This document shows, piece by piece, positions 1-64,000 of a stretch of DNA of 64,000 bases; position 1 is the first letter of the stretch; each line of letters starts with the position of its first letter. Both the position numbers and the translations under genes were made by a program. The notes beneath the pieces were generated by a model. It was not told where the DNA came from. It saw nothing but the letters and a program-made list of their open reading frames with translations, and did not search any database. The DNA comes from Bacteroidota bacterium (lineage in GTDB: Bacteria; Bacteroidota; Bacteroidia; B-17B0; Aurantibacillaceae), in contig JACPOC010000011.1 in NCBI GenBank assembly GCA_016185125.1, positions 1-64,000 on the forward strand. Direction: 5' to 3'.

Positions 1-1
1 C

Positions 2-949
2 AACTGGTCTAACGGACTCACCACCCCCAACATCGTAGTGAACGCCAATTTCGCGAATACTCCGAATGTGTACTCGGTTAGTGTTACTGATAACTGCTCC
101 CTGCCTAATGCAACGGCTGGGTTTACTGTTAATGTGAATCCGCTGCCTCAGTTTACTTTTTCACCCACTTCCTTTAAAGGATGTGCGCCTTTAGAAGTAA
201 ACTTCCAAGCGGGTTCTACAAGCACAGCTTACAATGGAAGCGGTGATACTTATTTTTGGAATTTTGGAGGTATAAAAGGATCGGGTAATACGCAGTTTAT
301 TACCTATCCAACAGCAGGAATATACTCGTTTTTTGTAAGTGCAACTAACAGCTTCGGATGTTATAAAGACACTACTACTGAAAAAGTTATTGAAGTATAT
401 CCTGTTCCGTTTGCAGACTTTACTCCTAACCCGCAATCGGTAACCATACTTGAGCCTAATGTTCAGTTCAACAACTTATCGCAAGGAGCCAGCTCTTATA
501 TTTGGGATTTTGGGGATTATTCTTCCTTACTTAACTCCTCCACCGCAACCAACCCTCACCACGAGTATGGTGTTTCCGGAATGTACACGGTATTTATGGT
601 GGCGACAAATAACTATGGCTGTAGGGACACTGCAATACGTCTGATTGAGGTGCAGCCGGAATTTGCAATTTATATTCCTAATGCTTTTACACCTGATCAA
701 AACGGCCGGAATGATTTCTTTTTTCCAAAAGGCGTAGGTATTAGTGAAGATAAATATAAAATGGAAATTTTTGACCGTTGGGGCGAACTCATCTTTACTT
801 CAAATGCCTTTAGAACAGGATGGGACGGAACGGTGAAAGGAAGCGGCCAAATAGCGAAGGATGATGTATATATTTATAAGATATGGGTAACAGATTTAGA
901 GGGCAGGAAGAAATACTACGTTGGCCACGTTACCTTGTTAAAACAATAA
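2..949 (+). CDS. T9SS type B (gliding-motility C-terminal) PKD protein, 3' part
   Basis: Open reading frame enters from the left window edge (frame begins at base 2), so the N-terminus is missing. The visible 316 residues hold at least two PKD-type Ig-like domains, recognisable by YFWNFGG and SYIWDFGD turns and by the endings FVSATNSFGC and FMVATNNYGC. The last ~90 residues match the gliding-motility-associated/type B sorting domain: IPNAFTPDQNGRNDFF, then the FDRWGELIF strand, a GWDG turn, and DVYIYKIWVTD near the end. Family knowledge: this domain directs export through the type IX secretion system and cell-surface attachment. The protein is probably a large adhesin-like surface protein; its ligand cannot be told from this fragment. 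Confidence 0.93.
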   Translation, partial: NWSNGLTTPNIVVNANFANTPNVYSVSVTDNCSLPNATAGFTVNVNPLPQFTFSPTSFKGCAPLEVNFQAGSTSTAYNGSGDTYFWNFGGIKGSGNTQFITYPTAGIYSFFVSATNSFGCYKDTTTEKVIEVYPVPFADFTPNPQSVTILEPNVQFNNLSQGASSYIWDFGDYSSLLNSSTATNPHHEYGVSGMYTVFMVATNNYGCRDTAIRLIEVQPEFAIYIPNAFTPDQNGRNDFFFPKGVGISEDKYKMEIFDRWGELIFTSNAFRTGWDGTVKGSGQIAKDDVYIYKIWVTDLEGRKKYYVGHVTLLKQ

Positions 950-974
950 TTATAAAATATTTTAATAATCAATT

Positions 975-1009
975 AAAAGAGGCTGCCTTTAACCGGGCAG
1001 TCTTTTTTT
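975..1009 (+). terminator. Rho-independent terminator after the T9SS gene
   Basis: A GGCTGCC/GGGCAG hairpin with A-rich left flank is followed by seven T residues, 25 bases after the stop codon. The remaining ~230 bases up to the next gene show no gene or clear site. Confidence 0.75.
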
Positions 1010-1240
1010 GTTGAGTTTACAAAAGTGCCTACATAATGCCAAGCTAATTCAAATCCTTAGCCTAACGTGCAAAATAGCGGCCAAGGCCATCCTGTTTCCT
1101 CATCAGAAAGCCTGCCTTTTACCAGCCACATTCCCCATAAAAAAGAGTTAACAATTACATACGCAACTAAATGCCTTTTAAATTCTACTCTTTTTTTAGC
1201 TTGCTTCCCATAGCATGGCTTCTTTTTTGGTTATTAGATT

Positions 1241-1531
1241 TTATTTTTTTGGTTTTAAGTACTGTTGAATATTTTGAAAATAAACTTCAAAGGCTAATAA
1301 TCCTTTTTTATTTAGCTTGCACATTGTTTGAGGATATTTGTCTTTAAACTTTTTCTCAATATCAATGTAACCCGCTTCTTTCAATTTTTGCAATTGCACG
1401 CTCAGGTTTCCGGCGGTGGAGTTAGTGTGTTCTTTCAGGTAGGTAAATTCGGCCTCTTTAACCGAAACCAAAAGGGATACCACAGCTAGTCTTAATTGGG
1501 AGTGCAATATAGGATCAAGATCTTTAAACAT
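1241..1531 (-). CDS. Small winged-helix transcriptional regulator
   Basis: A 96-residue protein that is almost entirely a winged-helix DNA-binding domain of the HTH_34/MarR-like type. Helix 1 is LDPILHSQLRLAVVSLL, the recognition-helix region is NSTAGNLSVQLQKLKEAGYI, and the wing follows. Family knowledge: such stand-alone domains in Bacteroidetes usually sit beside a small membrane protein and repress their own operon. Here the membrane protein gene ends one base upstream of this start, so the two are almost certainly co-transcribed from the promoter at 2141-2172. Target genes are unknown. Confidence 0.85.
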   Translation of the reverse strand: MFKDLDPILHSQLRLAVVSLLVSVKEAEFTYLKEHTNSTAGNLSVQLQKLKEAGYIDIEKKFKDKYPQTMCKLNKKGLLAFEVYFQNIQQYLKPKK

Positions 1532-1532
1532 A

Positions 1533-2120
1533 TTATACTGATTGCGAACGATATTTTGCCCTTAGTAAATGGCCGGGAATAACATAGCTGAATAACAAAG
1601 CAGCCGAAATACAAAGAAACTGATCGATCTCACTTACAAAAACAGATAAAATAGCAAACGAAAAAGAGAAAAGACTTCCAATAATTAAAGGTTTAAATTT
1701 TAAAATTCCTCCTGAAATAAAAGTGGCCAATCCGTATAAAAGCATCAGAAAAAAATAGGAAGCCTTAATTCCATGGGCATAACCAAAAACGATTGTTATT
1801 AACATGGCAATGCCAAACCCGCCCCATGTGTAAGCTAAATAAGTATCGATATAAGTTTTAACCTTAGCTTTTTTACCTTGTTTAATACCGTAAATCATTG
1901 AAATAATTCCGCCTATAGGAAGAAGAATTGTCCATACCATTTCGCCGAGCGCAATTCCCATTTGAAGTGTTGCATAATGTGTTAAGGCGCAAATAATAAC
2001 AAGCCAGCCCCAAAAAATAAGGTGGAAGCCGTCATCGGCCAGTTTATTTTTAGCGGTATTCATCATGTTTGTAATTAAAGTCAAGCTTTCTTCGGGTTTT
2101 AGTGTTTCTTCGTTAGTCAT
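1533..2120 (-). CDS. Multi-pass membrane protein paired with wHTH regulator
   Basis: About 195 residues starting at the ATG at 2120 (MTNEETLKPEESL). An in-frame upstream start at 2171 would lie inside the promoter, so it was not chosen. An N-terminal soluble helix (~35 residues, EESLTLITNMMNTAK) precedes five or six hydrophobic segments (for example FWGWLVIICALTHYA, TILLPIGGIISMIYG, FFLMLLYGLATFISGG). No catalytic motif is visible. The architecture recurs next to HTH_34 regulators in Bacteroidetes, which is the only functional hint; it may sense a membrane or envelope signal, but that is inference. Confidence 0.8.
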   Translation of the reverse strand: MTNEETLKPEESLTLITNMMNTAKNKLADDGFHLIFWGWLVIICALTHYATLQMGIALGEMVWTILLPIGGIISMIYGIKQGKKAKVKTYIDTYLAYTWGGFGIAMLITIVFGYAHGIKASYFFLMLLYGLATFISGGILKFKPLIIGSLFSFSFAILSVFVSEIDQFLCISAALLFSYVIPGHLLRAKYRSQSV

Positions 2121-2140
2121 AATATAATATAAATATGTTA

Positions 2141-2172
2141 CAAATATAAAGTAGTTTATGTTATAAACCAAA
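2141..2172 (-). promoter_or_regulatory. Bacteroidetes-type promoter of membrane protein/wHTH operon
   Basis: On the minus strand a TTTG at 2172-2169 is followed after 20 nt by TATATTTG at 2148-2141, matching the TTTG-N19-21-TAnnTTTG consensus. It lies about 20 nt before the ATG at 2120 and so decides that start. Confidence 0.75.
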
Positions 2173-2290
2173 TATTTTAAATTTTTATTTGGCTGAGTTT
2201 ATGTATGTCGGCACGAGAAGTTAATTTTTAGCGTTTTAATTTAGGGGATTATTATTCCCGGAAGTGGCACAGAGAGGGCTTTTTAACCAC

Positions 2291-2320
2291 ATACTACAAA
2301 TTATAGCAAGACAATGCTAC
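2291..2320 (+). promoter_or_regulatory. Putative damage-response box upstream of recA
   Basis: This 30-base stretch is 25/30 identical to 12513-12542 upstream of dinB. It contains the inverted repeat TAGCA-AGACAA-TGCTA (2304-2319), preceded by ATACTA 13 nt earlier. It ends ten bases before the recA -7 element and occupies the place of the -33 box, so an operator or activator site is likely. The rest of the 2121-2462 intergenic region holds the two diverging promoters and nothing else recognisable. Confidence 0.6.
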
Positions 2321-2330
2321 TTTCAAGATA

Positions 2331-2338
2331 TATCTTTG
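2331..2338 (+). promoter_or_regulatory. recA promoter -7 element
   Basis: TATCTTTG fits TAnnTTTG. It would give a leader of about 120 nt before the recA ATG. No TTTG lies at the -33 position; the shared recA/dinB box is there instead. Confidence 0.6.
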
Positions 2339-2462
2339 TGCATAAGTTAAGGTTTGCGGTTGAAAAACTACATTAAAACTAAAAAAACAGAGCTTTAACT
2401 TTAAAATAACCATCGGCACAAATTAGCCGGATTAAATACGTAATCAATAAATAAAATATAAA

Positions 2463-3524
2463 ATGGCAAGAAAAAACGGTGAAGATGTAATGGAACAAAC
2501 GGATTCCAAAAAGTCGTCAGTTAATACTGAAAAACTAAAAGCACTTCAATTAACCCTTGATAAGTTGGAAAAAACTTATGGCAAGGGAACTATCATGAAA
2601 CTTGGCGATAAAAAAGTGGAGCCAATGGAAGCTATTTCTACGGGTTCACTTGGTTTGGATATTGCCTTGGGTATTGGCGGATTGCCAAAAGGCCGTATTG
2701 TTGAAATATACGGGCCCGAATCTTCCGGTAAAACAACATTAGCCATTCATGCTATTGCAAGCGTTCAAAAAAGCGGGGGTATTGCCGCTTTTATTGATGC
2801 CGAACATGCTTTTGATCGTTTTTATGCTGAAAAATTAGGTGTGGATACCGAGAGTTTATTAATCTCTCAACCTGATAATGGTGAGCAGGCATTGGAAATT
2901 GCTGAAAATCTTATCCGTAGCGGAGCTATTGATTTGGTGGTAATAGATTCGGTTGCCGCATTAACGCCGAAAGCGGAAATAGAGGGCGAAATGGGCGATA
3001 GCCGCATGGGTTTACAGGCACGTTTAATGAGCCAGGCCTTGCGTAAACTTACCGGAACTATCAGTAAAACAGGATGTTGCTGTATTTTTATTAATCAATT
3101 ACGTGAAAAAATTGGCATTATGTTCGGTAATCCGGAAACTACTACCGGAGGAAACGCTTTAAAGTTCTATGCTTCCGTTCGTTTGGATATCAGAAGAATC
3201 AGTCAGCTAAAAGACGGAGATGTTGTAAGCGGAAACCGCGCCCGTGTAAAGGTTATCAAAAATAAAGTAGCGCCTCCTTTCAGGCAAGCTGAATTTGATA
3301 TCATCTTCGGGGAAGGTATCAGTAAAGTAGGAGAAATAATTGATATTGGGGTTGAAAAAGGAATTATCAAAAAAGCCGGTTCGTGGTTTAGTTACGACGA
3401 AACAAAATTAGGCCAAGGCCGCGATGCTGTTAAGGCTTTGTTTTCAGAAAACCCAGACCTTGCCGAAGAAATTGAAAATAAAATTAAAGAGGTACTTGCT
3501 GCCGAAGCCGCTCCTGCTGAATAA
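2463..3524 (+). CDS. recA: Recombinase RecA
   Basis: RecA forms filaments on single-stranded DNA, drives strand exchange and, in SOS systems, acts as a co-protease. The 353 residues are full family length. Walker A GPESSGKT lies at about 84-91, the Walker B strand [10 protein letters not shown] near 160, the loop L1 region [21 protein letters not shown] follows, and [21 protein letters not shown] covers L2 and flanks. The N-terminal ~25 residues are polar and variable, as usual. The gene is single, with a long leader holding a putative control box (2291-2320) and a strong terminator 250 bases downstream. Confidence 0.98.
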
Positions 3525-3635
3525 CCTCTGTAATTTATAAACATGTTTTTAACTGCTGCTTTTTTGAGAGATTTGTTAGGAGTAAAAAATGATTTAGTGG
3601 ATTGCATAAAATGGTTAAGCTAAGTTAAAAATGCT

Positions 3636-3687
3636 TGATTGCACCCGGAAAGCTCTTTGGATTTCCAATTCTTTCTGTGTGCAATCA
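3636..3687. repeat. Long-spaced inverted repeat downstream of recA
   Basis: TGATTGCAC (3636-3644) is perfectly repeated in inverse as GTGCAATCA (3679-3687), and the 34-nt interior contains a second short pair GGAAA/TTTCC. It lies in the 355-base stretch between recA and the next gene. Besides this and the terminator at 3770-3801, that stretch shows no convincing gene. It could be a structured 3' UTR or a small RNA, but nothing more supports it. Confidence 0.35.
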
Positions 3688-3769
3688 GTCTAATTGAAAG
3701 ATGCGTTTTTGTTTTTGCCAAAATGAAAGCATTTTTTAAAAAACTTTAATTGGTTGTTTGTTTTAATAT

Positions 3770-3801
3770 AAAAAGCTATTCGAAACCGAATAGCTTTTTT
3801 T
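3770..3801 (+). terminator. Strong hairpin terminator (bidirectional shape)
   Basis: A perfect 12-bp stem, AAAAGCTATTCG against CGAATAGCTTTT with an AAAC loop, is followed by further T residues on the plus strand. A-tracts on the left make it usable also for the minus-strand gene that ends at 3880. Confidence 0.9.
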
Positions 3802-3879
3802 ATGGCTACCGTTCGTTCAGCCAAATTTTCACTAAAAAATAATCTACTTATAATAAAGGGCATTAGTAGATTATGTGAC

Positions 3880-4554
3880 TTATTTTATATTAAGCCGATA
3901 ACCTTTTCCTTTTTGTGATTGAATGATCCGTTTCCCGAATTGACGCCTAATATTATAAATATGCACATCAATAATTCTTTTCTTTGCTATCTCTTCATCC
4001 TTCCAAATAAGTAATGCAATTTCTTCTTTGCTAAAAAATTTGGTGGTATTTGTGGACAGTAGTTCAAACACTTTAAATTCTTTTTTAGGCAATTGAAATG
4101 GTTCCCCGTTTTTAAAAACAAGATGTTGTTCAGTATCAATTACAATAGTTTTTTTTGCCGCTTTTTTTTGGTTGATTCTTCTGCGTAATAAATTTTTAAT
4201 AAACAGTTGTAAAATAGCCGGCTTGTTATGAAAATCAATAAATGAATCAGCACCGGCGTTAAATACCATTTCCTGTACGTAATCGTCTTGCTTATCAGAA
4301 TAAATAATTACAAAAGGTTTAGATGCAGGCGGATTTAATTTAACTTCTTTGGTTAAACTTACCGCATCGTTATGGAGCAGATCAAGATTTAAAAACAACA
4401 CATCAACCGAGTTTTTATAAATAAATTCCAGGCCTTCTTTTTCACTTGTAAAGGTTTGAATATTTTTAAACGTGGAGCTTAACCCATCAAGACTTTCAAA
4501 AATCTGAAAGATGGTGTTATCTATAAAAACAATAAGTGCTTTACCCACTTCCAT
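3880..4554 (-). CDS. OmpR-type regulator with degenerate receiver
   Basis: A 224-residue protein: receiver-like domain (1-120) and a C-terminal winged-helix domain of OmpR/PhoB type (about 140-224; LPKKEFKVFELLS, then IIDVHIYNIRRQF and KGKGYRL). The output domain closely resembles that of the intact regulator at 10766-11446. The receiver has lost its phosphorylation chemistry: the usual acidic pair reads FI (ALIVFIDN), the acceptor Asp position is Asn (VLFLNLD), and the conserved Lys of the KP motif is absent (FIDFHNKP aligns with DYITKP). It therefore probably works without phosphotransfer, like other atypical receivers. It lies 64 bases downstream of a SpoIIE-type phosphatase gene in the same orientation, suggesting a shared transcript. 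Confidence 0.88.
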   Translation of the reverse strand: MEVGKALIVFIDNTIFQIFESLDGLSSTFKNIQTFTSEKEGLEFIYKNSVDVLFLNLDLLHNDAVSLTKEVKLNPPASKPFVIIYSDKQDDYVQEMVFNAGADSFIDFHNKPAILQLFIKNLLRRRINQKKAAKKTIVIDTEQHLVFKNGEPFQLPKKEFKVFELLSTNTTKFFSKEEIALLIWKDEEIAKKRIIDVHIYNIRRQFGKRIIQSQKGKGYRLNIK

Positions 4555-4618
4555 AATCGGGTAAAGATTGTGTAAACAGATTAAGTTGGGGATAAGAGAG
4601 TGTTAATTAAATATTAAA

Positions 4619-5455
4619 TCACAGATCTATTCTTAAAAGACAAACATCATCCGTTTGCTCTGCATTACTCTTCCAAATATTAAATTTATTTTCCATATAC
4701 TCTTTTTGTTCTGAGCATGACATATAAGCCGTTGACGAGATCAATTGGTTAAATTTAAATGAGCCCATTCTCTTATTTCTTTCACCACCAAACTGATCCT
4801 TAAATCCATCCGAATATAAAAATACTTTTTCATTGTCAAGTACATTTACAAACCGTGTGTTAAAGCGTCTGTTTGTTTCAATCTGCCAGCCGCCTATTGG
4901 ATAGTGTTCTCCTTTTATCCTGCGCATATTGTTATCCGCATCAATTATAAGAATGTTACTGCCGGCACCTGTAAACTGAAGTTGCATTGTTTTAGAATTA
5001 TAAGCCACCAGCGAAATCTCCATCCAATCGTTATTTACATCAATATCCTGGTGATGATTAAACGTTTCAATCCATTTTTTATCTATCTCGGTTAATATAT
5101 CGCCAATCTTTTCAAAATTTTTAGAATATACTACATAGTTAAGAAACCCTATGGCAAGGGATGACAACATTGCCCCGCTTACCCCGTGGCCCGTGCAATC
5201 TCCTACAGCATAAAAACACCAATCTTCCTTTTTGCCTATCCAAAAAAAATCGCCGCCAATAATTTGCAAAGGATTGTAATACACAAAATACGGTTGCATT
5301 AACTTTCTAAAATGTCTTTCCTGAGGCATTAACCCTTGCTGTACAAATGCCGCATAGTATAAACCATCAATAAGATCTTTGTTCGTTTTTTCTAATTTGT
5401 GATAGGCGCCTTTTAGCTCGTGATAAGGTATCTCCTCCAATATTGTGTTTGCCAT
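4619..5455 (-). CDS. SpoIIE/RsbU-type PP2C protein phosphatase
   Basis: 278 residues. After a ~50-residue helical N-terminus comes a complete PPM/SpoIIE phosphatase domain: IGGDFFW (first metal Asp), GDCTGHGVSGAML, LYSDGFKDQFGG and QTDDVCLLRI. These supply the acidic metal ligands expected for an Mn/Mg-dependent Ser/Thr phosphatase. Family knowledge: such enzymes often dephosphorylate anti-sigma-factor antagonists, or read out a sensor domain. No sensor or STAS partner is encoded nearby and the protein has no membrane segment. The gene is followed by the degenerate response regulator, an unusual partner. Confidence 0.88.
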   Translation of the reverse strand: MANTILEEIPYHELKGAYHKLEKTNKDLIDGLYYAAFVQQGLMPQERHFRKLMQPYFVYYNPLQIIGGDFFWIGKKEDWCFYAVGDCTGHGVSGAMLSSLAIGFLNYVVYSKNFEKIGDILTEIDKKWIETFNHHQDIDVNNDWMEISLVAYNSKTMQLQFTGAGSNILIIDADNNMRRIKGEHYPIGGWQIETNRRFNTRFVNVLDNEKVFLYSDGFKDQFGGERNKRMGSFKFNQLISSTAYMSCSEQKEYMENKFNIWKSNAEQTDDVCLLRIDL

Positions 5456-5506
5456 ATAACAAAGGAAAGCATAAAAAGGAAAGTGGATGAGAAGCCAAAA
5501 TTAGCG

Positions 5507-5514
5507 CAAAGTTA
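5507..5514 (-). promoter_or_regulatory. -7 element of the phosphatase operon
   Basis: Minus-strand TAACTTTG, about 50 nt before the phosphatase ATG. The -33 region is only T-rich. Confidence 0.5.
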
Positions 5515-5549
5515 ATTTAGACCAGAGGAGGTTTTTTGTAGATAAAAAA

Positions 5550-5951
5550 TTAATCTTTGAGAGAAATTAAAATTTTACTCGCGGATATTTTTAGAATGCC
5601 AAAAAGTTGTTCGCCTTGTTGCAACAAAATTTTTGTGTTTGAAGGATTCTCGGATTTTAATGTTTTAAAAAAAACCTCCATTGAAGCAAGCCACGGCTTT
5701 AGGAGCTTTAAGTTCTTTTTACTCACAATGCTTTTTAAGTTGGCTCGGGCTTGTACTTCTTCTATCAATTGTTGAAGTTCATGTTTAACTTTTATTTCTT
5801 TCCCTAAAGCCGAAGCAGAGAATGTGGAATTCATAAATCTAATTATTTCTATATTCAGATGATAAATTCTCAATAAGGCTTCCAGATAATAAGCCTGCTC
5901 TTTACATTGTTGTATTTTTTTGAAGGCTAATAAAATTTTTCTCTCGGTCAT
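5550..5951 (-). CDS. Hypothetical helical protein
   Basis: 133 residues, predicted mostly alpha-helical and basic (runs such as AYYLEALLRIYHLNIEIIRF and ELQQLIEEVQARANLKSIV). There is no signal peptide or membrane segment and no motif I recognise. It sits between the T9SS beta-helix gene, from which a terminator separates it, and the phosphatase operon, which has its own promoter. It is probably a single-gene unit. Codon and base use do not differ from the surroundings. Confidence 0.7.
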   Translation of the reverse strand: MTERKILLAFKKIQQCKEQAYYLEALLRIYHLNIEIIRFMNSTFSASALGKEIKVKHELQQLIEEVQARANLKSIVSKKNLKLLKPWLASMEVFFKTLKSENPSNTKILLQQGEQLFGILKISASKILISLKD

Positions 5952-5958
5952 ATATAAA

Positions 5959-5993
5959 TTAAAAACGCCCGCAATATTAGCGAGCGTTTTTAA
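5959..5993 (-). terminator. Terminator of the T9SS beta-helix gene
   Basis: Arms AAAAACGC (5961-5968) and GCGTTTTT (5984-5991), with partial inner pairing, lie 18 bases downstream of the gene ending at 6010. On the minus strand the stem ends in a T-run. Confidence 0.75.
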
Positions 5994-6009
5994 TTAAAAT
6001 AGAAAAAAC

Positions 6010-7662
6010 TTATTTAGTAACCATTAACTTAACAGTTTCTTTACCTACCGTGGTGTTTAATGTTACAAAGTAAACTCCTGACAATAAATTTTCGGTGTTA
6101 AGGGTAATTTGATTAATCCCTTCAAATAACTCTTCCTTGTTTCCAGTATTAACAACAAGTTTACCTGTTACATCATAAATACTAACCTCAAGGCGCGAAT
6201 TAATATTGGAGTTAATCATTAATGTTGTTTTTCCTGAAGTTGGGTTTGGATATAATAAAATATAGCCAATTTGTTTTTTAACTTCAGTAAAACCCGTTGT
6301 AGTGTTAGTATTTGCGGCAATAGGCGCATCGGTAAAGCTTGCTCCTGCAAGAGCCGTGCTTCCTGTACCCGGCCTGTAATCAGGGGAATTAAAGTTGTAA
6401 GGGGTAGTTAAAATGCCAACCGTGGTTTTTAAGGTATCGTTCCCTTGTGCAACAATCCATTGATTAGCATTTAAAATGCCAAATGTACCGGTTTCAGTAG
6501 CACGCTGACCGTAACCCGCAACAATGTTGTTCATAAACTTAAGGGCGCCGGAGTTTGCATTTGTTTCGCAAGCCGATCCATCAACATACACACCGCGTGT
6601 TGCATCATCCATAAAAATAGAGTTATAAATTTTAAGATTTGAATTACGACGGATACGAACTCCTCTTCTAAATCCGGCAGCGTACGTTGCAGTTAACACA
6701 CCACGCAACGGACCAATATCAGTAATGTTTGTAAAAATACCGGAAGTTAAAGGAGTGGATGTAGTTCCTGTAGGATCGTTGTCGGATTCAAATCCTTCTG
6801 AAGTGGACACCGAAGGATTATCTGAAATTTGAGGATCGCGAACACCTAAACCAAACTGAATATTTCCGCTAAATCCGTTATCCGTATCAAAATCATCGTC
6901 AATTCCGCGGTAAGCAACAAGGTACTTGCAATTTACTGTTCCGCCAAACCACTCAAAAGAATCATCATTAGCAAAAGACACCTGAATATGTTCAATGGTA
7001 GTACCGCGACCCACAGCCCCAAAAGTTAAACCGTTTATTTCTTTGTTAGGTTGATAAACGTACCCGCCAAATTCTATTCGTACGTACTTTAATGAACCCG
7101 AATTATCATTATTATCCGGTGTTGTTCCACCGCCATATTCTGTATCAACTGAAATTGGAATTCCTTCAATGTTATTAATTCCGTTTGGATTGTTGTTGCT
7201 TGCTTTTCCTAATAAAATTACTCCGCCCCAGTCTCCTAAACCTCTTTGCCCGGGCGCCTGATTTGATGTGAATACAATTGGTGCCGCAACTGTTCCATTG
7301 GCAATTAATTGAGAACCTTTTGTAATAAATAAGCCCGCTCCTGCTACAGATTTGTCTCCTAAAATTACAACGCCCGGCTGAATGGTTAATACTGAATTAT
7401 TTTTAACAAAACATTGTGCCGATAAAAGAATGGTTTGCCCGGTTAACCATGTTGTGTTAGCGGTAATGTTACCACTAACCGTCATTGTGGGGGCGGGATA
7501 AGATTTGTTTTGCGGATCCCACTCCGTCCAGGCGTCCGTCCACATTGGTGTTGGAGCCGGAGCAAAAGCGCCTCGGTAGCTGGTAGGCTGAAAGAATGGT
7601 GTTTGGCAAATACCAACACTTAATGTTACTGTTGCAAGTAAGCTTAATAAATTTTTTTTCAT
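6010..7662 (-). CDS. Secreted beta-helix-like protein with T9SS type A sorting domain
   Basis: 550 residues: a signal peptide (MKKNLLSLLATVTLSVGICQ), a middle region rich in Asn, Gly and Thr with repeated short strands typical of right-handed beta-helices (for example LTIQPGVVILGDKS, YVRIEFGGYVY, FEWFGGTVNCKYL), and a C-terminal ~75-residue type A sorting domain (LLYPNPTSGKTTLMIN, YDVTGKLV, LLSGVYFVTL, ending KLMVTK). It should be exported across the outer membrane and anchored or released. It lies 110 bases downstream of a TonB-dependent receptor gene in the same orientation, but has its own -7 element and terminator. A role in capturing a nutrient for that receptor is plausible but not shown. 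Confidence 0.88.
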   Translation of the reverse strand: MKKNLLSLLATVTLSVGICQTPFFQPTSYRGAFAPAPTPMWTDAWTEWDPQNKSYPAPTMTVSGNITANTTWLTGQTILLSAQCFVKNNSVLTIQPGVVILGDKSVAGAGLFITKGSQLIANGTVAAPIVFTSNQAPGQRGLGDWGGVILLGKASNNNPNGINNIEGIPISVDTEYGGGTTPDNNDNSGSLKYVRIEFGGYVYQPNKEINGLTFGAVGRGTTIEHIQVSFANDDSFEWFGGTVNCKYLVAYRGIDDDFDTDNGFSGNIQFGLGVRDPQISDNPSVSTSEGFESDNDPTGTTSTPLTSGIFTNITDIGPLRGVLTATYAAGFRRGVRIRRNSNLKIYNSIFMDDATRGVYVDGSACETNANSGALKFMNNIVAGYGQRATETGTFGILNANQWIVAQGNDTLKTTVGILTTPYNFNSPDYRPGTGSTALAGASFTDAPIAANTNTTTGFTEVKKQIGYILLYPNPTSGKTTLMINSNINSRLEVSIYDVTGKLVVNTGNKEELFEGINQITLNTENLLSGVYFVTLNTTVGKETVKLMVTK

Positions 7663-7686
7663 TTTTTATTTTAAAATATTATGAGG

Positions 7687-7694
7687 CAAAGGTA
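7687..7694 (-). promoter_or_regulatory. -7 element of the T9SS beta-helix gene
   Basis: Minus-strand TACCTTTG about 25 nt before the ATG at 7662. No clear -33 TTTG. Confidence 0.5.
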
Positions 7695-7772
7695 AGTGAG
7701 GAAGGCCGGTTTATAATTAAGAGAAGCTTATGCTTAACTTACTATTGTGTTAACATATTGTTAAGGGTAAAT

Positions 7773-10619
7773 TTAAAAACGGAAGCCAATAGCAAAAGAA
7801 TATACAGTGCCAAAATTTCGTTGAAAGTTAACCAAATCTGTTTGTGGGTTGTACGAATTATCTTTTCTGTTGGAGTTCTTGTAATAAACAATCCAATCCT
7901 GATGAAGTATATCTTTCACATTAAATCGTATATCCAATCGGTTTTTAAAAAATGATTTTGTAACCTGAAGATCAAGTACCGTTCGGGCGTTTTCCCAACG
8001 GTTAGGAACCTGATCGCTTCCTACCAGATAAATACGAGAGCCAACTCTGTTTACCATTGCGGTTACACTAAAATTGTTATCATTATCTATATAAGAAATA
8101 CCTGCATTGATAATATATGGAGCTTGACCTTGCATAACCCGTGTATCCGGCAAAGCAGAATTAATTCCCCGCACATTAACTAAAGATTTAATAAGCGACA
8201 AATTGGAAAATAAATTTAGATGGTTAAAGAACTTGCTTGAATCTAATTTAAATAAAGATCCAACGTTTAATCTGTATTCTAGTTCAGCGCCATACACGGT
8301 ACCAAAATTTGCATTTTGATAGGTAATCTGGTTTTTGTCGCCACCTGAAATATATCTTTCAATGGGTTTATTAAAATATTTATAAAAACCTGATGTGGTT
8401 ATTAATTGTCCTTTGCCTGGGTAAAACTCAAATCGGGCATCAAAATTTTGAATATAACATCTGCTTAGTGAATACGTGCCGGCAATTGATAACCTTGTTT
8501 CCGGATCATACCAATTAGTAACAGCAAGTTCCCTGAACTCCGGCCGGTTTAATGTTTTGTAATAAGCCAGTCGCGCGCCGATTTTTTCTGTGATATTATA
8601 AATGAAATTTACAGAAGGTAAAACATCATTAACCACCGAGTTTACAAAAACAGAATCAAATGCTTTTGGTTTATTGTAATTAGTAGTTAAAACCTGATTA
8701 AAACTTTCATAGCGAGCTCCGGTAATTAATCTTATTTTTTCAGTATATTTAAATTCCACCATGCCGTACCCGGCTCTTAAGGATGATTGCGCAGAATAAT
8801 TATCGGTTTGCATGGTTATTTCAATCAGTTTAAATCCGCCATAACCATCGGGTGTAACGCTCATGTTTTGAGTGGCAAAAATCTGATCTTCGGTTAAATA
8901 TCTTAAACTGTCGGCAAAAAATTTTCCGGGCTGAATAAATTGACTTAACCCAAATTGCCGGATGCCGAATGTGCGCGTTCTGTATTGATAAAAACCGCCA
9001 ACCTTTCCTTCAATTTTTATTTTTTCGTTCAACTTAAAAACGCGTGACACATCCAGCCTTGCACTGTTCATCCGTTCTTTTAACTTAGAATATACGCGGT
9101 AGCCGGAATAGTCGGGTCCTGTTGTAGAGGATCCTCCATAAGCGACATTTGCGGATAATATTGTGTCTTTTGGATTAGGGTCTGAGGGATCGAGCACTGA
9201 TTTAAAACGGGTGTAGGCTGTAAAACGAAGATTAGGCACCACGCGTTTAATATTGCTTTGAGAAACATTCCAATAAATTTTAATTTTAGGTTTTTCTATA
9301 AAATGCTCCCCGCTAAGTTGGGAGGAAACGATTTGATTAGCGGAAAAAAAACGAGAATTATTTGTGTTGAGCGAAGGATTTGCATCAATCAAATTAGCAC
9401 TGCCGGTGGAATTGATAAAGCGATTGTCTGCATTTCCGTTTACAAGATTTTTAAAATGTATGCTGTTGAACTTATCAATTTTACAGCTTAAATTAAGTAA
9501 TGCGCCTGTGCTTGTTTGTGTTTGGTAAACTTTTTGGTTAAAGGCCTGCTCCAACTGCACTTCTTCGGCCGGTAAAATATTTATCGGCGATAAATTATAA
9601 TATTCCTTTCTTTTTAAAGTGTAAAGATTTTGTGTGGCACTGTAACCCAGGCTAAAAATAACGCCAATAAAATCTCGTTCTTTTAATTTAAAATTATAAC
9701 CTGCGCCAATCTGAAAAGCATTGTTAGGCGAAAACCGTGCATTACTATAACCCCAATCGTTATTAAAATAAGTGGCCATTCTGCCTTGATCTTTTGTAGA
9801 TATCCATGAAGAAAGTTCTTTATATTGAGGAACTTCAGAGGGCAAATCTCTGCTTCCGTCATCAAAACCAAACTTATCCCATTTTCCTCCTTTATAAACA
9901 ATTTTATCTTTTCCTGTGGTAATAGTGTTATAACCTGTGCCGACACTTACCGAAACAAAATTCTTTTCCGGAATACTTTTGGTATTCACCTGCACAATTC
10001 CTCCGGCAAATTCAGAGGGCATATCAGGAGTAGCAGTTTTATTTACAACAATGTTGTCTAGCATGTTTGCGGGGAAAAGATCGAAGGCAAAGGCCTTTTT
10101 ATCAGGCTCTGTACTTGGAAGCGGCGCGCCGTTAAGAAAAGAGGCGTTATACCTTTCGTTTAGGCCACGGATAATTACAAATTTATCGTCCTGTATGGTT
10201 ACCCCGCTAATGCGTTTTAAAACATCGCTTGTGTTCCGATCTGGCGTTCTCTTTATTGTTTCGGCACTAATACCATCGCTTACACTTGCGTTATTTTTTT
10301 GCTGTAAAACCAATGCGGTGTTGTTTTCCTTATTTAAAGTTACCACCACCTCAACTTCGCCTAAATCCTGCGAGGCAGAGGCGTTAATTAAGGTTACCTT
10401 TCCGGGGGCCACATTATTTATGGCAAATTTTCCATCAAAATCGGCCTGCGCGCCTTTTTGGGTTCCTTCAATTAGTGCCGTTGCGCCGGGTAATGTTTCT
10501 CCGGTTTTTCCGTCTACAATTGTTCCCGAAATTCTGCCTGTTTGCGCAACAATGATAGTAGTAATAAATAAAAAAGTAACGGCTGTAATTAATCTTAACA
10601 TGGTTTTATTTTGCATCAC
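7773..10619 (-). CDS. TonB-dependent outer-membrane receptor with carboxypeptidase-like domain
   Basis: 948 residues. Signal peptide (hydrophobic LITAVTFLFITTIIVA; the start could also be the Met seven codons in), then a CarboxypepD_reg-like Ig domain (RISGTIVDGKTGETLPGA), a plug domain (VTIQDDKFVIIRGLNERY, then VNKTATPDMPSEFAGG) and a C-terminal 22-strand-type barrel ending in an aromatic (FAIGFRF). It transports an unknown ligand using TonB energy; unlike SusC it has no SusD partner gene. The neighbours are a secreted T9SS protein downstream and a PhoB-like regulator transcribed divergently, with about 145 bases between them, which makes the regulator a candidate controller. Confidence 0.93.
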   Translation of the reverse strand: MMQNKTMLRLITAVTFLFITTIIVAQTGRISGTIVDGKTGETLPGATALIEGTQKGAQADFDGKFAINNVAPGKVTLINASASQDLGEVEVVVTLNKENNTALVLQQKNNASVSDGISAETIKRTPDRNTSDVLKRISGVTIQDDKFVIIRGLNERYNASFLNGAPLPSTEPDKKAFAFDLFPANMLDNIVVNKTATPDMPSEFAGGIVQVNTKSIPEKNFVSVSVGTGYNTITTGKDKIVYKGGKWDKFGFDDGSRDLPSEVPQYKELSSWISTKDQGRMATYFNNDWGYSNARFSPNNAFQIGAGYNFKLKERDFIGVIFSLGYSATQNLYTLKRKEYYNLSPINILPAEEVQLEQAFNQKVYQTQTSTGALLNLSCKIDKFNSIHFKNLVNGNADNRFINSTGSANLIDANPSLNTNNSRFFSANQIVSSQLSGEHFIEKPKIKIYWNVSQSNIKRVVPNLRFTAYTRFKSVLDPSDPNPKDTILSANVAYGGSSTTGPDYSGYRVYSKLKERMNSARLDVSRVFKLNEKIKIEGKVGGFYQYRTRTFGIRQFGLSQFIQPGKFFADSLRYLTEDQIFATQNMSVTPDGYGGFKLIEITMQTDNYSAQSSLRAGYGMVEFKYTEKIRLITGARYESFNQVLTTNYNKPKAFDSVFVNSVVNDVLPSVNFIYNITEKIGARLAYYKTLNRPEFRELAVTNWYDPETRLSIAGTYSLSRCYIQNFDARFEFYPGKGQLITTSGFYKYFNKPIERYISGGDKNQITYQNANFGTVYGAELEYRLNVGSLFKLDSSKFFNHLNLFSNLSLIKSLVNVRGINSALPDTRVMQGQAPYIINAGISYIDNDNNFSVTAMVNRVGSRIYLVGSDQVPNRWENARTVLDLQVTKSFFKNRLDIRFNVKDILHQDWIVYYKNSNRKDNSYNPQTDLVNFQRNFGTVYSFAIGFRF

Positions 10620-10687
10620 AAAAAAAAGAAATGAAAATGACCTGCACTTAAATTTGATGTTACCAAAAGTTTAATTTAATAATCATA

Positions 10688-10720
10688 TTTGCTCAAAATC
10701 TTAATGATTAGTTAACTTTG
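10688..10720 (+). promoter_or_regulatory. Promoter of the PhoB-like regulator
   Basis: TTTG (10688-10691), 21-nt spacer, TAACTTTG (10713-10720): both elements of the Bacteroidetes consensus. The in-frame TTG at 10718 lies inside the -7 box, so the ATG at 10766 is the real start. Confidence 0.75.
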
Positions 10721-10765
10721 CGCCATTGCTTAATTGCCTATTTTTATGCTTGTCAAAACCTTTAT

Positions 10766-11446
10766 ATGAGCTCTAATTTTAAAATTTTATTAGTTGATGA
10801 TGAGCCCGATATTGTCGAGTTTTTAAGTTACAATCTTAAAAAGGAAGGCTATGAGATTTTAACAGCCCACAATGGCAGGGATGCCGTAGAAATTGCTAAA
10901 AAGGAAATTCCGCATTTAATTGTACTGGATGTAATGATGCCGGACATGGATGGCATTGAAACTTGTCGCGAAATTCGTGAACAAAAAGGATTACAGGATG
11001 TGTTGATTGCTTTTTTAACGGCCCGCAGTGAGGATTACACGCAAATTGCCGGTTTTGAGGTAGGTGCCGATGATTATATTACTAAACCTATTAAGCCGCG
11101 GGTTTTTATTAGTCGCGTAAAGGCTTTGTTAAGAAGGTTGCAAAATGCCGCCACCTCAGAGTCAAATATGGAATTTGGAAATATTCGTATTGATAAAGAA
11201 AAACACATGGTGTTTAAAGGCGAGGAAGAAATTAATCTGCCAAAAAAAGAATTCCGCTTGTTTTCGTTATTAAGCAGCAAGCCGGGAAAGGTTTTTACCC
11301 GCGAATTTATTCTTGAGCAAGTTTGGGGTGATGAAGTAATTGTTGGAGATAGAACCATTGATGTTCATATCAGAAAACTCCGCGAAAAAATAGGTGACGA
11401 TTATTTTAAAACCGTAAAAGGCGTGGGATACAAATTTGAGTTTTAA
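10766..11446 (+). CDS. OmpR/PhoB-family response regulator
   Basis: 226 residues from the ATG at 10766. The N-terminal receiver is intact: acidic pair in LLVDDEPD, phospho-acceptor Asp in IVLDVMMPDMDG, Thr in FLTARSED, Lys in DYITKP. The C-terminal winged helix is complete (LPKKEFRLFSLLSS, VWGDEVIVGDRTIDVHIRKLREK, VKGVGYKFEF). Together they make it a phosphorylation-activated transcription factor resembling PhoB. No histidine kinase gene follows, so the partner kinase must be encoded elsewhere. It diverges from the TonB receptor gene, a possible target. Compare the degenerate paralogue at 3880-4554. Confidence 0.95.
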   Translation: MSSNFKILLVDDEPDIVEFLSYNLKKEGYEILTAHNGRDAVEIAKKEIPHLIVLDVMMPDMDGIETCREIREQKGLQDVLIAFLTARSEDYTQIAGFEVGADDYITKPIKPRVFISRVKALLRRLQNAATSESNMEFGNIRIDKEKHMVFKGEEEINLPKKEFRLFSLLSSKPGKVFTREFILEQVWGDEVIVGDRTIDVHIRKLREKIGDDYFKTVKGVGYKFEF

Positions 11447-11464
11447 TTATTCCTTAAAACTTTT

Positions 11465-11923
11465 TTAATTAGTTATACTGTAATTTTTACTGTTAACTAC
11501 TACTCCGCTCTCATCCCAGTTTGTCCAAACTCCGGTTTTTTCTCCGTTAGCGTAATTCATTTCAAAGCGCTTTGTGCCCTTATCATCAAATACTAACCAA
11601 GTTCCCGATTTTTTCCCTAAACTATAAAAGGCTATGGCAGATATTGTACCGTTTTCGTTATAGCGCGTCCACTTCTGATCTTTTTTTCCATCTGTAAACA
11701 TTCCGCTTTCCATCACCTTGCCTGAGGCATAAAAGTAAGTAGCTTCGCCATTAATCACGCCGTTTTTTACACTAATTTCAGATTTTACCGAATTATTAGT
11801 TGAAGCCATAACCCCGCTGAATAATTCGTTATCGCTGGTTATATACAAACCTTTTTCATTTAGTTGTTGCGCGTTTAAATTAAGGCCAACAAGCACTGCT
11901 AAAATAAATCCTAACTTTTTCAT
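11465..11923 (-). CDS. Exported MORN/YwqK-repeat protein
   Basis: 152 residues with a signal peptide (MKKLGFILAVLVGLNLNAQ) and four to five MORN_2/YwqK-type repeats, for example NGEATYFYASGKVMESGMF, DQKWTRYNENG, SGTWLVFDDKGTKRFEM and TGVWTNWDESG. Family knowledge: databases often call these 'YwqK antitoxin', but in Bacteroidetes they are usually exported repeat proteins of unknown function. There is no toxin partner here. It converges with the PhoB-like regulator gene, 18 bases from its end. Confidence 0.85.
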   Translation of the reverse strand: MKKLGFILAVLVGLNLNAQQLNEKGLYITSDNELFSGVMASTNNSVKSEISVKNGVINGEATYFYASGKVMESGMFTDGKKDQKWTRYNENGTISAIAFYSLGKKSGTWLVFDDKGTKRFEMNYANGEKTGVWTNWDESGVVVNSKNYSITN

Positions 11924-12083
11924 AATATAGCAGATCCGGAGTTTGGTTCAGCAACCGTATCTTAATTATAAAGGTAATACTTTAACACTCCCATAATGTT
12001 AAGGAAATGAAAATTTAACAATTAATTTACTTTGCAGGCGCAAAAACTATACAAATTATTGAAAATCAATAAGTTAGAGTTGT

Positions 12084-12407
12084 TTAATTAAGTTCTTTTA
12101 AACTTAGCTCTGAGAACAGAGTAAGATCGGTTGATTTAACTTCAAGAGGCGCATAACCTAATACTTCAATAGAAATAGAATAAGTTTTGTCGGTTTTTAA
12201 TTGAAATTTAAAGTTTCCTTCTAAATCGGCAAAGTAAGATTCGCCCGTTTCTTTTACAGTAATTTTAGCCGCCGCAATTTCTTCGCCCCTTACCGATTTA
12301 ATAGTGCCGGATACGTTTTTTACAGAAGCTTTTGCCTTATCATTATTCCCGCCTACAGCCAGGTTGTGAAATGCCAAAAATAATAGAATATAAAGGATGT
12401 TCTTCAC
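12084..12407 (-). CDS. Exported carboxypeptidase-like regulatory domain protein
   Basis: 107 residues: a signal peptide (MKNILYILLFLAFHNLAVGG) and a single CarboxypepD_reg-like beta-sandwich domain (VSGTIKSVRGEEIAAAKITV, YFADLEGNFKFQL, SISIEVLGYAPLEV). The domain normally forms the N-terminal extension of TonB receptors; here it stands alone, with no barrel. The function is unknown. It lies back to back with dinB. Confidence 0.82.
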   Translation of the reverse strand: MKNILYILLFLAFHNLAVGGNNDKAKASVKNVSGTIKSVRGEEIAAAKITVKETGESYFADLEGNFKFQLKTDKTYSISIEVLGYAPLEVKSTDLTLFSELSLKELN

Positions 12408-12512
12408 AGTATAAAGTTCGTCTTCTTGTCTTTATTTATCTTTAAGGGTATATTATCAAATTGTTAAGGGTTAATCTGTGGTGCCTTGCCAATTAATGAA
12501 TGTGCCGCCCAA

Positions 12513-12542
12513 ATACTATAAACAATAGCAAGACAAGGCTTC
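12513..12542 (+). promoter_or_regulatory. Putative damage-response box upstream of dinB-dnaE2
   Basis: 25/30 identical to 2291-2320 upstream of recA. It has ATACTA, then TAGCA 13 nt later, AGACAA, and a less perfect right half GGCTT. The box starts 39 nt before the -7-like element, against 40 nt in recA. Confidence 0.6.
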
Positions 12543-12551
12543 TATTCGCAG

Positions 12552-12559
12552 TACCTTAG
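12552..12559 (+). promoter_or_regulatory. dinB -7-like element
   Basis: TACCTTAG is one base away from TAnnTTTG and sits four bases before the ATG, so the transcript would start at or very near the start codon. The match is weak on its own; the spacing shared with recA supports it. Confidence 0.45.
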
Positions 12560-12563
12560 AGGA

Positions 12564-13823
12564 ATGGATAGGAATGTGGTGCACATGGATTTGGATAGCT
12601 TTTTTGTATCGGTAGAGCGCCGATTAAATCCAAAGCTTGAAGGCAAACCGGTTTTAGTGGGCGGATCAAGTGATCGTGGCGTGGTTGCTTCCTGCAGCTA
12701 CGAAGCGCGGGCTTTTGGCATCCACTCAGCCATGCCCATGAAAACGGCGCGACAGCTTTGCCCGGATGCCATTGTGGTAAAAGGCGATCATGAACAATAC
12801 AGTTACTTTTCTAATATGGTTACTGATATTATTAAAGAAAATGTTCCTCTTTACGAAAAAACATCTATTGATGAATTTTATATTGACCTCACCGGAATGG
12901 ATCGCTTTTTTGGATGTTATAAACTTGCCGGAGAACTTAGGCAACGTATTATGAGGGAAACCGCACTTCCTATTTCCTTCGCTCTCTCGGCCAACAAAAC
13001 CGTTTCAAAAATTGGTACAGGACAAGCAAAACCAAATGGGCAAATGCAAATTCCCTTGGGAAATGAAAAGGAATTTTTAGCACCCTTATCCATCCGAAAA
13101 ATTCCCATGGTGGGTGAAAAAACGTATCAATTATTACGAAGTATGGGCGTTGAAAAAGTTAAAACCATGCAGGAAATGCCCGTACAATTATTGCAGCAAG
13201 TACTTGGGGAGAACGGCATTGTACTCTGGAAAAAAGCACACGGTATTGATACTTCTCCGGTTGAACCTTATAACGAACGAAAATCCATCTCCACCGAATG
13301 CACTTTTGAAAAAGATACCATTGATGTGGCACATTTAAAACGGGTGTTCATCAGCATGACCGAAAAATTAACCTATCAGTTAAGAGCTGAAGAAAAATTA
13401 ACCTCCTGCGTTACCGTAAAAATTCGTTATTCAGATTTTAATACTTACACCATGCAAATGCGCATTCCTTACACCGCGCTTGATGAAACGCTGATTGAAA
13501 AAGTAAAAGAGTTGTTTGATAAACTCTATCAAAAAAGAATGTTGATAAGAATGGTAGGTATTCGCTTTAGTCATTTAATACAGGGCACCTATCAATTTGA
13601 TCTTTTTAACGACATGAGCGAGAAGATACAATTATCGCAGGCAATGGATAAATTACGTAACAAGTTTGGCAATACAGCGGTGATGCGCGCTGCGGGGATT
13701 GATCTTGACAAGCGAGATACAAGTTTGTTCGGTAGCGTTAAAAGCTTACCCGCCGAACAAAAAAATAAACAAACCACAAACGTATCACAAAACAATGCTG
13801 CTCAATTGCCACACGTATTATAG
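12564..13823 (+). CDS. dinB: DNA polymerase IV (Y family)
   Basis: 419 residues, an error-prone translesion polymerase. The palm motifs carry the catalytic acids: HMDLDSFFVSVER at the start, then KTSIDEFYIDLTG with the SIDE signature near residue 100. A YEARAFGI block, a helix-hairpin-helix region (PMVGEKTYQLLRSMGV) and a little-finger domain follow. The C-terminal 30 residues are Gln/Asn-rich and lack an obvious clamp-binding motif. The start overlaps the expected transcription start, so a short or absent leader is likely. The stop codon lies 29 bases inside the next gene, dnaE2, pointing to coupled translation. A recA-like control box lies upstream. Confidence 0.95.
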   Translation: MDRNVVHMDLDSFFVSVERRLNPKLEGKPVLVGGSSDRGVVASCSYEARAFGIHSAMPMKTARQLCPDAIVVKGDHEQYSYFSNMVTDIIKENVPLYEKTSIDEFYIDLTGMDRFFGCYKLAGELRQRIMRETALPISFALSANKTVSKIGTGQAKPNGQMQIPLGNEKEFLAPLSIRKIPMVGEKTYQLLRSMGVEKVKTMQEMPVQLLQQVLGENGIVLWKKAHGIDTSPVEPYNERKSISTECTFEKDTIDVAHLKRVFISMTEKLTYQLRAEEKLTSCVTVKIRYSDFNTYTMQMRIPYTALDETLIEKVKELFDKLYQKRMLIRMVGIRFSHLIQGTYQFDLFNDMSEKIQLSQAMDKLRNKFGNTAVMRAAGIDLDKRDTSLFGSVKSLPAEQKNKQTTNVSQNNAAQLPHVL

Positions 13824-16803
13824 CTTTTGTTACGGCACACTTTCAACCGAACAATTATTTGATGAAGTTGAAAGTAAAGGTTATGATACTTTGGTTTTAT
13901 CCGACATTAATAATACTTCGGCGATATTAGATGCATTAAGAATTACTTCAGGTGAAAATCCTCCGAGAAAGCTAAAAGTAATTCCCGGCATTGACTTTCG
14001 CAACGGGCCTGCACAAAAATATATAGGCATTGCGCAAAACAATGAGGGTTTTAAAGAGCTAAACGAACATCTGTCAAAACATCTGCACACTTCCACAAAT
14101 TTCGATACCCGGGCTCCGCAGTTTACTAACGTTTACGTGATTTACCCTTTAAAAACATATCAAGGCTGGCTCTTAATGGAAAATGAATTTATAGGTATAG
14201 CGACGCACGAACTCCCGAGCTTTCCATTTTCCGGAGCAAAACATTATAAACACAAATTGGTTGTATTACAGCCGGCAACTTTTATACAAAAAAAACATTT
14301 TAACGCGCACCGCTTATTACGAGCCATCGATACAAATACATTGCTAAGTAAATTATCTGTTCAGGAACAAGCTTCTGATAATGAAGTGGTGATGGAAAAA
14401 CAAAAACTTCGCACCGCTTTTTCCTCTTACCCTGAAGCGGTAAAAAATACCGAAGACATTTTAAATTCTTGTTACGTTGGTTTTAAATTCGGAAAACTGG
14501 AACACAAAAATTTAAAATTTTATACCAACAGTTTGGCAAATGACATGGAGCTATTAAGAAAAGAATGTTCTGCCGGATTAAAAGTAAGATACAGCAATCC
14601 ATCGCAGGTGGTAATTGATCGGATGAACAAAGAATTGACTGTAATAGAAAAAATGAACTTTGCTTCGTATTTTTTAATTAATTGGAACATTACACAATAC
14701 GCGCAGCACAAAAACTATTATTACGTGGGCAGAGGTAGCGGTGCCAACAGCCTTGTAGCTTATCTTTTAAAAATTACAGATGTTGATCCTATAGAACTTG
14801 ATCTTTATTTGGAACGATTTATTAACGAATTCAGAACTAACGCTCCGGACTTTGACATCGACTTTTCATGGACAGACCGTGACGATATAACACGTTATAT
14901 TTTTGATAGATTTGGAAAAGACAGGTCAGGCACTCCTAAAAACAATGTGGCTTTATTGGCAACATACAGCACTTTTAAACACGACGCAATTACCCGGGAA
15001 CTTGGTAAAGTATTTGGTTTACCGTCGCATGAAATTGATAAACTTCAACACGCTAAAAACCCTTCTGAACTGGATAAGCTTTCAAAGTTAGTTCTTAAAT
15101 ACGGAGAACTGATTCGCAATTTTCCAAGTCATCTTAGTGTGCATTCAAGCGGTATTTTAATTTCACAGGAACCGATTACTACTTACAGTGCCACTTTTTT
15201 ACCGCCCAAAGGATATCCAACCTCACAATTTAGCATGCATGAAGCGGAAGATATAGGTCTTTTTAAATTTGATATTTTAAGTCAGCGTGGTTTAGGTAAA
15301 ATTAAAGATGCTTTGGAATTAGTTAAAGAAAACAAAGGCATTGAAATAGACATACACGATATAAAAAAATTTACAAGCGATGAGAAAGTAAAAAAAATGC
15401 TGCGTGCGGGAGATTGTATCGGCTGCTTTTACGTAGAGTCGCCATCTATGAGAATGCTGCTTGCTAAATTACAGGCCGACGATTATTTACGCTTGGTAGC
15501 CGCCAGTTCCATCATAAGGCCGGGAGTTTCCAAAAGCGGAATGATGCGTGAATACATATTGCGTTACCGCCATCCGGAAAGAACAGAACAGGCAAAAAAT
15601 GAATTACCCGAACTGTATGAAATTTTAAAAGAAACTTACGGGGTTATGGTTTACCAAGAAGATGTGATAAAAATTGCGCATGATTTTGCAGGCTTGACCT
15701 TGGCGGAAGCTGATTATTTAAGACGCGGCATGAGCTGGAAGTTTAAACAACGCAATGAGTTTCATGTAGTAAAAGAAAACTTTTTTAATAACTGCTATAA
15801 AAAAGGGTACGCTTTTGATACAATAGATAAAATATGGAACCAGATAGAAAGTTTTGCCAATTTCGCTTTTTCCAAAGGCCACTCGGCAAGTTACGCTGTA
15901 GAAAGTTACCAGGCACTTTATTTAAAAGCATACCATCCTTTAGAATACATGGTAGCCACACTCAATAACGGTGGCGGCTTTTACCGAACAGAATTATACG
16001 TTCACGAAGCAAGAATGCACGGAGCCATAATAATACCGCCTTGTATAAATAACAGCGGAGCTTTAACCGTTATTAAAGGGATTAAAATTTATTTAGGCCT
16101 TATTATGATCTCAGAACTTGAAAAAACAAGTATTCAGTTAATCATCAATGAACGTAACCTAAATGGTGCCTTTGAAGATCTTTACAATTTAGTAAAACGA
16201 GTTCCATTATCGATAGAACAACTACGCCTTCTTATTAAAGTGGGAGCTTTTGCTTTTACTAAAAAAAATAAAAAAGAATTACTTTGGGAAGTTCATATGC
16301 TTATTCATCCTGTTAAAAAAAGTTTAAGTACGCATGAGTTGTTTGATGTAAAGCCGCAGCAGTATAAATTGCCGCACCTTGTCGATTGGTGGATTGATGA
16401 CGCGTTTGATGAAATAGAATTGCTGGGCTTTGCCTTGTGCTCGCCTTTTAAATTACTGAAAGACACACTTAAAAATTCAATGACGGCACATGATCTTCAA
16501 AAACAAATAGGAAAAATAATTGAAATAGCGGGTTATTTGGTAACCTCTAAAAACACATCTACCAGTAAAGGCGAACGTATGTTTTTTGGAACGTTTATAG
16601 ATGCAGAAGGACATTGGATTGATACGGTTCATTTCCCTCCGGCTGCAAGAGCGCACCCTTTTACAGGCCCCGGATGTTACCGTTTAATTGGCAAAGTAAT
16701 AAACGAATTTGATTTTATTTATATCGACATTGAACATTGTTACCGCTTACCTACCATAAATAAAGATGACATCGAATATGGAGCTAAAGTTTTAACGGAA
16801 TAG
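13795..16803 (+). CDS. DnaE2-like error-prone DNA polymerase III alpha subunit
   Basis: 1002 residues from the ATG at 13795, giving a 29-base overlap with dinB; an upstream in-frame start lies deep inside dinB and was rejected. A PHP domain (1 to ~230) comes first, then the C-family polymerase core with YYVGRGSGANSLVAYLL, the catalytic acids in PDFDIDF near residue 351 and FDILSQRGLGKI, then an HhH region and a C-terminal OB fold. The PHP metal site looks degenerate: LNCHTYYS replaces the usual HxHS and SDINN replaces the TDH motif. That argues against proofreading activity. The length, below that of replicative DnaE, and the pairing with a Y-family polymerase match the damage-induced mutagenesis cassettes known from other bacteria. 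The replicative dnaE must lie elsewhere. Confidence 0.9.
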   Translation: MLLNCHTYYSFCYGTLSTEQLFDEVESKGYDTLVLSDINNTSAILDALRITSGENPPRKLKVIPGIDFRNGPAQKYIGIAQNNEGFKELNEHLSKHLHTSTNFDTRAPQFTNVYVIYPLKTYQGWLLMENEFIGIATHELPSFPFSGAKHYKHKLVVLQPATFIQKKHFNAHRLLRAIDTNTLLSKLSVQEQASDNEVVMEKQKLRTAFSSYPEAVKNTEDILNSCYVGFKFGKLEHKNLKFYTNSLANDMELLRKECSAGLKVRYSNPSQVVIDRMNKELTVIEKMNFASYFLINWNITQYAQHKNYYYVGRGSGANSLVAYLLKITDVDPIELDLYLERFINEFRTNAPDFDIDFSWTDRDDITRYIFDRFGKDRSGTPKNNVALLATYSTFKHDAITRELGKVFGLPSHEIDKLQHAKNPSELDKLSKLVLKYGELIRNFPSHLSVHSSGILISQEPITTYSATFLPPKGYPTSQFSMHEAEDIGLFKFDILSQRGLGKIKDALELVKENKGIEIDIHDIKKFTSDEKVKKMLRAGDCIGCFYVESPSMRMLLAKLQADDYLRLVAASSIIRPGVSKSGMMREYILRYRHPERTEQAKNELPELYEILKETYGVMVYQEDVIKIAHDFAGLTLAEADYLRRGMSWKFKQRNEFHVVKENFFNNCYKKGYAFDTIDKIWNQIESFANFAFSKGHSASYAVESYQALYLKAYHPLEYMVATLNNGGGFYRTELYVHEARMHGAIIIPPCINNSGALTVIKGIKIYLGLIMISELEKTSIQLIINERNLNGAFEDLYNLVKRVPLSIEQLRLLIKVGAFAFTKKNKKELLWEVHMLIHPVKKSLSTHELFDVKPQQYKLPHLVDWWIDDAFDEIELLGFALCSPFKLLKDTLKNSMTAHDLQKQIGKIIEIAGYLVTSKNTSTSKGERMFFGTFIDAEGHWIDTVHFPPAARAHPFTGPGCYRLIGKVINEFDFIYIDIEHCYRLPTINKDDIEYGAKVLTE

Positions 16804-16812
16804 TGTTGTTTT

Positions 16813-17718
16813 TTAGGTAAACAAGTCTGTAGCCTCATTATAAAATACCGGAACTTTAATTTTAGTACCGCATTTTTTATTTAGTTGTTCAATCAAGTAT
16901 TTACTTAGTTCGGGAGAATAACGTTCGTCGTGCATGTGCATAAAAAAATAAGTTTCTTTAATTCCGTTTTCATTCCATTTTTTTATGCGTTTTACCCAAT
17001 CATCAATGCGTTTATAATCGCTTGTGTGCAAACTGTTGCCAACAAAACGTACAAATGCTTTAGGAGTAGTTAAACGCATGTGAAGCCCTTCCCTTATTCC
17101 GGCAGTATCTGTTATTACAGAGCCTACTTTATTCTTTTCCATCCAAGGATAAATTTCTTCCATTACCTTTCCCGTCATAAAATCTTTATTTCTGTATTCA
17201 ACAAAAACACGGAGTTCTTTTGGCACGCTTTCTAAAAAGTGTTGTATTGTTTCCAAATGCTTTTCTCCCATTTGCGGATGCGGCATTAAAAACACGGGGC
17301 CAAGATTACTACCAAGCTCATGGGCTACTTCCAGAAACTGGTCTAATTCACGTGTTACATCTTTTAACCGTTTACGATGTGTAATCGCTTCATGAAATTT
17401 CGGACAAAATTTAAAATCTTTTCCAACTTTGCTCTTCCAGTCTTTTATCTGTTTTTTATCAGGAAGCTTATAAAAAATGGCATTAAACTCAATGCAGTTA
17501 AATTGTTTGGCGTACTCTTCTAAAAAATTAGATGCCTTTGTTTTTTTCGGATACAATTTTCCCACCCATTGGGAAATACCCCATTTAGCCAAGCCAACAT
17601 GCACTTTTGACTTTGCCATTTTTTGTTTAGATAAAACAGCGGTTGTTTGTGTATGATCTTTAGGTAAAGAAAGATCTAATGTGTCTAAAAGTTTATCTGC
17701 GGTTTTCCCATAATCCAT
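16813..17718 (-). CDS. DUF72 (YecE-family) protein
   Basis: About 301 residues from the ATG at 17718; an ATG at 17790 would add an unlikely hydrophobic stretch and was not used. A TIM-barrel-like DUF72 domain is evident from HVGLAKWGISQW, FNCIEFNAIFYKLP, FKFCPKFHEAITH, VFVEYRNKDF and YFFMHMHDERY. The biochemical function of the family is not established. It ends nine bases after dnaE2 on the opposite strand and diverges from purH. Confidence 0.9.
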   Translation of the reverse strand: MDYGKTADKLLDTLDLSLPKDHTQTTAVLSKQKMAKSKVHVGLAKWGISQWVGKLYPKKTKASNFLEEYAKQFNCIEFNAIFYKLPDKKQIKDWKSKVGKDFKFCPKFHEAITHRKRLKDVTRELDQFLEVAHELGSNLGPVFLMPHPQMGEKHLETIQHFLESVPKELRVFVEYRNKDFMTGKVMEEIYPWMEKNKVGSVITDTAGIREGLHMRLTTPKAFVRFVGNSLHTSDYKRIDDWVKRIKKWNENGIKETYFFMHMHDERYSPELSKYLIEQLNKKCGTKIKVPVFYNEATDLFT

Positions 17719-17834
17719 CCTGAAAGTTAAATAATAGAATCTAAAAACAAAAGTTATTATTACCGCTGACGTTATTATTTTAAATTGCAACGCTAAGAGT
17801 TAATAAAAATTAATCTTTTAATAGAATCTTCGTT

Positions 17835-17842
17835 TATCTTTG
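17835..17842 (+). promoter_or_regulatory. purH -7 element
   Basis: TATCTTTG lies 16 bases before the ATG at 17858. The in-frame TTG at 17840 falls within this element, which decides the start. Confidence 0.55.
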
Positions 17843-17857
17843 GGCTTTCTTATAAAA

Positions 17858-19384
17858 ATGAGCAATACCAAAAATATAAAAAGCGCTTTAATTTCTGTTT
17901 ATTACAAAGATAATTTAGAGCCTATCATAAAAAAGTTGAACAACTTAGGCGTAAAATTATACAGTACCGGCGGCACTTTATCCTTTATTGAAAAATTAAA
18001 TATTCCTGTAACGGCAGTAGATTCAGTAACTTCTTACCCCGAAATATTTGGCGGAAGAGTAAAAACATTACATCCTGCAATTTTTGGCGGCATTTTAAAC
18101 CGACGCGATAATGATTCAGATGTAAAAGAAAAAGTTCAGCACAATATTCCGGATATTGATTTGGTAATTGTTGATTTGTATCCTTTTGAAGAAACAGTTT
18201 TGGGCGAAGCAAAAGAACAGGAGATCATTGAAAAAATAGATATTGGAGGCATTTCATTAATTCGTGCGGCTGCTAAAAATTTTAACGATGTTGTAATTAT
18301 TTCTTCTCGAAACGATTACTCGGAATTATTAACTTTATTAGAAAGTAAAAAAGGAAGTTCAGAATTAAGTGACAGAAAACGTTTTGCCGCAAAAGCATTC
18401 GCCACTTCTTCCCATTACGATTCGGCTATTTTCAATTACTTTAATAACACCGAAAATATTCCTCAATTTAAACAAAGCTTGCAGCAGGCTCAGGTTTTAC
18501 GTTATGGCGAAAATCCACATCAAAAGGGTAAATTTTACGGCGACCTCAATAAAATGTTTACCAAGTTGCACGGAAAAGAATTGTCCTATAATAACTTATT
18601 GGATGTTGACGCAGGAGTTGCATTAATTTCTGATTTTACAGAACCCACTTTTGCTATTTTAAAACATAACAATGCCTGCGGAGTTGCTTCGCGCGATACG
18701 ATTTTAAAAGCTTATACAGATGCTTTGGCAGGAGATCCTGTTTCTGCCTTTGGAGGAATTTTAATTGGAAATAAAAAAATTGACCTTGCCACCGCCACCG
18801 AAATAAATAAATTATTTTGCGAAGTGGTTATTGCTCCCGCTTATGATGAGGATGCGTTAACTGTTTTAAAATCGAAAGCCAACCGCATTATTTTAATTCA
18901 GAATAAAGTTGAATTGAGTAATAAATCATTCCGTACTTTATTAAACGGAGTAATTGAACAGGACAAAGATCTTAACGTAGAAACAGAAGCGGATTTAAAA
19001 TCAGCCACTACAAAAATTCCTACTTCAAGTGAAATTAAAGATTTATTATTCGCTAATAAGTTGGTAAAACATACAAAATCCAACACCATTGTTTTTGCAA
19101 AAAACCAACAATTGCTGGCAAGTGGCACGGGGCAAACATCGCGCGTTGACGCTTTAAAGCAAGCCATTGTAAAAGCACAGAATTTTGGTTTTGATTTGAA
19201 CGGCGCAGTAATGGCCAGTGATGCTTTTTTCCCTTTTCCCGATTGTGTGGAAATTGCACACAAAGTTGGCATAACCGCCATTATTCAACCCGGAGGTTCA
19301 ATAAAAGATAAAGAAAGTATTGATTACTGTAATGCTAACGGAGTAAGCATGGTAATGACAGGAGTTAGGCATTTTAAGCATTAA
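17858..19384 (+). CDS. purH: Bifunctional AICAR formyltransferase/IMP cyclohydrolase
   Basis: 508 residues catalysing the last two steps of purine synthesis, AICAR to FAICAR to IMP. The N-terminal MGS-like cyclohydrolase domain shows LYSTGGT, GGRVKTLHPAIFGGIL and DIGGISLIRAAAKN. The C-terminal transformylase domain shows LRYGENPHQKG, LHGKELSYNNLLDVDA, the catalytic-region KHNNACGVA, and DAFFPFPDCV near the end. Full family length. It is a single gene with its own promoter; other pur genes are not in the window. Confidence 0.98.
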   Translation: MSNTKNIKSALISVYYKDNLEPIIKKLNNLGVKLYSTGGTLSFIEKLNIPVTAVDSVTSYPEIFGGRVKTLHPAIFGGILNRRDNDSDVKEKVQHNIPDIDLVIVDLYPFEETVLGEAKEQEIIEKIDIGGISLIRAAAKNFNDVVIISSRNDYSELLTLLESKKGSSELSDRKRFAAKAFATSSHYDSAIFNYFNNTENIPQFKQSLQQAQVLRYGENPHQKGKFYGDLNKMFTKLHGKELSYNNLLDVDAGVALISDFTEPTFAILKHNNACGVASRDTILKAYTDALAGDPVSAFGGILIGNKKIDLATATEINKLFCEVVIAPAYDEDALTVLKSKANRIILIQNKVELSNKSFRTLLNGVIEQDKDLNVETEADLKSATTKIPTSSEIKDLLFANKLVKHTKSNTIVFAKNQQLLASGTGQTSRVDALKQAIVKAQNFGFDLNGAVMASDAFFPFPDCVEIAHKVGITAIIQPGGSIKDKESIDYCNANGVSMVMTGVRHFKH

Positions 19385-19446
19385 AAAACCTAACATATTG
19401 GGGGTATCCAATTTTCCTGTCATCCACAAATACTAAGGGTTTGTTC

Positions 19447-19638
19447 TTACAAACCTTGTATCCAATTAATCACTTCATCTTTTGTTTTGCCAATTTTCTT
19501 TTGAATTCGGCCAATTAATTCATCATCCTTTCCCTCATCGTATTTTAAATCGTCGTCGGTAAGGTCGGCATATTGCTGTTTGATTTTTCCTTTAATCTCG
19601 TTCCAATTGCCTTTTAATTTTAATTCTTTGCTGTTCAT
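19447..19638 (-). CDS. CsbD-family stress protein
   Basis: 63 residues from the ATG at 19638 ([19 protein letters not shown]). Typical CsbD signature: [14 protein letters not shown], then [23 protein letters not shown]. Family members are small, highly charged proteins often induced by general stress; the molecular role is unknown. The gene stands alone between purH and typA. A longer ORF starting upstream adds a spurious hydrophobic leader and was rejected. Confidence 0.9.
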
Positions 19639-19802
19639 ACTATTAGTTTTTAGTTTAAAATAGAGATTAAAAATTGTTGCCAGCCTTTCCCACAAAAAAA
19701 TGAGAAAATTTAACCGCAATACATACTTTCCGTTTGGTAGCAGTAGTTTCGGTTACTGCAACAACCTGTTGTTCAATAAGTTATAAATCCATCCATTTGA
19801 CA

Positions 19803-19835
19803 CAAAAAAAAGGGAACATTTCTGCTCCCTTTTTA
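19803..19835 (-). terminator. typA terminator
   Basis: Stem AAAAAGGGA/TCCCTTTTT with a 10-nt loop. On the minus strand it ends in eight T residues, 36 bases after the typA stop. Confidence 0.85.
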
Positions 19836-19870
19836 AACTATGTGATTACTAATAACTACGAACTGATAAC

Positions 19871-21682
19871 TTATTGCGCTTCCATCTTTTTACCTTCGCG
19901 CTTACGCGTGTTCTCATCTAAATGAATTTTACGTAAACGAATATGTGAAGGAGTAATTTCAACGTACTCATCACCCTGGATATATTCCATTGCTTCTTCT
20001 AAACTGAATTTAATTTTTGGAACGATGCGCATTTTTTCATCGGTACCACTGGCGCGCATGTTGGTCAATTGCTTTTCAGTACAAACGTTCACTACTAAAT
20101 CATCAGGACGAATATGCTCACCGATAATCATTCCCGGATAAATTTCTTCACCTGCTTCGATAAAGAATTTACCGCGATCCTGTAATTTATCAATAGAATA
20201 AGCAACTGCATTTCCTTTGTCTTTGCTGATTAATACGCCTGCAATACGGCTTGGGATATGGCCTTTCCAAGGTTCAAATGCTTTAAAGCGATGCGCCATG
20301 ATGGCCTCGCCTGCTGTTGCAGTTAAAACGTTATTACGTAAACCAATAATACCACGTGCAGGAATTTCAAACTCAATATGAGTCAAATCTCCTTTTGGTT
20401 CCATAATAGTTAAATTTCCTTTGCGCTGTGTAACCAGGTCAATAACTTTACTGGAAGATTCCTGAGGAACGTCAACAGTTAAAACCTCTATCGGCTCACA
20501 TTTCTGACCATCAATTTCTTTAACAATAACCTGTGGCTGCCCTAATTGTAATTCATAACCTTCGCGACGCATAGTCTCGATCAATACAGATAAGTGAAGA
20601 ATACCACGGCCAAACACAAGGTAAGAATCCGGAGAACCTGTTTCTTCTACGCGCATTGCCAGATTCTTTTCTAATTCTTTGTATAAACGATCGCGCAGGT
20701 GACGTGATGTAACATATTTTCCATCCTTACCAAAAAATGGCGAGTTGTTAATGGTAAACAACATGCTCATGGTTGGCTCATCAATATGCATCAATGGCAT
20801 TCCTTCAGGAGCGTCAAAATCAGCAACGGTATCACCGATCTCAAAACCTTCAATACCGGTAAACGCGCAAATATCGCCGGTTTCAACTTCGGTAACTTTT
20901 ACTTTACCCAAACCGTCGAAAATATATAATTCTTTAATTCTTGATTTTTGAATTCTGCCATCGCGTTTAACAACGCTCACCGGCATGTTTTCTTTAATGA
21001 TACCGCGGAATACACGTCCTACGGCAATACGGCCGATAAACGATGAATAATCCAATGAAGTAATTTGTATTTGCAAAGTACCTTCACGCTTTGGCGCGGT
21101 AGGAATTTTATCAATAATGGTATCCAATAAATAAGTAATGTCTTTAGTCGGTGTTTTCCAATCCGGCCCCATCCAGCCCTGCTTACTTGAACCATAAACA
21201 GTAGGGAAATCTAACTGATCTTCATTAGCTTCTAAGTTAAAAAATAAGTCAAAAACATTGTCATGCACTTCATCGGGACGGCAATTTGGCTTATCAACTT
21301 TATTAATTACAAGAATCGCTTTTTTACCAGCGGCAATTGCTTTTTGTAATACGAAACGTGTTTGAGGCATTGGCCCTTCAAAAGCATCCACTAATAAAAT
21401 AACACCGTCGGCCATGTTCATCACACGCTCTACTTCACCTCCAAAATCCGCGTGGCCGGGGGTGTCTATGATGTTGATTTTTGTTCCTTTATAAACAACA
21501 GAAACGTTTTTAGCTAAAATTGTAATTCCGCGTTCGCGTTCAAGGTCGTTATTATCTAAAATTAATTCTCCTGTTTGTTGATTGTCGCGAAATAAATTAC
21601 AGGTATGTAAGATCTTATCTACTAAGGTGGTTTTACCGTGGTCAACGTGGGCAATAATGGCAATGTTTCTGATTATGGACAT
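19871..21682 (-). CDS. typA: Ribosome-associated GTPase TypA/BipA
   Basis: 603 residues, a translational GTPase of the EF-G/LepA superfamily that assists ribosome assembly under stress and cold. G-motifs: [14 protein letters not shown] (G1), RGITI (G2), [14 protein letters not shown] (G3), [13 protein letters not shown] (G4). Domains II, III and V follow, and the BipA-specific C-terminal domain includes [20 protein letters not shown] and [20 protein letters not shown]. Complete length. It has its own -7 element and terminator. Confidence 0.98.
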
Positions 21683-21704
21683 TTTATGTTTTTTTTATGG
21701 TCGG

Positions 21705-21712
21705 CAAAGATA
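21705..21712 (-). promoter_or_regulatory. typA -7 element
   Basis: Minus-strand TATCTTTG, 23 nt before the ATG at 21682; no TTTG at the expected -33 distance. Confidence 0.55.
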
Positions 21713-21830
21713 GTTAATTTTTATCAAATAGCCTGTATTAATTGATTGTTAAGCGGTTAAGAGGTGTTAAATAGATTAAAGGGACTTAAAGGAAAGACAA
21801 ATCTATAGGTAAACGGATTAACTAAGTGTT

Positions 21831-22449
21831 TTATTTTTTTATAGTATAACTCACCAACGCCAAGGTAGTTATTGGAATATTTGTACTGCTGTACTGGATT
21901 TCTTTAACCAATCCAATATTCTTAATGTAATATCTACGATAAATCCAAGTATAAGACGGTGGATCCAACCAAAAAAAAATCTTCCGTAACTATTGTGGGT
22001 GAATAGGTTGTGCCGGAAACTATAATAGCGGTATCCCTTGCTATTACCTTTCGACTAAGTGAATAACCCATAGAGTAAGAAACGTGCCAGGACATTCCGA
22101 TATTTGTAGTTTCGGATAGAACTGATACAAATGGATTATATGGGTCTAAGTGCGTCTCATATCCCCACACGCCGCTATTTTGATAGAAGGGCACATAAAA
22201 AGTATCTGAAATAAAATTTAGTTTGGTGTAGTAGTCTAATTTATAAACCGAGTCGGTTTTGCATGAAACAGTATCATTATTTTGATCTAAATATTTCCAC
22301 TTGGATCCGGGATATACGGGAAAATAACTTTGTGGATAAATCGTATCATAGGCTTTGTAAACTTAAGGTTGCACTAAAATGCCTTTTTTCTTTGTACAAG
22401 AAATTGTCATCACAATTAAACACAAGAAAACGAACGAGTATAATTTCAT
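21831..22449 (-). pseudogene. Broken lipoprotein gene (nonsense plus frameshift)
   Basis: Reading from the ATG at 22449 gives a lipoprotein signal peptide (MKLYSFVFLCLIVMTISC) followed after ten residues by an in-frame TAA at 22365-22363. The same frame then continues with a normal-looking sequence (YDTIYPQSYFPVYPGSKWKY, a start typical of Bacteroidetes lipoproteins) as far as a run of nine A (plus strand 21971-21979). There it leaves frame and stops at 21934. Removing one base of that run restores WLDPPSYTWIYRRYYIKNIG and an end at 21831, giving about 205 codons. Two independent lesions suggest real decay, although the homopolymer could be a sequencing error. It lies downstream of hemE. Confidence 0.8.
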
Positions 22450-22484
22450 TTAACAACGAATATAATGAATTTTTCTCAGAAAAT

Positions 22485-23507
22485 CTACCACTTATACTCT
22501 TTCACCACATCCACAAACAACTTCGCTTTTTCTTTGTCGATATCAGGGTAAAGGCCGTGGCCTAAATTACAGATGTAGCGGTTTTTGCCGAAAGCTTTTA
22601 GCATAGAGTGCGTTTCGGAAATAATTGTTTTTTCATCGGCGTATAATAAACACGGGTCAGCATTTCCCTGCAAGGTCTTCCCGCCTGCTTCTTGTCTCGC
22701 TTTTGTAGGATCAATCGTCCAATCCAACCCAATACTGTTGCAAGATGTTTCAGCAATTTTCTTTACGGCGTAATGTGCGTCTTTTGCAAATACTGTAACG
22801 GGAGCAATAGGCGAGAGGGCGTCGCAGATTTTAGAAATGTATTTTAAAGAAAACTCATAATACATTTTTTCGCTGAGCACACCGGCCCAGGAATCAAAGA
22901 TCTGCAAGAGGTTGGCGCCGGCAATAACCTGTCCTTTTAAATAATTGATAGAGCTTTGCGTTATTTTTTCGAGAAGCTGATGCGAAAGATCGGGATGCGT
23001 GTATAAAAATTGCTTGGCCTTGCTGAATGTTTTGCTTCCGCTTCCTTCAATCATGTAAGCGAATAGAGTCCAAGGTGCACCGCAGAACCCGATAAGCGGA
23101 ACTCGGTTATTAAGATTTTTTTTGGTGAGTGAAAGTGCTTTCATCACGTAATCCAGATCACCGGCATCAGCAATTTTTAACTTATCAATATCCGCTTTTG
23201 TATGAATGGTATTTGGAAAGCGCGGACCTTTCGCTTCAATCATTTCGTAAGGTAAGCCCATGGCTTCGGGTATTACCAGAATGTCGCTGAAAATAATAGC
23301 GGCATCTACTCCTAAAATATCCACGGGCTGAATGGTAACCTCAGCCGCCAGTTCAGGATTTTTTACAAATTCCACAAAGTTTTTCGCTTTGGCTCTTGTG
23401 GCTCTGTACTCGGGCAAAATGCGTCCTGCTTGGCGCATGAGCCACACGGGAGCACGTTCCACTTCTTCGCCTTTTGCTGCGCGTAATAATAAATTGTTTT
23501 TTAACAT
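22485..23507 (-). CDS. hemE: Uroporphyrinogen decarboxylase
   Basis: 340 residues. Converts uroporphyrinogen III to coproporphyrinogen III in heme synthesis. Signature [14 protein letters not shown] (RQAGR at 25-29), catalytic Asp in [26 protein letters not shown], and [10 protein letters not shown] near the C-terminus. Full length. It is not linked to other hem genes here. A -7 element lies just upstream and the lipoprotein relic just downstream. Confidence 0.98.
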
Positions 23508-23512
23508 TAGGG

Positions 23513-23520
23513 CAAATGTA
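23513..23520 (-). promoter_or_regulatory. hemE -7 element
   Basis: Minus-strand TACATTTG six bases before the ATG at 23507, giving a very short or no leader. Confidence 0.5.
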
Positions 23521-23619
23521 AAGTTTATTGAGTTATATTTTTAATAAAATAAGTGATGAGCGGTTTCTATATTTGGCTAACTTAAACGTAACTTTCAATT
23601 TTTATTTATAATTATTTAT

Positions 23620-25608
23620 ATGAAACACCTTTTTACATTCTTCGCAATTTTATCAGCATTCACTTTTTACGGACAAGATCACTTTTGTTCAAAAGCCAAG
23701 CGGGCTTCTGCGGCACGCACAATCACTCATCAGCAACGCACTTCGGCCTTGCTTCCGCAAATTTCGCACGAATTAAAGTACGATGTAAAATTTGTGCACT
23801 TGAATTTGAACGTAGAAAGAACTACCAAATTTATAAGCGGTGGCGTTAAAACAATAGCAACAGTAACCGCATCAGCTCTTGATACTTTTGCTTGTTTATT
23901 ATATAAAAATCACGCCATTGATTCCATTCGTTTTAACGGCCTGCTTACGGCATTTACCAGAAAAGACAGTATGGTAAAAGTTGCGCCTGTAACTCCTTTA
24001 GCCAATGGTCAATCCTTTACGGTAACTATTTATTATCAGGGTATTCCACCTGTTGGAGGCTCTGCAATAGGCAGTGGATTTAGCACCGGCACTTCGGGTT
24101 CATGGGGCAATCAGGCAACTTGGAGTTTGAGCGAAAGCTTGGTAGCTTATCATTGGTGGCCTTGTAAACAAATTATAACAGATAAAATAGATTCGAGCTG
24201 GGTGTATATTACTACTGACTCTTTAAACATGGCAGGCTCCAATGGCTTGCTTAAAAATGTAGTAACGGTAGGGTCAAAAAAACGATTTGAGTGGAAGTCC
24301 AAATACCCCATTGCGTATTACCTGATTTCGGTAGCAGTTGCTAAATATAAAGAGTATAAACTTTATGCGCATCCACAATATTTGCCAAACGATTCTATTT
24401 TAATTCAGAATTTTATTTATGATAATGCCATCAACAACGGTTCTTTTATCAGCACGCAAAAAGCGCAATTAAACAAAATGCCGCAGGTTTTAGAATTTCA
24501 AAGCAAAATGTATGGCATGTATCCTTTTTACAAAGAAAAATACGGTCATTGTATGGCGCCTTTTGGCGGAGGTATGGAACATCAAACCATGACCAGCTTA
24601 GGCTTTTTTGATTACTATATTGATGCTCACGAATTAGGCCATCATTGGTGGGGAGATAATGTGACTTGTAAAAGCTGGGGAGATATATGGATTAATGAAG
24701 GTTTTGCATCTTATACCGAGCATCTTTGCGCTCAATACCTCGATCCGGGCAATTTTCAGCCAAATCTTAATTCGGCGCATACAAGCGTAATGAGTCAACC
24801 CGGAGGAAGTATTTTTTTTACAGGAGCAGATACGCTTGATGCCAATCGTATTTTTGATTCACGCTTAACCTACGATAAGGGTGGCGCTATAATCAATACT
24901 CTCCGTTTTGTTACTAATAACGATTCCCTGTGGTTTAATACATTGCGCAGTTTTCAAAACGCGTATAAAAACAGTACGGCTTCAGCATCTGATTTTATGA
25001 ACTACTATCAAACTCAAACGGGTATTAATTCCACACAATTTTTTAACCAATGGTATTACGGGCAGGGCTATCCTACCTTTACCGTAAAATATAATACGGT
25101 TGGAAATACCTGTTTTATTAAAAGCACACAAAGTACAAGCGTACCTTCTTCAGTGCCATTATTTATCACTCCTATGGAATATAAAATAACCCGCTCCGGA
25201 GCACCGGACACAACCGTTAGAGTTACGCACAGCAACACTACTGAGTTTTATTCCTTTAATTTAACGGGTACTGTTACCGGTGTGGTGTGTGACCCTAACA
25301 ATTGGGTAATTAATAAAGTGGTGGGGCCTACTTTAGATGGTACTTTAGTAGGTTTAAGCGAAACAATAAACGAAGTAATTTCAATTAATATTGGCCCCAA
25401 TCCTACACGCAATTACCTAAAAATAAATAATAGTATTGCAAACGGAAAATTAGAAGTGTTTGAAATGGGCGGTAAAAAAGTTTTGCAATTAAATCTTACT
25501 AAAGAAATGAATGTAGATTTTTCCGGTTTTTGCGACGGAGTTTATATTTTAAAATTTACGGATAATCAAGGCCTTGAAAAGTATACGCATAAAATTATTA
25601 AGGAATAG
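23620..25608 (+). CDS. Secreted M1-family metallopeptidase with T9SS type A domain
   Basis: 662 residues. Signal peptide (MKHLFTFFAILSAFTFYGQ), then an M1 aminopeptidase N-terminal beta-domain, the GGGMEHQTM substrate-binding motif (GxMEN-like), and the zinc site HELGHHWWGD near residue 336 with the third ligand in NEGFASY about 18 residues further. The C-terminal ~80 residues are a type A sorting domain (IGPNPTRNYLKI, FCDGVYILKF, ending KIIKE). It is predicted to be an exported zinc peptidase trimming peptides outside the cell. It converges with the GH26-like gene. Confidence 0.93.
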   Translation: MKHLFTFFAILSAFTFYGQDHFCSKAKRASAARTITHQQRTSALLPQISHELKYDVKFVHLNLNVERTTKFISGGVKTIATVTASALDTFACLLYKNHAIDSIRFNGLLTAFTRKDSMVKVAPVTPLANGQSFTVTIYYQGIPPVGGSAIGSGFSTGTSGSWGNQATWSLSESLVAYHWWPCKQIITDKIDSSWVYITTDSLNMAGSNGLLKNVVTVGSKKRFEWKSKYPIAYYLISVAVAKYKEYKLYAHPQYLPNDSILIQNFIYDNAINNGSFISTQKAQLNKMPQVLEFQSKMYGMYPFYKEKYGHCMAPFGGGMEHQTMTSLGFFDYYIDAHELGHHWWGDNVTCKSWGDIWINEGFASYTEHLCAQYLDPGNFQPNLNSAHTSVMSQPGGSIFFTGADTLDANRIFDSRLTYDKGGAIINTLRFVTNNDSLWFNTLRSFQNAYKNSTASASDFMNYYQTQTGINSTQFFNQWYYGQGYPTFTVKYNTVGNTCFIKSTQSTSVPSSVPLFITPMEYKITRSGAPDTTVRVTHSNTTEFYSFNLTGTVTGVVCDPNNWVINKVVGPTLDGTLVGLSETINEVISINIGPNPTRNYLKINNSIANGKLEVFEMGGKKVLQLNLTKEMNVDFSGFCDGVYILKFTDNQGLEKYTHKIIKE

Positions 25609-25674
25609 ATAAAAAAGGGTTTATCTTGTGTGGAAAATATACCCACAAACAGTTAAATGTGTTAATTTATTGGG

Positions 25675-27573
25675 TTAATTTGCTGGGGTTTTTATCATTT
25701 TACTTTTTTTAGTTAAGGATGGTGTTTTAATTTCGACCATGTAAATGCCGGGTGCCAAATCGTCGCTTAAACGAATAGTAGTTTTACTTTTATCAATGGA
25801 AGTAGCCATAATTTTTTTTCCGGCAACATCACAAATAATCAGCTCCATACTGGATGCCGTATCGCTAAATCCGGTAAGATTAAATTTTATTTCATTTATA
25901 AATGGATTTGGATATGCCTGTAAGCCTGAAAAACCCTCAAATTCCTTTAAGCCCACCGAACCATTGTAAAAATTATCGTTCCACACGCAATTTACAAATG
26001 ATTGCTGCGCCGCGGGTGAAGAATTAATGCGCCAATCGTGTTCTTTAACAATACTAAAAAATATTAGTGCCTTTGTTTTATTAAAATGTGTTTGCAAATT
26101 ACGGTTCATCTGGCAAACCCATTCTCCTTTTGTTTGGGAGCTTGTGGGCTCTCCCGAATATCTTTCCCTTGATCCAATCTCGCAGATATAAAGCGGTTTA
26201 TTGGGAATATATTTTGTGAGATAATAATAGGTTTCGGCGGCTGTGTAGCGAAACGATTTCCAATCGGGTGTGCCAAGGTTTGGATGATTGTATAAATCAT
26301 TGGCCACAATATCCACATAGGCATCTCCCGGATAACAACTGATAATCCAATTATAGGCCACATAAGGTTTTGGTTCGGCGTTTACGCACCACATCCATTT
26401 TGCATTGTTTGCCCCCACTGCACGGAAACGGTCTACCACATGCCTGAAAGCGGCAATATATTTGGCAGGATCGGCATTGTTTTGGGTTAAAGACCAGGAA
26501 TACCAATCGCCTTCAAACTCATGAAAAATTCGCATTATCACATCGCCGCTGTATGATTTTATTTTATTTGCAAAGGCATCAATATAGCCATCAAAAGAAC
26601 CGTTTAAAATTTTATCAAGCCTGGGTTGTATAGGATCGAGGCGCGCATAGCCGGCAAACATCATTTCCCAGGTGATAAGCGGCGTGTAGCCATTATTGAT
26701 AAGTGTTTGAACTTCAGCGCCCGGAAACACGTTTGGGGTAGTGCCGGTATTGGCATAATACAGAAACCAGTTGACAACCGATAATTTTTTTCCTGCAGAC
26801 AACATCCCTTCTATATCCGCAGGAACCAGATCGGGCGAATTATTTCCTAAGGCGCCCAGTTTACAGCTTGCAGCCGGGTTAGCGGAGGGAAGATCAAGAA
26901 TGCCCGGCCCATGCGGTACAGTACCTTCCGAAAAGCAAATCATATCCAGGTAAAACTGATCGTTTACAGAGCCGGGAGTAGGTTTGCTCAGAATAAATCC
27001 TAGTGAAAGTATCATCCCTTTTGCGCCTGTGTATCCGGCATCAAAAATGCCGTTACCGGCCGAGCTTGCATCTACAAAAGCGCTCAATGGCACCGAAAAT
27101 AGCTGCCAGCCCGCGGATTGCGGCACGCTGAGGTTATAGCTCCATTTATCATCTGCCGCAGCATCGTAAAGATTGTTTTGATTATCATCTTCTGTAATAA
27201 TAAGTTGTAAAGGAAGCGCGCCGCTGCTGGAAGTGGGATTATAAAAATAAAAATTGAGGTAATCGGTGCCCGAATTAAGTTCTACATAGCGCATGGTTGC
27301 TTTACCAAATTCTGCGGTGCCCGATTGCCAGTTGCAGGAGAGTTTTAGAACACGATCGCCAATTACTTCGCTTGCCGCCAAGGGGTTAGCTGTAACTTCA
27401 TAGGCCATATCGCTGTTCTTATAATCGCCATCGGGTAAATTAACCTGTCCTATATCCAATCCGTCAAAATCATAAACAACCGAGATGAGTTGCCCGCCGG
27501 CAGCTATTTGCGATTGCGGAAAATAAGAGAATGGGAAAAATAATAAAGTGATAAAAAAGTTAAAATAATTCAT
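25675..27573 (-). CDS. Secreted GH26-like glycoside hydrolase with T9SS type A domain
   Basis: 632 residues. Signal peptide (FITLLFFPFSYFPQSQ), an N-terminal beta-sandwich region (about 25-220) that may bind carbohydrate, a TIM-barrel GH26-like domain, and a C-terminal type A sorting domain (AYPNPFINEIKFNL, ending KMIKT). The acid/base motif reads IFHEFEGDWYSW near residue 350 and the nucleophile region YICEIGSRE near 465, both as expected for GH26. Family members hydrolyse beta-mannans or mixed-linkage glucans; the substrate cannot be fixed from sequence alone. No polysaccharide utilisation locus surrounds it. Confidence 0.85.
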   Translation of the reverse strand: MNYFNFFITLLFFPFSYFPQSQIAAGGQLISVVYDFDGLDIGQVNLPDGDYKNSDMAYEVTANPLAASEVIGDRVLKLSCNWQSGTAEFGKATMRYVELNSGTDYLNFYFYNPTSSSGALPLQLIITEDDNQNNLYDAAADDKWSYNLSVPQSAGWQLFSVPLSAFVDASSAGNGIFDAGYTGAKGMILSLGFILSKPTPGSVNDQFYLDMICFSEGTVPHGPGILDLPSANPAASCKLGALGNNSPDLVPADIEGMLSAGKKLSVVNWFLYYANTGTTPNVFPGAEVQTLINNGYTPLITWEMMFAGYARLDPIQPRLDKILNGSFDGYIDAFANKIKSYSGDVIMRIFHEFEGDWYSWSLTQNNADPAKYIAAFRHVVDRFRAVGANNAKWMWCVNAEPKPYVAYNWIISCYPGDAYVDIVANDLYNHPNLGTPDWKSFRYTAAETYYYLTKYIPNKPLYICEIGSRERYSGEPTSSQTKGEWVCQMNRNLQTHFNKTKALIFFSIVKEHDWRINSSPAAQQSFVNCVWNDNFYNGSVGLKEFEGFSGLQAYPNPFINEIKFNLTGFSDTASSMELIICDVAGKKIMATSIDKSKTTIRLSDDLAPGIYMVEIKTPSLTKKSKMIKTPAN

Positions 27574-27692
27574 TCGCTTGAAACCGGTTTTTACTTTATG
27601 GAGAAAAAAAAATACCAGGTTTCAGGGTGTAAAATATGTCCCAACTAAATTTAGAAAAACTTTAAAAGCAACACCCCCGCCGAAAAAGGCAG

Positions 27693-27776
27693 GAACTGAG
27701 ATCAAAAGTTTAGGAAACTTCTATTCTATCCCTGCCCGACTGAACGGCGTTCGGGCGGGCATTGAACTACGGTGCC
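27693..27776 (-). pseudogene. Relic 5' copy of tRNA-Arg(CCT) with insertion
   Basis: On the minus strand this stretch repeats positions 1-55 of the tRNA-Arg at 28054-28125 with no mismatch, but a 29-nt insert (27732-27760) splits the D-loop. The copy stops in the T-loop after CTCAGTTC, where it joins an unrelated GC-rich hairpin-like sequence (27675-27692). Without the 3' half it cannot be a working tRNA. Its first ten bases (GGCACCGTAG) supply the last codons and the stop of the GIY-YIG ORF. Confidence 0.88.
27733..27761. repeat. GC-rich palindromic mini-element in the tRNA relic
   Basis: TGCCCG and CGGGCA form the outer stem and TGAAC/GTTCG the inner stem around a GGC loop. It is far richer in G+C than its surroundings and interrupts the D-loop of the relic tRNA. 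No second copy was noticed in this window. It has the look of a short interspersed palindromic repeat. Confidence 0.65.
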
Positions 27777-28012
27777 AACTTCAATCTTAAAAAACGTCTG
27801 CCCGCAGAACTCTTAAAATATTTCTCTCTTGCAATGGCTTCTTCCAACAGCGTGAATTTTTCAAAATAAACTACTTTAAACGGTATACGATTTTTAATAG
27901 ATTTTGTCATTCCCGAATTATGCTGCAGCAACCTTTTTTCAAGATCTTCACAATGCCCCTTGTAATAATATCCAGGTTCTTTTATGCTTTGTAAAACATA
28001 TGAATAATACAT
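27767..28012 (-). CDS. Small GIY-YIG endonuclease-domain protein
   Basis: 81 residues from the ATG at 28012, the usual start of this family (MYYSYVLQS). The single GIY-YIG domain is complete: YSYVLQ as first strand, YYYKGH as the YIG strand, the catalytic Arg in LEKRLLQHNSG, and the metal-binding Glu in EEAIAREKYFKS. Family knowledge: these stand-alone domains (UPF0213-like) are widespread in Bacteroidetes and their cellular role is unclear, while relatives include homing endonucleases. The gene begins 41 bases downstream of an intact tRNA-Arg, and its last two codons plus stop are made of the 5' end of the tRNA relic. It thus fills the space between two copies of the same tRNA start, as expected for a mobile unit. 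Confidence 0.9.
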   Translation of the reverse strand: MYYSYVLQSIKEPGYYYKGHCEDLEKRLLQHNSGMTKSIKNRIPFKVVYFEKFTLLEEAIAREKYFKSSAGRRFLRLKLAP

Positions 28013-28053
28013 TGTCTTTTCTAATAACAAGCCCTTGCTTTACAAAAGCTATG

Positions 28054-28125
28054 TGGCTCCGCTCAGAATCGAACTGAGATCAAAAGTTTAGGAAACTTCT
28101 ATTCTATCCATTGAACTACGGTGCC
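28054..28125 (-). tRNA. tRNA-Arg(CCT), with an acceptor mismatch
   Basis: A 72-nt cloverleaf: acceptor GGCACCG/CGGAGCC, D-arm GTTC/GAAT, anticodon stem GAAGT/ACTTT with loop TTCCTAA (anticodon CCT, reads AGG), T-stem CTCAG/CTGAG with loop TTCGATT. The CCA is not encoded. Pair 4-69 is A opposite A, while all other acceptor pairs fit. The first 55 nt are repeated at 27693-27776. It is probably functional but the 3' part deserves checking. Confidence 0.9.
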
Positions 28126-28299
28126 GGTTTTTTTAGGGATACAAAAATACTTAAAACATATTGCTTTTTGCATTTTTAAAGATGTCCAATCCGCATTTAA
28201 CAATCCAAAAAAATTCTCAAAATGGGAATAAATTATCATTTTGATTAAAAATGAGTAGTAAGTTCTACATAAACCCTTAAAAATCAGTATTCTAACATT

Positions 28300-28315
28300 T
28301 GGAACAATTTTAGCT
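28300..28315 (+). promoter_or_regulatory. Sigma-54-type promoter of the phosphorelay operon
   Basis: TGGAACAATTTTAGCT has GG and GC twelve bases apart as in the -24/-12 consensus TGGCACGnnnnTTGCW, with two core deviations. Transcription would start near 28326, ten bases before the first ATG. The operon itself encodes a sigma-54 activator. Confidence 0.5.
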
Positions 28316-28335
28316 ATATATAATTAAACAGTATA

Positions 28336-28872
28336 ATGAAAACCTCCCTTTATAAAACAATTTCAGTAATTGCACTTAGTTTAATTTGCACGCGCCATTA
28401 CGCACAAGTTAAAAATACACCCGAAAAACCCGATTTTAATAATGCCATTGGACTTCGTTTCGGCTCAACCACCGGTTTAACTTACAAACATAATTTTTCG
28501 GCTTATAACGCTATGGAGTTAATAGCGGGTACTCAACGACACGCTCTTTCGTTCACAGCCTTATACGAACGGAATTTTTTGACTAATATTGAGGGCTTGA
28601 AATTATATGCAGGCGGTGGTGCTCATATAGCCAGGCCTTATTATAAAACTTGGGGTTACTCGTATAACGATTCAAAAGATCAATTTTATTATGAAAACGA
28701 TTACCGTTATGCAAACATTATAGGGCTGGATATAATTGGCGGATTTGAATATAAATTTCAAAGCGCGCCCATTGCAATCAGTTTTGATTTTAAACCTTAT
28801 ATGGAATTTTATAAACAAAGCGGACCGCGTTATAAACTCGATCCGGGAGCAGCAATTAAATACACATTTTAA
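28336..28872 (+). CDS. Small outer-membrane beta-barrel protein
   Basis: 178 residues: a signal peptide (ISVIALSLICTRHYAQ), then alternating amphipathic strands (GLRFGSTTGLTYKHNF, AMELIAGTQRHALSFTALYE, LKLYAGGGAHIARP, AISFDFKPYMEF) and a terminal Phe (IKYTF), as in 8-stranded OmpA-like or porin-family barrels. It is the first gene after the sigma-54-type promoter, with a receiver gene 22 bases downstream. It is either an output target or a sensory partner of the phosphorelay. Confidence 0.82.
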   Translation: MKTSLYKTISVIALSLICTRHYAQVKNTPEKPDFNNAIGLRFGSTTGLTYKHNFSAYNAMELIAGTQRHALSFTALYERNFLTNIEGLKLYAGGGAHIARPYYKTWGYSYNDSKDQFYYENDYRYANIIGLDIIGGFEYKFQSAPIAISFDFKPYMEFYKQSGPRYKLDPGAAIKYTF

Positions 28873-28894
28873 AATATTTTAGAAATTAGAAATC

Positions 28895-29335
28895 ATGAAC
28901 GAAGAAAATAATACAGAAATACAAAAATTTAAGATCTGCATTCTTGAAGATAACATGTTTTACAACCGCTTGTTAAAAAAACAAATGGATGATTATTTCG
29001 AAAATTTAGGGGTACTCACCAATTGTGTTTTCTCCATAAAATCATTTACCAGTACCGATGATTTTGTTAAAAACATGGGTGAAGATACAGACGTAGCTCT
29101 GCTGGATTTTTATTTGGAAGATGGTGAAACAGCTCTTAAAGTAATGGAGAAAATAAAAGTTAAAAATAAGGACTGTAAGATTCTGATAATTTCAGGAATT
29201 AAAAACGTACACTCTTATTATAAAACATTTGGTTTGGGCGCTGTTGATTTTATTACAAAAGACAGAACCGCTCCGGTAAGAGCTTGCCGTTTAATTGAAT
29301 CAATATTCGCTGAAAAGTTTGGAGTTAAATCATAA
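28895..29335 (+). CDS. Single-domain response regulator (receiver only)
   Basis: 146 residues containing only a receiver: acidic pair E18/D19 in CILEDNMFYN, acceptor Asp71 in ALLDFYLEDG, Lys122 in FITKDR. It lacks an output domain, so it probably shuttles phosphate to Hpt or acts by protein contact. The motif EDNxFYN just after the first strand is shared with the receivers at 31792 (EDNEWYN) and 33671 (EDDAFYK), which suggests cluster-internal duplication. It lies between the barrel gene and the hybrid kinase gene. Confidence 0.9.
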   Translation: MNEENNTEIQKFKICILEDNMFYNRLLKKQMDDYFENLGVLTNCVFSIKSFTSTDDFVKNMGEDTDVALLDFYLEDGETALKVMEKIKVKNKDCKILIISGIKNVHSYYKTFGLGAVDFITKDRTAPVRACRLIESIFAEKFGVKS

Positions 29336-29370
29336 TCCTAATTAAAACATTATTTTTATAAAAAGGATTT

Positions 29371-31458
29371 TTGAAGCATAGGCGCATCGAAATATTAATA
29401 CTGCTGTTTACTGTATTGCTTATAGGAGTTGTAGCAACGGTAGGCTCGCTTACGTTTACAAATTTAAAAGCCATTGAAAAACAATCTGAAAAAATATATC
29501 AGCCCAACCGCACCTTAATTCAATTAAAACTTCTTCTTTCAGAATTACGAAGCTCCGAAAATTGCATCCGGTCTTATAGTCTTTATAACAGCGAAGAATA
29601 TTTACACGAATATCAAATTTCACTCGCAAAAATTGATCAATGCTTTGATAGTTTATATTTTTATCAAAAAAATAATATTTCCGCAAAAGAATCTTTAGAC
29701 AGTACCCGAATACTGGTTGAACAGAAAATCCTTGTCCTGAATCGGCAACTTACCCTACGTAACGAAGATAAAGTGATAGGCGAACTAAAAAAGATCAAAA
29801 TAAAATTAGATAAGGTTTCTCATCCTCCGCTTAAAATAACTTCCACCTCCACTACCCTAGCTAAACCCGAAGCAAAAAAGGGTTTGTTAAGCAGATTGTT
29901 TAAAAGAAAAAAAGCAGTTAATGCTAAAAGTGGCGACAGTATAAATGTGGTCATTAATAAATCTTCTATTGAAAGCGTTAAAAAAGAAGTAAACAAGGTT
30001 GAGCAAAGTCAAACAAGAATGTTTTCATTAATGAAAAGCCAGGAATTGGAATTAATTAATGAAGATAAAATTATATGGAACAAATTAGTAACAATTTTAA
30101 ACCGGCTCGAAAATTCGCAGAACGCCGCATTAAGAGCAATAGCAACTGAAAATTTGAAGCAGACAGAAAAAATGCATAAACTCACTCTTTTATTCGGAGT
30201 GTCTATTCTGGTAATGCTGTTTTTTCTGGCCGTGTTTTCCATTTATTATTTTTACAGTCAACGTAAGCACCGCGCGGAGTTAAACAAAGCAGTTCTAGAA
30301 TCGCGCATGCTCGCAAAAGCCCGCGAAACATTTCTTGCAAACATGAGCCATGAAATGCGCACTCCGCTCAACGCCATCATTGGTTTTACCGAGCAGTTAG
30401 GCATTACACATTTGGATGCGGAGCAGGAGAAAGAATTAAATATTATTAATTCGGCTTCCAAACATTTATTAAGCTTGGTGAATGATGTTTTAGACCTTAG
30501 TAAAATTGAAGCCGAAAAGCTAACGTTTGAGTCTATTGCCTTTAATCCTCAGGAACAACTTAAAGAAGCTTTTGAATTTTTTAAACCTAAAATAGCCGAC
30601 AAAAACTTAAGCACTTCACTCTTTTTTGAAAACGATCTTCCTGTAAGTCTTTTAGGCGATCCTTTACGCTTAAAACAAGTAATCATTAATTTACTCAGCA
30701 ACTCGGTTAAGTTTACCAGCGAAGGCGGAATCAACATCTTGGTATCCTCACAAAATAAATCGGAGGAAATAAAATTTTTATGCGTGTCGGTGGAAGATAC
30801 AGGAATAGGAATTGAGGCAAATATGATAGATAAAGTATTTGAAAATTTTCAACAAGCCGACTCCAGTATTATTCGAAAATACGGGGGAACAGGATTGGGT
30901 TTAAGCATCACAAAAAAAATTATTGAACTACAGGGCGGCGATATTAAAGTAGAAAGTGGAATTGGAAAAGGAACAAAAATAACGTTTCGTATTCCTTATA
31001 AAATAAATACAGAAGAAGTAAAAACGGTTGTAGCCGAAGATAAATTTCTTCCTACCATTGCACGCGGTAAAAAAGTATTAATTGCCGATGATGAAGCTTT
31101 TAACAGGGCTTTGCTTATTACTATTCTTAAACGCTGGGATATTACTTATGATGAAGCAGAGAATGGCAAACAAGCATTGGATCTTGCTATTAAAAACGAT
31201 TACGATATTATTTTAATGGATTTGCGCATGCCCGAAGTAAGCGGCATTGATGCCACCCTGGAAATAAGAAAGCTCCGCGATAAAAGTAAAGCCTCTGTAC
31301 CCATTATTGCTCTTACAGCCGCCGTATCCGACGAAAAAAGAAAAGTTTGTATGGATGCGGGAATGAATGATGTGCTCACCAAGCCGTATAAAGAAGCAAA
31401 ATTATTAAGATTAATAGAACAAACAATATCAAACATCAAAGCCAATGAAAAAGTATAA
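29371..31458 (+). CDS. Hybrid sensor histidine kinase
   Basis: 695 residues with a likely TTG start at 29371, preceded by AAAAGGA; no in-frame ATG precedes the first membrane helix. Order: TM1 (about 8-30), a periplasmic helical sensor domain of about 240 residues with a basic, low-complexity insert (LLSRLFKRKKA), TM2 (about 273-295), HisKA with His327 in SHEMRTPLNAIIGF, a HATPase domain (LLSNSVKFTSEGG, DTGIGIE, GGTGLGLSI), and a C-terminal receiver with Asp617 in IILMDLRMPEV. The architecture implies intramolecular His to Asp transfer, then to the Hpt protein encoded next, whose start overlaps this gene by 14 bases. Confidence 0.95.
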   Translation: MKHRRIEILILLFTVLLIGVVATVGSLTFTNLKAIEKQSEKIYQPNRTLIQLKLLLSELRSSENCIRSYSLYNSEEYLHEYQISLAKIDQCFDSLYFYQKNNISAKESLDSTRILVEQKILVLNRQLTLRNEDKVIGELKKIKIKLDKVSHPPLKITSTSTTLAKPEAKKGLLSRLFKRKKAVNAKSGDSINVVINKSSIESVKKEVNKVEQSQTRMFSLMKSQELELINEDKIIWNKLVTILNRLENSQNAALRAIATENLKQTEKMHKLTLLFGVSILVMLFFLAVFSIYYFYSQRKHRAELNKAVLESRMLAKARETFLANMSHEMRTPLNAIIGFTEQLGITHLDAEQEKELNIINSASKHLLSLVNDVLDLSKIEAEKLTFESIAFNPQEQLKEAFEFFKPKIADKNLSTSLFFENDLPVSLLGDPLRLKQVIINLLSNSVKFTSEGGINILVSSQNKSEEIKFLCVSVEDTGIGIEANMIDKVFENFQQADSSIIRKYGGTGLGLSITKKIIELQGGDIKVESGIGKGTKITFRIPYKINTEEVKTVVAEDKFLPTIARGKKVLIADDEAFNRALLITILKRWDITYDEAENGKQALDLAIKNDYDIILMDLRMPEVSGIDATLEIRKLRDKSKASVPIIALTAAVSDEKRKVCMDAGMNDVLTKPYKEAKLLRLIEQTISNIKANEKV

Positions 31459-31789
31459 TTTAGACTTGCTAAAAGAACAATGTGGTGAAGATAAAAACTT
31501 CTTCAACGAGATGATTGATATTTTTATTCGCTCCACCAACGAGGGAATTGCAAGTATGGAAGAAATGCTTGCAAAAAACGACTTAAAAATGCTCGGGCAT
31601 TACGCACATAAAATAGTTTCTCCTTGCAGGCACATTGAAGCTGAAACCTTAATTCCCCTTTTAAAAGAAATGGAAACAGATGCTGAAAGTGGAGAGCTCA
31701 CTAAAGAACGGGCAGAGCTTCTAGTGAAGCAAATAAAAGAGGAAGCAAGCAGCTTAATGGAAGAAATTAAAACCGAATATACTTCTTAA
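31445..31789 (+). CDS. Stand-alone Hpt phosphotransfer protein
   Basis: 114 residues forming a four-helix Hpt domain with phospho-His55 in GHYAHKIVSPCRHI. It starts 14 bases before the hybrid kinase ends and stops two bases before the sigma-54 regulator starts, so all three are translated together. It is the expected shuttle between the hybrid kinase receiver and the downstream receivers. Confidence 0.92.
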   Translation: MKKYNLDLLKEQCGEDKNFFNEMIDIFIRSTNEGIASMEEMLAKNDLKMLGHYAHKIVSPCRHIEAETLIPLLKEMETDAESGELTKERAELLVKQIKEEASSLMEEIKTEYTS

Positions 31790-31791
31790 AA

Positions 31792-33174
31792 ATGTCTACT
31801 ACTAAAGACTATAACTTTACGATAAGTGTTGTTGAAGACAATGAATGGTACAATAAGTTATTGGTACATACCTTAAGCTTAAATCCTGATTTTGTGGTGA
31901 AGAGTTATTTTAATGCCGCAGATTTTTTAAAGGAAATTGATACTACTGTTCCCGATATGGTAACCCTTGACGTGCGCCTTCCGGATATGAGCGGGGTAGA
32001 TCTTCTGGCTAAAATTAAAGAGCATAATCCGGCTATACAAGTAATTATTATTTCCGAACAAGACGAAATACAAACAGCGGTAGATCTTTTAAAAAGCGGC
32101 GCCTACGATTATATTGTAAAACAAAAAGATATTAAAACAAGCCTTCATCACTCCATTAATAAAATTCGGGATAACAAACATCTTGTTGAAAAAATTGCCG
32201 TTCTTGAAAAGGAAGTAATTAAAAAATACGACCTTCATAAAACAATAACAGGCAACAGTGTTGCTTTGCAAAACGTTTTAAAGCTCGTTGAAAAAACGCT
32301 GGAAAATAATATTACCGTTGTAATTACCGGCGAAACAGGCACAGGAAAAGAAGTGGTTGCAAAAGCAATTCATTACAATTCATTACGCCAAAATAAAAAT
32401 TTTATTGCTGTTAATGTGGCGGCTATTCCTTCTGAGCTTTTGGAGAGCGAATTATTTGGCCACGAAAAAGGTTCTTTTACCGGTGCTAACAATCGCCGCA
32501 TTGGTAAGTTTGAAGAAGCTAACGGCGGAACTTTGTTTCTTGATGAAATTGGTGAATTAGATCTTTCGCTTCAGGCAAAAATATTAAGAGTGCTGCAGGA
32601 AAAAGAAGTGGTGCGCGTGGGAAGTAATACACCCATTAAATTTGATACACGTATTATTGTGGCCACGCATCGCAATTTAAAAGAAGAAGTAAAAAAAGGG
32701 AATTTTCGTGAAGATCTTTTTTATCGATTAATGGGCTTTCCTATCGAATTGCCTCCTTTGCGTTCGAGAGGACAGGATGTAATTGTTCTGGCTAAACATT
32801 TTATCGGTTTGTTTAGTGAAGAAAATAAAGTACCGCTTAAAGTTTTAAGTGAAGAAGCCAAAACAAAACTTTTATCTTATCATTATCCCGGCAATATCCG
32901 CGAGCTTAAATCCATTATAGATTTTGCAATGGTTATTGGCAATGGCCAACAAATTGAAAAGGAAGATATTTCTTTTATTTCCGAAGATTTAACGCCGGAT
33001 AATATTTATCAGGAATTAACTATGCGGCAATACGAATTAAAAATTCTTACTTCGTTTTTAAAAAAATATGATAACGATGTAAAAACGGTAGCCGACAAAT
33101 TAGAAATTGGTCAAGCTACCGTTTATAGAATGATTAAAGAGTTGCAGGGTATAACTCCTGATAATCCTGCTTAA
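31792..33174 (+). CDS. NtrC-type sigma-54-dependent response regulator
   Basis: 460 residues: receiver (1-120; E15/D16, acceptor Asp60 in MVTLDVRLPDMSG, Lys110), a coiled linker, an AAA+ domain (about 148-385) with Walker A GETGTGKE (180-187), GSFTGA (227-232) as a variant of the sigma-54-contacting GAFTGA loop, Walker B GGTLFLDEIGEL, and an R-finger region, then a C-terminal Fis-type helix-turn-helix (VKTVADKLEIGQATVYRMI). It activates RNA polymerase with sigma-54 when phosphorylated, presumably through the Hpt encoded just upstream. Likely targets are the promoter matches at 28300 and 33706. Its end overlaps the convergent gene at 33171 by four bases. Confidence 0.96.
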   Translation: MSTTKDYNFTISVVEDNEWYNKLLVHTLSLNPDFVVKSYFNAADFLKEIDTTVPDMVTLDVRLPDMSGVDLLAKIKEHNPAIQVIIISEQDEIQTAVDLLKSGAYDYIVKQKDIKTSLHHSINKIRDNKHLVEKIAVLEKEVIKKYDLHKTITGNSVALQNVLKLVEKTLENNITVVITGETGTGKEVVAKAIHYNSLRQNKNFIAVNVAAIPSELLESELFGHEKGSFTGANNRRIGKFEEANGGTLFLDEIGELDLSLQAKILRVLQEKEVVRVGSNTPIKFDTRIIVATHRNLKEEVKKGNFREDLFYRLMGFPIELPPLRSRGQDVIVLAKHFIGLFSEENKVPLKVLSEEAKTKLLSYHYPGNIRELKSIIDFAMVIGNGQQIEKEDISFISEDLTPDNIYQELTMRQYELKILTSFLKKYDNDVKTVADKLEIGQATVYRMIKELQGITPDNPA

Positions 33175-33671
33175 TCCCTGTTATTAAACATGTGAGGATA
33201 TTGCGCACGAAGCACGAAGAAGGCAATGACCGCTAATACAAACAAGGTAAAAAATACCATCCTGTAAATCATAGTGTTTCGGTCTTCCACTCGCTCTTCA
33301 ACATCAATGGCCGTTCTTCTTGCAATGTTTTTTAGTTTTGCAAATGCGGTTTTATCTTTTTGTACATAAGATGCGCCGTTTTTTATGGCGTCGGTAATAA
33401 TGTTTAACTTTTCCTGCGCAGATAAAATAACCACATTAATTGCGTTGTTCATTGCCTTTGTTTTTTGAAGCAAATCTAAACCCGTAGTATCTTTTAAATT
33501 ATAATCAATAATAGCCAAGTCGGGCTGTTTCTTTTTTAGTGCTCTTAAATAATCGGCACCGTTAGTAAATGATTTTACTTTAAAATGTATTTTTTCAAGT
33601 GAACTTGTAACAACGTCTTTATAAAAAGCGTCGTCCTCCACTAAGTAAATATTTGGCGATAAGGTTTCCAT
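33171..33671 (-). CDS. Membrane-tethered receiver protein (REC-TM)
   Basis: 166 residues: a full receiver (E12/D13/D14, acceptor Asp56 in LAIIDYNLKDTTG, Lys105 in SYVQKDK), a charged linker (ARRTAIDVEERVED), one C-terminal transmembrane helix (about 138-154; MVFFTLFVLAVIAFFVL) and a short tail. A receiver anchored by a C-terminal helix, with no enzymatic or DNA-binding output, is unusual. Its first strand resembles the other receivers of the cluster. It is transcribed towards the sigma-54 regulator gene and is preceded by an almost perfect sigma-54 promoter, so it is a likely direct target. It could act as a phosphate sink or localise the relay at the membrane. Confidence 0.9.
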   Translation of the reverse strand: METLSPNIYLVEDDAFYKDVVTSSLEKIHFKVKSFTNGADYLRALKKKQPDLAIIDYNLKDTTGLDLLQKTKAMNNAINVVILSAQEKLNIITDAIKNGASYVQKDKTAFAKLKNIARRTAIDVEERVEDRNTMIYRMVFFTLFVLAVIAFFVLRAQYPHMFNNRD

Positions 33672-33705
33672 GGTTTCAAGGTTTTACGGGGTTTCACATA
33701 TACTA

Positions 33706-33721
33706 TGCAAGCCGTATGCCA
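33706..33721 (-). promoter_or_regulatory. Sigma-54-type promoter of the REC-TM gene
   Basis: Minus-strand TGGCATACGGCTTGCA matches the -24/-12 consensus TGGCACGnnnnTTGCW at nearly every fixed position with exact spacing. Transcription would start near 33695, 24 nt before the ATG at 33671. Confidence 0.75.
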
Positions 33722-33723
33722 AT

Positions 33724-33754
33724 AAAAAATCCTCATAACTGCATGATTATGAGG
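33724..33754 (-). terminator. Terminator of the UbiB-like gene
   Basis: Perfect 8-bp stem CCTCATAA/TTATGAGG (33731-33754) with an 8-nt loop. On the minus strand a T-rich run follows at once. It isolates the sigma-54 promoter just downstream from read-through. Confidence 0.8.
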
Positions 33755-33831
33755 TATTAAGAAAGGTATAAAAGAATGTGCAACCCCTTTATTTATCGCA
33801 GTGATAATTTCTTATCAAAATGAGAATTTAT

Positions 33832-35484
33832 TTAAGTTTTTAAACGGGTAAATAATCTGAAAATAAGAATAAATCCATAAAAAATTGATACAAAAAATAT
33901 GGCGTTAACAATAAATGAACTGTTTCCTTTAGCTCTTATATAAGCGGTTCCGGCAATAATAAAACCTATGAGTATGGCAAGAGCAATTGTTTTACCGGTT
34001 TGTTTAATAGAATTACTAAACATTTCCTGACTATCTATATTTATATCGTGAGTAAATTTTCCTGTTTTAAGACTGAAAATTATTTCATTAATATCATCGG
34101 GTAAATGTTTTCCAAGATCTATATATTTTTTAATAGATTTTAATAAAGCTTTGCCAATGCGTGGAACAGAGTATTGTTTCATTACCAAGGCCTTGGCATA
34201 CGGGCGAATAAGTTTGGTAACAGAAATATCGGGGTCAAGATTCATCCCCACTTTTTCTATGGTGGCAATTGATTTTATCAAAAGAAAAATACTTCCCGGA
34301 ATTTGAATGCCGTACTTTCTTATAATTTTAAAACATTCGTCGAGCAATTGCGACATTTTCATTTGATCATAAGGTACTGACTTATATTTTTTCAGCATTT
34401 CTCCCAATGAAAATTCAAGATCTTCGCGCTCACGGAATTTTTGGTTGGTATTCAATAATAAAATAGCTTCGGTTAACATGCCCGCATCTTTTTGATCCAT
34501 TGATCTTACAAATTTTGCAAGAAACTCCATTTGCGAAGGCTTCATAGAACCTACCATTCCAAAATCAATTAACCCAATAACATTTCCCGGTAAAATAAAC
34601 ATGTTTCCGGCGTGAGGGTCTGCATGAAAAAAACCGTGTTCAAAAATCATTTTCAAAAATACATTTACTCCATTGTTAGCAATGATTTTCGGATCGAGCC
34701 CGTTCATATAAAGCTCATCTATATTGTCGGGCGAAATGCCTTCAATAAATTCCATGATGAGCAATTTGGAAGTGGAAAGCTGATCGTAAACCTTTGGAAT
34801 TTTGCAATAAGGAACATCTTTAAAGATCTCTTCAAATCTTCGTGCGTTTGAAGCTTCGGTAAAATAATTCAATTCATTTCTTAAAGTTTCGCCAAATTCT
34901 TTTACAATACCTTCTAAATTCATCACAATAAATTCAGGATACTCTTCTGATATTTTACGGGCAATATAATCAAGTATCTGCAAGTCGAGATTAATTTTTT
35001 CTTTAATATGAGGCCGCTGAACTTTTATCACCACCATATCGCCGTTCTTTAAAACAGCTTTATAAACCTGACCCATAGAAGCGGAACCAATACATTCAAA
35101 ATCAAAACTTTTAAATACATGCGCAATAGGCGCGCTGAGTTCTGTTTCAATCATGGTTACCGCCAAATCATGATCAAAAGGTTTAACTTTAGTTTGTAAT
35201 TTTTTTAATTCTATTCTTAGTTTTTCTGAAATAATGTCGGGTCTGTCTGCAAGTATTTGTCCGAATTTTATAAACGTAGGGCCAAGTTTTTCAAGCATTA
35301 ATTTAAGGCGTTCCTGTGGCGATAGAACAATGCCTTTGTGTTTATAACGTTTGGGTATAAAGTGTTTAAAAAATCTTCTAACGCTGAGCCAATTGATAAT
35401 ATAATAACCCGATACAATGTATAAAATATTTAATCCCCTAAAAAATTTAAGGAAGAAGTTGTGCAATCTTATAAAACCAAACAT
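33832..35484 (-). CDS. UbiB/ABC1 (AarF) atypical kinase-like protein
   Basis: 550 residues. ABC1 family hallmarks: the KxGQ motif in GPTFIKFGQILADRPD, the nucleotide-site Lys in VVIKVQRPHI, HADPHAGNMFI and LIDFGMVGS, followed by two C-terminal membrane helices (AILIGFIIAGTAYI and FFVSIFYGFILIFRL). Family knowledge: UbiB proteins support isoprenoid quinone synthesis or lipid homeostasis through an unusual ATPase activity. In this menaquinone-type phylum the exact role is uncertain. It probably follows the metalloprotease gene on its own transcript, separated by an inverted repeat at 35502-35521. Confidence 0.93.
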   Translation of the reverse strand: MFGFIRLHNFFLKFFRGLNILYIVSGYYIINWLSVRRFFKHFIPKRYKHKGIVLSPQERLKLMLEKLGPTFIKFGQILADRPDIISEKLRIELKKLQTKVKPFDHDLAVTMIETELSAPIAHVFKSFDFECIGSASMGQVYKAVLKNGDMVVIKVQRPHIKEKINLDLQILDYIARKISEEYPEFIVMNLEGIVKEFGETLRNELNYFTEASNARRFEEIFKDVPYCKIPKVYDQLSTSKLLIMEFIEGISPDNIDELYMNGLDPKIIANNGVNVFLKMIFEHGFFHADPHAGNMFILPGNVIGLIDFGMVGSMKPSQMEFLAKFVRSMDQKDAGMLTEAILLLNTNQKFREREDLEFSLGEMLKKYKSVPYDQMKMSQLLDECFKIIRKYGIQIPGSIFLLIKSIATIEKVGMNLDPDISVTKLIRPYAKALVMKQYSVPRIGKALLKSIKKYIDLGKHLPDDINEIIFSLKTGKFTHDINIDSQEMFSNSIKQTGKTIALAILIGFIIAGTAYIRAKGNSSFIVNAIFFVSIFYGFILIFRLFTRLKT

Positions 35485-35501
35485 ATATTTTCTTTTATCA
35501 T

Positions 35502-35521
35502 GACACTCATATTTTAGTGTC
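35502..35521. repeat. Short perfect inverted repeat upstream of the UbiB-like gene
   Basis: GACACT-N8-AGTGTC lies 18 bases before the UbiB-like start codon and 18 bases after the upstream stop. No T-run follows on the minus strand, so an operator or weak hairpin is possible rather than a normal terminator. Confidence 0.4.
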
Positions 35522-35538
35522 GGTTAAATTATTTTAAT

Positions 35539-36279
35539 CTATTTTCCCCCGTTAGCCTTTAAATCACTTTTACAGTTAGCATCCAATGCAGGAATGTTAC
35601 CGCCAAGTAAGTTAGCAACTATATCTGTGGTTTCCACTGCAAAATACATCAGGCAATCTTTATTATTGCAATGCTTTCCGTGGGCGGCATCTATATGCGG
35701 GGTGGTCATACTTGTACCTGCATCCACTAATCCCAACACATGGCCAAATTCATGAAGCGCCACAGAGCTTTCTAATGCCGGAGTAGAAGGTTGACCTATA
35801 CCTCCTGAACTAGTGCGTATGGTGTTTCCAAAAAGAACAATGGAAGCCCTGCCGTATTGTATGCCCAATGTTTTGTATTTGCTTTCACCCTCCTCATATT
35901 GGGCGTTGCATAAATATAAAAAAATGCCAATGGTGTTTCCGTTGGTAATTAAACTTCTGTTTTGTTTTTCAAGCAATGATATTTCACTTAAAGTGAGCTT
36001 TGGTTTTTGAAGCCCCGTAATTTCTTTATAGATAAGTTCAATACCATCAGGCTTATTTATTTTTTCAGATAAAAAAGTTTTTATTTGCGTGCTTGTTTCA
36101 GAAGTTAATGGATAGCCTTTATCGTACAATACTTCCACAATTAATTTGCGGTAGTTTTGTGCAGATAAAAAATCATTTGTGGTTAACGTATCGGTAATGG
36201 AAGGATCTGTTTTTTTCTTACAGCCACAAATAAATGTAGTGAGTAAAATAAGGGTAAGAATTATTTTTTTAAAATCCAT
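35539..36279 (-). CDS. Metzincin-like zinc metalloprotease lipoprotein
   Basis: 246 residues with a lipoprotein signal peptide (ILTLILLTTFICGC; lipid-attachment Cys about 20) and a zinc site HEFGHVLGLVDAG, matching HExxHxxGxxD of metzincins. CLMYF some 30 residues later suits the Met-turn. The region before it (about 25-130) has no known motif. It is probably an envelope-anchored protease of the archaemetzincin/pappalysin-like group, whose substrate is unknown. Confidence 0.85.
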   Translation of the reverse strand: MDFKKIILTLILLTTFICGCKKKTDPSITDTLTTNDFLSAQNYRKLIVEVLYDKGYPLTSETSTQIKTFLSEKINKPDGIELIYKEITGLQKPKLTLSEISLLEKQNRSLITNGNTIGIFLYLCNAQYEEGESKYKTLGIQYGRASIVLFGNTIRTSSGGIGQPSTPALESSVALHEFGHVLGLVDAGTSMTTPHIDAAHGKHCNNKDCLMYFAVETTDIVANLLGGNIPALDANCKSDLKANGGK

Positions 36280-36490
36280 TATTCTCTTTTTTTTTGTCGG
36301 CTCTGTTATTTTTTAAATTTCACCGCACTGTCTTATGAATCATTTCAAACTACATACCAAATCTAATACCCATATGTAATTATATGAATAACAAGTACTT
36401 AGAATAAATAAATTTCCAATCTTTTTTCGTGGAAAGGTGGGTGAGAAATTTATTACCCAAAAAGTAAGCGGATTGGGACGCGGTTTTTTA

Positions 36491-36498
36491 TAACTTTG
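36491..36498 (+). promoter_or_regulatory. -7 element of the SPOR-domain gene
   Basis: TAACTTTG ends five bases before the ATG at 36503, implying a very short leader. Confidence 0.55.
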
Positions 36499-36502
36499 CA
36501 AT

Positions 36503-36883
36503 ATGCAAAAGAGGATTTTTAGCGGGATAGGCATATTATTTTTGGGTATAGGTGCGTGCTTTGCTCAACAAAATCAGTTGCAAACGCAGCTAAAAGTAAA
36601 TCAGCTGATTGATAAAAAAGCCGAATATCACCGTTTAACCGGTGGCGAACAGGATGGCTACCGAATTAAAATTTATTTTGGTGTAGATAAGGATAAAATG
36701 AAGTTGGTTAAAACTAAATTTTCTTCCCGCTTCAATGAATTTAGAACTTCAGAAGATTATGAGCAACCCAATTGGGTAGTGCTTGTTGGCGATTTTAAAA
36801 CCAAACTGGAAGCTTACGAAGCAAAAAAAAGAATTGAAGCAGAGTTTCCGGCTTTTATTGTTAAAGGAAAAATTAAAAAATAA
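36503..36883 (+). CDS. Exported SPOR-domain protein
   Basis: 126 residues: a signal peptide (IFSGIGILFLGIGACFAQ) and a C-terminal SPOR domain (about 50-122; GYRIKIYFGVDKDKMKLVKT, then WVVLVGDFKTKLEAYEAKKR). SPOR domains bind denuded septal peptidoglycan, so a role in the cell wall at division is likely. It converges with the hydrolase gene one base beyond its stop; an A/T hairpin spans that junction. Confidence 0.9.
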   Translation: MQKRIFSGIGILFLGIGACFAQQNQLQTQLKVNQLIDKKAEYHRLTGGEQDGYRIKIYFGVDKDKMKLVKTKFSSRFNEFRTSEDYEQPNWVVLVGDFKTKLEAYEAKKRIEAEFPAFIVKGKIKK

Positions 36884-36884
36884 A

Positions 36885-37775
36885 TTATTTTTTAAGTCCA
36901 ATTGCCAATCCGCGGGTGCTGTGACTTGGATTCAAAATCAAATTTCTTATCAAAGCAGGTTGTTCCATGGTTACTAAATGCCCGGTATTTTTAAGCATCA
37001 TCATGGTGGTATCACAATTAATTAAATGTCTTTTCGCAAAACTAAAATTAGCGGTATCGGCAATTCTATCCGTTTCGCCTGAAACAACTACCGTAGGAAC
37101 ATATAAATTTTTCCATTTCGGAAGCATCATTTCCATTTGTTGTTCATGCGCAAATTTTTCGGCGGTAGCCACGTTTAATAATTCAGGCAAAAGCCATTGA
37201 ACAGCTTTCCATTTTCCGGCGTTACTGAACCAAAAAAACTTTTCCTTATCTGGGTCAATTACCGGAGAAATCATAAATAATTTATCTACAGTTTGAGGAT
37301 AATTAATAGCAAGCCACGCGGTAATAGGCGCTCCATAAGAACGACCAACCAATATCACTTTTTGATGTGTTGTATTTTCTTTTTCGATAATAGATTTAAT
37401 ACTTAAAGCTTGTAAAGCGGTAGAGGTTTCAGCCTGTCCGTACCCCGATTTTCCATAGCCTAAACGGTCAACGGCAATCATCTTATATTTTTTTTGCAAT
37501 AACGTATCATCCATTAAATTCTGATAGCCGTACCAAGCTCCCGGCGCACCGTGAACAAACACTAAAAGCGGCAACGAATCATTTTTTTCCATAACGGCGT
37601 AATGCACTCTTTTCTTTAAGAAAGGTACTGAACGATAATTAGGTTTTACACCGCAATTAGCATAATGTTCGCCCAAGTCCACATCGCTGCGCATATATTT
37701 GCGAACAACATAACACCTTGTAAAAACAATGCCGAGAATGATAATTATAATAGCAACACTTAGTTTTTTTAACAT
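36885..37775 (-). CDS. Alpha/beta-fold hydrolase
   Basis: 296 residues with an N-terminal membrane anchor or signal (LSVAIIIIILGIVFTRCYVV) and an alpha/beta hydrolase fold: the oxyanion-hole motif VFVHGAPGAW, the nucleophile elbow VGRSYGAP (Ser in GxSxG), the acid in SGETDRIAD and the catalytic His in NTGHLVTMEQP. An envelope-located esterase or lipase-like enzyme with unknown substrate. Confidence 0.9.
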   Translation of the reverse strand: MLKKLSVAIIIIILGIVFTRCYVVRKYMRSDVDLGEHYANCGVKPNYRSVPFLKKRVHYAVMEKNDSLPLLVFVHGAPGAWYGYQNLMDDTLLQKKYKMIAVDRLGYGKSGYGQAETSTALQALSIKSIIEKENTTHQKVILVGRSYGAPITAWLAINYPQTVDKLFMISPVIDPDKEKFFWFSNAGKWKAVQWLLPELLNVATAEKFAHEQQMEMMLPKWKNLYVPTVVVSGETDRIADTANFSFAKRHLINCDTTMMMLKNTGHLVTMEQPALIRNLILNPSHSTRGLAIGLKK

Positions 37776-37988
37776 GCGGTTTGGTTTAAATTAATAATTG
37801 GCCGCGCCGTAAAAAGGCTGAGAGGCATAGACTATAGTTATACGATTTTACACATACTAAAGTTACAGATTTTACTGTTAAGAAAGGTGAAGTTTCAATA
37901 TAAAAATAGAGAAATTTGTTAAATATTTAACTAATAAGAAACAAAAAACCAACCAAAAGCAAGGTATTCTGTACCTGATGTAATTATA

Positions 37989-40862
37989 TTAAGCCTCCAC
38001 CGATTCGTCCATATAAGCCTCAATTGGTGCGCAGGAACAAACCAAATTTCTGTCGCCATAAGCGTTATCCACTCTGCCAACACTTGGCCAAAATTTATTG
38101 TCGCGCACCCAGTTTAATGGGAACGCCGCTTTTTCACGGGAATAAGGTTTTTTCCAATCATCACTCACTACTAATTTACTTGTGTGCGGCGCGTTTTTAA
38201 TTACGTTATTGGCCTTCTCAAATTTACCTTCTTCAATTTCTTTAATTTCTTTTCGGATAGAAATCATGGCTTCACAGAAACGGTCAAGTTCGGTTTTTGA
38301 TTCTGATTCTGTTGGTTCAACCATTAAGGTATTCACTACAGGAAATGCCACCGTTGGCGCATGAAAACCATAATCCATCAAACGTTTTGCAATATCGGCA
38401 ACTTCAACGCCGCTTGCCATTTTAAATTCGTTACAATCCAAAATCATTTCGTGCGCGCATCTGCCATTTTTTCCGGTATATAAAATCTTATAGTGATCTT
38501 TTAGAGTATCCTTAATGTAATTTGCATTCAGGATCGCCATTTCGGTTGCGGCTTTTACACCTTCGCCACCTAACATTTTAATATAACCGTAAGAAATCAA
38601 TAAAATTAAAGCGCTACCATATGGAGCAGCCGAAACAGCCGTAATTCCTTTATCGCCACTGGTATTAATAATTGTATGGGAAGGAAGGAAAGGAACTAAT
38701 TTTTCAACCACGCCAATAGGTCCCATTCCCGGACCACCACCTCCATGGGGTATAGCGAATGTTTTGTGCAGGTTTAGGTGACAAACATCAGCTCCGATAT
38801 TTCCTGGAGAAGTTAAACCAACCTGCGCATTCATATTTGCGCCATCCATGTAAACCAATCCGCCGTTATCGTGAATCATTTTTGTAATGTCCATGATCGA
38901 CTCTTCATACACGCCGTGCGTAGAAGGGTACGTTACCATTAAACAGGATAAATTATCCTTATGTAATTCCGCTTTCGCTTTCAGATCAACCAAATCAATA
39001 TTTCCTTTTTCATCACACTTTGTAACAACAATGGTCATGCCTGCCATTGCAGCGCTCGCAGGGTTTGTACCGTGAGCGGAAGAAGGAATTAATGCAACAT
39101 TTCTGTTCGGATGTCCGTTTGCAATATGATAAGCGCGGATCACCATCAAGCCTGCATATTCGCCTTGTGCCCCTGAGTTGGGTTGAAAACTCATGCGAGC
39201 GAACCCTGTAATATCAGAAAGATCTTTATTTAACTGTTCAATTAATTCTGCATAACCCTGTGCCTGGTTAACAGGAACAAAAGGATGGATGCTTGCAAAC
39301 TCCGGCCATGTTAATGCTAATAATTCAGACGCCGCATTTAGTTTCATAGTGCAAGAACCTAAAGAGATCATCGAGTGAACTAAGGAAAGATCTTTGTTTT
39401 CTAATCGTTTAATATAACGCATCATATCGCTTTCGCTGTGATACGTGTTAAATGTTGGATGTGTTAAGTAAGAAGATTTTCTTTCCGCAAAAGTTCCTTT
39501 AATTAAATTCTGAACATCGCAACCATTGTCTTTATAAGATTTATTGTTTATAGAAGCGAAGACTGAAAGAATATCAGCAACATCACCTTCTTCAACTGTT
39601 TGATCTAAAGAAATGGCAACATGTTTGTCATCAACTAAACGGAAATTTATTTCTTTGGCTTCTGCCGCAGCAATTACTTTTTTAGCATCGCAGGCAACAA
39701 CAATTGTATCAAAGTATAATTTCGTTTTAATTTCGAAACCTAATTTTTTTAATTCGGTTGCCACAAAAGCCGTTGTGCCGTGAACGCTTTCAGCTATTGT
39801 ACGAATTCCTTCCTGCCCGTGATAAACAGCATACATACTCGCCATAATAGCAAGTAATGCCTGTGCAGTACAAATATTTGAAGTTGCTTTGTCGCGTTTA
39901 ATGTGTTGTTCGCGTGTTTGCAAAGCCATGCGTAAGGCCTGGTTACCTTCCGAATCAACAGAAACCCCAATAATGCGCCCAGGAATTAAGCGTTTGTAAT
40001 CTTCACGACAAGTAAAAAACGCTGCATGCGGGCCGCCATATCCTAATGGCACTCCAAAACGTTGTGAGTTTCCCACTACGCAATCAGCACCCCATTCACC
40101 CGGAGGAGTTAAAAGAGCAAGTGCTAAAAGATCGGTTGCAACTGCTAATTGAATATCTTTTGCTTTTGCATCAGCTGCGAATTTTTTATACTCACTCACT
40201 TCTCCGTTAATATCCGGATACTGAATTAGAGCGCCGAAAAAAGAATCATCTAATTTAAATGTATTTGCATCTTCAATAACCAATTCAATTCCGTATGGCA
40301 CTGCACGTGTTTTCACCACATCAATGGTTTGAGGAAAACAAGTATTGCTTACAAAAAATTTCTTAGCATTGTTTTTTATTTTGTCTTTACTGCGATTACT
40401 ATAAAACATAAATAATGCTTCAGCCGCGGCAGTGGCTTCATCAAGCAGCGAAGCGTTAGCAATAGGCATGCCCGTTAAATCCATAACCATGGTCTGGAAA
40501 TTTAAGATCGCTTCTAAACGTCCCTGTGCAATCTCAGCTTGGTAAGGCGTGTAAGCAGTGTACCAGCCCGGGTTTTCCAATACATTACGCTGAATTACAG
40601 CAGGTAAAATATTGTTATAATAACCAAGCCCTATGTAAGAACGATATACTTTATTCTTTTTGCCTAAAGCCTTTAAATGTTTGATGTATTGATATTCACT
40701 CATGGCAGGCGCCACTTTTAAAGGTTGCTTTAAACGAATATGAGAAGGAACAGTTTGTTCAATTAATTCATTTACAGAGCTAACACCAATTTTTTTAAGC
40801 ATTGCTTTTACCTCCTGATCGCGAGGACCGTTATGACGGGTTACAAATTTGTCGGTTGCCAT
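37989..40862 (-). CDS. gcvP: Glycine dehydrogenase (decarboxylating), P-protein
   Basis: 957 residues from the ATG at 40862 (MATDKFVTRHNGPRDQ). A longer frame upstream adds ~34 atypical residues and is not favoured. The enzyme is the PLP-dependent P-protein of the glycine cleavage system. Both halves of the fused homodimer-like protein are present. The PLP Lys lies in HLNLHKTFAIPHGG, followed by the glycine-rich GGPGMGPIGV loop. SSAHGTNPASAAMAGM and VYMDGANMNAQVG are also typical. The gcvT and gcvH genes are not in the window. No glycine riboswitch is visible in the 120-base upstream region. Confidence 0.97.
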   Translation of the reverse strand: MATDKFVTRHNGPRDQEVKAMLKKIGVSSVNELIEQTVPSHIRLKQPLKVAPAMSEYQYIKHLKALGKKNKVYRSYIGLGYYNNILPAVIQRNVLENPGWYTAYTPYQAEIAQGRLEAILNFQTMVMDLTGMPIANASLLDEATAAAEALFMFYSNRSKDKIKNNAKKFFVSNTCFPQTIDVVKTRAVPYGIELVIEDANTFKLDDSFFGALIQYPDINGEVSEYKKFAADAKAKDIQLAVATDLLALALLTPPGEWGADCVVGNSQRFGVPLGYGGPHAAFFTCREDYKRLIPGRIIGVSVDSEGNQALRMALQTREQHIKRDKATSNICTAQALLAIMASMYAVYHGQEGIRTIAESVHGTTAFVATELKKLGFEIKTKLYFDTIVVACDAKKVIAAAEAKEINFRLVDDKHVAISLDQTVEEGDVADILSVFASINNKSYKDNGCDVQNLIKGTFAERKSSYLTHPTFNTYHSESDMMRYIKRLENKDLSLVHSMISLGSCTMKLNAASELLALTWPEFASIHPFVPVNQAQGYAELIEQLNKDLSDITGFARMSFQPNSGAQGEYAGLMVIRAYHIANGHPNRNVALIPSSAHGTNPASAAMAGMTIVVTKCDEKGNIDLVDLKAKAELHKDNLSCLMVTYPSTHGVYEESIMDITKMIHDNGGLVYMDGANMNAQVGLTSPGNIGADVCHLNLHKTFAIPHGGGGPGMGPIGVVEKLVPFLPSHTIINTSGDKGITAVSAAPYGSALILLISYGYIKMLGGEGVKAATEMAILNANYIKDTLKDHYKILYTGKNGRCAHEMILDCNEFKMASGVEVADIAKRLMDYGFHAPTVAFPVVNTLMVEPTESESKTELDRFCEAMISIRKEIKEIEEGKFEKANNVIKNAPHTSKLVVSDDWKKPYSREKAAFPLNWVRDNKFWPSVGRVDNAYGDRNLVCSCAPIEAYMDESVEA

Positions 40863-40986
40863 TTTTTTTAGGGAATTTGAAGCATTAAATGTAGTAAATT
40901 TTCGCATGCTTTTAATAAGAATAATCAGATATTTTGTGAAGAAAAGCTTACTTAAGGGTGTCAAGAGGCCTTTATTCTTGAAATTG

Positions 40987-41634
40987 TCAGAAAAGTTTAA
41001 TGACCTTTTTGCCCGTAGTGATAAAGTAATTTGAAGCGGGTTCTTTTTCCAACAAAAACAATCCTGTTAAATAGCCAAATGCCGGCAAAATAAAATGCGT
41101 TTTAGTGAGATGAAAACAAGGTAGTTTTTCTGCTTGTTTGGCCATGCCCTCGATACGAATTCCGGGATGAATGTGGCCGCAAATGTTCAACTTACCTTCT
41201 TCTTTTAAAGGCTCATGTGAGAAAATAAAATGTTCGTCCTCGAGCAACTCAGCTTTTAAAAGATTCTGCATACTGTATTGATCATTGTCGAGAATGTCGT
41301 GATTGCCTTCAATTAAAATAAATTCGATATAAAAATATTGGAGAAGCAACGCTTTGAACCACAACCATTCTTTATTATAATCGCTGTGAAAAAGATCGCC
41401 AAGAATTAATACGGTTTGCGGTTTCCATTTATCAATAAGAAAATGAAGTTTATCAATGTCTTTTAAATGGCTGCTCGCAGGTAATGCTAAACCTTGTTTA
41501 CGAAAATGCGTTGCTTTGCCAAGATGAACGTCGCTTAATATTAATTGCTTCTTTGATGACCTGTAAATGGCTTTCTGAGGCAAGAGGTAGAATGATTCGC
41601 CACACAATTCAATTTCAAGAAAACCTTCACTCAT
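40987..41634 (-). CDS. pdeM: Ligase-associated DNA damage response endonuclease PdeM
   Basis: 215 residues, a calcineurin-like metallophosphoesterase: SDVHLGKATHFRKQG, LILGDLFHSDYN, IEGNHDI, FSHEPL and CGHIHPGIRI give all metal-binding motifs. It is the last gene of a four-gene operon (exonuclease, ligase, helicase, PdeM) and overlaps the helicase stop by four bases. Families of this operon are named for their consistent association; it is thought to act in DNA repair. Confidence 0.94.
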   Translation of the reverse strand: MSEGFLEIELCGESFYLLPQKAIYRSSKKQLILSDVHLGKATHFRKQGLALPASSHLKDIDKLHFLIDKWKPQTVLILGDLFHSDYNKEWLWFKALLLQYFYIEFILIEGNHDILDNDQYSMQNLLKAELLEDEHFIFSHEPLKEEGKLNICGHIHPGIRIEGMAKQAEKLPCFHLTKTHFILPAFGYLTGLFLLEKEPASNYFITTGKKVIKLF

Positions 41635-44051
41635 ATCACCGAGTTTAAAATCTTATCAATCCTTGTTTGAAAATCTTCGTTGCTAAAACGTTCCCGCAAG
41701 GTATCAACTAATATCGGAAATGAAAATGGTGTAGGTTTATCCGGATTAGTAATTATAATTTTTTGGGAATTTATCCTTTTAAAAGCAGTTTGCATACGTG
41801 TGATCTCTAACTGAAAATCCAATGCCTCTTCATAAGCCTGCCTGAACAACAAATTATCTTTATCATAATCTTCAAATACTTTAAAGAACAATTGTGCGGA
41901 AGCTTGCAGATGCCTGGTCTTTTTCTGTTTGCCGGGATAACCTGTGAATACCAATCCGGCGATTGTTGCAATATCACGAAAGCGGCGTTTGGCCATTTCA
42001 ATCGCGTTCATGCTTTTAAGAGCGTCATCATATAAATATTGAGGTGAAAACAAATTATTATCGATAACAGTTTGAATGTCGATCGGTTTATCGCTTAATA
42101 ATTCAAAGCCATAATCGTTCATTCCAATTGAAAATGTAAATGGTTCAATGAGACTGATCCGGTACGCAAGTATTGCAGCCATGCCTTCGTGTACAAATCT
42201 TCCCTCAAAAGGATAAATGAATGTATGATATCCATCGCGTGTTTTAAATTGCTCTATCAATAATTCATCTTTACCAGGCAAATGCGAAACTTTTGATTGA
42301 AGATCAAGCAAAGGCGCCAATCGTCTTAATTCTTCGTAGTTAATTCCATTTCGCTTGTATTCGTCGAGCTGCATACGAATACTTTGCGATAATTGAGAAG
42401 ATAGAGGCAAACGACCCCCTAAAAACGCAGGAGCCTTTCCTGATTTTTTTTTACTTGTTTTAACGCGCACCTCCATATCTTTTACCGAAACTACTTCCAG
42501 ATTTTTACCACCAAACCAAAAAGCATCACCTATTTGTAATTGCGAAATAAACCATTCTTCCACCACACCAATTTTTTTTCCTCCCATAAACTTAACACCC
42601 ATCATACTATCACTTACAATTGTGCCAATACTTAAACGGTGACGCATGGCTATTGCTTTATTCGTTACCTTATAAACGCCCTCTTCAATTATTACTTTGT
42701 GATAATCGCTATAAGCCTGTAGGGAAGAGCCTCCGCTACAAATAAAATTCAGGCACCAATTAAATTCCTCGCGGGTCATACTTTCAAAGCAATGGGTGTT
42801 ATTTATTTCAGAAAATAATTCATCTGCTTTAAATCCGTTGGATACAGCAAGAGTAACAAGGTATTGAATAAGCACATCAAAAGAGCGGACATACGGAATG
42901 CGATGTTCCACCAACTTCTGACTGATGGCCCCTTTTAAAGCACTGCCTTCAATAATTTCTAAAGAGTTAGTGGGCACAAAATAACTTTTGCTTAAAGCTC
43001 CAGGCGAGTGTCCGCTTCGACCGGCGCGTTGCATAAAACGCGCAATGCCTTTGGAGGAACCCACTTGTATTACTGTATCCACCGAACGAAAATCAACCCC
43101 AAGATCTAGACTGGAAGTGCAAACAACGGCCTTTAAACTTCCTTCGTGTAATTTATCTTCTACCCATCGGCGTATATTATCACTGAGTGACCCGTGATGT
43201 ACTGCGATTTTTCCGGCAAAATGCGGTGCGGCTGCCAATAATTTCTGATACCATATTTCTGCTTGAGAACGCACATTAACAAAAATTAAAGTAGAGTTGC
43301 TTGCTTCTACAATGGGTACTATTTGCGGTAAGAGTTGAATTCCTAGATGCCCAACCCACGAAAACTTTTCAATGACATCCGGATAAATAGTTTCAATACT
43401 TATTTTTTTATTGATTTTAGCTTTTATGGTGGATGAATTAGAATGACTTTTGCCAAGCAAAATATCTTTGGCTTCATTTAAATTTCCAATAGTTGCAGAG
43501 ATGCCCCAGATTTTCAGGGTAGGATGCAAAGCTTTTAAACGCGAAAGGGCTAATTCAATTTGAACGCCTCTTTTGCTGCCCATTAATTCATGCCATTCAT
43601 CTACAATAATAAATTCAAGCCCTGAAAAAAACTTGTCATACTCTTTGGAAGCCAATAAAACATGTACGCTTTCAGGAGTGGTGATGAGTGCGTTCGGCGA
43701 TTTTTTTTTCTGTTTAGTTCTTTCGGCAACCGAAGTATCTCCAGTGCGCAAAGCAATCGTATAATCTAAAGCTAAATCTTTTGAAACTTGTTGCGTAGCT
43801 AAAAGTATTTCTTTGGAAAGTGCGCGGAGGGGAGTAATCCAAAGGCAATGCAATTGTTTTTGCTTTGGAGGACTTTTAAATTTTTTATAGTAGTGCTGCA
43901 ACACACCAAACCATAAGGCATAGGTTTTTCCGCTTCCTGTAGGGGAGTTGAGCAACCCGCTTTTTCCTTCGCTCATGGCTTTCCATGTTTTTTTTTGAAA
44001 AGGAAAAGCATTCCAGTTTTTATATTGAAACCATTTTTCAGCGATACTCAT
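41631..44051 (-). CDS. Ligase-associated DEXH-box helicase (Lhr-like)
   Basis: 806 residues, a superfamily 2 helicase: Walker A SPTGSGKT, DEXH-type box VDEWHE, SATIGN (motif III), VHHGSLS, VDTVIQVGSSKGIARFMQRAGRSGH (motifs V-VI), then winged-helix and Lhr-type C-terminal domains. It is probably a 3'-5' translocase acting with the ligase and nucleases of the operon. Its start touches the ligase stop (one-base overlap). Confidence 0.94.
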   Translation of the reverse strand: MSIAEKWFQYKNWNAFPFQKKTWKAMSEGKSGLLNSPTGSGKTYALWFGVLQHYYKKFKSPPKQKQLHCLWITPLRALSKEILLATQQVSKDLALDYTIALRTGDTSVAERTKQKKKSPNALITTPESVHVLLASKEYDKFFSGLEFIIVDEWHELMGSKRGVQIELALSRLKALHPTLKIWGISATIGNLNEAKDILLGKSHSNSSTIKAKINKKISIETIYPDVIEKFSWVGHLGIQLLPQIVPIVEASNSTLIFVNVRSQAEIWYQKLLAAAPHFAGKIAVHHGSLSDNIRRWVEDKLHEGSLKAVVCTSSLDLGVDFRSVDTVIQVGSSKGIARFMQRAGRSGHSPGALSKSYFVPTNSLEIIEGSALKGAISQKLVEHRIPYVRSFDVLIQYLVTLAVSNGFKADELFSEINNTHCFESMTREEFNWCLNFICSGGSSLQAYSDYHKVIIEEGVYKVTNKAIAMRHRLSIGTIVSDSMMGVKFMGGKKIGVVEEWFISQLQIGDAFWFGGKNLEVVSVKDMEVRVKTSKKKSGKAPAFLGGRLPLSSQLSQSIRMQLDEYKRNGINYEELRRLAPLLDLQSKVSHLPGKDELLIEQFKTRDGYHTFIYPFEGRFVHEGMAAILAYRISLIEPFTFSIGMNDYGFELLSDKPIDIQTVIDNNLFSPQYLYDDALKSMNAIEMAKRRFRDIATIAGLVFTGYPGKQKKTRHLQASAQLFFKVFEDYDKDNLLFRQAYEEALDFQLEITRMQTAFKRINSQKIIITNPDKPTPFSFPILVDTLRERFSNEDFQTRIDKILNSVI

Positions 44052-45637
44052 TACACCGCATTTAATAATTGTAGTAGATCATCTTTGGTATTGATCTCAT
44101 CTTTTTTCTTATCCTTGCGCCATCTTAGTATTCTGGGAAAGCGAACTGCTATTCCGCTTTTATGCCTCGGAGAAGCATTAATTCCTTCAAAGGCAATTTC
44201 AAAAACTAATTCTGCTTTTACACTTCTAACAGGGCCAAATTTTTCGATGGTATTTCTTTTTATCCAAGCATCCACTTCAATAAGTTCTTTATCGGTTAAG
44301 CCGCTGTAGGCTTTTGCAAATGGCATAAGTGTTTCTCCATCTCGAATAGCAAAGGTGTAATCGGTAAATAAATTCGCTCTTCGGCCATGTCCCGATTGTG
44401 CATAGATAAGCACTGCATCAACGGTAAAAGGATCTACTTTCCATTTCCACCATTTACCGCGCCGTCGCCCTGTTTCGTAAATACTTTCTTTATGTTTCAG
44501 CATTAGTCCTTCGCAACCTTGCGATTTAGAAAGAACTCTCAAAGTGTCAAGATTTTCCCACACATCGCAGGTTTGCAAAGGAGAAAGTTTTAAAATAGCG
44601 GAAGGAAATTCTTCCAACAACTCTTCTAGTTTCTTCCTCCGTTCTTGCATAGTTATGCTTCTCTGGTCTTCGCCGTTTAGTTCTAAGAGATCATAGCACA
44701 TCATGCACAGCGGCGCGTCTTTTAAAATTTTAGAGTTAAGGTTTTTTCTTCCGATGCGTTTCTGCATTTCAGCGAAACTCATTATTTTATTATCTTTAAA
44801 TGGAAGAATTTCACCATCAATTACAGTTGCATCAGGAAGTATATTTTTTAGAAGATTGAATTCAGGGAATTTCTCCGTCATCAGATCTTCGCCCCTACTC
44901 CAGATAAATATCTGTTTGTTTCTTACAACAATCTGTCCTCTAATTCCATCATATTTCCTTTCTATCTGCCACTCATTCACATCTCCAAGTTCTGTAAAAG
45001 GAACATCTAATTGATAAGCCAGATAAAAGGGATAGGGTTTTGAATCATCGAATGATTTGTCGGTATTAAACAAGAGTTCTTTTAAGCCAGATGATTGTGG
45101 CAACCACGAGCCCATTAATTTGTGTGCGATTAATTTATCATCGAGCTTGTAAGCTTTGGAAAGAGCTTTATAAACGAGTTGCTGTGAAGCGCCCACTCTA
45201 AAACTGCCAGTTATGAGCTTATTGAAAACAAACAATTCATCTTTTGAAAGTACATTCCAATAAGAAAACAGCCACTCTTTTTTTTTCTCCTCAGTTTTAT
45301 TAACTATTTCTAAAATTTCAGTCATCACTTTATTTAAAGGAATTACAGTAGAGTTGTTGGATGTTGGAATAAGTAAACTGATCGTCTCCGCTAAATCTCC
45401 TGTCACACTGTAAGACTCTTCAAATAACCAAAAAGGTATTTGAGCAAGTTCAGTAGCCCATAATTTTAAATCGGCGGTACGTATTGGCCTTTTTGGGCGA
45501 CGGCCGGTGAGTAATGCGATGGCCCAAATGGAATCAGTTTCATACGTATGCAAAAAATAATCTGCCATGATGTTGATCTTGGCATTTGTTTTGGTTGTTT
45601 GATCTAATTGAGAATATAAACTTGTAAAGGCTTTCAT
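44051..45637 (-). CDS. ATP-dependent DNA ligase of the ligase-associated repair operon
   Basis: 528 residues. An N-terminal helical DNA-binding domain, then the nucleotidyltransferase core with adenylated Lys in IERKYDGIRGQ (motif I), IWSRGEDLMTEKFPEF (motif III), VIDGEILPF, EGLMLKHKES (motif IV), RGKWWKWKVDPF (motif V), and a C-terminal OB fold (FGPVRSVKAELVFEIAFEGI). It is distinct from the essential NAD-dependent LigA. It overlaps its neighbours by 4 and 1 bases, so the operon is tightly coupled. Confidence 0.95.
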   Translation of the reverse strand: MKAFTSLYSQLDQTTKTNAKINIMADYFLHTYETDSIWAIALLTGRRPKRPIRTADLKLWATELAQIPFWLFEESYSVTGDLAETISLLIPTSNNSTVIPLNKVMTEILEIVNKTEEKKKEWLFSYWNVLSKDELFVFNKLITGSFRVGASQQLVYKALSKAYKLDDKLIAHKLMGSWLPQSSGLKELLFNTDKSFDDSKPYPFYLAYQLDVPFTELGDVNEWQIERKYDGIRGQIVVRNKQIFIWSRGEDLMTEKFPEFNLLKNILPDATVIDGEILPFKDNKIMSFAEMQKRIGRKNLNSKILKDAPLCMMCYDLLELNGEDQRSITMQERRKKLEELLEEFPSAILKLSPLQTCDVWENLDTLRVLSKSQGCEGLMLKHKESIYETGRRRGKWWKWKVDPFTVDAVLIYAQSGHGRRANLFTDYTFAIRDGETLMPFAKAYSGLTDKELIEVDAWIKRNTIEKFGPVRSVKAELVFEIAFEGINASPRHKSGIAVRFPRILRWRKDKKKDEINTKDDLLQLLNAV

Positions 45638-46650
45638 GAAGGAGTTTCTTTTGGGTTTGTTTCTTTGCTTTCATTTTCAATTCCATCACCTTCAAATAAT
45701 GTTTCTACTTCCTGAGCATTTAACTTTTTTTCTTCCCTGAGCCATTTGGAGAAATTAGTTTTATACCCATGGGTTACATAAATGTTTTCGGCACCGGTGG
45801 CGGTAACCGCTTCATTTAATCCCTGCCAATCGGCGTGATCACTCATAACTATGCCTATGTCTGCGTTGCTTCGCCTTCGCGCCCCTCGTAATTGCATCCA
45901 ACCACTACATACCGCCAGTTTATAGGGCTCAAACCGTTTCATCCAAGGCGAGCCTAAAACAGTACCGGTGGCTAATACAATTCCCGGATTTAATAATTCT
46001 CTTTTAAAATCTTGTGTGAATTTAATGTAAGGTGAATTATCAAAACCAAGGGCCTCATTGGTATTATAAATAGTGGTGTGAAGAAGAATTGGAAGATCTG
46101 TTTCAAGAGCCTCTAAGATACGCTGCGCTTTGCCTAAAGCATACCCGATTATCACTGAATTAAATCCCTCTTCTGCATTTTGATGAACCCAATTGTTTAA
46201 ACTTTTGTTAACTACCTCTGCTTCGGGAAAATTATAAACGGGTAAACCAAAGGTAGACTCCGTTATAAAATGCTGGCATTTTACAGGTTCAAACGGAACG
46301 GTATAGTTATCGGTTTTTACTTTGTAGTCGCCTGACACCACCCAAATTTCACCTTTATATTCTAAGCGAACCTGGGCAGAACCAATGATATGACCGGCAG
46401 GATAAAGTGAAATTTTAACGCCGTTAATATGGATAGGCTGATAATAATCGAGTGTTTGAAGCGAGATGTTTCCCAGTCGGTATTTTAATATATTTTCTGA
46501 TTGGGTATGGGCAAGATATTCCTTACTTCCAAGGCGCGCATGGTCGGAATGAGCATGTGTAATAACCGCCCGGTCCACCGGTTTCCATGGATCGATGTAA
46601 ATACCCGCCTGTTTGCAATAGATTCCTTTATTTGTAAATTGAATAAGCAC
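45634..46650 (-). CDS. Ligase-associated exonuclease (MBL fold)
   Basis: 338 residues: metallo-beta-lactamase/beta-CASP-like nuclease with VITHAHSDHARLG (HxHxDH), LYPAGHIIGSAQV, VVSGDYK, MSDHADWQGL and YVTHGYKTNF. It is similar to Snm1/Artemis-type nucleases and is the first gene of the four-gene repair operon. The C-terminal ~20 residues are a charged, Glu/Asn/Lys-rich tail. No clear -7 element was found upstream. Confidence 0.93.
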   Translation of the reverse strand: MLIQFTNKGIYCKQAGIYIDPWKPVDRAVITHAHSDHARLGSKEYLAHTQSENILKYRLGNISLQTLDYYQPIHINGVKISLYPAGHIIGSAQVRLEYKGEIWVVSGDYKVKTDNYTVPFEPVKCQHFITESTFGLPVYNFPEAEVVNKSLNNWVHQNAEEGFNSVIIGYALGKAQRILEALETDLPILLHTTIYNTNEALGFDNSPYIKFTQDFKRELLNPGIVLATGTVLGSPWMKRFEPYKLAVCSGWMQLRGARRRSNADIGIVMSDHADWQGLNEAVTATGAENIYVTHGYKTNFSKWLREEKKLNAQEVETLFEGDGIENESKETNPKETPS

Positions 46651-46722
46651 TATTTATATATACGATTCCATTAGAAAATCCTATTTATAAAAGAAAAAAA
46701 TGTGCCTGAAAATGGAAAAGAG

Positions 46723-47070
46723 CTATTTTTCGGCTACTAATTCTTCCCAAAATTCAGCTCCACGACGTGTATGGGGAATAACGATAGTTCCTCCAACAAT
46801 ATTTGCTACGGCAAACACTTCGTATATTTCTTCGGTAGAACATTTTTGTTCGTGGCATTTAAGCAGATGATATTTAATACAATCATCGCAACGTAAAACC
46901 ATACTTGCAACAAGGCCTAATAATTCTTTGGTTTTAACCGGAAGCACCCCTTCGGCATAAGTTTGTGAATCAAGGTTAAATAACCGTTTTATAACGAGGT
47001 TATCTTTTCCTAAAATCACCTCGTTCATTTTTGAACGGTAATCGTTGAATTCCTGAACTTTGCTTTCCAT
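46723..47070 (-). CDS. Carboxymuconolactone decarboxylase/AhpD-like protein
   Basis: 115 residues of the CMD family with an AhpD-like active-site region: CDDCIKYHLLKC holds CxxC, and a downstream His follows the motif. Such proteins act as thiol-dependent peroxidase partners; the exact activity is unknown. The gene starts one base after the tatC stop, so the two are co-transcribed. Confidence 0.9.
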   Translation of the reverse strand: MESKVQEFNDYRSKMNEVILGKDNLVIKRLFNLDSQTYAEGVLPVKTKELLGLVASMVLRCDDCIKYHLLKCHEQKCSTEEIYEVFAVANIVGGTIVIPHTRRGAEFWEELVAEK

Positions 47071-47071
47071 T

Positions 47072-47914
47072 TTATAAAACGTTTAGTTTATATTTTTTTA
47101 TTGTCCAAACCGAAATAAATACACTTAATTCATAAAGAAAATACATGGGTACCGCCACTACCATTTGGGAGGTAACGTCCGGACTCGGAGTAATAATGGC
47201 GCTGGCAATTAAAATAATAACCACAGCATGCTTTCTGTATTTGCGCATGAATTGAGGGGTAAGTAAAGTCATGCGTGTTAAAAAATAAACTAACACAGGC
47301 ATTTCAAATATAATACCCGATACTAATGTAAGGGTATAAATGAAGGATGTATAATTATCCAAAGTTTGGTTAGTGATAATTTTGGATGACATCTGATAAT
47401 TGATCAAAAAATTATAGGACATCGGGAACATAATAAAATAACCAAAAGAAATTCCGATAAGAAAAAGAAACGAAGCGATGACAATAAATATTTTAACGGG
47501 CCCCATTTCTTTATCCTTTAAAGCGGGGCGAACAAATTTCCATAGTTCCCACAGGATAAAAGGAAAAGCGAGAATCAATCCGCTCATAAAAGAAAAACTC
47601 ATGTGTGTGAAAAATTGTTCAGATACTTCAAGCGTTTGCAATTGAACGGGTTTAACGATCATGCACATTACATCGCCGACTCCAATTCTATGGCCTAAAG
47701 AACACAGAGTGCGGTAGGAAATAAAATTTTGGTCAATAGGACCCAGAAGAACAGTATCAATAAAAATTTCCGGAAGGCAGAAAATAGTTATAGCAAAAAC
47801 AAATACAACTGCCGCACTTCTTACCAAATGCCAGCGGAATGCTTCAAGGTGTTGAAGAAAAGACATTTCCGCAGTCTCGGGAGTTGTGTTTTTATTGGAA
47901 GCAAAAAAGGCCAT
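47072..47914 (-). CDS. tatC: Sec-independent protein translocase TatC
   Basis: 280 residues with six membrane helices, the core receptor of the twin-arginine translocon. The N-terminal signature MSFLQHLEAFRWHLVRS matches the conserved substrate-binding region (HLxELRxR-like), and FPFILWELWKFVRPAL and ASAIITPSPDVTSQ are typical. Upstream lies a Tat-exported aminotransferase gene, downstream the AhpD-like gene. Genes for tatA/B are not in the window. The promoter at 47923-47953 is a full match. Confidence 0.96.
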   Translation of the reverse strand: MAFFASNKNTTPETAEMSFLQHLEAFRWHLVRSAAVVFVFAITIFCLPEIFIDTVLLGPIDQNFISYRTLCSLGHRIGVGDVMCMIVKPVQLQTLEVSEQFFTHMSFSFMSGLILAFPFILWELWKFVRPALKDKEMGPVKIFIVIASFLFLIGISFGYFIMFPMSYNFLINYQMSSKIITNQTLDNYTSFIYTLTLVSGIIFEMPVLVYFLTRMTLLTPQFMRKYRKHAVVIILIASAIITPSPDVTSQMVVAVPMYFLYELSVFISVWTIKKYKLNVL

Positions 47915-47922
47915 ACGCGGGG

Positions 47923-47953
47923 CAAATTTACTTTAAAATAAGGGCTTTACAAA
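47923..47953 (-). promoter_or_regulatory. tatC promoter
   Basis: Minus-strand TTTG (47953-47950), 19-nt spacer, TAAATTTG (47930-47923): full Bacteroidetes consensus, nine bases before the ATG at 47914. Confidence 0.75.
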
Positions 47954-48008
47954 AAAAGACCGGCGATCTACGCAACTACAAAAACATATTGAAACAAATA
48001 GGATAAAA

Positions 48009-49316
48009 CTATTTTTGTTGTGGTGGCGACTGTTTGGAAAAATTAGTGAGAGCTTTCACCAACACATCCAGATCTTTGGTGGATGTATACACATTTGGCG
48101 TGATGCGTACGCCGTTTACTTTTTCATGAATAATGGATACCACATGAATTTTATGTTTTTCGTAAAGGAATGCGTCGAGTTCATGCGCTTTCCAGCCTTC
48201 AAATCCTACGCAAGTTAAAGCGCAGGAATACTGAGGCTTTAAGGAAGTATATAAATTCAGGCCGGGCAGATTTTTTGTTTTTTCGATCCAGTAATTTTTT
48301 AAAAAACGCAATCGTTCTTCTTTTCGTTTAGCGCCAATTACATTATGAAAATCAACAGCGGTGCCAATAGCCATTTCGCTTGCAAAAGAGCGTGTCCCTA
48401 AACTTTCAAATTTGATAATATTTCCGCTGTCAGGTTCTACAGCAGAGAGCAAAGCCCATACATTTTTTATCTTCTCCTTTTTAATATACATTAACCCGCT
48501 TCCAAAAGGGGCACCCAACCATTTATGCAAAGAGGTAGCGAAATAATCGGCGCCTGTATCTTCTATTTTATAATCAATATGCGCAAAGGAATGAGCAGCA
48601 TCAACTATTACCTCACAACCTTTACTGTGCGCCATGTCTGCTATTGCCTTTACAGGCACCATGTTTCCCGTCCAGTGCATCAAATGTGTAATGTGAACAA
48701 TTTTGGTTTTAGGAGTAATGGCATTTTTATAAAGTTCTACAATGGCTTTATCGTCTTCAAGCGGTTGCGGAATGTTGACCCAGTTTAATTTAATGCCTTC
48801 GCGCTTTTCTCTTTGTTTCCAAGCATTCGTCATGTTAGGGTAATCAAAGGTGCTTAATACAACTTCATCGCCTGCTTTTAAATTTAAACCAAAAATAATG
48901 GTATTTAATCCTTCGGTGGCGTTACGGTTAATGGCTATTTCTTCTGTACTAACTCCTGCAAGATCGGCAAGTTTTGTGCGCAAGCCTTCTCTTCCTGCAT
49001 CTAAAATACGCCACATGTAATAACTTGGTGCCTCATTGCTGTATTGGTAAAAACGTATGTGTGCATCCTGAACAATTTTAGGCTGCGGACTTACTCCTCC
49101 ATTATTTAAGTTAATTAGGTTAGGGGAAACCGTATAACTCTCCCGAATCCAGCTCCAGAAATCTTCATCGCTAGCACTATCAGCTATACTCATATTTTCG
49201 AGCCTGCTGATTTGCTTTTCAAATGTTGAAGCAAAAGTTTTATTTATGGAACTAAGGAACGCTAAACCTCCTAATGAAAATGCTCCGCCCTTTTGTACAA
49301 AATCCCTGCGATTCAT
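48009..49316 (-). CDS. Tat-exported class V aminotransferase (isopenicillin-N-epimerase-like)
   Basis: About 435 residues from the ATG at 49316; the longer upstream reading frame is rejected because this start exposes a twin-arginine signal (MNRRDFVQKGGAFSLGGLAF). The rest is a fold-type I PLP enzyme of class V: AINRNATEGLNTIIFGL, DEVVLSTFDYPNM, VIVDAAHSFAHIDY and the PLP Lys in ATSLHKWLGAPFGSG. Relatives act as cysteine desulfurases, epimerases or amino-acid lyases; the substrate is unknown. Being exported folded, with PLP bound, fits a Tat route, and tatC lies 95 bases downstream. It follows aroA in the same direction. Confidence 0.92.
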   Translation of the reverse strand: MNRRDFVQKGGAFSLGGLAFLSSINKTFASTFEKQISRLENMSIADSASDEDFWSWIRESYTVSPNLINLNNGGVSPQPKIVQDAHIRFYQYSNEAPSYYMWRILDAGREGLRTKLADLAGVSTEEIAINRNATEGLNTIIFGLNLKAGDEVVLSTFDYPNMTNAWKQREKREGIKLNWVNIPQPLEDDKAIVELYKNAITPKTKIVHITHLMHWTGNMVPVKAIADMAHSKGCEVIVDAAHSFAHIDYKIEDTGADYFATSLHKWLGAPFGSGLMYIKKEKIKNVWALLSAVEPDSGNIIKFESLGTRSFASEMAIGTAVDFHNVIGAKRKEERLRFLKNYWIEKTKNLPGLNLYTSLKPQYSCALTCVGFEGWKAHELDAFLYEKHKIHVVSIIHEKVNGVRITPNVYTSTKDLDVLVKALTNFSKQSPPQQK

Positions 49317-49357
49317 AATATTTATTTTAATAAAGGTAGAAAAATAATGGTTGCAAG

Positions 49358-50602
49358 CTAAATGTTGCGGATGCCAATAGAAGCAAGATCTGCCCAAAAA
49401 GAAGGATATGATTTTTTTACAACATCGGGGTCTTCAATATTTATATTGTCATATAAAAGTGCCAGTGGTGCGAAGCTCATAGCCATGCGATGATCATGGT
49501 AAGTTTGAATAGTAATCTGGTTAGTTTTACGCGTATTAGAATCTGAGCTTTCTTTATTTATATTTTGTAATGTGAGGGAATTGTCAGTAATGGTTACAGT
49601 AGCATCGAATTTTTCTATTTCATTTTTAAGTGCCGATAAGCGGTCTGTTTCTTTATGTTTTAACGTTGATAATCCGGTTAATTCGCAATCAATATTTAAC
49701 CCCAAACAAGTTACCGCTACTGTTTGGGCAATATCCGGACAATTAGTGAAATCAAATTTAAAAAATGTACAAAGTTCGCCGTTTTTAGAAAGATGCAAGT
49801 TCCCATTTTTCATTTCTGATTTCACGCCAAAATTTTTATAAAGGTCAACTAGTGCCGAATCGCCCTGTGATGAATTCAATTGCAAATGAGGTAAGATTAC
49901 GGAAGCTGTTTTGCTTAAAGAAACAATACTGAACCAATAAGAGGCGGACGACCAATCGGGTTCTACAAATACTGTTTGAGGAATTTCTGAAATCTTTTGT
50001 TTAAACTTTTTTACAGATATGTTTTCTTTTTCTACTGCAACTTCTACGCCAAATTGTTTTAATACGTCAATGGTCATTAATATATACGACAGCGAAACGG
50101 TTTTTCCTTTAAGTGTTAGCTGCAAGCCTTTGTCGAGCGAAGGTGCAATTAATAAGAGTGCGGAAATAAACTGACTGCTTACACCGCTTTCAATTTGGAG
50201 GGTGTCTCCGATTAAATCCTTTCCATTTATTTTTAATGGCGGATAACCGGGTTTTTCAAGGTAAGAAATTTCAGCGCCTAAAAATGTCAATGCGTCCACT
50301 AGGTCTTTAATAGGACGTTGTTTCATTCTATCAGATCCGGTGATAATTCTTTCACCTTTTTTTACAGAGAGAAGTGCTGTTAAAAAACGCATGTCTGTAC
50401 CGGCATGTCCAACATCAATTGTTCCATTTAAATTGTTAAGCGCAAAAACAAGATCTTGTGTATCCTTAGCAGGAGAAATATTTTTGAGAACCAGGCTTAA
50501 TTTTAAAGCTTCATTTAATATTAATAAACGATTACTGATGCTTTTAGAGCCCGGCAAATTAATGGTTACGGAAATAGGATAATGATTGTATTTAAGCGGC
50601 AT
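49358..50602 (-). CDS. aroA: 3-phosphoshikimate 1-carboxyvinyltransferase (EPSP synthase)
   Basis: 414 residues, slightly below usual length but complete. Adds enolpyruvate to shikimate-3-phosphate in the shikimate pathway. Motifs: LPGSKSISNRLLIL, GHAGTDMRFLTALL, GSDRMKQRPIKDLVDAL, SSQFISALLL, KHKETDRLSALKNE and YHDHRMAMSFAPL. Its start overlaps the end of aroB by eleven bases, so aroB-aroA are coupled. Confidence 0.96.
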   Translation of the reverse strand: MPLKYNHYPISVTINLPGSKSISNRLLILNEALKLSLVLKNISPAKDTQDLVFALNNLNGTIDVGHAGTDMRFLTALLSVKKGERIITGSDRMKQRPIKDLVDALTFLGAEISYLEKPGYPPLKINGKDLIGDTLQIESGVSSQFISALLLIAPSLDKGLQLTLKGKTVSLSYILMTIDVLKQFGVEVAVEKENISVKKFKQKISEIPQTVFVEPDWSSASYWFSIVSLSKTASVILPHLQLNSSQGDSALVDLYKNFGVKSEMKNGNLHLSKNGELCTFFKFDFTNCPDIAQTVAVTCLGLNIDCELTGLSTLKHKETDRLSALKNEIEKFDATVTITDNSLTLQNINKESSDSNTRKTNQITIQTYHDHRMAMSFAPLALLYDNINIEDPDVVKKSYPSFWADLASIGIRNI

Positions 50603-51668
50603 TGCAAATGTTGTTGTTATAATAAAGAAGGGCTTTTTGAACCATAGCTTTACTCACTTTTATATCATAATCGCATTTACCTATTCCGTTTAATAAAGCA
50701 AAATTAAAAGAAGTGGAAGTGTGTTTTTTATCGTGACCGAAGTAAGTAAAAAAAAATGTCATGTCAGCTTCATTTATCGGAAGAAATTGAAAGTGCCGCC
50801 CAATGCATTGAATAATTTTTTCAAACTCATTTTTAGAAATTCGCTTTAATAAGCAGGAAATATAGCTTTCTACTGCCATTCCTATGGCTATGGCTTCACC
50901 ATGCAACAAAGGTTCCGGTTTTTCAAAGAACAAACTTTCTACTGCGTGACCAATAGTATGCCCGAAATTTAAGATTTTGCGAAAGCCTTTTTCATCCGGA
51001 TCTATTTTTACCACTTTGCTTTTGATTGAGATAGATTTTGAAATCACATCCTCCTCTGCGAAGTTTTTAATGCGGGCTGAATTAATATTGTCAAAAAATT
51101 TTCTATCCCGAATAAGTGCCGCTTTTATAATTTCGGCAGAACCATTTACTATATGACGCGCAGGTAATGTTTCTAAAAACCGCGTATCTATAAACACGCC
51201 TTTGGGTTGGGTGATAGTGCCAATAAGATTTTTAATCCCTGCAAAATTGATGCCTGTTTTTCCGCCTACACTTGCGTCTACCATAGATAATAAGGTTGTG
51301 GGCACATTAATAAAATCTATACCTCTTTTAAAAGTAGAAGCGACAAAACCACCGGCGTCTGAGACCACACCGCCTCCTAAATTTATTATAAGACTTTTTT
51401 TATTTGCGCCGAACTCGGTAAGGGTTTGCCAAACATGCGAAATAACGTGAATGTCTTTCGATTCTTCTCCAGGTTCAAGTTCTATTACTTCGGCATTTTT
51501 CAATTCCTTGCAGGAAAGTATAAGCTTGCTCAGGCAGTATTTTAAGGTATTACTGTCGCAAATTATAAAATAAGAAGTATAATTTTTGGTTTTTAGAAAA
51601 GCGTTTATTGACGACTTGTTTGACTCATCAATAAAAATGGAATTTTGATTTTTTTTTAATGAAGGCAT
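50592..51668 (-). CDS. aroB: 3-dehydroquinate synthase
   Basis: 358 residues, the second shikimate-pathway enzyme (DAHP to 3-dehydroquinate; NAD and Zn dependent). Motifs: INLGGGVVSDAGGFVAST (NAD site), FINVPTTLLSMVDASVGGKTGIN, KNLIGTITQPKGV, GFRKILNFGHTIGHAVE and LLHGEAIAIGM supply substrate and metal ligands. It abuts the amidotransferase gene upstream (stop and start adjacent) and overlaps aroA downstream. Confidence 0.96.
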   Translation of the reverse strand: MPSLKKNQNSIFIDESNKSSINAFLKTKNYTSYFIICDSNTLKYCLSKLILSCKELKNAEVIELEPGEESKDIHVISHVWQTLTEFGANKKSLIINLGGGVVSDAGGFVASTFKRGIDFINVPTTLLSMVDASVGGKTGINFAGIKNLIGTITQPKGVFIDTRFLETLPARHIVNGSAEIIKAALIRDRKFFDNINSARIKNFAEEDVISKSISIKSKVVKIDPDEKGFRKILNFGHTIGHAVESLFFEKPEPLLHGEAIAIGMAVESYISCLLKRISKNEFEKIIQCIGRHFQFLPINEADMTFFFTYFGHDKKHTSTSFNFALLNGIGKCDYDIKVSKAMVQKALLYYNNNICNAA

Positions 51669-52241
51669 TTATAAATTATCTAACCAGTTTTTAATCACTA
51701 CTTCTCCGTATTCACTTAAAATACTTTCCGGATGAAATTGAACCCCTCGCACCGAATGTTTTATGTGTTTGATAGCCATTATTTCGCCGGATTTGTCTTC
51801 TGCAGTAACCATAAAGTGTTTACTCATTTTTGCTTTATCAATTACCCAACTATGATAGCGGCCAGCTGTAAAGTTAGCAGGAATATCGTTAAACAAAAAG
51901 TCGTTACCAAAGTGCAGGATAGGAGAAGCTATTCCGTGCATCACTGTGTTCAGGTTTTTTAGCGGAGAATGAAAACATTCTGCAATAGCCTGAAGGCCTA
52001 AACAAACGCCGAGAATGTTTTTAGTAGAAGAAAAGGCCTTTAAAAATTCAGGAGTAATACCTGCGCATGAAGGCAAGCCTGGACCCGGAGAAATAATTAC
52101 GTTTTGATAGTCGGAAAAAGTATTTAGACTAACTCGATTATTAAGAAAAACATCCACTTTCGCATCACTTACTTTTTCGATAAGATGAACTAAATTATAA
52201 GTGAAGCTATCGTAATTGTCTATGAGCGCAATTTTTTTCAA
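51669..52241 (-). CDS. Class I glutamine amidotransferase, PabA/TrpG type
   Basis: 190 residues. Catalytic Cys in LGVCLGLQAIAE, and catalytic His and Glu in VQFHPESILSEYG; the N-terminal ALIDNYDSFTYNLVHL is typical of anthranilate or aminodeoxychorismate synthase component II. It supplies ammonia for chorismate amination (tryptophan or folate). The co-operon aroB and aroA fit aromatic synthesis. The large subunit (trpE or pabB) is not in the window, so TrpG and PabA cannot be told apart. Confidence 0.93.
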   Translation of the reverse strand: MKKIALIDNYDSFTYNLVHLIEKVSDAKVDVFLNNRVSLNTFSDYQNVIISPGPGLPSCAGITPEFLKAFSSTKNILGVCLGLQAIAECFHSPLKNLNTVMHGIASPILHFGNDFLFNDIPANFTAGRYHSWVIDKAKMSKHFMVTAEDKSGEIMAIKHIKHSVRGVQFHPESILSEYGEVVIKNWLDNL

Positions 52242-52292
52242 GTGAAATAAATATGTGTTAAATTTATGAATTAACTTTTTAATATTAGTCTT

Positions 52293-52979
52293 ATGTTAAA
52301 GCTCTTGTTCTTGACTTCTTGTCTGGTTATAATACGTCTGACGGGAGCTTTTAAGCATCAAAATGAAATAAAGTATTTGCCTCTTGGAGACTCTTACACA
52401 ATATGTACAGGTGCTTCTGAAAAGCAATCTTGGCCGATTACTTTGACTCAACATTTAAATGAAGTTAAAATCAAAACAGTATTACTGGATAATCCTGCCA
52501 GGAACGGTTTCAGTACGCAGAATTTAATTGACAAAGAACTTCCTGTGTTTAAAAAGCTTAAACCAGATTTTATAACCTTGCTTATTGGCGTAAATGATTG
52601 GGTTAGACAAGTACCGATAGCGACTTTTCAAAAAAATTTCATTTTTATATTAGATGAGCTACAAAAGCAATTGCCGGACAAAAATAAAATTGTATTGATA
52701 ACTATTCCTGATTTTGGAGTAACACCGGTTGGTAAAGGATACAGTGGTGGGAGAGATATTAGTAAAGGAATAACTGAATTTAATGAGATTATTATTAAGG
52801 AGGCGCAGAAAAGAAAATTGGCAGTAGTGGATATTTTTGAGGTTTCTAAAAAGATGAAAGACGATTCTTCTTTGGTTGCTGAGGACGGCCTTCATCCTTC
52901 GGCAAAAGAATATGCCATTTGGGAATCACTTATACTGCCTGAAGTAAAAAAGTGTTTAATTAAAAAAGGCGGTAATTAG
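52293..52979 (+). CDS. SGNH/GDSL-family hydrolase
   Basis: 228 residues with an N-terminal signal or anchor and a GDSL/SGNH lipase-esterase fold: nucleophile Ser in LPLGDSYTICTG, GVNDWVRQ (block with Asn) and DGLHPSAKEYAIW (catalytic Asp and His). Probably an exported esterase. The stop codon lies inside the loop of a terminator. Confidence 0.9.
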   Translation: MLKLLFLTSCLVIIRLTGAFKHQNEIKYLPLGDSYTICTGASEKQSWPITLTQHLNEVKIKTVLLDNPARNGFSTQNLIDKELPVFKKLKPDFITLLIGVNDWVRQVPIATFQKNFIFILDELQKQLPDKNKIVLITIPDFGVTPVGKGYSGGRDISKGITEFNEIIIKEAQKRKLAVVDIFEVSKKMKDDSSLVAEDGLHPSAKEYAIWESLILPEVKKCLIKKGGN

Positions 52980-52990
52980 CCGCCTTTGTA
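52962..52990 (-). terminator. Terminator between the SGNH and DUF3276 genes
   Basis: Stem AAAGGCGG/CCGCCTTT (52965-52972 and 52980-52987). On the minus strand a run of six T follows, serving the DUF3276 gene ending at 53007. The plus-strand SGNH stop codon falls in the loop. Confidence 0.8.
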
Positions 52991-53006
52991 ATAATTTCAA
53001 TTTGCC

Positions 53007-53351
53007 TTAATTTCCCAAGTCTTCAAAGCTGACATTTGAAGTTGATTCAGGTGAAGCGGAAGGAAGAGATTCGTTGGTTTCTTCTATTGGCGGTGCATTT
53101 TCGCGGATGTGAACAACGGCTTCATTTAAACCTTCTATAAATTTCTCAAAATCTTCTTTGTATAAAAATATTTTGTGTTTTTCGTAAGAAAATTTACCGT
53201 CGTGTCCAAAACGCTTTTTGCTTTCCGTAATGGTTAAATAATAATCATTACCTCTTGTACTCTTCACATCAAAGAAGTAGGTACGCTTCCCTGCTCTTAC
53301 CGCTCTAGAGAACAATTCACCACTCTCATTTTTTTCTACATCTTCTGACAT
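53007..53351 (-). CDS. DUF3276 PUR-domain protein
   Basis: 114 residues. Matches the Bacteroidetes-wide DUF3276 family, structurally a PUR-alpha-like nucleic-acid-binding fold: SRAVRAGKRTYFFDVKSTR, YYLTITESKKRF and KHKIFLYKEDFEKFIEGL. The C-terminal 25 residues are Ser/Pro/Glu-rich and presumably disordered. It probably binds single-stranded nucleic acid; the cellular role is unknown. Confidence 0.9.
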   Translation of the reverse strand: MSEDVEKNESGELFSRAVRAGKRTYFFDVKSTRGNDYYLTITESKKRFGHDGKFSYEKHKIFLYKEDFEKFIEGLNEAVVHIRENAPPIEETNESLPSASPESTSNVSFEDLGN

Positions 53352-53470
53352 AATTATTTATTTAAATCCAAACAAATATTGTAAAAATCCAGGCAGCTTT
53401 ACCAAAGTGTTAATAATTTTTACTGAATTGTTAATACAGTAAAACTAACAGTTTAGCTTTACAATCCCTT

Positions 53471-54001
53471 TTATGAATTTGATTCTTTTTTTAGTTCTTT
53501 AATGTTTTTAGCGCTGTCAAACATTTTTTGTATAGCCTCCTTACCGTAAGGTTCTGTTTCAGCACTTTTGGTATCTTCAATACTATATTCAGCGTTTCCT
53601 ATTTTTTGATTAATCAGAAAATGATATTCAGGCTTTGTAATTTCACTTTCCCATAAAACAGCGTTAGGCTCTTCAGTTATGAAACTCTTAAATTTATTTA
53701 CTTCATCTTCTTTTATATCCTTTTTTCTAAGCTCAAGGTCTGCGGGCTGTTCATTGATGCTTATTGCAAAGTTAGTGCCGACTTTTATGTCTAATGCGCC
53801 ATAGGTTTGCTGAGTTACTTCAAGTTTAGCGGCAATAGTATCAGGAACAAAAACCGCAAATGGCTTGCCGTATTTTGTCAGATTCAACACATGCATTCCT
53901 TGGGGAGCTACAATTGCTTCCTGATCTTTCTTTTTATCGCCACAAGAGATAAGAGAAGCTGCTACTATAGAAGCAGAAAATAAAATGTTTAAGTTTTTCA
54001 T
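53471..54001 (-). CDS. Lipoprotein of unknown function
   Basis: 176 residues: a lipoprotein signal peptide (LFSASIVAASLISC) and a globular domain with mixed strands (NLTKYGKPFAVFVPD, ALDIKVGTNFAISIN) and a Lys/Glu-rich helix (VNKFKSFI). I do not recognise a family. It is placed between DUF3276 and the small histone-like gene, all on the minus strand but with terminators separating them. Confidence 0.8.
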   Translation of the reverse strand: MKNLNILFSASIVAASLISCGDKKKDQEAIVAPQGMHVLNLTKYGKPFAVFVPDTIAAKLEVTQQTYGALDIKVGTNFAISINEQPADLELRKKDIKEDEVNKFKSFITEEPNAVLWESEITKPEYHFLINQKIGNAEYSIEDTKSAETEPYGKEAIQKMFDSAKNIKELKKESNS

Positions 54002-54146
54002 TATTTATAAATTTTAGATATTGTAAATATATATTAAATTTTTTGTGGATTGTAAAGTTGGGAGAGAAAATTAACAGGAAGGAAGTTTGTTTATTAAGAG
54101 CGGGTTGAGCCCGAATACCTTACAAAGGAAAGAAGATGCTGTAAAA

Positions 54147-54175
54147 CAAAAAACCCCGATTTCTCGGGGCTTTTT
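54147..54175 (-). terminator. Terminator of the histone-like gene
   Basis: Stem CCCCGA/TCGGGG with a GAAA tetraloop on the minus strand, followed by six T. It starts within ten bases of the stop codon. Confidence 0.9.
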
Positions 54176-54176
54176 A

Positions 54177-54302
54177 TTACTTCTTTTTAGAAGTTTTCTT
54201 AGCTGCTTTTTTTGCTGCTTTCTTAGCTGCTTTTTTTGGAGCTGCTTTTTTCTTAGCTGCTTTTTTTGGAGCTGCTTTTTTAGCTGTTGCTTTTTTTGCC
54301 AT
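54177..54302 (-). CDS. Small Lys/Ala-rich histone H1-like protein
   Basis: A 41-residue ORF read directly on the minus strand: MAKKATAKKAAPKK at the start, then further AAK and AAP units such as KKAAPKKAAKK, ending in KKTSKKK. About half the residues are Lys and over a third Ala, with Pro at two repeat joints and no acidic residue. It resembles the C-terminal tail of histone H1 and the bacterial H1-like nucleoid proteins of Chlamydia (Hc1/Hc2) and Bordetella (BpH). A strong terminator follows immediately, and the opposite-strand ORF (Cys/Phe/Ser-rich) is only its shadow. It probably binds DNA or RNA by charge. The upstream 286-base region (54303-54588) shows only an A/T-rich inverted repeat (54379-54400). 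Confidence 0.82.
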   Translation of the reverse strand: MAKKATAKKAAPKKAAKKKAAPKKAAKKAAKKAAKKTSKKK

Positions 54303-54588
54303 GGTTGTTTGTTTTTGAGATTTGTTGATACGAAGTAAATAAATTATTTGTTCTTATCTAAAGATTAGGCGTTTATTTTTTCAACATCAAATTGTTGAAA
54401 TTGTTAACAACGTAAAACGAAGAGATGAAGTTAATGATGATTTATAAATTATAAAAGAGTCGTGAATTTTTACCATACTCTGAGTGCATTGATTTTACAG
54501 GCATTGCAGAGGATTAATTATAATTGTATAACATCAAATTAAAATTAAATACTGCATCAGCAGATTTTTAGAAAACAAAACACAAGAT

Positions 54589-56229
54589 TTATTTTACCAA
54601 TATTTCTTCTTCCATTTCCCAGTCTGAAAGTATTTTTATCTGTTTTGAACTAATAAACACCTTTTCTGACTGTTTATTTTTTAAATAGTTGCCTGCATCC
54701 CACTTATTATTTTCATTGTCGTCATAAACCACTTTAATGGTATATATACCCGGTGTAATATCAATAAAATCAACTGTTGCAGCGTTACTTGATGATAAGC
54801 TTAGGTGTAAAAATTTTTCACTGACAACTTTCTCTTTATCATTTATTAATTGAATAACGTAAGCTTGTTTTGTATTTAACAGCAGCTTCAAACTTAATTT
54901 TCCTAATTCTGTTCTGCTTTGAAGCTTAAAATTAATGTCTACGCTATCGTTATATCTTCCGCTTAAATCAAAAAAAGCCGCCGTATCTATTTTAAGTTTA
55001 TAATCTATTCCCTCAATAAGCTTATTTAGAATTAAGGCTCTTACCGGATAATTATATTTGATAGTTAGCGGTTCTTGTATAGCAGCAACATCCTTTATAT
55101 ATGCAAGGTGAAGTTTTGAAAGATCGGTTTTTAGTGTGTCAATTTTGTTTAAAAAGGTAAGCTGCAGCGGAACGTTAACAGATAAAAGTTTGTTATTGAC
55201 CGTAGAGGCGATTTGAAGATTTTTTTTTCTATTTGAATTAAATTTAGGCAATACTGCCTTAACTGTGTCTGTATGCTGACTTTGCTTATTGTAAATGATT
55301 AAGCCAAGTGTGTCTTTTAACTGGTGATAATAAAAAGTTAAAGTGTCTTTTTCTTTTCCGGGTTCTGCTTCAATTATCAGCTCTGACTCTCCGTTTTTTA
55401 ATGTACGAGTATTAAATACTGATGGTCGGTTATAAATTACATTTAATGCGCCATAATAAGGCACGGTTGTTTTTTTAATAAAAATTTTTGGAGAGCGTTC
55501 CGGAAATATTTTTATATCGAATAGAGTATCTTTCTTTAAATCAATAGGCAATTGCCAAAATCCTATTTTTTCAGATTCGGGGTCGTACAGATTATTCTTA
55601 TTTTTATCGCTGAAAGCAATCAGTTTAAATTTTCTTTCAGGAAGATTAGTGAAAGTGTATTTTCCATCATTGTTAGTTTTTGTAATATAATCGGGCCTGA
55701 TTTTATAAATAGCAGAATCCGTTAAGGCAGTATTTATATTATATAAGCCAACTAATGCATCGGCGGCCGTGTGGTTATTGACTGCCTCTGTTACTGTTCC
55801 TGATAGTTTCAATGAATCAATATAGCTTCCGGTAGAGAAAATGTATTGAAAATTTGAAATGGCGTTTCCTTCAGTCATATCCGCTACGGCGGAACCAAAA
55901 TAAATCCGGTAGGTTGTATTAGGGAGTAATTCCTCTGACTTGATTAAAACTTTAAGTTTTTTACCATCAGTGCTAATTTCAGGATCAGTCTTAATAGTAG
56001 GAGAAACGAGCAGTTGATTTTTTATGTCTTTAAGTTTTATATACTCATCAAATCGAAGAACAATTGTATTACTCTTAAAGTTCAGCGATGAAATTTGAGG
56101 CGAAGCTTCTAAAAGTTTTGGAGGCGAAGTGTCTCGAGCGCCTCCTGTTAATGGGGCTATCTGAGCGCATTGGTTAAAAAAAATCAGCGCTGATAGAAGT
56201 AGAATTGTATTTAAATAATGACGGATCAT
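54589..56229 (-). CDS. Ig-like (Big_5) domain lipoprotein
   Basis: 546 residues. Lipoprotein signal (LLLSALIFFNQC), then a Big_5-type Ig domain beginning GGARDTSPPKLLEASP, then several beta-rich repeats including one with FTNLPERKFKLIAFSDKNKN. This layout is common among Bacteroidetes surface lipoproteins, usually without a known function. Its promoter lies at 56261-56268, divergent from the radical SAM gene. Confidence 0.88.
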   Translation of the reverse strand: MIRHYLNTILLLSALIFFNQCAQIAPLTGGARDTSPPKLLEASPQISSLNFKSNTIVLRFDEYIKLKDIKNQLLVSPTIKTDPEISTDGKKLKVLIKSEELLPNTTYRIYFGSAVADMTEGNAISNFQYIFSTGSYIDSLKLSGTVTEAVNNHTAADALVGLYNINTALTDSAIYKIRPDYITKTNNDGKYTFTNLPERKFKLIAFSDKNKNNLYDPESEKIGFWQLPIDLKKDTLFDIKIFPERSPKIFIKKTTVPYYGALNVIYNRPSVFNTRTLKNGESELIIEAEPGKEKDTLTFYYHQLKDTLGLIIYNKQSQHTDTVKAVLPKFNSNRKKNLQIASTVNNKLLSVNVPLQLTFLNKIDTLKTDLSKLHLAYIKDVAAIQEPLTIKYNYPVRALILNKLIEGIDYKLKIDTAAFFDLSGRYNDSVDINFKLQSRTELGKLSLKLLLNTKQAYVIQLINDKEKVVSEKFLHLSLSSSNAATVDFIDITPGIYTIKVVYDDNENNKWDAGNYLKNKQSEKVFISSKQIKILSDWEMEEEILVK

Positions 56230-56233
56230 TGAT

Positions 56234-56241
56234 TACCTTTG
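56234..56241 (+). promoter_or_regulatory. -7 element of the radical SAM gene
   Basis: TACCTTTG on the plus strand. It implies that the start codon lies downstream of about 56247, which rules out the TTG at 56205. Confidence 0.5.
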
Positions 56242-56260
56242 TAACGTGTGTACATTTTAG

Positions 56261-56268
56261 CAAAGGTA
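56261..56268 (-). promoter_or_regulatory. -7 element of the Big_5 lipoprotein gene
   Basis: Minus-strand TACCTTTG about 32 nt before the ATG at 56229, crossing the plus-strand promoter of the divergent gene. Confidence 0.5.
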
Positions 56269-56285
56269 TATTTTTAAACGTCGCA

Positions 56286-57299
56286 TTGATACATTATTAT
56301 ATAAGCATTTTCAAAAAGCTGTCGGTTTCTAAAATACTTAACTATTTTAAGTTGTATTTTGGATTTCATTATTCTCGTATTATCAATAAACCTATACAAT
56401 ATGGATTGCCTTTCTCTGTTAGTATTGAGCCCACTACAAGTTGTAACTTGAGATGTCCCCAATGCCCAAGTGGTCTTCGCGAATTTAGCAGGCCTACCGG
56501 TATGCTTGACCCTGTTTTTTTTAAAGGCTGCATTGAACAAATAAGCAAGCATGTGCATAGTATGATATTTTACTTCCAAGGTGAACCTTACCTTAATCCT
56601 GATTTTCTGAAAATGGTGAAGCTTGCAAATTCATATAATATCTTTACCAGCACAAGTACAAATGCTCACTATTTAACAGAAAAAATAGCAGTTGAAACTA
56701 TTGAAAGCGGATTGGATAAACTCATCATTTCAATTGATGGCATTACACAGGAAGTTTATGAACAATACCGGATAGGCGGGAATATTAATAAAGTAATTGA
56801 AGGCACAAAAGAAATACTTAAGCAGAAGAAGCTTTTAAAAAGTAATTTACCACACGTGGTATGGCAGTTTGTTGTATTTAAACCAAATGAGCACCAAGTT
56901 GAAATGGTAAAAAAACTGGGTAAAGAATTAGGTGTAAATGAAATTAAGATAAAAACAGCGCAAATTTATGATTTTGAGAATGGCCATAATTTAATTCCGG
57001 AAAATGAAATGTATTCGCGTTATGCTAAACAACCCGATGGCACGTATCATATAAAAAACAAGCTCTTAAATCAATGTTGGAGAATGTGGCAGGCCTGCGT
57101 GATTACCTGGGATGGAAAAATTGTGCCTTGTTGTTTTGATAAAGATGCAAAGTTTAAACTGGGAAATTTAAAAGAGCAAAATTTTGAATCTATTTGGCAT
57201 TCTAAAGAATATAATCAATTTCGAAAATCTATCTTAAAAGGAAGAAACCAAATTGACATTTGCACCAATTGCACCGAAGGAACCAAGGTTTGGTCGTAG
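56286..57299 (+). CDS. Radical SAM/SPASM-domain protein
   Basis: About 337 residues if the TTG at 56286 is used; there is no in-frame ATG upstream of the conserved part, so the start is uncertain. The radical SAM cluster motif is CNLRCPQC (CxxxCxxC), followed by FYFQGEPYLNPDF and LIISIDGITQEVY. The C-terminal SPASM domain has Cys ligands in CWRMWQACVITWDGKIVPCC and in CTNCTEG. It binds at least two Fe-S clusters and cleaves S-adenosylmethionine. Related proteins modify peptides or act in cell-surface sugar or lipid pathways; the substrate is unknown. It is a single gene, convergent with the acyl-CoA synthetase. Confidence 0.9.
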   Translation: MIHYYISIFKKLSVSKILNYFKLYFGFHYSRIINKPIQYGLPFSVSIEPTTSCNLRCPQCPSGLREFSRPTGMLDPVFFKGCIEQISKHVHSMIFYFQGEPYLNPDFLKMVKLANSYNIFTSTSTNAHYLTEKIAVETIESGLDKLIISIDGITQEVYEQYRIGGNINKVIEGTKEILKQKKLLKSNLPHVVWQFVVFKPNEHQVEMVKKLGKELGVNEIKIKTAQIYDFENGHNLIPENEMYSRYAKQPDGTYHIKNKLLNQCWRMWQACVITWDGKIVPCCFDKDAKFKLGNLKEQNFESIWHSKEYNQFRKSILKGRNQIDICTNCTEGTKVWS

Positions 57300-57338
57300 T
57301 AAATAATCTTGTGATTTTAATAATTTACGCATTGTAAT

Positions 57339-59114
57339 CTATACTTCCATTGAAAAGATTTTATTGATTACCTCGCTATATTTAGCGGATATATTTTTTC
57401 TTTTTAAACTCAATTTCGGAGTTATTTCGCCGCTCTCAACACTCCAATTTCCTTTTACGATTTGACAGCGTTTTAAATGCTCATAAGGCGCTAGGGTGGC
57501 GTTTATTTCTTTAACATGCGTGTTTATTAATAGTTTTAATTCGTTACTGTTAAGCATTTGATCTGCGCCTAACCATTCAATTTTGTTATTCGAGCAATAT
57601 TCTTTAAAATTTATAAGATGGGGAGTTATAATGGCTGATGCGAATTTCTGACCCTCACCCACCACCATACATTGGTCTACAAATTTGCTTTCCTTTAATT
57701 TATTTTCAATTGCCACCGGTGAAATATATTTTCCGGCGCTACTTTTAAATAATTCTTTTTTTCGATCGGTAATCTTAAGAAATTTATTGTCAATAAAAAC
57801 TCCCACATCGCCTGTATGAAACCAACCTTCTGAATCTATTGCTTCCAGGGTGGCTTCTTTATTCTTATAATATCCTAACATTAAACTTGGTCCTTTCATT
57901 AAAATTTCTCCATCTTCTTCTGCAATTTTAACTTCAAGATTTTCAACCTTAGGGCCTACTGTACCGAACATAACATTGCCTTTCCCAAACTTATTTACCG
58001 CTACAACTACACAGGTTTCTGTTAAGCCATAACCCTGTAATAAAGTTAATCCTGCACAGGAAAAAATACGCTCGATCCTGGGATTTAATGCCGCACCCCC
58101 GCTTACAATACACACAATGTTTCCTCCAACTGCTTTGCGCCATTTGGAGTAAACCAAAATGTCGCAAATTTTTCTTTCAAATTCGTACCACAACCCATTC
58201 TTTCCATCCAGTTCAAATTTTTCTGCAATCTTTAAACTGTGACGAAACACTTTTCCTTTTATGCCAGTAAGTTTTTCTCCGGCAGCGCAGATCATTTCCA
58301 GTACTCTTTCCAAAATTCGTGGAACGGCAACAAATATCTGCGGATTAATTTCACGACAATTATCGCCAATCGTTTCAAAATTCTCAGCATAATATATACT
58401 TACACCATGAAACAAATAAAGAGTATTTAAAAAGCGCTCGTATACATGGTTAAGGGGTAAAAAGCTAAGTGCACGCCATTCTGGTTTAAAAGGAGCAAAA
58501 TCCTTACAGGCTTTGACATTGCTAATCATATTTTTATGTGAGATCATCACGCCTTTTGGATGGCCTGTGGTGCCTGAAGTATACAAAATAGTGAGGAGGT
58601 CATCCTCCTGCGTTTCTTTTTTTATCGCATCTATTTTTGAGATTTGTGGATTTTGTTTTCCCAGTTCAAGAAATTCTGAAAAATGTTTAACCCCTTCTAT
58701 TTTATTAAAGCTAAAAACAAATTTCAGGTGCGAAAGTTCATCTTCCATTTCAACTAACTTGGTATAAATGCTTTTTTCAGAAATAAAAATTATTTTCGCC
58801 TCGCTGTGGTTTAAAATAAATTTAAGATCTGCGCCACTGATTGTGGGATATATGGGAGCGGTGGGCATTCCAACCTGCTGAGACCCGAAATCTACAAAAT
58901 TCCATTCAGGACGGTTGTTCGACATTAAGGAAACAATATCGCCTTTTTGTAAACCTAAGGCAAGAAGTCCGGAGCTAACAAGAGAAGCTTTTAAATGGAA
59001 TTCCTGCACACTGTGCTTTACCCATTGCTTATTTTCCTTGCTGCATAAAATATCGTTTTTGGAGAAGTTAATGTTTAAACTATCCAAAATATCAAAAACT
59101 CTTTTTATTTCCAT
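57339..59114 (-). CDS. Long-chain fatty-acid/acyl-CoA synthetase
   Basis: 591 residues of the AMP-forming adenylate synthetase superfamily: P-loop-like ILYTSGTTGHPKGVMISH, the adenine site LLQGYGLTE, DSEGWFHTGDVG and the hinge and Lys region ITDRKKELFKSSAGKYISP. It matches long-chain-fatty-acid CoA ligases (FadD/FACS) of Bacteroidetes. It activates fatty acids for beta-oxidation or lipid synthesis. No other fatty-acid gene is next to it. Confidence 0.94.
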   Translation of the reverse strand: MEIKRVFDILDSLNINFSKNDILCSKENKQWVKHSVQEFHLKASLVSSGLLALGLQKGDIVSLMSNNRPEWNFVDFGSQQVGMPTAPIYPTISGADLKFILNHSEAKIIFISEKSIYTKLVEMEDELSHLKFVFSFNKIEGVKHFSEFLELGKQNPQISKIDAIKKETQEDDLLTILYTSGTTGHPKGVMISHKNMISNVKACKDFAPFKPEWRALSFLPLNHVYERFLNTLYLFHGVSIYYAENFETIGDNCREINPQIFVAVPRILERVLEMICAAGEKLTGIKGKVFRHSLKIAEKFELDGKNGLWYEFERKICDILVYSKWRKAVGGNIVCIVSGGAALNPRIERIFSCAGLTLLQGYGLTETCVVVAVNKFGKGNVMFGTVGPKVENLEVKIAEEDGEILMKGPSLMLGYYKNKEATLEAIDSEGWFHTGDVGVFIDNKFLKITDRKKELFKSSAGKYISPVAIENKLKESKFVDQCMVVGEGQKFASAIITPHLINFKEYCSNNKIEWLGADQMLNSNELKLLINTHVKEINATLAPYEHLKRCQIVKGNWSVESGEITPKLSLKRKNISAKYSEVINKIFSMEV

Positions 59115-59182
59115 AAGTAAATCTTAAACTAATATCATTTTAATTTCACTAATAACAAAATATTTAAATACTAATTTTTCGC

Positions 59183-59190
59183 TAACTTTG
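59183..59190 (+). promoter_or_regulatory. hldD -7 element
   Basis: TAACTTTG ends five bases before the ATG at 59196; the transcript should have a very short leader. Confidence 0.55.
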
Positions 59191-59195
59191 ATTTT

Positions 59196-60161
59196 ATGAT
59201 AGTAATTACCGGAGCGGCAGGTTTTATAGGCAGTTGCCTTATTTCTAAATTTAATTTGGAGGGAATTAAAGATATATTATTAGTGGATGATTTTTCTAAG
59301 GAAGCAAAGGAAAAAAATTATCTAAGCAAAGAATTCAGCATTAAAATTAACCGCTCGGAATTTTTGGAATGGCTTAGGAAGGATGCTTCCTTGGTTAAGT
59401 ATGTAATTCACATTGGAGCGCGAACAGATACAACAGAATTTGATAAAAATATTTTTGATGAACTCAATTTAAATTACACAAAATCACTTTGGAATCTCTG
59501 TGCTCAAAATAATATTCCTTTTATTTATGCTTCATCAGCCGCCACTTATGGTCTCGGTGAAAACGGATATGATGATGATGAACAAAAATTGGATCTGTTG
59601 AAGCCTTTAAATCCTTACGGCGATAGTAAAAACGATTTTGACAAGTGGGCCATCAAGCAGAATGCTTTTCCACCGCAATGGCAGGGCTTAAAATTTTTTA
59701 ATGTGTATGGCCCTAATGAATATCATAAAGGAAGAATGGCCTCAGTTATTTTCCACGCTTTCAATCAAATTAGTAAAACTAAAAGTGTAAAATTATTTAG
59801 GTCACACGATCCAAAATATAAAGATGGTGGTCAACTCAGAGATTTTGTGTATGTAAAGGATGTGGTGGAAGTTATTTGGTTTCTTTATTCAAACAATATA
59901 AAAAACGGTATTTACAATTTAGGAAGTGGTACCGCAAGAACTTTTTTTGATTTAGCCAAGGCTACATTTACAGCAATGGATTGTCCGGTAAATATAGAAT
60001 TTGTAGATACGCCGGCAGACATTCGGGAAAAGTACCAGTATTTTACAGAAGCCAACATGCAAAAGTTGAAAAGCGCAGGCTATTTAAAGAAATTTACGTC
60101 GTTGGAAGATGGCGTTAATGACTATGTAATCAATTATCTTATTCCTCATAAATATTTATAA
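59196..60161 (+). CDS. hldD: ADP-L-glycero-D-manno-heptose 6-epimerase
   Basis: 321 residues, an extended SDR enzyme making ADP-L-glycero-D-manno-heptose for the LPS inner core. NAD(P)-binding ITGAAGFIGS at the N-terminus; HIGARTDTTEFD, active-site ASSAATYGLG and NPYGDSKNDFD (YxxxK-type site), GLKFFNVYGPNEYHKGRMASV and GGQLRDFVYVKDV are HldD signatures. It stands alone without other lps genes in this window. Confidence 0.95.
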   Translation: MIVITGAAGFIGSCLISKFNLEGIKDILLVDDFSKEAKEKNYLSKEFSIKINRSEFLEWLRKDASLVKYVIHIGARTDTTEFDKNIFDELNLNYTKSLWNLCAQNNIPFIYASSAATYGLGENGYDDDEQKLDLLKPLNPYGDSKNDFDKWAIKQNAFPPQWQGLKFFNVYGPNEYHKGRMASVIFHAFNQISKTKSVKLFRSHDPKYKDGGQLRDFVYVKDVVEVIWFLYSNNIKNGIYNLGSGTARTFFDLAKATFTAMDCPVNIEFVDTPADIREKYQYFTEANMQKLKSAGYLKKFTSLEDGVNDYVINYLIPHKYL

Positions 60162-60305
60162 AAGTTTTAGTTGGTGTTGTTAAATCGTTCAAATAGAAGA
60201 TGAAGAAACATCTGTTTATACTCATAAAACTAGTCTGGAGTAACGGGCAAATCACTTCCGATTCTGCTTTTAAAGCATTAAATTTAAGTCCCCAATTATA
60301 AAAAA

Positions 60306-61022
60306 TTGAAAAAAGTTAAACATATTTTTTTTGGATTACTGCTATTCTTGCTTTTACTTCACACATTCAGTAGTTTTTCTCAGGATAAAAAGAAAATTCC
60401 GAACGATGAATTTGATATTAAAAATTACAAACTTGAACCCGCAGACCGTTTAATTATCGAAATAAATCATACTTCCTGGTTGGGTTATCCCACAACAATT
60501 AAACCAAAGCAACCAAGCCTAGGAATGAATATAGCGGCAATGTTTGATAAACCATTAAAAAACTCCTGCTTTTCAATTGCTTATGGGATTGGTTTCTTAA
60601 GCCATAATTTTCATAGCGATGCTGATTTTATTTATACGCGCGATAGTGTGAACGGCAATTTTAACACAAGCCTTCAACCTTTTTCTCGACCTGTAAGTCT
60701 AAATCGTTATGCGGAAAAAATACTGGAGATGCCATTAGAGATTCGATTTAGAACAAAAACCGATCGCCAATTTAAAATGCATTTTGGAGGAAAGATAGGA
60801 TATGTAGTAAATAACTTTAGATCTATCCGAGACAATGATGGTAAAATCAGGGTGTACGATATAAAAAACGTAAATCCATTGCGTTATGGAATTAATTTTA
60901 GAGTTGGATTTGAGCAATTTGCAATAACAGCAAATTATTATTTAAGTGAAGTATTTAAAAAGGATAAAGGCCCCGGTGGGATTCATCCTTTTACAATCGG
61001 GCTTGCTATTATTCCTTACTAA
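60306..61022 (+). CDS. Outer-membrane beta-barrel protein
   Basis: 238 residues with a probable TTG start; the long leader is hydrophobic (HIFFGLLLFLLLLHTFSSF) and cleaved after SFSQ. The mature protein shows amphipathic strands (RLIIEINHTSWLGY, SCFSIAYGIGFLSHNF, LEIRFRTKTDRQFKMHFGGKIG, YGINFRVGFEQFAITANYYLSEVF) and ends in an aromatic, as in PorT-like/outer-membrane barrels. It abuts the next gene (stop and ATG adjacent), forming a two-gene unit of unknown function. Confidence 0.8.
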   Translation: MKKVKHIFFGLLLFLLLLHTFSSFSQDKKKIPNDEFDIKNYKLEPADRLIIEINHTSWLGYPTTIKPKQPSLGMNIAAMFDKPLKNSCFSIAYGIGFLSHNFHSDADFIYTRDSVNGNFNTSLQPFSRPVSLNRYAEKILEMPLEIRFRTKTDRQFKMHFGGKIGYVVNNFRSIRDNDGKIRVYDIKNVNPLRYGINFRVGFEQFAITANYYLSEVFKKDKGPGGIHPFTIGLAIIPY

Positions 61023-61748
61023 ATGAAAGGTGTAAATATTCAAAAGCAATTATGTAATTGCCGCCTTAAAATAAGGCGTGAAGAAGATAAGCTTATTCAT
61101 GAAGCGGATAGAATACTTCATAATAGCGCATTCAATAAAAAAAATGTGCTAAATAATTTAAAAAATTACAGTCAGGCATTTGAGGTTATAGATGAAGAAG
61201 ATGTAGATATGGATTTAATATTTACAATTTCAGAAATAAAAGAAATAGCAATTAAATACCGACTAAGGTTTATTGATAGTCAGTGTTACAAATACGAATT
61301 TCCGTATGAGTCTGTACTTAAAATCGATTACATGAATCTTACTCATAAAAAATCCTTAAAAGGATTTAAAATATTAAGCACCACTAAATTTTTCACTGAT
61401 AAATCAAATAACGACAACGCTGTATTGTTTGCGCCAACAAATGGCGGTAATTTTTATTTGATACATACCTGGGGTAAAGAATTAAAGTCTAATAGGGCTT
61501 TTTTAAAGTGGCCGTTAAAAAATATCGAAACGCTTTTCGTTAGTATAATCGTTGTAACCTTTATTATAACAATGTGTTTGCCCACCTACCTTATAACGCT
61601 TGACCGAAAGGCAACCTATTGGTGCGCGTATCGGATCGGGATTTTTTTTCACCTGTTTATTTTTAATATGGGCGTTACTGCATATGTAACTTTTGCTTTT
61701 TCAAAAAACCTTAGCTCCAGTATTTGGGATAATGACAAGGAATTCTAA
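61023..61748 (+). CDS. Unknown protein with two C-terminal membrane helices
   Basis: 241 residues. The first ~165 residues are soluble and helical/mixed (charged DKLIHEADRILH, EEDVDMDLIFTISEIKEI, a strand-rich FLIDSQ-to-HTWGKELK region), followed by two membrane helices (about 174-195 and 206-228). No motif is recognised. Starting directly at the stop of the barrel gene, it is probably translated with it and may act together with it in the envelope. Confidence 0.75.
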   Translation: MKGVNIQKQLCNCRLKIRREEDKLIHEADRILHNSAFNKKNVLNNLKNYSQAFEVIDEEDVDMDLIFTISEIKEIAIKYRLRFIDSQCYKYEFPYESVLKIDYMNLTHKKSLKGFKILSTTKFFTDKSNNDNAVLFAPTNGGNFYLIHTWGKELKSNRAFLKWPLKNIETLFVSIIVVTFIITMCLPTYLITLDRKATYWCAYRIGIFFHLFIFNMGVTAYVTFAFSKNLSSSIWDNDKEF

Positions 61749-61753
61749 AAGGA

Positions 61754-62083
61754 TTAACTAAGGCCATCGCCCATTATTTTAACAGTAAGATTATTCATTT
61801 GTTCATTTAATTTCAACTGACAAGATAAACGTGAGGTAGTGGTAACATTTGGAAGGATATCAAGCATGGCATATTCATCGTCTGATATTTCGTTGAGTTG
61901 ATCAAAGCCCTGCAAAACTTCTACATGGCAGGTAGCGCATAATGCCATGCCGCCGCACGTGGCCATAATATCAAATTCGTTTCCTTTTAAAAACTCCATC
62001 AGGCTTAAGCCCATGTCAATTGGTGCTTGTAAAGTAGTTATGGTATGGTCGGCATTCTGAATATTTATTGTTATATCACTCAT
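61754..62083 (-). CDS. Adrenodoxin-type [2Fe-2S] ferredoxin
   Basis: 109 residues. Cluster ligands in CGGMALCATC (CxxxxxCxxC) and a fourth Cys in RLSCQLKLN, as in adrenodoxin/ISC ferredoxins. An electron carrier, possibly for Fe-S assembly or a monooxygenase; the partner is not identified. It is close to the methylmalonyl-CoA epimerase gene on the same strand. Confidence 0.93.
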   Translation of the reverse strand: MSDITINIQNADHTITTLQAPIDMGLSLMEFLKGNEFDIMATCGGMALCATCHVEVLQGFDQLNEISDDEYAMLDILPNVTTTSRLSCQLKLNEQMNNLTVKIMGDGLS

Positions 62084-62104
62084 ATTTTTTTAATTGCATA
62101 AAAA

Positions 62105-62512
62105 TTAATTTTTTACTTCCTCACATAATTCAACTAATACACCATTTGTTGACTTAGGATGTAAAAAGCAGATGCGTTTATTATCTGCTCCGTTTTTTGG
62201 ATCGGAGTTAATCATTACAAATCCTTCTGTTTTTAAGCGGGTAATTTCTGCATCTAAATTATCTACTTCATAAGCAATGTGATGAATGCCTTCGCCTTTC
62301 TTATCAATGAATTTTGCTATTGCACTGTTTTCAGTAGTGGCTTCCAATAATTCAATCTTTGTTTCTCCAAGCATAAAAAAGGAAGTGCTTACACCTTCAC
62401 TTTCTACATTTTCTATTTTGTAATGTTCCTTGCCAAACAATTTTTTAAAAAGTTGGTTGCTTTGATTAATATTTTTAACGGCAATACCAATGTGTTCAAT
62501 TTTTTTTATCAT
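62105..62512 (-). CDS. mce: Methylmalonyl-CoA epimerase
   Basis: 135 residues of the VOC (glyoxalase-like) fold: IEHIGIAVKNINQS with the metal His, STSFFMLGETKIELLEAT, EGIHHIAYEVDN and VLVELCEE provide the metal ligands. It converts the (S) to the (R) form of methylmalonyl-CoA in propionate metabolism. The stop of the J-domain gene overlaps this start by four bases, so the two are coupled. Confidence 0.93.
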   Translation of the reverse strand: MIKKIEHIGIAVKNINQSNQLFKKLFGKEHYKIENVESEGVSTSFFMLGETKIELLEATTENSAIAKFIDKKGEGIHHIAYEVDNLDAEITRLKTEGFVMINSDPKNGADNKRICFLHPKSTNGVLVELCEEVKN

Positions 62513-63423
62513 GTGTTTTCTTTTTTAAAAAATTCGGCGGCGCTAATTACCTCAAACCCCTGATTGGTAAAAGGCATTAATGTAATTTCATTTATAGCTC
62601 CCAATTTAAACGGCTGAATGCTTTTATAAAAGGTAAGATGCTTGGTAAATATTCCTTTGGTTTTTATATTAGCAATAGATTTGCCGGACTCCCATTTTTT
62701 ACCCGACTCATATCTTATTTCTAACGAAGAAGAGGGAAGCTGGGGAATAGCTACATAAAAAGCATTCTTAATAAAACAACTTCTTACGAAATTACTCTCC
62801 GAAAAAAGACAGACGATTAAATCTGTACCGGTATTATTTTTTATATTTAATGTTTTTGGTGAGCTTGTGTTGTATTGAGCTTGTCCGAAGTATTCAGTAT
62901 ATGGCGCATCGCCCATTTCTAGGTCGGCTTGTTGGTTTTGAGTTAATAGGTTTAATTCTTGCGGAGAAGTTATAGTTCTGTGAGAAGGAGTAGCAAAATG
63001 TATAACCACTAAAAATAAAATCACGGCAACAGGCGTGGCATAAAGCATGTACTTATATTCGTTATAGTTGCTTTTTAACTCAGCATGGGCAGTTTGTGTT
63101 TTTTTTATTTTTTCGTATTTTTTTATATGCTCATTGTAATATTGCCGCCGTTTTAATTCCTTTTCTTCAAAACTCCATGTTTTTGTTTTGGTGTGATAAG
63201 GGTTTTTTGCCGAAGCCTGATGATAATGTAATTTCAGATCGTAGGAAGATTTTCGGTGTGGGTTGCTTAATGTTTCATAAGCACGAAGTATTTTTTTAAA
63301 CTCTTCTTGTCCGCCAGGATTTATATCCGGATGATATATTTTAGCCAAGACCCTGAAAGCACTTTTTATTTCACTGGCGGATACAGTTAAAGTAATACCT
63401 AATATGTCGTAATAATTGGTCAA
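62509..63423 (-). CDS. Membrane-anchored J-domain protein
   Basis: 304 residues. An N-terminal DnaJ J-domain (1-65) with HPD in KIYHPDINPGG, a basic helical linker, one membrane helix (about 129-146; ATPVAVILFLVVIHFA), and a C-terminal beta-rich domain of unknown type. It lacks zinc-finger and peptide-binding regions of DnaJ, so it is a specialised co-chaperone, probably recruiting DnaK to the membrane. Translationally coupled to mce. Confidence 0.9.
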   Translation of the reverse strand: MTNYYDILGITLTVSASEIKSAFRVLAKIYHPDINPGGQEEFKKILRAYETLSNPHRKSSYDLKLHYHQASAKNPYHTKTKTWSFEEKELKRRQYYNEHIKKYEKIKKTQTAHAELKSNYNEYKYMLYATPVAVILFLVVIHFATPSHRTITSPQELNLLTQNQQADLEMGDAPYTEYFGQAQYNTSSPKTLNIKNNTGTDLIVCLFSESNFVRSCFIKNAFYVAIPQLPSSSLEIRYESGKKWESGKSIANIKTKGIFTKHLTFYKSIQPFKLGAINEITLMPFTNQGFEVISAAEFFKKENT

Positions 63424-63430
63424 GCAAAAA

Positions 63431-64000
63431 TTACAGTTTTATGCAGACATTTTTTGGCTCTGTAAAAAAATCGAGGGCTTCAAATCCGCCTTCGCGTCCA
63501 ACACCACTCGCTTTAACTCCGCCAAAGGGTGTTCGGAGATCCCGTAAAAGCCAACAATTGATCCATACAATTCCTGCATGAATGTTGTTCGCTATTCTAT
63601 GAGCGCGTGTTAGATCTTGAGTCCATAACATACTTGCTAATCCGTAAACGGTAGAATTGGCCATCATTAAAACTTCTTCTTCGGTGTCAAATGGCGTTAA
63701 AGTAACCACAGGGCCAAAAATCTCTTCCTGATTGGTGCGGCAATCAAACGGCAGTCCTTCAATTACGGTTGGCTGAATGTAATACCCCTGGCTTAATTCA
63801 CCGGAAAGTTTAACAGCTTTGCCTCCGCATAATATCTTTCCGTTTTCTTTTCCGGCTAATTCAATGTAACTAAGAATCTTTTCGAAATGTGGTTGTGATA
63901 CAATTGCTCCAATTTTTGTTTTTTCATGGCGAGGATCACCAACAACAAGTTCTTTTGTGCCTGCAACAAAATCACTTTTAAATTTCTCGTAAATTTTTCT
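63431..64000 (-). CDS. Aldehyde dehydrogenase, C-terminal part
   Basis: The frame stays open to the right window edge (190 residues seen; the N-terminus and catalytic Cys lie outside). Motifs: EEIFGPVVTLTPFDTEEE, YGLASMLWTQD, NIHAGIVWINCWLLRDLR, TPFGGVKASGVGREGG and FFTEPKNVCIKL. The INCWxxRDLRTPFGG block resembles 2-aminomuconic-semialdehyde dehydrogenase (ALDH8A1-like), suggesting a role in tryptophan/kynurenine degradation, but the substrate cannot be proved here. It ends eight bases before the start of the J-domain gene. Confidence 0.93.
   Translation of the reverse strand, partial: RKIYEKFKSDFVAGTKELVVGDPRHEKTKIGAIVSQPHFEKILSYIELAGKENGKILCGGKAVKLSGELSQGYYIQPTVIEGLPFDCRTNQEEIFGPVVTLTPFDTEEEVLMMANSTVYGLASMLWTQDLTRAHRIANNIHAGIVWINCWLLRDLRTPFGGVKASGVGREGGFEALDFFTEPKNVCIKL

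Follow-up and report, generated by a model that had tools for sequence, protein, structure and literature searches.

The closest known system to the arrangement described here is SegB of the T-even phages. SegB is a free-standing GIY-YIG homing endonuclease of the phage T4/T6 tRNA region, where it is co-localised with many tRNA isotypes, and segB together with tRNA genes has undergone tandem amplification through homology of the segB 3′ end to the 5′ region of the tRNA (PMC13096335). In T4, segB sits between tRNA-Arg and tRNA-Ile (PMC2988022). Fungal mitochondria contain mobile ORFs that carry a replacement gene end, as described for atp6 of Allomyces and for atp6, atp9, cox2 and nad3 of Glomus (PMC3630166). 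Among stand-alone GIY-YIG proteins, one account places the structures 1ywl and 1zg2 in the Slx1 family, describes the Slx1-cluster family as vertically inherited with a predicted role in repair, and attributes to the Slx1 lineage an action on branched DNA (PMC1564403). Our search of the open literature, with subscription journals mostly outside its reach, returned no account of chromosomal GIY-YIG genes in bacteria that are accompanied by tRNA copies broken by palindromes. Here, we analyse such a locus together with its relatives and find that it looks like an undescribed mobile element living off essential tRNA genes.

The tRNA-Arg(CCT) locus

The window analysed here, 64,000 nt of a contig from a Bacteroidota bacterium (JACPOC010000011.1, positions 1-64,000), carries the locus on its minus strand. 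An initial annotation had read there, in this order, a tRNA-Arg(CCT) gene, a GIY-YIG gene and a further copy of the tRNA, and ARAGORN, Rfam and PF01541 bear this order out. The intact tRNA-Arg(CCT) (28053-28125; ARAGORN; Rfam RF00005, 62.1 bits) is followed, after a spacer of 40 nt (28013-28052), by the gene for an 81-aa nuclease with a minimal domain of the Slx1/UPF0213 type (27767-28012; PF01541, E 2e-10). The repeat does start at the tRNA 5′ end, with nt 1 at 27776, and the ORF does terminate within it: the gene ends ..TTG GCA CCG TAG, and its stop codon is formed by nt 8-10 of the tRNA copy. In the genus, the tRNA-Arg(CCT) locus holds one intact CCT tRNA in each of 38 genomes.

The copy had been described as a perfect repeat of 55 nt. 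Nucleotides 1-55 are indeed free of mismatches, but they are not continuous, being split in the D-loop by a palindrome. An exact copy of tRNA nt 1-17 (27760-27776) is separated from an exact copy of nt 17-55 (27693-27731) by a GC-rich palindromic insert of 28 nt (27732-27759; CCCGCCCG...GTCGGGCAG, in full CCCGCCCGAACGCCGTTCAGTCGGGCAG), the break, 17|17, lying between nt 17 and nt 17/18. At 39 nt, the exact repeat is longer than any other repeat in the 5 kb examined. Inserts homologous to this one occupy the same tRNA position in five other loci (L008, L009, L010, L011 and L013), and in one of them, L013 of genome G010, the interrupted tRNA copy is complete (nt 1-73).

Directly after nt 55 of the window copy stands a hairpin remnant (CCTGCCTTTTTCGGCGGG; 27674-27692, CCTGCCTTTTTCGGCGGGG, -10.8 kcal/mol), and the last 18 tRNA nucleotides, nt 56-73, are gone. 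The copy thus stops in the T-loop, as had been noted, but its end gives no evidence of a cut at that point. In L011 (genome G023) and L249, a palindrome is located exactly at nt 55|56 and the tRNA resumes behind it (nt 56-73); because these relatives hold an intact palindrome plus the tRNA remainder there, the T-loop end of the window copy is another palindrome insertion site, behind which the tail has been lost. The T-loop cleavage that had been assigned to the nuclease at the window locus is therefore not borne out.

The GIY-YIG gene is the sole gene between the two tRNA copies, and neither a tyrosine or serine recombinase nor an integrase was found at the window locus. Rfam gives the tRNA alone there, with no group I intron RNA, and PADLOC returned no match to a known defence gene. 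The window palindrome is present in a single copy in its own genome, even with up to 3 mismatches allowed, which rules it out as a repeated element of that genome. As a separate observation, pair 4 in the acceptor stem of the window tRNA-Arg(CCT) is an A:A mismatch (GGCACCG/CGGAGCC), and 16 of the 38 genus genomes are mismatched at this pair; the mismatch might be the scar of a chimeric tRNA.

Linkage of small GIY-YIG genes to tRNA genes

A census of the genus with the window protein as query, in which all but a few matches were fetched and scored, recovered 103 GIY-YIG genes in 40 genomes. Forty-seven of these lie no more than 400 bp from a tRNA or tmRNA gene, all 47 on the same strand as that gene, and further genes, some of them at contig ends, are accompanied by tRNA fragments only. 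For the ParE toxin family, a control of similar gene size drawn from the same genomes, a tRNA within 1.5 kb was found in none of 30 loci. An internal control is provided by a well-supported clade of 38 ordinary GIY genes, including both other small GIY genes of the window genome, of which 35 are tRNA-free; thus, tRNA association is a trait of particular protein lineages. The lack of an excess of GIY-YIG genes near tRNAs had been named in advance as grounds for abandoning the idea of a tRNA-bound unit; the excess is overwhelming.

In a phylum-wide sample, relatives are present in 256 of 395 Bacteroidota genomes, often in tandem arrays of constant period, and 26 of the 29 top loci of this sample are tRNA-adjacent. 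Of 80 named loci from the GTDB contig collection, 79 adjoin a tRNA on the same strand. Both fractions are biased upward because the queries were built from tRNA-linked members, a bias from which the genus census is free. Furthermore, the wide alignment A1 had no sufficiently conserved stretch for scanning a collection and the narrower alignment A2 took its place, so that the resulting sample is skewed to Arg-type units. Some of the named loci carry the labels Stahlbacteria, WOR-3, Omnitrophota, Parcubacteria, Colwellbacteria and Chlorobiota, with contamination of metagenome-assembled genomes possible for odd-phylum records. The arrangement is general: it recurs at numerous tRNA genes in Bacteroidota and in a small number of other phyla. 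Genes for tmRNA also adjoin such nucleases (L028 and L204).

Given that the window comes from a draft assembly of 59 contigs, an assembly artefact or a chance repeat could be suspected. The same structure, however, is present in genomes assembled almost completely into one or two contigs (G001 and G002) and in dozens of independent species, and we regard the chance that the arrangement is spurious as negligible.

Broken tRNA copies and palindromes

Hereafter, T denotes the intact tRNA, T′ a broken copy of the same tRNA, and GIY the nuclease gene. The unit consists of an Slx1-type GIY-YIG gene and tRNA sequence, placed between one intact T and at least one broken T′. A survey of GIY-YIG genes near tRNAs, which the initial annotation had proposed, returned partial tRNA repeats on the same strand in 101 of 117 tRNA-linked loci, as well as unit-free sites in sister species (see below); an opposite-strand copy was found in 2 of the 117. 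In the great majority of the loci, GIY lies between T and T′. Where T is downstream (71 loci), 67 have the order T′-GIY-T; where it is upstream (46 loci), 27 have T-GIY-T′. Units measure about 320-450 bp and encode proteins of 80-90 aa, and tandem arrays are common.

The layouts differ, with T first or last and T′ entire or split, and the window is among the loci with an entire or one-sided T′. Pieces of T′ flank the unit on both sides in 14 loci. A tRNA-Leu(GAG) in L286 is divided into exactly adjoining halves (nt 3-46 and 47-87) by an intact tRNA plus GIY; L249 and L280 each have a tRNA-Arg interrupted at the anticodon loop by GIY plus an intact tRNA.

The breaks in T′ fall in the D-loop (nt 17 or 21-23), the anticodon loop (around nt 33-40) and the T-loop (around nt 55-59), the dominant break points being 21|22 and 22|23. 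These recurrent sites are filled by palindromes, a feature that had been overlooked at first: after 79 of the 185 breaks, a perfect stem that is GC-rich and 7 bp or longer follows within 5 nt, the frequency at random positions being 0.6%. The commonest filler, CCTGCCTGCCGGCAGGCAGG, is flanked by ..GGATA and GAGC.. in species belonging to different phyla; the filler in the clade of the window is CCCGCCCG...CGGGCGGG.

These break points bear on site-specific integration of the integrase kind, in which the tRNA repeats would be attL and attR and the GIY-YIG protein the recombinase. Direct tRNA repeats flanking the gene and the retention of an intact tRNA agree with such a scheme. However, the ends of the repeats differ among loci and coincide with palindrome sites, GIY-YIG enzymes are hydrolytic nucleases, the locus has no integrase gene, and we know of no circular form of the unit. 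Integration of this type is thus highly improbable, and in place of the tRNA-integration logic with att-like repeats put forward initially, duplication through homology, by homing or recombination, is the likelier process.

Some palindromes also occur away from tRNAs. Palindrome CCTGCCTGCCGGCAGGCAGG is dispersed off tRNAs in 26 of 395 Bacteroidota genomes (L304-L330), all of which have a relative of GIY, and is therefore not private to the unit. Palindromes of the CCTGCCTGCC.. type both adjoin the gene and lie dispersed in some genomes, the window's palindrome not being among these, and genome G029, which has a unit of the window type, contains 12 dispersed CCCGCCCG...CGGGCGGG palindromes (contigs C4, C6, C25, C29, C40, C45, C48 and C49).

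Such dispersal invites a reading akin to the REP/RAYT system, in which the GIY-YIG enzyme mobilises GC palindromes and the tRNA copies are favoured hairpin-loop landing sites. Indeed, the palindromes lie exactly at tRNA loops, one of 20 nt recurs across phyla and off tRNAs, a GIY match is present in 26 of the 26 genomes bearing it compared to 256 of all 395, the dispersed palindromes of G029 belong to the type of its unit, and the Slx1 lineage acts on branched DNA (PMC1564403). The intact tRNA, moreover, usually keeps the presumed site, which, with the palindromes elsewhere in some genomes, leaves room for such an enzyme. Yet palindrome copy numbers are low (1-12), most genomes with GIY lack the 20-nt palindrome, the window's own is single-copy, and palindrome families differ while the tRNA-GIY-tRNA layout persists; palindrome mobilisation also leaves the tRNA duplication itself unexplained. 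We therefore rate this reading as unlikely, although it retains some weight.

Several repeat structures were recorded alongside. Tandem tRNA-Val-like copies with a period of roughly 87-89 nt lie near GIY-YIG genes in L119, L136, L158 and L033, a TCCCGAC..GTCGGGA hairpin taking the place of the anticodon arm. In L077 (genome G001), some 100-400 nt downstream of tRNA-Arg(CCT), there are three tandem repeats and no GIY gene, each repeat combining nt 60-73 of the tRNA with a long CGGCGGG palindrome. L250 has two tandem units (2429-3032) whose 5′ tRNA copies are one base apart (GGCTCCG and GGCCCCG), a difference that possibly records successive insertions.

The nuclease

The window protein retains the catalytic Tyr, Tyr, Arg and Glu of the PF01541 domain (E 2e-10), and Y5, Y17, G19, R27 and E63 are invariant among 26 relatives (alignment A1). 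Profile matches in the PDB are confined to 1ywl, 1zg2 and SLX1, which places the protein closer to the Slx1 cluster than to UvrC or I-TevI. The DNA-binding tail of classical homing enzymes is absent from the protein, and the lineage is of the repair type (Slx1/UPF0213). Where synonymous change is unsaturated, dN/dS is about 0.05-0.3; the protein is thus kept by purifying selection.

Carriage of the unit as phage or plasmid cargo was considered and ruled out: a search of phage and plasmid collections with the related L025 protein gave no match. One weak viral contig was matched. The window protein falls in no PHROGs family; the sole PHROGs match came from L264 (phrog_314, E 1.6e-7).

Presence, absence and decay of the unit

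The distribution of the unit is patchy. Among the Arg(CCT) loci compared in 38 genomes, 8 have the unit or a remnant of it. Relative to G003 and G031, genome G013 has 571 bp extra between the conserved upstream gene and the tRNA, corresponding to the unit plus the copy, and G010 has the unit where G012 is without it. Decayed sites are seen as well: G032 contains the deleted remains of the unit that is intact in G023 and, with a decayed unit in place, is ruled out as a clean both-sided empty site for G023. The initial proposal of a mobile element that exploits the tRNA gene and has a GIY-YIG enzyme but lacks an integrase is thus supported by sites without the unit, in addition to the tRNA excess and the partial repeats.

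The G023 locus combines two divergent tRNA lineages. Its T′ has, over nt 24-55, 0 of 32 mismatches to the tRNA of G003, G009 and G010 and 12 of 32 to the adjoining intact tRNA; for a second T′ stretch, the corresponding values are 0 of 18 and 8 of 18. Because this T′ matches the tRNA of other genomes and not its neighbour, one of the two must have been imported. Elsewhere, T′ is mostly of the host type, being exact over nt 1-20 in 35 of 56 cases and, in 53 of 56, nearer to the T beside it than to the median for other species; local duplication or gene conversion would account for this pattern no less well than import. The intact T usually keeps the presumed cut sequence, and T is clearly unlike T′ in few loci (G023/G032).

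Nuclease clades match tRNA type. In the genus, separate clades go with Arg-CCT, Arg-TCT, Arg-CCG, Val, Met, Ser and Asp, and across phyla the clades form Leu and Arg groups; changes of tRNA label on the gene tree are far fewer than in shuffles.

Another view is that the unit serves the host or is neutral, with tRNAs duplicating readily by recombination, the nuclease kept for tRNA dosage, as with SegB, or for DNA repair only, and the copies and palindromes arising as decay products. The nearly uniform host type of T′ accords with it, as do the tandem and tRNA-like arrays (L119 and L136), and SegB-driven tRNA amplification is documented in phage (PMC13096335). Against it, the breaks in the copies fall at fixed points in the loops and carry palindromes, hardly any extra copy is intact, the unit is patchily distributed (8 of 38 Arg-CCT loci) and occurs in distant phyla, and the clades follow tRNA type. 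We give such an explanation a low probability.

Discussion

We propose, at a probability of roughly 60%, that the unit is a very small free-standing selfish element of the homing type, for which the tRNA gene would serve as both target and homology and which keeps one intact tRNA. Several observations weigh against it: the intact T usually retains the sequence that should be cut, T′ is mostly of the host type, palindromes also occur off tRNAs, the layouts vary, and the protein has no DNA-binding tail of the classical kind. In the proposed cycle, the nuclease would break a unit-free tRNA gene in a loop, the D or anticodon loop being the likeliest. The break could then undergo recombinational repair from a unit-bearing chromosome or DNA fragment, with the flanking tRNA repeats as homology. 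The nuclease gene would thereby be copied in, and one complete tRNA would be rebuilt or supplied, allowing the host to survive. Given that two tRNA copies flank the unit, one whole tRNA could be either rebuilt or carried in, so that the host lives. The palindrome in T′ interrupts the presumed site and would protect the broken copy, and tandem arrays would arise when the tRNA is cut again or when T and T′ recombine unequally.

A more far-reaching version of the homing scheme is that the unit is a natural home-and-rescue element, whose nuclease breaks an essential, often single-copy tRNA gene and brings a full replacement on which the gainers then depend. The clearest cases are L286, L249 and G023/G032, where the nuclease gene and an intact tRNA, divergent in G023, together split a broken tRNA. 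We advance this version tentatively and consider it rather doubtful.

If the homing reading is true, the numerous small GIY-YIG genes to which Bacteroidota annotations assign housekeeping or repair roles include a mobile element that is among the smallest known, lives on essential tRNA genes of many isotypes and crosses phyla. It would be a cellular counterpart of phage SegB and a possible natural precedent for nuclease-plus-rescue drives. It would also generate tRNA pseudogene fragments as well as tandem arrays and offer a direct test of palindrome entry into tRNA loops.

Each of the known systems shares some of these features. tRNA group I introns have the same kind of target, anticodon-loop breaks and a nuclease as cargo; here, by contrast, the locus has no intron RNA, nothing is spliced, and an intact tRNA lies alongside. 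As in REP/RAYT, the gene of a small DNA-cutting enzyme stands beside palindromes that also lie dispersed, but RAYT is a Y1 tyrosine transposase (TnpA_REP), whereas the enzyme here is a PF01541 GIY-YIG protein tied to tRNA genes. With the Slx1/UPF0213 proteins (1ywl and 1zg2), the window protein shares the minimal stand-alone GIY-YIG domain and the catalytic residues, the difference being that no tRNA linkage was found for that family in the account consulted (PMC1564403). The fungal mobile ORFs likewise combine an endonuclease ORF in an essential gene with a restoring gene part, the displaced native part remaining; those, however, are mostly LAGLIDADG ORFs in mitochondrial protein genes that replace the C-terminal part, whereas the units described here occupy bacterial tRNA genes, often include a whole intact tRNA, and have palindromes in the broken copy. 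SegB differs in being phage-borne, and neither palindrome-interrupted copies nor a pair of broken and intact tRNAs are described for it; unlike SegB, the window-type protein is of 80-90 aa, chromosomal and with an Slx1-type domain, and by profile the window protein falls outside the phage family. Nevertheless, the end of the window nuclease gene overlaps the tRNA 5′ region, which is the same kind of homology as that between segB and its tRNA.
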